24,871 bases of DNA from Paraglomus occultum (taxonomy: Eukaryota > Glomeromycota > Glomeromycetes > Paraglomerales > Paraglomeraceae). The stretch is taken from positions 1 to 24,871 of the forward strand of contig CAJVPJ010000446.1 of the NCBI GenBank assembly GCA_910592205.1, given 5' to 3'. Within the stretch, counting starts at the first letter, position 1. Each line of letters starts with the position of its first letter. The notes under the pieces were generated by a model that was not told the origin of the DNA, did no database searches, and saw nothing but the letters and a program-made list of their open reading frames with translations. This document shows, in pieces, positions 1-24,871 of this stretch. The position numbers and the translations under genes are program-made.

Positions 1-68
1 TAACACTTTTATTATTATGATTATGGATAACGTTAGCGAAATAAAAGTATAAATGTAAAATATAAATA
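1..68. other. AT-rich flank, no gene seen
   Basis: Short AT-rich sequence running up to the TA that flanks the first inverted-repeat element. No coding frame or structured feature is visible. Confidence 0.5.
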
Positions 69-344
69 ACCACACTGCCAACGAAGTGACAGGTTATACA
101 CTAGTTATATGACATAATATCGCGATTTTTCCAGAGTTACACACAGTAAAAAATTTTATTTACCATAATTTAAAGATCCACCCCCTAATTATTTGTCTCA
201 TGATTCGACATCCACCAATTGTATCCGCTTGTGCGATGTAGATCTTTCCATTTATTTATATTTAGTTTACATTTAGCAATGATCACTGCCAAAACGGCCT
301 CTGAGGTTTTAATAGTATAACCCGCACTTCGTTGGCAGTGTGGT
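69..344. mobile_element. Small inverted-repeat element (MITE-like), TA-flanked
   Basis: A 276-bp element bounded by perfect 20-bp inverted repeats: 69-88 begins ACCACACTGCC and 325-344 ends GGCAGTGTGGT. Inside these the similarity continues imperfectly (GGTTATAC at about 93 and its inverted partner at about 313-320). Both ends are followed by TA (67-68 and 345-346), as expected of a Tc1/mariner/pogo-type target duplication. It has no coding capacity. The AACGAAGT motif in the repeat also occurs in the pogo-like termini elsewhere in the window, so mobilisation by a pogo-type transposase is plausible but inferred. Confidence 0.7.
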
Positions 345-348
345 TATA

Positions 349-1663
349 CACAGTGACATCCACTTTAACGAAGTCATCCGTTCCGCAGAATTTCTTCATT
401 AATCTGAAATCTTCGTTATTCCGAATTGTTCACGTGATTTAATCGGTTTGAATATCCAATAAAATTCGTTTATTTATTTATTATGTACGCAAATTTTTAT
501 GCAAAACTAATGTAATTGTAAATTTTCGTTTGTCTTTTCTTCTGCATAATATTCCCCAAGAATACTCTTGCATAACTTGGTTACAATAAAAAGATTATTA
601 ATATTATTAATTGCTTCTGCTGATGATACTGTACCTTCCTCACTTTCTCTAGTTCCTTTTCCTCCTCCTCCTCTTCTGAATACCTTGAATAGTTGCTACA
701 ATTTCTCTCATCATGCATGAGTCTTGTTCTTCAGTATAATCAGTTATGTTATAAGTTCCTTCCCCCAAATCAATATATTTAATATTCACGAACTGTAGTC
801 ATGGATTCTTCTAATGGTTGTATATATACTTAGTTCATATCGTGAAAGAATTTGTTGAAGTTCAGTGTGCTGTTGTGGAAGCTGTGATTTGTCTACACTA
901 TCTAATTTACCTCTGCGTCAATAATCTCATAAATCATTTCATTGTTGAAATTTATTGAGCCACCCATCTGAAGCTAAAAAATTCCTAATTTCCATTAACT
1001 CAGCTAATTTCTTCACTTTATTTTGCAAAACATGACTGTTAAAAGTGATTTCCATCTTGAATTGCCTGCTCCACCCATAAAGACACTGCTTCTTCAATTT
1101 GAGGAAAATAACTCTTGCGTTCTCATTTCGAATTCTTTTTTTGAAGTAAATCGTCCTCAAATGCCAACCACCTGTCTTTTGCTTTCAAAATTTCACTAAC
1201 AGTAGATTCTCCAATGCCATACTTGTTCGCTATTTCAATATGTTTTAAATGTGGGTTATTCTCTTTCTCCTGACACAGTTCCTTTTTTTGGGCAAGTGTA
1301 AGTATTGATTATGATCTTTTTGACATGGATGTCTTGTCTTTAATGTGATGTTTTTGGAAGGCATAATGATAAAGAGCAAGCATATAATAGAAGGAAACAA
1401 TATAAATCTTTATTTATATTGTAGATGTTGATGGATAATTCTGATTAGTTAATTCCTATAACGAACTTCATTATATTGCTAAAGTGAATGGATTTTATTA
1501 TGCATGATCTATTGAATTCTTCATTCATCATTATATAGCATTTTATATATAAATCTTCGTTAATCTAAAATTATTTTGTTAAGAGCAAACTGGTTCCAGA
1601 AAAATACTTCGTTATAAGCCATCTTCGTTAAAGTGAGAGTTTGTTAAAGTGAATGTTACTGTG
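349..1663. mobile_element. Internally deleted pogo/Tigger-like DNA transposon
   Basis: The left end reads CACAGTGACATCCACTTTAA from 349. The right end, read on the minus strand from 1663, gives CACAGTAACATTCACTTTAA. They are near-identical terminal inverted repeats, flanked by TA at 347-348 and 1664-1665. CTTCGTTA-type motifs recur just inside both ends (about 364-415 and 1606-1630), as is usual for pogo-superfamily subterminal regions. At about 1.3 kb the element is much shorter than a full Tigger. It carries only the N-terminal DNA-binding part of a transposase on the minus strand plus an acidic tail-like stretch (about 600-720). The DDE catalytic core is not recognisable, so it is probably non-autonomous. 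Confidence 0.75.
939..1364 (-). pseudogene. Pogo/CENP-B-like transposase, N-terminal DNA-binding part, frameshifted
   Basis: On the minus strand an ATG at 1364 opens a short frame. A shifted frame (about 1305-1165) then encodes a psq-type helix-turn-helix with key stretches LTLAQKKELC, IANKYGIGESTVSEIL and KAKDRWL. A further shifted frame (1160-939) encodes the second, CENP-B/Tc5-type HTH, ending in a segment around ELMEIRNFLASDGWLNKF. This two-HTH order is the DNA-binding architecture of pogo-superfamily transposases and CENP-B. At least two frameshifts and several stops break it, and the DDE domain that should follow is absent. In intact relatives this region binds the transposon termini in the nucleus. 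It lies between the TA-flanked termini of its own element, which fits a decayed self-encoded gene. Confidence 0.75.
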
Positions 1664-2097
1664 TATAACATTTGTTGCATTGTTTATGGATGCAAAATAC
1701 GACTAATTTCCGCTGTTAATTTGTTGTCTAAAAAGGGGTATGTATTAGTATGGCTTTCTTTGTATATGCTCTTGTCAACTTCTATTTAAATAAAATTATC
1801 TAACTTATTATGATTTGTGCCTGATCTGTCCATCAGCCCGATCTGAACCAGGTTGATTGTCATTGATTGATTTTGTCAAACCCCCCCTAAATCTATCACC
1901 TAATCTTCTCAAATAGCACCAAAACTATTACGTAAACATCGAAATAAAAGTGATAACTTGTAACGCGCCTCAGATGTGTAATTGATCTCATCAATAAAAT
2001 TCTTTCTAAAATTCGCTTTAATAAGTATCAATATCAACTTACTTATCAATACCAATCAATTATACTAAAAATTTTACTTAAAAATGTCTGTAAATGC
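1664..2097. other. Intergenic, nothing recognised
   Basis: AT-rich sequence between the pogo-like element and the first integrase remnant. I see no coding frame, hairpin or repeat of note. Confidence 0.4.
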
Positions 2098-3565
2098 ATG
2101 AGTATTGAGAAATTCAACACCTTGATTGAGGAATATCTCAACAACTTAGAACCCAAATTTTGGGAAAAGGCATTGATTTCACAGAAGCTTGCCAATGTTG
2201 TGATAGATGTAAGATGTGCTGGTTGCTGATAAAAATTGGGTTATGAAGCATTTTGCAATCATGAGAATCAGAGAGTCAAATCATTTAATTGAGAAAAATT
2301 GGAGAAGCTTGTCTGTGTTAGAGAACACTTGTATGATGTGATTGGAGGGTTGCATGAGGAATTACAGGTTGTAGAAAAATCTTATGAATGCATAAGTTAA
2401 TTAACATTCTTTTCCAGATTTGTAGACAATATAGCTGGATTCCATGACCACTTGTAGCAAAATGTGTTGCTGCTTGCAGTACTTGCACAAACAGAAGACC
2501 ATTGAAGACATCATCAGAAATAAAACCAATTATTGAGTTAGAATTTTATCCTGAATGCAGGTATGCATTATACACTTGTTAATAAAATTAATGAACATAC
2601 ATTGACTTTTTTCTAAAAATTGATCTTATAGACATGAGGGCACAACCAGATGGAGAATATCGATGGATAGCACATGCAAGAGATCACTTTACTTGATTCT
2701 CCTGGACAAGACCCTTGAAGAGTAAATATAAAGAGGTAAATATGTAGCTAGCTTCTTACTTGAATTATTCATGACATCCAGTGCACTGCGAATCTGCATT
2801 CAGACAACAGGAAAAAATTTGTGGCACAGGACTTGGTGGATCTCTATCTGAAAACCATGATAATAATAATAAATGGATGTCTGTGTCATCTTCAGTCACA
2901 GGGGTTGGTTGAAAAGGGGAATAACATACTCAAGACAAAACTTTCACCTTGGTTGGAAGACAATAAGCATAGTGACTGGAGTTGCAGATTCAGATGGTGA
3001 CATGTAAGTATTATTTTTTTTCTGAATAAAATGCAATGCTTTATTATTATAACAAGTACATCAATCCCCATAATACTGTAATAGGGCTATGAATACTCAA
3101 GTATGCATGGCAATGGGCAAACACCCTATGAGCTTGTATTGGACAAACACCTCATTCACATTATGCTTTATTTAAGGAATTTTATGATTGGGGAGAGATG
3201 AGGAAGATATCCCAGATAATGTGGAAATTCAAGACAATAAGTGTAGGGAAGAAATAGCAGATACTTGTGAGTCAAACAATGCTGGAACAAGCAATAATAT
3301 AAATGAATCAGACAAAATCAGCTGCCTGGATCTGATCATGCTCCAACTTTACCTCATGAAGTATTTTGTAAAATAGCATCTAAAATATACAAAAAAGTGT
3401 TGAGCAAATGAGAACAATTGTGGAGAAAAGAAAACAACAGATAACTTACTCAGTTGGAGAGTTGGTACACATCAATATTCCTCAAATAGACAGAGAAGGA
3501 ATTGACAGGTCATTTCCATGTAAAGTTCTGGAAACCCTTGATGGGGGTTATTACCATCTTTATTA
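2098..3565 (+). pseudogene. Degenerate SCAND3/KRBA2-like retroelement integrase (copy A)
   Basis: Pieces in family order are scattered over three frames. An N-terminal fragment at 2098-2229 contains LEPKFWEKALISQKL. The first integrase block at about 2628-2740 contains GEYRWIAHARDHFT, whose D is the likely first catalytic Asp. The third block at about 2885-2925 contains QSQGLVEKGN, whose E is the likely catalytic Glu. A TPYELVLDK block lies at about 3110. An acidic Asn/Glu-rich linker (3200-3340) and a C-terminal beta-rich tail with VGELVHINIPQIDREG (3408-3565) follow. The second catalytic Asp block is not recognisable. Stops after HFT and repeated frameshifts make it a pseudogene. A GT-AG intron of 81 nt at 3004-3084 (donor GTAAGT) separates the third integrase block from the MNTQ segment. 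The family is Gypsy/Ginger-type integrase-derived. The LINE begins immediately downstream. Confidence 0.7.
3004..3084 (+). other. Probable spliceosomal intron in integrase copy A
   Basis: An 81-nt AT-rich segment starting GTAAGT and ending AATAG. It interrupts integrase-like coding sequence between the QSQG block and the TPYELV block. Size and borders match typical short fungal introns. The reading phase cannot be verified because the host gene is decayed. Confidence 0.5.
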
Positions 3566-3568
3566 TGG

Positions 3569-5682
3569 TCATCTTCTTTTCCTCCTCCCCCAACTGACTC
3601 TCCTCTTTTACAACACATTCCCCATCTCCTCCCCTCATCTTATACACATCTAAGCACTCCTATAACACATGAAGAACTATATGATGCTATAAAATCAAAA
3701 GAAGATCACTCATCTCCTGGCCCTGATGGTCTCCCTTATAAATTCTATAAGCTTTTCCACTTATTGCACATATACTCATTCCAATTTTCTCTATGATATC
3801 ATCTGGTCTTTTTCATCCTCCACCTTCATGGTCTAAAACTACAACTATTCTTATCCCAAAAAAGAATTCTGACCCCCATTATGTTACTAATCTTCGACCT
3901 ATTACTTTATCCAATACTGATATTAAGCTACTTTCCACAATTCTTGCTTCACGTTTCCAAACTCATGCTTCATATTTAATCCATCCATCTCAAACTGGCT
4001 TTATGAAATCACGTAATATATATGACACTATCCTTGATATAAATTATTTTAGCACCATTCCTAATCCTCCTCCAGAATCATTCCTTCTCTCTGTTGACTG
4101 GTCTAAGGCCTATGACCGAGTTTCTCATCCCTGGATAGATTTTCTCCTCAATTCCATCTTCCCCTCTTCTTTTGTTCATCTAACCCATTGCACATATCAC
4201 AATCGTTCTACATTTTTTCAAATAAACTCTTCTCTCTCTCCTCCTCTTCCTATTCATCAAGGTGTCCCCCAAGGAGACCCTTTTTCACCCCTCCTATTTA
4301 ACCTATCTATAGAACCACTTTTTAATTTTATTAGATCCTTTCCTACCTTGGTTATTCGGGCTTATGCAGATGATACAACAATTTTTGGTCACTCCCTTAA
4401 TGATTACTATCTCCTACAACAAATTTTTTCCTTATATCAAACATGTACTGCTGGCACCATCAATTTACAGAAATCTTCTATCTTTCCCCTTACTCCTCTC
4501 TCCTTTCCTTCTCATTCTCTCCCTCCTAACTCTCCACCTATTGTTTCCTCTCTCAATATTCTTGGCTTTCTTCTCCCTATTAATTCATCAAATACCTCCA
4601 TACTGTGGCAGTCACTCCTTAACAGAATCCGTCATCGTTTATCTACTCTCTCTTCTAGACACTTATCCCTAAAAGGAAGAATCTTGGTTACAAAATCTCT
4701 CATCTTGTCTAAAGTTTGGTATCAAGTTCCAATTAGTCCTCCACCTGCAGACATTCAACGGTCAGTTCAAACTCTTATCAATTCTTACATCTGGAATAAT
4801 TCTCATGTACATCCTTCTTTTGAAGTTTCCACACTACCCCTCTTGTCAGGAGGTATTAATTTTCCAGACTTTTCAACTGAATGTCACATAAGGATTGCCA
4901 AATTAGTAGCTCAATGTTTTGACTCTGAACCTCCAATATGGATCAAATGTCTAAACTTACTCACCCTCAATTCCTTCCAAAAAAGTCTTCCATACCTCAT
5001 TCTCAATAACATTGCTCCCTACTCTGCTCCTTATCCCATTAAATCCATCCTCTCTTCAGCCAAGAAAATTCATCTTAAATCTCCCCTTATACTTACATCA
5101 TCTCCATCTCTTTCTATTCTTTGTAATATCATTTGTTATAAATCTCCACTCCCACTAACTCCTTTTTCTCCTTCTCATTATATTGGTTCTCTTTCCTGGA
5201 AAGAAATTCATCACCCCAACTATCCTAGGAAAGTTTCAGACCTTCTCTGGAAGATTGCCCATCAAATTCTCCCAATAGGTTTAGCAGTCTCCAAAATCTG
5301 TCCTTCTTCCTCCTCATGTCCCTGGTGCCATGTTTGCCCTTTATCTATTTCACATCTTTTTCACTCATGCTCTCATGCTTCTCTCATTTGGTCACGTATC
5401 ATCAAGCTATGCAATTATTTTCACCATAACTCAAGCCCTTCTACTCTTCTCCACTCTCCCCATTTAAAACAATTCCACTTTACTGCTCGTCTTCTCATCT
5501 CTGCTGCTCTTTGGACAATTTGGACAGACTATACTTCCTATGCTTTCTCACATTCTCCTCTTTCATCTTCAGTTCAAACCCTCAATTCCATGTTGTCCTT
5601 CCTTATAAGTTATAGTCACCTACATCCTCCTGTTCCACACTGGCCTTCTCCCTCTCAAATTGCAACCATTATTCTACACTAG
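3569..5682 (+). pseudogene. LINE reverse transcriptase with C-terminal zinc finger, one frameshift
   Basis: A 629-residue frame runs from the ATG at 3793 to the TAG at 5682. The preceding about 220 nt (3569-3793) read in another frame with the upstream RT block SPGPDGLPYKFYK, and one T missing near 3751-3756 explains the shift. In the 629-residue frame, residues 25-60 hold the LRPITLSNTDIKLLSTILASR block. Motif A is SVDWSKAYDRV with Asp102. Motif B is GVPQGDPFSPLLF (157-169). Motif C is YADD (191-194), and motif E LNILGFLL lies near 254-261. A zf-RVT type finger follows: Cys509, Cys512, His521, Cys526. The catalytic aspartates are intact. The protein would reverse-transcribe the element RNA at the target site, but the copy lacks its N-terminal endonuclease and is broken. 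I do not assign a LINE clade with confidence. Confidence 0.85.
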
Positions 5683-5822
5683 TACTAGACTTCCACCATG
5701 TAAGGCCTTCCTGCTGGCCACTTCTTTATTTCACCTCTGACTTGTCATGTTAAAACTAGCTTTAGCGAGCCTGTAGCAGGATATCGTAGCTTGGAAATAA
5801 AGTCGTATAAATATAAATATTG
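3569..5822 (+). mobile_element. 5'-truncated non-LTR retrotransposon (LINE)
   Basis: The element begins mid-ORF at roughly 3560-3600, directly after the C-terminal tail of the integrase remnant, and has no apurinic endonuclease domain. This fits 5' truncation on insertion. It carries most of the reverse transcriptase and the C-terminal zinc finger. A short 3' UTR (5683-5822) then ends in an AT-rich tail with an ATAAATATAAATA repeat. No clear target-site duplication was found, so both boundaries are approximate. The plus strand is pyrimidine-rich (CTCC, TTCC runs), unlike the neighbouring DNA, which suggests a comparatively recent arrival. Confidence 0.8.
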
Positions 5823-5912
5823 TATGTATGACACATGTGATCACATAATAATAAACAATGATCTTTGTATTACCTTAAAAAGTATAGTCTATAACTAGAT
5901 ATAAATTTATAG

Positions 5913-5925
5913 GGGGCTTCGCCCC
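5913..5925. repeat. Short GC hairpin
   Basis: GGGGC-TTC-GCCCC, a perfect 5-bp GC stem with a 3-nt loop, stands out in very AT-rich surroundings. Similar compact GC hairpins are frequent as mobile GC clusters in fungal organelle DNA. Here it may mark an element end or an organelle-derived insertion, but a function cannot be claimed. Confidence 0.5.
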
Positions 5926-6549
5926 TGTATTGACATATAAATCTGTTGTGCATAAATGGTGGTTCTTCTTATATATGGTAGAGTATTTATTGCTTACAAA
6001 TGAAATGTTGATGAAAATTTTTATTTTTTATTATTTCTGATATTCATATTAATCCATCGCACAAATTCAATCAAAATATTCCAAACACGCGGAAATACCT
6101 AAATTCCGTATTAACACTACAACGTTTGGCTAATCTGACCACAGACTAATAATCATAATCAATGCTAAAATTAAAGCCGTCTACAATACGACTAGTGATG
6201 TCACAAAGAAAAATAAAGTTTATAATAGAGAAAACCAACGGCGGGCATTACTAAAACAAAGTTTTTCAACATTGAAAACAATTTAACCGAAGGAAATAAA
6301 AAATGAGAGAAAGACCTCGCTAAAAACGCATACGCTAAAAAATGCTAAGCGTCACAGCGTAATGCACGACAATTCGGTAAAAAAAAAATAGAGACTACTG
6401 AAGAAAAGAAAATAGGGAAGTCAGAATTTGAGTTTATACCCAAAAAAGTAAATTACTACCAATGAAGCTTATGTGGCCGTAACCGCAACCCGCTTACAAG
6501 TTTTTAAAGAAAAAAAAGCTTACATTATGACTTCATAAGAAAGCAAGTT
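5926..6549. other. Intergenic, nothing recognised
   Basis: AT-rich sequence between the LINE and the Helitron gene remnant. Around 6318-6360 there are several GCTAA/TAGCG-type short repeats. I found no coding frame and no Helitron 3' hairpin for the adjacent minus-strand element. Confidence 0.4.
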
Positions 6550-8230
6550 TACTTATCGGATGGTAATTGTGTGTAATTTTTTTTGATCGATTCTTGGTCG
6601 CTTTCGACCGTAGACGCAGAGTCCATTTCCTGATAAGTCGTCTGTGATGGTTTGCCAGAAGTTAGAGGGGTTACATTGTCGGCTTTTTCTGGTTGTTTTT
6701 GTTTTCATGATTGAGTCGACTGGGAGCCTTTTGTATTTTTGAACGGCGACTGGTACATAAGTAATCGTTTTCAGAGAGAGCAGTCGAAGTCGGTTTTGGG
6801 TTGTCATTGGGTATTTGATATGTCGATGTGTTTTCAGTAAGATAAATCCATTTACTTTCAGCCATGGATAGAGTGATAAATAAAGTTGGTAAACCTTTTG
6901 CATTTATCATAGTGTTTAAATGATGCTTTTTTCCTTGAAATTAGAATCACCAGTACGAATAAAGTACGCAAAGACATTGATTTTTGTTTATCTACTATCA
7001 TTTGATCAGTATAATAACTTTACGTAACAATTGTATGGCAGAAAGGGATGCATGTATAGAATTAACATGCTGGTGATATATGCGTGCAGTGTTTTGAAAA
7101 TTTCGTAATTTTTCCAGTTGCATATATGACCACATTATCCAAACAGCGTGAAGGCGAAAGCGGGGGTCATATCCCATCCCATTAGTTGAAATTTAATATA
7201 CTTCCCATATGTCATTATTTTAGCATTAAAATTCAAACGATTACATAAGTCACCATAAAATCCACGACCATATCAGGGAATAAAACGGCCGCTAGTTCAG
7301 GATCATTAAAACAAAGTGGTATTTGACTCCTTGGAAAATCTATAGCTAAACGAAAGTAATGAGCATCTTCATTATGTATTTCATCAGGGAAGTCATACGA
7401 TGGTACAACTATATCTGATAAATTTACGGGAGCAATAAATTCATTATTACTATCTGATGCGTGGGTTGTCCGTGGCCAGACGGTAGGAGATGTTTGGGAA
7501 TTATGTGCGAGCAAATGCAAAGCAATGGAATGGCAAGCAGACAGATAGAGATTATTTTATTGGAGCCAATCACAAGCATAACGTAATGATGGATGATACC
7601 AGCAATTGTCAGGAGCAGATAAATCAGCAGTTTGCAGAAAAGCCCTAATAATACCTGAGTTGAGTGAAAATGTTCTTCGGTTTTTGGAATATCCCATTTG
7701 ACCAGTGAGCAATCGATATTCGGCAAAAGGATTTGTACCAGAAAAACGACCTAGACTAGTATGTAAATAGATAGGAAAAAAAATTTTCTTTTGGCATATG
7801 GTACATCGTGGATACATCGAGGTATTAAAACCATGTTCTGTTATTAGAATTCGATTTACATCCAACGCAAACTGCAATTTTGTTGGATTGCGTGGACTGA
7901 CTGTAAGGTTTATTTCTGGTAAAGACATTTCCAATGGATATGTAACGTTATTGTTTCGGGTTATCCATTTTACAGATTGCGGGTATAGCAAGCGTGAGCA
8001 GTAAGAGCAGGGAAGCATGGAAACTGTGCATAATCTTCTTCGTAAAGTTAACGTAATATTTTTTAAATTCATTGGAAGACGCCAATATTGGGTTGTTGAG
8101 CCATCAAAAGCCTGGGTAATTGGCATCTCGGACGGAAAAGAGCGATTGCCATTATTGATAAATAGCGATCTGAGAAAAATTTCGCTGTTTCGAGACTATC
8201 AAGGGTAAATATATCGATGACTTGAGACAT
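6550..8230 (-). pseudogene. Helitron Rep/helicase, N-terminal half, broken
   Basis: On the minus strand an ATG at 8230 starts a short frame that shifts near 8196 into a long one. That frame includes MPITQAFDGSTTQYWRLP at 8126 and runs to a TAA at 7557-7559. Beyond that single stop the same frame continues to 7233. Recognisable blocks are a cysteine-rich module with CSYCSRLLYP and RCTIC, then SLGRFSGTNPFAEYRLLTGQ and the DIVVPSYDFPDEIHNEDAHY region leading to LFPD. After a frameshift near 7255 come the Helitron_like_N blocks GFYGDLCNRLNFN, YGKYIKFQLMGWDM, WSYMQLEKLRN and, at 6910-6840, GLPTLFITLSMAESKW. This matches the region upstream of the HUH nuclease in eukaryotic Helitrons. The HUH His motif and the helicase are absent. 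Downstream of 6840 similarity fades into a basic, low-complexity frame ending at 6553. Confidence 0.8.
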
Positions 8231-8664
8231 TTTTCTTTAGTTTATTGATTATTTTTCTTCACGTTGAATTTGTTTATAAGTGATAAGTGAAAGCTAACTA
8301 AAGAGAAATAAGAAAGGGTTGACGACGAGTTGTATAACGTTTTATTGTAGTCGGGGTGATCAATAAAATGCTAATCAGGGTAGTACAATTTCTCGTACAC
8401 ACAAGTTGGATGACTATTAATTAATTGTCATATATTTCTCACGTTTAAATTTTTTTAGCACCACCCTTATAATTTTAGTCGGTCAATCGGGCGCACAAGT
8501 TCTGCAACTTTCGTTCGACAAAATTCCTTTTCCATAAAAACTAAACTCGTTTATTTTTCCGTGCATTGATTTACTGTTGATCTGTCATGATTTAGGAAAT
8601 TGCGCTAACCTCATTTCTAAATTTGTAAGTGCAAAGTCCGGCCATTTTTATATATATCTATATC
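8231..8664. other. Possible Helitron 5' flank, nothing firm
   Basis: AT-rich sequence upstream of the minus-strand Helitron gene. A TGATCAATAAAAT string at about 8358 recurs at about 11645, near the other Helitron-like fragment, and could be element-derived. No TC-type 5' terminus could be fixed. Confidence 0.3.
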
Positions 8665-8742
8665 AAGTTCTAGAACTAGATCTAGAACTAGCTCTTGATC
8701 TAGAACTAGAACTAGCTCTTGATCTAGCACTAGCACTGGCTC
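8665..8742. repeat. CTAG-rich hexamer minisatellite
   Basis: About twelve hexamer units of the CTAGAA / CTAGAT / CTAGCT / CTTGAT / CTAGCA kind follow each other. A higher-order pattern is present (CTAGAA CTAGCT CTTGAT repeats). In one frame it reads as Leu-Glu/Leu-Asp/Leu-Ala dipeptides, but the frame has no ATG and is not believed to be a gene. The units contain CTAG palindromes, so the single strand can fold on itself extensively. Confidence 0.75.
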
Positions 8743-10045
8743 ACTTTTTTTCGCCTCCGTGCTGTACTCTTTTTTATAAAAAAAAATAATACCAAAACTG
8801 TGTATCGTTGCTCAAACATAAAAATGTAAATATTCCGTGTATCGACTTTTCATATTGCACACTGATTATTCACTTGCTCTGTAATGAAGTAACATTTTCG
8901 ATATTTGTTGTATATGCCGAAGTTTCTTGCGTTCATACAGCAATTGTTTTTGATTGTCCTTGACATCCATCTTATTGCTATCTTTAGCTATCCCATCGTA
9001 TATTTCTTAACCAATTATTTGTGCTTCGTAAATGTATAAATTTAATTTAGGTTATGTGAAATTATTAAACCATTGTTATTTGCCTTGATATTATATTTTA
9101 CACGATGAACGATTGGTTCAGAAATTTAGTTTATTATACATGATCGTTGCTCTTTTTGCCTTCTTTCTTCCTTTGCTATAGTTAAAGTTTAACTTTTATT
9201 GTTATGTATAATTCTAGACTTCGAATTATAGAAGAAAAGTTTTTCTTTCAAATATGAAAATCTTATTTACCCAGCCAAAATTTTTTCAATATCATCGGAC
9301 AACATTCATCCGACATGTCACATGACGAAAAAAATATTCTTATTCGCTGAGATTCGATTTGCCTCTATCGATAATGCAGATTGCTGTTTCACAAATTTCC
9401 ATTTAGTTTTCTTCTAAATGAGTAACGTTACATTATTATTGTGTGCTTACAGTACATAAACAGATATTTATGTTATGTTGATTTGCGCCATTTAGTTAGA
9501 GAAATGTATATTTATAAACTTCTTTATTATTACTTATTATATGGTACAAACGCTTACTGCTACTTAGTCGTCATCTCCCGATGTTATGTTCGTTTCTATA
9601 TATTTTATTGAACTTTTCAAGAACAAACAAATAAGGATAGTACTGATTACAATCATCTTTCACTTCCAGTGGTTCGTTCAGTTTACTAGAAAGTTAGTCT
9701 ATGAGAACGAGACACTATACATGATGTTAATAAATTCAACAGTTTCATGTAAATTTGATTAAACACACTCCCGGACCTGATTTGTATGTGCAGTTTGTGA
9801 AACTGATATTCGAATAAGTTATTTTTGCGTTAGCCTTATATTATTTGTATGCTTATGGTATATAAACAGATGTTTGTGACATTTTTTATGTAAGTAATAA
9901 AGATACTAAATAAACTTTTTATTATTGTTATATCAAAGTCCAAAACTCAGTTATGTTGTTATATCTCTTGAGAATAATATAAATTATATCTGTGTGCGAT
10001 AACCAACGTATTTTTGTTGCTTTCAGCTTCCTACGTGATTGCAAA
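8743..10045. other. Long AT-rich stretch, no gene recognised
   Basis: No homology-bearing frame was found. Two segments resemble each other as a diverged direct repeat: about 9445-9480 and about 9848-9885 share GCTTA then TATAAACAGAT. No TIRs or introns are evident. Confidence 0.4.
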
Positions 10046-10365
10046 ATGCCGAACACTGCTACAGTCTCTGTCATTGTTTACACAAAAGACGTGGTCAAAC
10101 AAATAATTCAACGAGTCGCCGCTTATCAATATGAAACTGATTGCTTCCAAGATATTACTTACAGTACTTTTTAAATGCAAGCAGAACTTATCGGTAAGAC
10201 TTTAATGTCAATGATTTTGTTCAATTTACCGGAAGGCTTATCTACGAAAATAAAACTCAATACTAATACATGACAATAATAAATACAACAGTTCTACGGG
10301 ATAGGACCTTAGACTCACACCTATCCGATCCGATAACGCACTTCCACTATCAACATCAACCATAA
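10046..10365 (+). pseudogene. OB-fold-like protein fragment (copy 1)
   Basis: An ATG at 10046 opens a 42-residue frame ending at TAA 10172-10174. From 10198 a shifted frame reads FNVNDFVQFTGRLIYEN, passes one stop (TAA near 10261) and continues as INTTVLRDRTLDSHLSDPI to 10365. The alternating hydrophobic beta-strand pattern, with a central FTGR/ISGK-type turn, is OB-fold-like. It parallels the frames at 19875-20396 (QISGKFKPLKDNSF) and 21956-22436 (VTGKFKMLNNGSL). In intact form such a protein could bind single-stranded DNA, for example during Helitron replication. That role is inferred, since the similarity was judged by eye. A PIF1 helicase tail lies 0.75 kb downstream on the same strand, as in the second copy. 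Confidence 0.45.
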
Positions 10366-10377
10366 CTATTACAGTAA

Positions 10378-10623
10378 CATTGGCAAGCCCACCCAAAAAG
10401 TTATCTAACATTCACTTCTTTCAAGCTATGTAATGCACTTAGTAAGGCTATCCATGACTTTTTTCATCAGGAAGAAATTTATTATGTTTTCTCCGTGCTA
10501 CTTCGTCGTCAACGAGATAAAATTCGGGATGAGTTAGAAGAATTATTAGGCAACAGTTTAGAAGAAGAAATCGAGGCTTCTCTTGTAGATTGCGAAGAAT
10601 TAGTGGTGAATATAATGCCGTAA
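10378..10623 (+). pseudogene. Coding-like acidic segment, unidentified
   Basis: An 81-codon open stretch without a proper ATG start, in the same frame as the end of the preceding OB-like fragment, closes at TAA 10621-10623. The predicted chain is strongly helical and charged in its second half: RRQRDKIRDELEELLGNSL followed by an EEEIEASLVDCEELV segment. It could be the C-terminal part of the OB-like protein or an exon of another element gene. I do not recognise the family. Its length and amphipathic pattern argue weakly against chance. Confidence 0.35.
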
Positions 10624-11102
10624 CTAGTACCAAACGAGTGGAACTAACAGTGAACGGGTTAGTATAGAGGAAGATACGAGGTTAATAAAAAATTAACCAG
10701 TGATCGACTGTTTGTTATTTCTAGATATATTACGATAGGAGAAGATACAATGGTTCTTTTGGAACTTCTCGATATAGACATTCTATATACATGACTGCTC
10801 CTTCCCCAAGACATCCTCTTCAATCGCCTTCCTCAGCAAAATCTTTGACTCTAATATTTTCTTTTTATCTTCTTCGCTGTAATCTTTTAATTCGTGTCAT
10901 TGGGAAAATCGACCGTGTTTTTCATACTCACCTCGCAAACTTTTTCTATTTGAGTTAGGGAATACCTCCCGCTTTACTACCATTGTTCAGGAAATAAGGA
11001 AGCGATTACTACCACCTTCACCCACTTTTCCTATAAATCATCAAACAACAGCTCATACGCTTACTACTATACCGTCGTCACCATCTGCAACCTCATCTCC
11101 TG
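10624..11102. other. Region between OB-like and PIF1 fragments
   Basis: Somewhat less AT-rich than its surroundings, with CT-rich patches at 10800-10860 and 11000-11100. If the two flanking fragments once formed one element, this part should carry decayed helicase. I cannot recognise Walker A or other helicase motifs. Confidence 0.3.
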
Positions 11103-11320
11103 ATGCCGACGTCCGTCGTTTTTATGCATTCTATACCATGTTCTCGTACTCAATTTCCTCTCCAAAATGCATTTAGCTCTCACTGTACACAAAACACAGG
11201 GACTAACACTTACCCCACGTACCTTTGTCAATTGATGACACTATGTTTGCATGTGGACGAGTCTATGTTACCTTTAGTCGTGCAACAAGTTTAGACTTAT
11301 ATGCTTTTGAAGAGAATTAA
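11103..11320 (+). pseudogene. PIF1/Helitron helicase C-terminal fragment (copy 1)
   Basis: The frame at 11103 reads CSRTQFPLQNAF. After a shift near 11170 the next frame reads LALTVHKTQGLTL, and after a second shift SIDDTMFACGRVYVTFSRAT to the stop TAA at 11318-11320. These are helicase motifs V (TVHKTQG) and VI (YVTFSRAT) of the SF1B PIF1 family used by Helitrons. The Walker A and B motifs are missing, so only the last about 70 residues remain, split by two frameshifts. In a complete Helitron this domain unwinds DNA during rolling-circle transposition. No convincing 3' hairpin plus CTRR terminus was found downstream. Confidence 0.75.
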
Positions 11321-13954
11321 ATTCACATAGATCAAGAAGTGATTACAAAAAATTAAAGACTGTGGTCATTGTTTGTTCATCGATTTCCCCCAAAATAAAA
11401 ATTTCCTTATTTGCTCAATTATCCGAAAAGTACGATTTGTCCCCACTATCTATTTATTACATCATATTAACATATGACATCAATATTAAATAATTGATAA
11501 CCCAATGGGTTGTAATACATAAATATTTCAATAAACAATTTTTTTTGCTTGACAGCTCCCCTTTCGCCTATGCTACTCACTAGTTTCTAGACTAAAGAAA
11601 GGTGCGATATTTTCCCTTGTTTGGTAGGAGTTAACAGTATTGGAATGATCAATAAAATCGAAACTTTTTGGTACAACCATTATTTATTATCGCACAGGAT
11701 GTGTGCAGCAAAGGGGCATGCATGTTTGATTGTCGTTATGTAATTCTTTAAATGGTTTGTGTCATGTAGCCAAAATCTTTACGACAAGCTGCATGTAGGA
11801 CGAATTTTAAAGTATTTCGATTAGTATAAAAGTGCCTTCTCCCCCAAGGGTGGTGGGCGGGTATAGTATACTATTAAAAATCCAGCGCAAAGATCAACAC
11901 AAAAAAATACGATAAATGGGTATTTGAAGGTTAGCGCGAAAAATAAATAAGGGAAAGAACAACTTGATGGACGAATACGCATCGGGAAAACATCAAAAAG
12001 AGTTAGTTTATATGCATAATGGTAGCGTTGGAAATGTACCTTATGCTAACGTATCTATAGCATAGTATATAATAAGATCGGGCCCGAAGTATACTGCATG
12101 AGACTGACCAAATAAAGTATATGGTTGACTATTTACGGAATGCCATTACATACGTCTTAGCCAATGATCATTAGAAGCATACGAAAAGAAATGCTACATG
12201 ACTCGAAGAAGTGACGGCTAAGAAAGATCTTTGAAGCATAGTTAAAATTTTAACTGACTCGACATTACACACTGTAAATCGATATCAAATCGTAATTTAC
12301 GATGGGATTGTTGTTTCAGCAGGGAAAAAATGTTATTGTACAAAAGTGAGTGGTCACTACGAAATTTCACTGATCAACCACCAACGGGTTTTCAATATGT
12401 AAAGTAAAGTTTTACTAATACAACCAATCTTGGTGTAATCAGTGAACTTGTTTGGCATAACTGTGAGCGTATAATTTACAACCAATATTGTAACAACTGG
12501 GCGATACGTGACTGTTTACAATGAATCCAAAAATTTTGAAAAAAATTATTAAAATACTTTTGTTCTAAAAATGCCAATTGTAACCATGTCTTATGTCCTA
12601 AGTAAAACATTTCTGACAATTCAAAATATGCAAATATATTTTTTCAGATTATTTGGTTCAGATTTCATTGAATAATAATTCGAAACGTAAAATTTTTTAA
12701 ATTTTGGGTGTTCATAATTAGATATCACCAAATGCTAATTTTTTTCGCGTAGTGTTACTGTGCTCATTAGTGTTTGCTTGCTTATTGAACCAACTTCCAC
12801 AATATGTTAACGAAAAAACTAACGTAGTTGATCAATAAATTATCTATAATATTCTACGTATCGTTATTCTGAAACCTCCTAATTATCATAATGTATTTTA
12901 GTAAGCGTAGCGATATGGAGACCGGTTCTATTATAAGATAATAAAGCTATCGTAAATTAAACCGGACGTTATAAAATTTTACGAAACATTATGTGCAAGG
13001 TTAAACTAAAATGCTCGTAGTCGCTAAGAATGAGAGTTAAAGATGAAGATGTTGTGTTAATCTTATTATTTGTATCAAAATGAGCGGGTTTTTCCGTCGA
13101 GCTTGTAATCTTTACTATTTGTTTCTTCGTTGCAAACCTTTAATAATTTCCTTAACCAACATAATAATAAGGCTATGTTCCAATGTTGTTAATGTAAATG
13201 AGAGATATTACTATCTTTATTATCGTATGAACAATATGATCGTATGGAAATAATTATAACAGCTGGATAATCGTTCACCAATCGAACGTAATATTCACTT
13301 AACACATCGATGAAGCAATCTCATTCTTACACACATTATTATTGTTACTGTCAACTGAGTATGGATAAACATCCTACCTAGATGATGACTCATGTTGCGA
13401 GAATTTTAAATTTACTGAACGGGAGTCTAACTCCGATAATGATTGTAAATGATTTTATGAGTTACTTGTAACTATTCCGTTGTGATGACATTACCACTAC
13501 CGAAGAGTATTATGACATCGCTGAACTTAAGTGACAGGTTTAAGCTTTCCTCCCTCCTTAGTAGGCATAGTTCGATTCGAGACTGTGATTATCGTTGTAA
13601 ATTATAACGTATAAGGCTATATTGCGCATATGATTAATAACGTTAGTCATACGGAGCCTAGTCATGAAGCGATTGTGAGAAAAACCCTCAGGTATATCCC
13701 ACCACGTTTACAGAGAGGACTACAGTCATGTGAGTAAAGCATCGGTAGGATTTTATTATAATAGTAGATAAACATGTATATTTTCGTTTGTAAATCTCAT
13801 TTTACATAATGTAATACTGTGTAGTAATGATAAATGATATTAATATAAATAATGTTGGTATATAAGATGGTACCGTATTTTATAAAAAAACAATGTAAGA
13901 TATCTGATACAAAAATATATAGAATCACAACCACCACTTTTCTCTAACAGGAGA
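11321..13954. other. 2.6 kb with no recognisable gene
   Basis: AT-rich sequence with no long frame and no convincing TIR pair. Only short palindromes are visible: AACCCA-A-TGGGTT near 11500 and a GTATAGTATACTA stretch near 11861. It may be decayed element DNA, including the rest of the element that supplied the PIF1 fragment. I see nothing specific. Confidence 0.4.
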
Positions 13955-14234
13955 CAGAAAATTATGGGACAAATTATTGCCCATTGCCCGACGAGCCGCT
14001 TTCTCCTTGTCTGGGCAGAATCTTCACCGTGAAAAAGTTGTCTCCCTGCTACTCCGTTAGCATCACCAGCCCACATCTGGGCGGCCCTCGTTGATATCGC
14101 CCGTTGGTCTGCCAGCCAGGTCGGTGCGATGCAATGTTTGCGGTAATTGTTATGCGAAACGCCAGAAACGCGTTCCGCCAGAACTTAGGTCCGTCTTCGT
14201 GACTGTCATTGTTGGCAGCGAGCGGTAGAGGCAT
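13955..14234 (-). pseudogene. HMG-box-like (MATA_HMG type) remnant, frameshifted
   Basis: From an ATG at 14234 the minus strand reads a short N-terminal part and then GPKFWRNAFLAFR, resembling the first helix entry of an HMG box. After a frameshift near 14150 the next frame reads NYRKHCIAPTWLADQRAIST then RAAQMWAGDANGVAGRQLF. This has the expected spacing of the second helix, the conserved Trp, and the Phe before helix three. A basic TRRKRL follows. HMG boxes bend DNA and act as transcription or mating-type regulators, and Glomeromycotina carry many such genes. The segment is clearly richer in GC than its surroundings. The match is by eye and weak, and another DNA-binding domain is possible. 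A pogo-type terminus lies just upstream (14360-14457). Confidence 0.4.
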
Positions 14235-14359
14235 TGTTAAATGTTTTTTTTTTGGGGAGAAAAGTTTATGTGCGCGCGATAGAGATTGCATTTAAAATCT
14301 CCTAATCGCGTTAGTTTTTTTTTAAATTTGTTTGTTGTCTGTTTTAAAATTGTATAGTC

Positions 14360-14457
14360 CGCTTTAATGAAGGTCTGATTTAACGAAGACAGTATTATAA
14401 CGAAGCTTTTTTTAACGGAAGTTTTTAACGAAGTACGTTAAAGCGGATTTCACTGTG
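14360..14457. mobile_element. Single pogo-like terminal region
   Basis: Read on the minus strand from 14457 it begins CACAGTGAAATCCGCTTTAA and contains three spaced CTTCGTTA motifs. This is the same terminus type as the 349-1663 element. TA follows at 14458-14459. By orientation the element body lies to the left, across the HMG-like remnant, but no matching left terminus was found. The copy is therefore truncated or its other end has decayed. Confidence 0.6.
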
Positions 14458-14459
14458 TA

Positions 14460-15127
14460 CATATTTTTTTATATCAAAATACTAGTCAATATGAGCATGT
14501 GAAGAAATTGCTTGTGAACGAATAGCTTTCCTTATCACTGTCCCATTTCGGATAGACTTTGTGCTGTACAAAAATTGATTTGGTTAATGGGAAGGGGTGT
14601 TGATTGTATGGTAAAGTATATAGCAAAGTGCTTACCATTAAAAAGTCTTGGCACGAATTGGTTGGTTGAAATTGCAAGCAATCTTTGTTCGCACATTTGT
14701 AAAAGGGAGAAGGCCTGCCAAAGTACGTGTTATTAAATCTTATACATAAATTTATTAAAACGTCTATCGCTGTGCCTTGATAAAATAATTATGCCATTAA
14801 TATTTATACAGTTAACAATAACCGTAAAATAAAATAAGCGAACAGCATAAATGTGGCAATAACCGTATCGGCATATAAATAATAATATTGTTTATATCTC
14901 GGTTCTTTTTTTATGCACCTTATTAATTAGCCACAGCCACATATTTCATCAGATCTGCCGATCTTCAGACGCGCACGTTGGTTGGTTGGATATCATAGAC
15001 AAAAAATAAGGAAAATTGATTATGTTCTTCTTGCATAATATCACATGATAATCTTGACGTATATGCATCCATTGAAAAGGCTTGGCAGTGAAAAAAAAAA
15101 CTAGCCGTTGCCCTTTTAGCGGAATGT
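14460..15127. other. Intergenic, nothing recognised
   Basis: AT-rich sequence with short frames that lack ATG starts or protein-like composition. No repeat or terminus was identified beyond the pogo end to its left. Confidence 0.4.
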
Positions 15128-15369
15128 TTATTCATTTGTGTCGTTTGGTACAACATCTAACTCATGGATTGCTTTCATTGGCTTACGAAAGACTTTCTCA
15201 ATCCGCCAGAGTAGCATGTCAATACACCGCTCATTAATAAGGACAAAGTCAATGACAAGTTCAACGTGGGTCGAATAGACGTTCGGGCACTGCATATCAT
15301 GTCATTTGTCTTTCCATACACTTCTATTGCGACATTTACTTTAAAGACGGTAGATTTTATAGCCCACAT
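15128..15369 (-). pseudogene. Unidentified small coding-like fragment
   Basis: On the minus strand an ATG at about 15367-15369 opens a frame reading STVFKVNVAIEVYGKTNDM. One frame away, from about 15300 to the TAA at 15128-15130, an open stretch reads CPNVYSTHVELVIDFVLINE and then LLWRIEKVFRKPMKAIHELD. Together they look like one protein of about 80 residues with a single frameshift near 15295-15300. The second part has a plausible beta-strand plus amphipathic-helix pattern. I do not recognise a family, and a chance open frame cannot be excluded. Confidence 0.3.
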
Positions 15370-16559
15370 ATTGTCTTCAAAAGATATGGTGAAAATGAAT
15401 AGAACTAGTCAATAGGTGGTGGGCGATGAGAAGGTTTCAATATAGAGTTGGGTACAAAGATGATCGCTGATCCTAATATAAGATTGCAATTGCATCAATC
15501 TTGTCTTTTGTTCAACAATGCAGCAAGAAACTATAAAGCAACCGCCTCATATCTTCGACAAGCGGAACCTTTGACAACCAAAAATAAACGGCGTTATTCT
15601 AAGCACATTTTGTTCTAACGGAAACTCAAAGTAACAAAGGAAACTAGTCAACTCGGATTCATAAATGGCAATTAGTTAGAGAGTAATGTCACGGATATGT
15701 ATTCTGTTGTAATATGTGCAGTCCATATTACCCGCCCGAGCGACTCACGAAATTTCTCTTTTTCCTCAGATCAGGACTATGACAATTCTAACATTAGCGC
15801 GACTGTACTAAGGATCAATGCTATTTTTCCGATCTCCGTCAGCCCCAAAGATACAAACACTCTGCTGTCGTCGAGTTTGCTCTTTTATTAATTAAAATTA
15901 CCAGACAACATTCTACCCGACTTTACAAACATCCAAAGCTTCATCTTCCAGAATCTCCTGACTATCGAGAATGCACATCTCAGAGTGCAACGTTGGGAAT
16001 TCATCGTTCTGGGGTCTCCGACAAGGCCTCAGACGACTTTGAGCACAGCGACTGCTTTTGCTGCAGGTCTGAATTTATTTTGGATTTATAACCCGAAGGC
16101 ATCATTGCAGGTTTGTTACAACCCGTGAAGAATGTACGCCTTGTCATTACGTCTTTTCTCATATTGTTTTTTTGTTCTACCCCCAATACCCTTTTTCTTA
16201 TATCTTTCCTCACCTTTATGCCATGCACTAGACTATGCGCGTAGAGCTTTGTCAAATGACTGGACATTGCTGAGAGGAAGGAGGAATAGAGTTTTATATA
16301 CTTGAAGATGAGTTACAGTATATGCGAATCATTAGAGCATATTAGTACTTGGACGTATCCAATATGGTGAAGATGGGTGTTATTCAAATGTTTGTGCATG
16401 TCATTTTGTGATCTTCTCAAATCTCATAATATTGTCTTTATTTCTTATCTTTCCTCTTACCCAAATTTCCAGCGCCCTTCCACCTTGTATTCACGGTGTA
16501 TCCAAGTCATTTGTGCATCCATCAGGCTTCTTGACGTCCATGCTTGAGACATTACCTCG
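15370..16559. other. Region with short unassigned frames
   Basis: Several frames of 60-90 codons occur on both strands: plus 15427-15618 containing NAARNYKATASYLRQAEPL, plus 15697-15891, and minus 16001-16267. None shows a domain I recognise, and most are within chance length for this base composition. No inverted termini were found. Confidence 0.35.
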
Positions 16560-16700
16560 TTACAACAAAAAGATGACAGTGAGTTCTGTCTCGCATGTGT
16601 GGTCTCTTTGGTGTTTACATATTTCCTGCTTTTGTGCAGCAGTTAGATGTGTATAGGGTTTGGGGCGCTTTTTACCAGTATTTTTTTAGCAGCGATCCAT
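16560..16700 (-). pseudogene. psq/CENP-B-type HTH fragment of a pogo-like transposase
   Basis: The minus strand has an ATG at 16700, an in-frame stop four codons later, and then the open stretch GKKRPKPYTHLTAAQKQEIC, closing at TAA 16560-16562. The LTAAQKQEIC core closely parallels LTLAQKKELC of the transposase remnant at 939-1364. The leading basic KKRPKP run is typical of the N-terminus of these proteins. Only the first helix region is convincing, and the GxSTVSxIL recognition helix is not seen. No TIRs surround it. It abuts the C-terminal tail of integrase copy B. Confidence 0.45.
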
Positions 16701-16753
16701 CAAACTCTTTTGTGATTTGGACAGGCGGCAGAATTTTATTAAGCGTCCGAAAA

Positions 16754-16945
16754 TTAACGACCCATCTTACATGGTAAATGCTTGCGATCCATCTTACCCC
16801 TATCTTCATTTGGTATATGAAGGAGAACTGTATCACCTTTTTTGATGTCTAATTTTCGAACTTTAATACGGGCATCCATAGTTTCTTTCATTTTGCTTCT
16901 GTATAGGCTTGCGTGCAACATTGTGTATATCACTGTTATCCTTTT
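16754..16945 (-). pseudogene. C-terminal tail of integrase retroelement copy B
   Basis: Within an open minus-strand frame the final part reads SLYRSKMKETMDARIKVRKL, then the beta-rich segment KKGDTVLLHIPNEDRGKMDR and HLPCK. The same module ends copy A (VGELVHINIPQIDREGIDR then FPCK at about 3450-3530). It is the SH3/chromo-like tail that follows the integrase core in this family. It lies 1.2 kb downstream of the copy B core (18114-18683) on the same strand. An unrelated spliced gene sits in between. Confidence 0.7.
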
Positions 16946-17072
16946 TTTATTGTTATTAAAAAAAAAAAAAACAACTTTATTATTTATTGTTATTGAGTTT
17001 ACACAAAATAAAAGTAAATTCGCCATACACTTTGATAAACAACATAATTAGTCATCATCATTATTATTCGAT

Positions 17073-17851
17073 TTATACCTCATTGGTTGAATCAACGGCT
17101 TCGGCTAACCACCTTCTAAATTTTTCTTCCCATACATCAAGAAGGACTTGTGGGTAATCGTCAATTTTGCGAAGTTTATTAAGCTTTTCTAAACTCTGGC
17201 TCAATCTCGGCACAACTTGATTCTCGGCGAGTTTACCAGACATGGTCTGCCGTCGTCCAAACCACGCTTCCCATTGAGAGTTGATTGTCTCCCAGCTTTC
17301 GGCCACCTTCAAATTAAGTTCGATGTTAGTAATAGTAACACATGTATAAAATATAGCCGAAGTTTGCATTGTTAAAAACTTTCTATGAAAATTAATTTAC
17401 TGGAGCATCTATTACGATTGTTCGTGATTGTAATTTTTTCGTCTTGGGGGAAGACTAATGGTAGATGTTATAATTAGCTAATACTAAAGCAAATAAAAAT
17501 TTACTAGCACAAGCAACTCACCTGTACATTTTTCTCAACTTTTCGTTTCCTGTTTACGGGCGTTGTTAAATCCCCTGAAGGAGGACCGTTTCCTCCAGAC
17601 ACTTTTGTCATCCAGTTCTGAACAGTTTGGATCCACCCGTTTACTTCTTCAGTAGGAACCTGTTTGCTTTCCTTAAACCGAAGCAACTCCCGCTCATTTC
17701 TCTGCATCTGTTTCAGGAGTTTATCTGGTCGGCCTTCACTGGTGATAAATGCCCAATCAGAAGCCAATAATTCCATTGCTTGCTTCATTTCTTCCCATTG
17801 TTCTTCCGTTGGTTCTACGTTCTTCAACTTATAATAATCTTCTTCTGTCAT
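17073..17851 (-). CDS. Two-exon, 187-residue protein of unknown function
   Basis: Exon 1 runs from the ATG at 17851 to 17522 (110 codons). The intron is 17521-17307 (215 nt, donor GTGAGT, acceptor GAAG). Exon 2 runs 17306-17073 (77 codons plus stop), in phase 0. The nearer AG at 17400 would add an immediate stop, which supports the chosen acceptor. The protein is charged and Trp-rich, with repeated W-x(5-6)-W helices: NGWIQTVQNWMTKV, SWETINSQWEAWFGRR and VWEEKFRRWLAEAV. A basic NRKRKVEK run in the middle could be a nuclear signal. No frameshift or internal stop is present, unlike everything around it. It sits in the same orientation between the core and tail of integrase copy B. I do not recognise a family. 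It may be an element-encoded accessory protein or a host gene. Confidence 0.6.
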
Positions 17852-17963
17852 AATTCTTCCCTTAACTTGTTTTGGTCAGATTTTTGGCTTTTGCTAAATT
17901 GAGTTATAATAACAATGTTATATATTATATAAGGTATTAAAAGTCAAATTTACAAACACTTAC

Positions 17964-18024
17964 TTTTTTTCCCACCACTTTTTCTTCGATATTATAATTC
18001 TCCGTTTCTCCAATATTTCCTACC
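17964..18024 (-). other. Possible small exon of integrase copy B linker
   Basis: An open segment containing GNIGETENYNIEEKVVGKK is bounded upstream by ACATAG and downstream by GTAAGT, both in phase 0. The acidic linker of copy B upstream ends with an in-phase GTGTGC donor at about 18111. This suggests one short exon flanked by introns. The junction to the 17851 ATG is not in phase with any acceptor I found, so a join to the downstream gene is unproven. Confidence 0.35.
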
Positions 18025-18111
18025 TATGTATCGTTGTTTACAAAAACGTTAGTAATAATAAAACACAATGTAAATGCAAATAGCTATATAATATGTATCG
18101 TTTTCCAGCAC

Positions 18112-18683
18112 ACCTCCTCCTCTTCATTGCTATGTTCATTATTCTCTTCCGCTAAATTCCTCGTGTTATTGACTTCTGATTCTGAGTAAGTGGTTTTTTC
18201 AAAGTCTGGATTCAGGCTTTCCTCGAAGTCTATATTCAACTGCTCCTCATGATTTCATTATCGTTGAAGTCATCCAATAATGCATAGTATGTTTGTGGAT
18301 TTTTATTGAATACCAGCTCATACGGCGTACAGTTTGTAACTCTGCATACGGATACATTCATTGCATCAGTCTAACATTTACTTCTGTTGTATTCCATCCA
18401 TTTAGCAAGCTTGGTTTTTAAAATGGCATTCGCTCTTTCAACAGAGCCCTGTGACTGCGGATGTCTCGGGCTACCTCTAACAATTTTTGTGCTTGGCCAC
18501 ATGGACATGAGCTCTTTGATAATATTCGATGTAAATTCTGCTCCATTATCACTCTGTAATATCAATGGGGCACCAAAAACCATAAATACATTGTACAATG
18601 CCTTAGCCACTTCTGTAGGACTTTACTTTTTAAAGGACTCATGGTCGTGCATATGACAAATCCATTTGTAGCCCTGATCTGGT
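18112..18683 (-). pseudogene. SCAND3/KRBA2-like integrase core (copy B), interrupted
   Basis: The minus-strand frame from 18683 reads DQGYKWICHMHDH, whose last Asp is the probable first catalytic residue. After an in-frame TAA it continues as VAKALYNVFMVFGAPLILQS then DNGAEF, with the second Asp, and HPQSQGSVERAN, with the Glu. All three catalytic positions are therefore present. A TAG at 18371-18373 follows SKC. The same frame continues with NCTPYELVFNKNPQTYYALL. A frameshift near 18250 leads into an acidic Glu/Asn linker ending in EEEE near 18112. Upstream of about 18690 similarity stops abruptly, so the zinc-binding N-terminus is lost. Such integrases cut and join DNA strands during element insertion. 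Two stops and a frameshift inactivate this copy. Confidence 0.8.
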
Positions 18684-19360
18684 GTGTTACTAATGAAATT
18701 TAAAATTCCCAGTTTTTCCAGAGATTTAGTTAATTAGCAAAAGTTCATGGAAAAGATAACAGTTTTTCCCAGTTTTCCAGAGACAATTCCTTTAATTATA
18801 AAATGTGCACAAGTGTGCTGTTATTCATTTGATTGTTAATAACAGCTCTTAAAATGAATTTCATTTGCGTTTTCACAAACTGTTCCTGTTATTCCTTTGC
18901 CACTTTGTCCAATTTGATGATCTGCATAAATTGTCAACATACAATTACTTTTCATTGTGGCATAAGTAGCCTCATTCAGTTTACTATTTATGAAGACTGA
19001 TGAAATTACTAACTACTTAATATGGTAATAGGCTATCATTAATTCATATTCTCTGATGCCACCTGCATTATCTCCACTGATGGTATCACCAACTACAATG
19101 AACTTTCAATCCAATAGACATAATGACCAGCAGCAGCTCCCTCATCAAGTTCTTGACAGTGAGACATCAGGCATTTTCAGATGAAACCATGCATCTCCTA
19201 TCATGGAGCAAAGAAGGAATAATGCTCCATTTGATCCACTAATAGCTCTCAGTCAGCATGGTACTCTAGGTACTCTGAGATGTGGCAGTCATCAAAGTGG
19301 ACATGTCAACAATGAGCCATTGGTCATCCAGTATTACACTAATTTATGTGAGGGAATTAG
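18684..19360. other. Unassigned region with a short direct repeat
   Basis: The motif CCCAGTTTTxCCAGAGA occurs at about 18708 and again at about 18768, within 60 bases. A frame at 19203-19403 contains SQHGTLGTLRCGSHQSGH but has no recognisable domain. No terminus of the flanking integrase element was found. Confidence 0.35.
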
Positions 19361-19573
19361 CTGCAAATCAATAACCAAAGGATTAGAAATCTTGACAATG
19401 TAGACATCATTCCAAATGTCATATTTCAATTGACTGATGAATCACAGGCCATTGATGCCATAACAAGGGCATTACTACCACAATTAGGTGATGATAATTG
19501 GTTTCTCTTAAGCTGCCAGAGACAAGGGGTACTTTTGCAGATTATGAATAGCAATACCTTTAGTGATCTTTGA
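19361..19573 (+). pseudogene. Unidentified coding-like fragment
   Basis: A 70-codon open stretch begins after a TAG at 19358-19360 and ends at TGA 19571-19573, without an ATG start. It reads VDIIPNVIFQLTDESQAIDA followed by a segment with LLPQLGDDNWFLLSCQRQGV. Its mix of hydrophobic and charged residues is protein-like. It could be an exon or a fragment of a decayed gene. I do not recognise it. Confidence 0.3.
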
Positions 19574-19874
19574 TATTTCACATGTACTTTTTATTTCAAA
19601 ACATATTATAAGAGTAACCTCATTAAATTTGTAGTGCAGCAATGCATTGACCTAAGAAATTATACATCACAAAGCTCCCACTGCAGTTATTGTGATGTGC
19701 AACAATCCCCCTTCCAACTTCGCCTATTTTGTCACCATCAATACCCACTATTACTATTTCACAACATCCTTGTCTTTTATAATACCTCCATCACCTCAAC
19801 CAAACCCTGATCCATCCTTTTCAGGCCATCATTAGACACAAATTTATTACACACAACATTATAATTACATGTGA
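19574..19874. other. Upstream flank of the Helitron 3' part
   Basis: AT-rich sequence. No clear TC-type Helitron 5' terminus and no coding frame were seen. The Helitron 5' boundary remains unknown. Confidence 0.35.
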
Positions 19875-20396
19875 GTTTATAACACCTGTTTGTCAATCTA
19901 CACTTTATTGAATACAAAGGTCACTCAACGGTTACAACAAGGCGGGATATATCAAATTTCCGGAAAATTTAAGCCACTTAAAGACAATTCCTTTAATGTC
20001 ATAATTACAACTAGCATACGGATACACATAGACGAAGAACATGCACCCATCTCAAAACCGATCGCCCATTTAATCGGCAATACTACAACCCATGCTGATA
20101 TTACCAAGACGGGTTATACCTTATGCTTACAAGTAAAGCCCTACTTATCGAAAGACCAGTTTCAACCGTACACGATAATGTTAACCCATCCTGCTAATGG
20201 CCGATTGAAAAATGCTATCACGAAATCGAAAAAAAATTCATTGATACATGCGACTGGAATTTTATTCTTTCTAGAAAAGCAAGTCTACTGTGAGTTATTG
20301 GAATATCAATTCATTCCGGCACGCACGGATACCGATGACGGAATCACAGTCCCTTGGAAAAAGTCGCAAACAAGACGAACGGCAAATCGGTCATAG
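19875..20396 (+). CDS. OB-fold-like protein of a Helitron (copy 2), partial
   Basis: An open frame runs from just after a stop at 19872-19874 to TAG at 20394-20396, about 173 codons. It has no ATG near its beginning (19890 is TTG), so it is probably 5'-truncated or preceded by an intron. The chain shows two beta-rich blocks. The first holds YQISGKFKPLKDNSFNVIIT, the second GYTLCLQVKPYLSKDQFQPY. A strand pair, NSLIHATGILFFLEKQVYCE, follows, and the end is basic. The pattern resembles an OB-fold single-strand DNA-binding (RPA-like) protein. The same blocks recur at 21956-22436 (VTGKFKMLNN; GYHLTLEVKPYLSSE). The PIF1 tail and Helitron terminus follow directly, suggesting a DNA-binding accessory of the Helitron. 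That role is inference. Confidence 0.5.
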   Translation, partial: VYNTCLSIYTLLNTKVTQRLQQGGIYQISGKFKPLKDNSFNVIITTSIRIHIDEEHAPISKPIAHLIGNTTTHADITKTGYTLCLQVKPYLSKDQFQPYTIMLTHPANGRLKNAITKSKKNSLIHATGILFFLEKQVYCELLEYQFIPARTDTDDGITVPWKKSQTRRTANRS

Positions 20397-20397
20397 A

Positions 20398-20718
20398 GCA
20401 AAGGATTGCGCAAATGCGGCATACTTTTACAACGGCGGTCAACGAGCTTCGAGAACACAATTTCCATTACAAAACTCTTTTGCATTAACTGTTCACAAGA
20501 CACAGGGCCTCACACTACCTTGCGTATCTTTAGCACTCGACCAAAGTCTATTCTCAGCAGGACAAGCTTATGCCGCCCTAAGTAGATGCCCAACATGGGA
20601 ACATGTTCAAATTATGAGTCTACATAGGGACGCATTCAAAACTGACCCCGAAGTAATAAAAGAATACCAACGCTTACAACAAATAGCCACTAATATTAAT
20701 AATATTATAACTGATTAA
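20398..20718 (+). pseudogene. PIF1/Helitron helicase C-terminal fragment (copy 2)
   Basis: An open frame of about 107 codons ends at TAA 20716-20718 and overlaps no stop. Its start is unclear. It reads RTQFPLQNSFALTVHKTQG, the region leading into SF1B motif V, then LALDQSLFSAGQAYAALSRC, with motif VI (AYAALSR). About 50 charged residues follow. It is the most complete PIF1 tail in the window and has no internal frameshift. Helicase motifs I to IV are absent because OB-like sequence lies directly upstream in another frame, so on its own it cannot be an active helicase. It immediately precedes the Helitron 3' end, the normal position of the helicase C-terminus in these elements. Confidence 0.8.
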
Positions 20719-20898
20719 ACATATGATATGTAAACAAACTATTATTAAAAGAAACATAAAACGTACTAACTAAAATATAATACGTCAATCTACTATCATC
20801 ATGTCAAACTTACCCGCCATAACTATCTAATCAAACTACCATCGCATTTATTTAACTACACGCACTTTACATCCAATTAACATTGTAAAGATGTCACG

Positions 20899-20939
20899 AC
20901 CGGCCGATGAAATCGGCCGGTAGCACGAGTCACTTCTAG
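20899..20939 (+). repeat. Helitron 3' terminus: hairpin plus CTAG
   Basis: The stem ACCGGCCGAT (20899-20908) pairs perfectly with ATCGGCCGGT (20912-20921) around a 3-nt GAA loop. Fourteen bases later comes CTAG (20936-20939), and then T. GC-rich hairpin, short spacer, CTRR end and T as the next base together are the Helitron termination signature. Confidence 0.85.
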
Positions 20940-20942
20940 TTA

Positions 20943-21602
20943 ATATGTAATTACAGAAATAGAGGCAGGCATTGTAGTTTTATCAGAAGAAGAATAGGCA
21001 TGTTTAGAAAATATATGTACAGAGAAACTTTTTAGTTTAATAAAAGTGAGGATAATCTGGCTTGCTCATTTATTATTATGTCTTTTTTTTTCTGTGTATA
21101 GATGTTGTCACTGAATTGCAAAATTTGTTTATCTTTACAAATATGGCATGTGATTTGTTTACTGTTCAACAAGTACCACATCAGCTCCAGCTCAGGTGTT
21201 CTGACCTGAACATTTCTACATAATAATAAATATGACTTAATGTGGCATAATATAAGAACTTATATTCATATTCAGAAAACTTAACGCGGCATAAAAATAA
21301 GAACTTAGATTCATATTCATATTCATAGAAAAATTACTGACTAATATTACATGCTAAAAATATAACAGCTATAAATTGATTGACCCAAAGTATGATTACA
21401 TGATACAATGTAATTGAGTGAGTGCAACTAACTCTTTGTTATAAAAACTGTCAATTACAGGTGGGAGGGGAAACACAAGAAAAATTGACATGTTAAAGCA
21501 TGCTGACATGAAATTAAGAGCACAAAGATATTTTGTACATGCATAATAAAAAGCTAAAATTGATTATATAATACTGTAACAGTTTGGTTTTTGGTTTTTG
21601 TG
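20943..21602 (+). repeat. Left arm of the long inverted repeat
   Basis: It matches the reverse complement of 22541-23209. It contains two tandem units beginning ACTTAATGTGGC / ACTTAACGCGGC (about 21236 and 21282), each followed by ATAAGAACTTA. It has few CpG sites. Where the right arm has CpG it usually shows TpG or CpA. Confidence 0.85.
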
Positions 21603-21955
21603 GGTTTCTTCCTGATTATATCTTCAAGACAATAAAGATTAGAATAGTTGTGATTATTTACTTTCTACAAACAATAACTTTTATCACATGTTAAACTCCT
21701 GAAACTAAAATACTAACATACTACTGCACTATGTCATCATTATGAATAAATAAACCCAATAACAATAATAATCTTAATAAAAACATAAACAATCTTACAA
21801 ATTATTTACAAACAATACATCATATGACAATACTTATCAGGAAAAAAAAAACATTATGCAATTCAACTGCCTATATTAATATATTCACTTTCTCATATAA
21901 AAAGGCAACTTTTGTTTAAATTCACTGCTACATCCAATATGTTTTTATTTCTATT
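21603..21955. other. AT-rich centre before the OB-like gene
   Basis: Very AT-rich sequence with poly-A runs. No frame or motif was seen. It could hold the promoter of the downstream gene remnant, but nothing specific supports that. Confidence 0.3.
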
Positions 21956-22581
21956 TTGACTTCCAAATATGATTGCGAACATTCAACCATATTAATATTG
22001 TACATAACATCTATCTCTGAACAAACACTTTCTAATTCTAATAAGATATTACAGAAAGGTACCACCGCATGTAAAGTCAACAGTGCTGGTGACTTTCTCA
22101 ACATTCAATTCACATTATGGTTACCATCTGACAAATTACCTGAAGAAGACTATTATGTTGAAAAACTCTACACAGATTCTATATTAATATGTTTTGTTAC
22201 TGGAAAATTTAAAATGTTAAATAATGGATCCCTGGAACTCATTCTTTCATCCTGCAAGAGTGTATTAATAGAAAAAGAAAAAATGCCAGTGTAAGCCCAT
22301 TATCTATTTATTGGGAAAAATCAAGGAGGCTTGTAGCACTACTGATTTAGGATATCACTTAACTCTCGAAGTCAAACCATACTTATCATCCGAACCGTGG
22401 ATGTCGTACGTCTACAACAAAAACGAACGAGACTGACGAGGAGATAAGCGGTGAGAAAGATACAATCTCGTCGGTGGAAGCGGTAGATATATCGAAGGAG
22501 TCGGATAAACGGGAAGAAAGTACTCCGCAACAGAGACAGTCAGGAAAAAACCAAAAACCAAACTGTTACGGTATTATATAA
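21956..22581 (+). pseudogene. OB-fold-like protein (copy 3), frameshifted, inside the long-IR element
   Basis: An open frame without ATG (TTG at 21956) runs to TAA 22292-22294. It contains NIQFTLWLPSDKLPEED and then VTGKFKMLNNGSLELILSSC. From 22335 another frame reads GYHLTLEVKPYLSSEPWMSY to TGA 22434-22436. From 22423 a third frame continues as an acidic-to-basic tail with TDEEISGEKD and QQRQSGKNQKP, to TAA 22579-22581. The first two blocks align by eye with copy 2, so this is a diverged homologue with at least two frameshifts. The tail is CpG-rich and runs into the right arm. Single-strand DNA binding is inferred, not shown. Confidence 0.5.
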
Positions 22582-23209
22582 TCGATTTTAGCCTTTTATT
22601 ATGCATGTAGAAAATATCTTTGTGCTCTTAATTTCATAGTCAGCATGCTTTAACATGTTAATTTTTCTTGTGTTTCCCCTCCCGCCCGTAATCGACGGTT
22701 TTTATAACAAAGAGTTAGTTGGACTCACTCGATTACGTCGTATTACTATTACGTAATCATACTTTGGGTCAATCAATTTGTAGCTGTTATATTTTTAGCA
22801 CGTAATATTAGTCAGTAATTTTTCTATGAATACGAATACGAATCTAAGTCCTTATTTTACGCCGCATTAAGTTTTCTATGAATATAAATATAAGTTCTTA
22901 TTTTACGCCACATTAAGTCATATTTATTATTATGTGTAAATGTTCAGGTCAGAACACCTGAGCTGGAGCTGATGTGGTACTTGTTGAACAGTAAACAAAT
23001 CACATGCCATTTTGTAAAGATAAACAAATTTTGCAATTCAGTGACAACATCTATCACTTTATTTTTATACACAGAAAAAAAAAGATATAATAATAAATGA
23101 GCAAGCCAGATTATCCTCACTTTTATTAAACTAAAAAGTTTCTCTGTATCTATATTTTCTAAACATGCCTAAAACTACAATGCCTGCCTCTATTTCTGTA
23201 ATTACATAT
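22541..23209 (-). repeat. Right arm of the long inverted repeat
   Basis: The inverted partner of 20943-21602. It keeps many more CpG dinucleotides than the left arm, for example four within 22681-22699 where the left arm has none. Its first about 40 bases overlap the 3' end of the OB-like gene. Confidence 0.85.
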
Positions 23210-23392
23210 ATTGCTCAACAAACAATAGAATCAATAAATGAATACACTATACAAAAAGGTCTTGCTTACTGTCACCTACCTGAAAATCATACAAGCAATA
23301 TGATTTACTTACCTTGTACAACAAGAAGAAGAAGTGGATGAATCTGAGAAAAGCAAATCTTTAATTGGTGACAAATTGAATGGAATAACTTA
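23210..23392 (+). pseudogene. Coding-like segment interrupted by the pogo-like element
   Basis: From about 23309 the plus strand reads VQQEEEVDESEKSKSLIG and then DKLNGIT, ending exactly at the TA target of the element starting at 23393. Beyond the element (24147) the frame would continue for only about eight codons to a stop. The rest of the segment shows no recognisable gene. It may be a remnant of an acidic protein gene. I cannot name it. Confidence 0.3.
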
Positions 23393-24146
23393 CAGTTGAA
23401 GCTGTTTATAGTGAATCTGGTTAAACGGAATTCTGGCTGTAGTGAACCAAAATGCTGAAACCCCGAAATTTTATTAAATAATAAATCTGTTTATAGTGAA
23501 TTTTATTAATAAATTTGTTTATAGTGACTGTGAACTTGTTGTTCAAAGCCCCAAATCGAAATTTCATATGATATTCCCGCTTTTTATTGTAGACTGTCAC
23601 ATAAACGTAGCATGGGAAATTATTGTATGATTAGGCCATTAGCCAAATTTAGTTAGTTAATAGTAACCAGACTGTAAAACAATTGCTGAACAATGCTAAC
23701 ATTTCAGCAAATAATTATGTTCACATTGAAGATGAGAACAATTAAATAATCCTTACTGATGAAGATGTAAGAGCAAAAGTGAAGCTGAAATGGTAGAAAG
23801 TTAGAAACAATAAGTAATAGAATGGCCAGTATATCAATTACAATTGACACAGTTTTAAAAAGTTTATATCAACAAGGACCAGAATTTGGCGAAGTTGTCA
23901 AAGAAGTAAAGATTTTGAGAGCATTACACAGATGGGTGGGAGAAAAATCTTAAACAAGTTAGTTTTCACCATTTTGAAGATAAAATGATTGAACAGTAAT
24001 TGGGAGAGTAGTTGGGAATAATAAAAAGGCCATTGTTGCACATGTGTATTTATGTCACATGACATTCATTATAATGAATGCTGGCTATTACTATAGTAAA
24101 CCAAAAGTCTTAGACTGGAACAGTTTACTATAAACAGCTTCAACTG
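23393..24146. mobile_element. Short pogo/Tigger-like element with TA duplications
   Basis: The termini CAGTTGAAGCTGTTTATAGT at 23393-23412 and its perfect inverse at 24127-24146 are flanked by TA at 23391-23392 and 24147-24148. A TGTTTATAGTGA motif recurs just inside the left end (about 23403, 23489, 23516), a typical subterminal binding-site array. At 754 bp it can hold only part of a transposase. It is a non-autonomous deletion derivative. Confidence 0.8.
23720..23955 (+). pseudogene. C-terminal tail of a pogo-like transposase
   Basis: Fragments in different frames read NNYVHIEDENN, ILTDEDVRAKVKLKW and then ITIDTVLKSLYQQGPEFGEV, with a following VKILRALHRW stretch. An acidic LTDE(E/D) segment followed by a helical tail is what ends pogo/Tigger transposases after the DDE core. 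Stops and frameshifts separate the pieces, and the DDE core is absent. Location inside matching TIRs supports the assignment. Sequence similarity alone would be weak. Confidence 0.45.
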
Positions 24147-24148
24147 TA

Positions 24149-24472
24149 CTTATTACATGGAAAATTTACCTAATTTACTCAACAAAGATTTCCTTGACAT
24201 GATAATTATTTCTCATGTCAGGTTGCCTATTGTAATATCTGATTGTCCCGCTTTACCTTTGATTCCACAGTTTATGGCAAGACCATTAATTCCACTTCTG
24301 TGACAACAAGGGCATTTGCATCACTGAGTATCTCAGGAAAGGTGAAGACTGATCAATGAAATCATTATAAAACATCCATCAAATGGACACCTGGCAAAGT
24401 CAATAACAGCAACACAAAAGAATGCTACCATCCAGTTCTAACAATTCACACAAAAAAACTTACTGTATACTT
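24149..24472. other. Unassigned region
   Basis: A 36-codon open piece containing FTFDSTVYGKTINSTSVTTR (about 24251-24355) looks protein-like but is short and unrecognised. Nothing else was identified. Confidence 0.3.
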
Positions 24473-24518
24473 CTGAAAATAAGCACCCCTTTTAACAATA
24501 GGGGGTGCTTATTTTCAG
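24473..24518. repeat. Perfect 17-bp hairpin
   Basis: CTGAAAATAAGCACCCC (24473-24489) pairs perfectly with 24502-24518 around a 12-nt loop. It looks like two transposon termini placed head to head, or a solo fold-back remnant. No flanking element body is evident. A bacterial-type terminator reading is not appropriate in this eukaryotic setting. Confidence 0.85.
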
Positions 24519-24871
24519 AGGTTAGACTTTCGTGTAACAAAATTGAGGTAATCACATGCAAATAGTGTTAATTAATACTATATTAGTAAAATATCTCGAA
24601 TTTTCTAAAAGTGGCAAAAACAAACATGAGCATTTAATATGGCAAGTTTTGACAGAATCAAAAATGTCTTCTAATATTATTGTCAGATCCAATGAATATC
24701 GATAATAATCTTCTGTGATTTCGTTTTTATAGGATCTTTATTGACAACTACGGAAAACCGCTAAAGCTGCTTTTAGACAGCTAGTACATTAATGTTAATG
24801 TGACTAAACTGAATCAACAAAGAAACTTGGCCTAGTGCCTGGTATTTATATAGTTAATTAATGTTAATATT
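24519..24871. other. Right edge, nothing firm
   Basis: AT-rich sequence. A TTTTTATAG followed by a short open stretch (about 24735-24780) could be an exon edge, but there is no recognisable product. The window ends here. Confidence 0.3.

What the first reader, a model, noticed from the sequence alone, without database searches (positions are those of the whole stretch)
19875..20939. Helitron 3' part pairing an OB-fold-like ORF with a PIF1 tail
The order seen is an OB-like frame, then only the motif V-VI end of PIF1, then a hairpin plus CTAG-T terminus. Helitrons are known to encode Rep-PIF1 proteins and in some lineages RPA-like proteins. Here an OB-like single-strand-binding candidate sits directly against a headless helicase tail. 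This suggests a fixed non-autonomous Helitron family carrying its own DNA-binding protein.
Basis: partly seen in the sequence, partly recalled or inferred. Interest (0 to 1): 0.75.

Follow-up and report, generated by a model that had tools for sequence, protein, structure and literature searches.

The report
Dead fungal Helitron with SSB-like gene
This is a broken remnant of a rolling-circle jumping gene (Helitron) in a root-symbiont fungus; its relatives carry a second gene whose predicted shape is closest to bacterial single-strand-DNA-binding proteins.

The parts
19917..20422 (+). Truncated tandem-OB (SSB-like) gene remnant OB1: residues ~62-229 of P0002; first OB fold incomplete, second complete; frame changes near 20360; no start, no proper C-terminus
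   Evidence: pN 0.13 against pS 0.80 relative to C1204
20410..20418 (+). Private OB/helicase junction with 4-nt microhomology (CAAA): left side follows C1204-type OB DNA, right side C681-type helicase DNA
   Evidence: boundaries also
20416..20718 (+). C-terminal end of the Helitron Rep-helicase (PIF1 motif V-VI region), headless, with stop
20899..20921 (+). 3'-terminal hairpin, 10-bp stem, GAA loop
20936..20939 (+). CTAG Helitron 3' terminus, followed by TT as in C681, C1319, C1204, C160
21995..22557 (+). Second, different tandem-OB gene remnant (OB2, P0022/C1319 type)
23180..24438 (+). Third tandem-OB gene remnant (OB3, C962 type), interrupted between about 23352 and 24106
6683..8087 (-). Fragment of the N-terminal third of another Helitron's Rep-helicase (C183 type, residues 54-530)

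Best explanation
The stretch is a decayed, 5'-truncated Helitron 3' part in a Paraglomus genome. Its parents are Helitrons with two genes: a Rep-helicase that nicks the element and drives rolling-circle transfer, and a tandem-OB protein that most likely coats and protects the displaced single strand, doing with an SSB-type fold what RPA-like proteins are proposed to do in plant Helitrons and animal Helentrons. Internal loss or template switching at short microhomologies joined the OB gene to the last codons of the helicase more than once, giving non-autonomous derivatives. The window copy is one such product, now dead. Shown: OB gene remnant, helicase tail, terminus, junction, OB gene next to Rep-helicase in related loci, purifying selection on the OB gene in the past, predicted SSB-like fold. 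Inferred: ssDNA coating, mobilisation in trans, and the mechanism of joining.
Against: No biochemical evidence that the OB protein binds DNA; a fold match shows no function. Sequence family searches find neither SSB nor RPA; the OB-type Pfam hits are sub-threshold (PF01336 E 0.09 and RMI1_N_C E 0.14, each in 1 of 15 members). The link between the C1118/C183/C77/C496 OB genes and the window's family is one profile match, P 2e-4 (probability 47%) with 15 sequences and P 0.003 (probability 11%) with 70; the best of 30 shuffles reached P 0.014 and 0.037. C1142, a complete Rep-helicase of another clade, has no OB gene. In 10 loci OB DNA lies upstream of helicase DNA, so gene order is not constant and unexplained. 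The 5' boundary of related copies reads TTAACACAG, not TC.
Confidence: 0.78

Rival explanations
1. The window copy is a member of one fixed non-autonomous Helitron family (5' end - OB - helicase tail - hairpin-CTAG) that keeps the OB gene because it is useful to it, as proposed for the rice Mothra mother element.
For: C598, C1190 and C927 share a contiguous OB-spacer-tail block (1058, 856 and 1609 aligned bp at 70, 70 and 77%); C1204 runs from a shared 5' region to CTAG with the OB inside; the window tail groups with the tails of C598, C927 and C1190 and of three loci of unknown order (local support 0.93).
Against: The window junction is different and private; C598-type copies lack helicase codons that the window has; OB frames are broken in C1204 and the window, and OB matches in C598, C1190 and C927 are partial; no recent copy shares both window OB and window tail.
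Confidence: 0.12
2. Two neighbouring Helitron fragments (an OB end of one, the 3' end of another) came together by chance deletion in the host chromosome, outside any transposition cycle.
For: The region is a Helitron graveyard with three different OB remnants within 4.5 kb; OB and tail have nearest relatives at different loci (C142/C1204 against C681/C715); the junction has only 4 nt of microhomology.
Against: OB upstream of the helicase tail on the same strand recurs at seven loci (window, C160, C598, C1190, C219, C253, C927), more than unrelated deletions would readily give; in three the DNA is contiguous and shared.
Confidence: 0.3
3. The OB frame is a captured host gene (for example a mitochondrial SSB) rather than a Helitron gene.
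For: The fold resembles SSB, and Helitrons capture genes.
Against: Same-strand OB beside helicase DNA at many diverged loci, saturated synonymous divergence with a conserved protein, many diverged copies in one genome (21 and 31 matching stretches), no Pfam SSB hit at E up to 1 in 15 members.
Confidence: 0.05

Closest known systems
Plant Helitrons with RPA-like gene, and rice Mothra (PMC4683698, passages read)
   Same: Rolling-circle transposon with a second gene for a putative ssDNA-binding OB protein; a non-autonomous family whose mother element keeps it without Rep-helicase
   Different: Plant protein is an RPA homolog; here the predicted fold matches two-OB bacterial SSB best and no RPA family is hit; host is a glomeromycete fungus
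Helentrons with RPA ORF (PMC4067079, passages read)
   Same: Rep-helicase plus a second ssDNA-binding ORF; 3' palindrome
   Different: That ORF has RPA70 DBD-A/B; Helentrons carry an endonuclease and target T-rich sequence; here the end is hairpin-CTAG
Fungal Helitrons of Pleurotus and Fusarium (PMC4289320, PMC5148889, passages read)
   Same: Fungal Rep-helicase Helitrons
   Different: No RPA-like gene in the Fusarium elements and no RPA domain in the Pleurotus RepHel, by those papers
Deinococcus/Thermus SSB
   Different: No detectable sequence similarity; a long C-terminal acidic-then-basic tail; encoded by a transposon

Membership tests
Helitron (canonical type) | 3' end CTRR with a short hairpin about 10-12 nt upstream | tested here: met
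   Hairpin 20899-20921 and CTAG 20936-20939, spacing 14 nt; feature as stated in PMC5148889
Helitron (canonical type) | Rep-helicase gene | tested here: met
   Only the tail in the window; Rep (PF14214) plus PIF1 (PF05970) in related loci
Helitron (canonical type) | 5' end TC | tested here: inconclusive
   Window copy is 5'-truncated; related copies share a boundary near TTAACACAG rather than TC, true end not fixed
Helitron (canonical type) | Insertion between A and T without target duplication | tested here: inconclusive
   T follows CTAG; TT in 5 of 5 copies with intact CTAG; C1204 has A before TTAACACAG but C1277, C947 and C1196 have T; no empty site found
Fixed non-autonomous family sharing OB, tail and end | Several copies with the same OB/tail junction | tested here: not met
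   0 of the other 18 matches share it; C598/C1190/C927 share a different one
Helitron RPA-like protein (RPA70 related) | Sequence similarity to RPA70 DNA-binding domains | tested here: inconclusive
   No family named RPA at E up to 1 in 15 members; the general OB family PF01336 at E 0.09 in 1 of 15; no RPA or SSB chain among PDB sequence hits
Helitron RPA-like protein (RPA70 related) | RPA70 DBD-A/B fold arrangement | tested here: inconclusive
   RPA chains score lower in Foldseek (E 1e-4 to 5e-4, TM about 0.26) than SSB (E 9e-9, TM 0.55), but single domains were not modelled alone
SSB-like tandem-OB protein | Two OB folds per chain | tested here: met
   Model m9c50983ca9d4, pLDDT 85, residues 1-197 aligned with 1se8; the model is of P0001, 84% identical to the window frame over 86% of it
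SSB-like tandem-OB protein | Binds single-stranded DNA | not testable with these tools
   Needs protein

The most novel reading that the evidence does not exclude
Helitrons of arbuscular mycorrhizal fungi carry their own dedicated SSB-type (tandem-OB, Deinococcus-Thermus-like) single-strand-binding protein as a standard second gene, acquired independently of the RPA-like genes of plant Helitrons and animal Helentrons. Non-autonomous derivatives repeatedly arise in which this gene sits next to a stump of the helicase.
Probability: 0.55. Interest if true: 0.65.

Novelty: new variant of a known kind. Interest (0 to 1): 0.5.

Why it matters
How Helitrons handle their single-stranded intermediate is not settled. 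A recurrent, selected gene for an ssDNA-binding type of protein, of a different fold class from RPA and in a group where the papers read report none, would suggest that rolling-circle transposons acquired such a protein more than once, and would make the role testable by comparing SSB-type and RPA-type helpers. It would also place a large unannotated protein family of Glomeromycota.

Tried and rejected
The first structure job (9 close sequences) gave pLDDT 35 and was not used; the second, with 70 sequences, worked. Idea that the window copy is a further deletion of the C598/C1190/C927 type: rejected, because those copies lack about 30 helicase codons that the window keeps. Idea of an OB-helicase fusion protein: not supported, the helicase frame differs from both OB frames at the junction; not seen in the loci examined. 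Empty-site test with the joined flanks of C1204 found only C1204 itself. Sequence searches for SSB/RPA kinship found nothing usable; the best Pfam hit over 15 members was unrelated (TBCA_PH E 0.002, 1 of 15). In the second look at PDB no RPA chain appears among the 50 rows shown; that does not exclude it. In the viral library the best match was an unnamed protein (E 3e-9), with a phage SSB and baculovirus LEF-3 below it. Whether Rhizophagus copies also sit in Helitrons was not examined; no contigs of named fungi were fetched.

Full report
WHAT IS THERE. The window lies in a 32.3-Mb, 1408-contig assembly. An OB protein encoded at contig C1319 is identical to P0017 of Paraglomus occultum, which lies on a contig of the same length, 10,506 bp; the window is therefore very probably from that arbuscular mycorrhizal fungus. 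The frame 19875-20396 is open for 173 codons, but homology to full-length relatives starts at 19917, at residue 62 of P0002, and is 73% to residue 218. From 20360 homology also appears in another frame and ends at 20422. The helicase tail begins at 20416 and its frame ends with the stop at 20716-20718. The DNA left of 20415 follows the OB gene of C1204, the DNA right of 20418 follows the helicase of C681, and the two share only CAAA at the join. The terminus is a 10-bp hairpin and CTAG, with TTA after it.

CHANCE. Hairpin plus CTAG of this quality occurs 4 times in 231,497 held bases and 3 times in total over 20 shuffles. The four are the window, C1204, C160 and C1319, each within about 0.7 kb downstream of an OB or helicase gene. 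The held bases were picked by similarity, so this controls for composition only.

OTHER COPIES. The 1065-base query has 19 matches in the genome, itself included. The 141-base end has 4, itself included. A 31-base pattern of the terminus with up to 3 mismatches finds 2, the window and C1201; C681 is missed because its hairpin has a deletion. Among the ten 3' ends that I aligned, CTAG followed by TT is intact in five (window, C681, C1319, C1204, C160), degenerate in three (C1201, C486, C476) and not recognisable in two (C1190, C927). C598, C1190 and C927 share a contiguous OB-spacer-tail block: 1058 bp at 70% (C598/C1190), 856 bp at 70% (C598/C927), 1609 bp at 77% (C1190/C927). Their OB matches are partial (P0002 residues 106-239 in C598, 149-230 in C1190, 212-231 in C927). 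Translation shows the basic OB C-terminus and its stop in all three, with frame breaks before it in C1190 and C927; a spacer of 367, 340 and 294 bp (C1190, C927, C598) follows, and the helicase begins at LTLP. A weak protein match in C927 (residues 126-227 of the C1319 piece, 36%) reaches further upstream, but the DNA alignment does not support it. The window retains about 30 helicase codons before LTLP, so it does not descend from that arrangement. C1204 (about 7172-10182) has a shared 5' region, a frameshifted OB gene and its own hairpin-CTAG end, and no helicase match in the held stretch.

THE PARENT ELEMENTS. Six loci have Rep and PIF1 domain matches close to complete: C1142, C1118, C1319, C183, C77, C496; the Rep match is partial at C77, and the Rep-helicase frame is broken in C1319, C1118 and C77. 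In five of the six an OB gene lies downstream on the same strand: C1319 (3682-3035), C1118 (1472-609, in a 314-codon open frame), C183 (5538-4535, in two pieces), C77 (2973-1970, in two pieces), C496 (5655-6191). Only the C1319 gene matches the window's OB family directly (33% over 212 residues to P0002). The C183, C77 and C496 genes match the C1118 protein (E 3e-8, 6e-9, 2e-9), and the C1118 protein aligns end to end with the family profile: P 2e-4, probability 47%, with 15 sequences; P 0.003, probability 11%, with 70; best of 30 shuffles P 0.014 and 0.037. So the link is likely, not proven. C1142, the most canonical, has no OB match. In C844 Rep fragments also precede an OB. In ten loci the OB lies upstream: directly before helicase-tail DNA in seven (window, C160, C598, C1190, C219, C253, C927), before mid-helicase DNA in C962, and before the Rep N-terminus in C739 and C402. 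Whether these ten show a second gene order or tandem and rearranged copies I cannot decide.

HOW IT MOST LIKELY WORKS. By analogy with RPA-carrying plant Helitrons and Helentrons (PMC4683698, PMC4067079, passages read), the OB protein probably covers the single strand displaced during rolling-circle transfer. This is inference. The window copy no longer makes it.

PRINT. Read in passages: RPA-like genes are known in plant, zebrafish and sea anemone Helitrons and in Helentrons (PMC4683698; PMC4067079); no RPA domain was found in Pleurotus RepHel (PMC4289320) nor an RPA-like gene in Fusarium Helitrons (PMC5148889). The held main text of the P. occultum genome paper does not contain the word Helitron (PMC9453076). 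Two Rhizophagus transposon papers name Helitrons twice each, without RPA or SSB in the passages seen (PMC11075540; PMC8647823). Search listings only: Helitron with OB-fold gives 4 papers, none of them by its title on a Helitron-encoded OB protein; with OB-fold and 'single-stranded DNA-binding', 0; with 'single-strand binding protein', SSB and transposon, 0; with Glomeromycot-, 9 listed, 2 of them read in passages as above. Only open-licence papers are held.

NEIGHBOURHOOD. Two further OB remnants of other subfamilies follow at 21995-22557 and 23180-24438. A pair of inverted arms, 20943-21599 and 22546-23209, 90% identical, encloses the second one; the left arm starts three bases after CTAG and mirrors the start of the third OB gene. 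I have no explanation for that coincidence.

Noticed in passing
20943-21599 and 22546-23209: Inverted repeat of about 660-bp arms, 90% identical; the left arm begins 3 nt after the Helitron CTAG and is the reverse complement of the start (about 40 bases) of a third OB gene plus its upstream DNA
   Followed up: partly
21995-22557 and 23180-24438: Two more tandem-OB gene remnants of different subfamilies on the same strand, so three OB remnants in 4.5 kb
   Followed up: partly
3751-5682: 643-codon frame with reverse transcriptase (RVT_1 E 9e-27) and zf-RVT: a non-LTR retrotransposon
   Followed up: no
6683-8087 (-): Fragment of another Helitron's Rep-helicase (C183 type, residues 54-530) in more than one frame
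   Followed up: no
C183 11145-7042 minus (L031, L043): Uninterrupted 1368-aa Rep-helicase; the OB gene downstream is split into two pieces at about the same residue as in C77, perhaps by a short intron
   Followed up: partly
L012 (C1204 about 7461-8579): Tandem repeats of about 250 bp in the 5' region of the OB-bearing element
   Followed up: no
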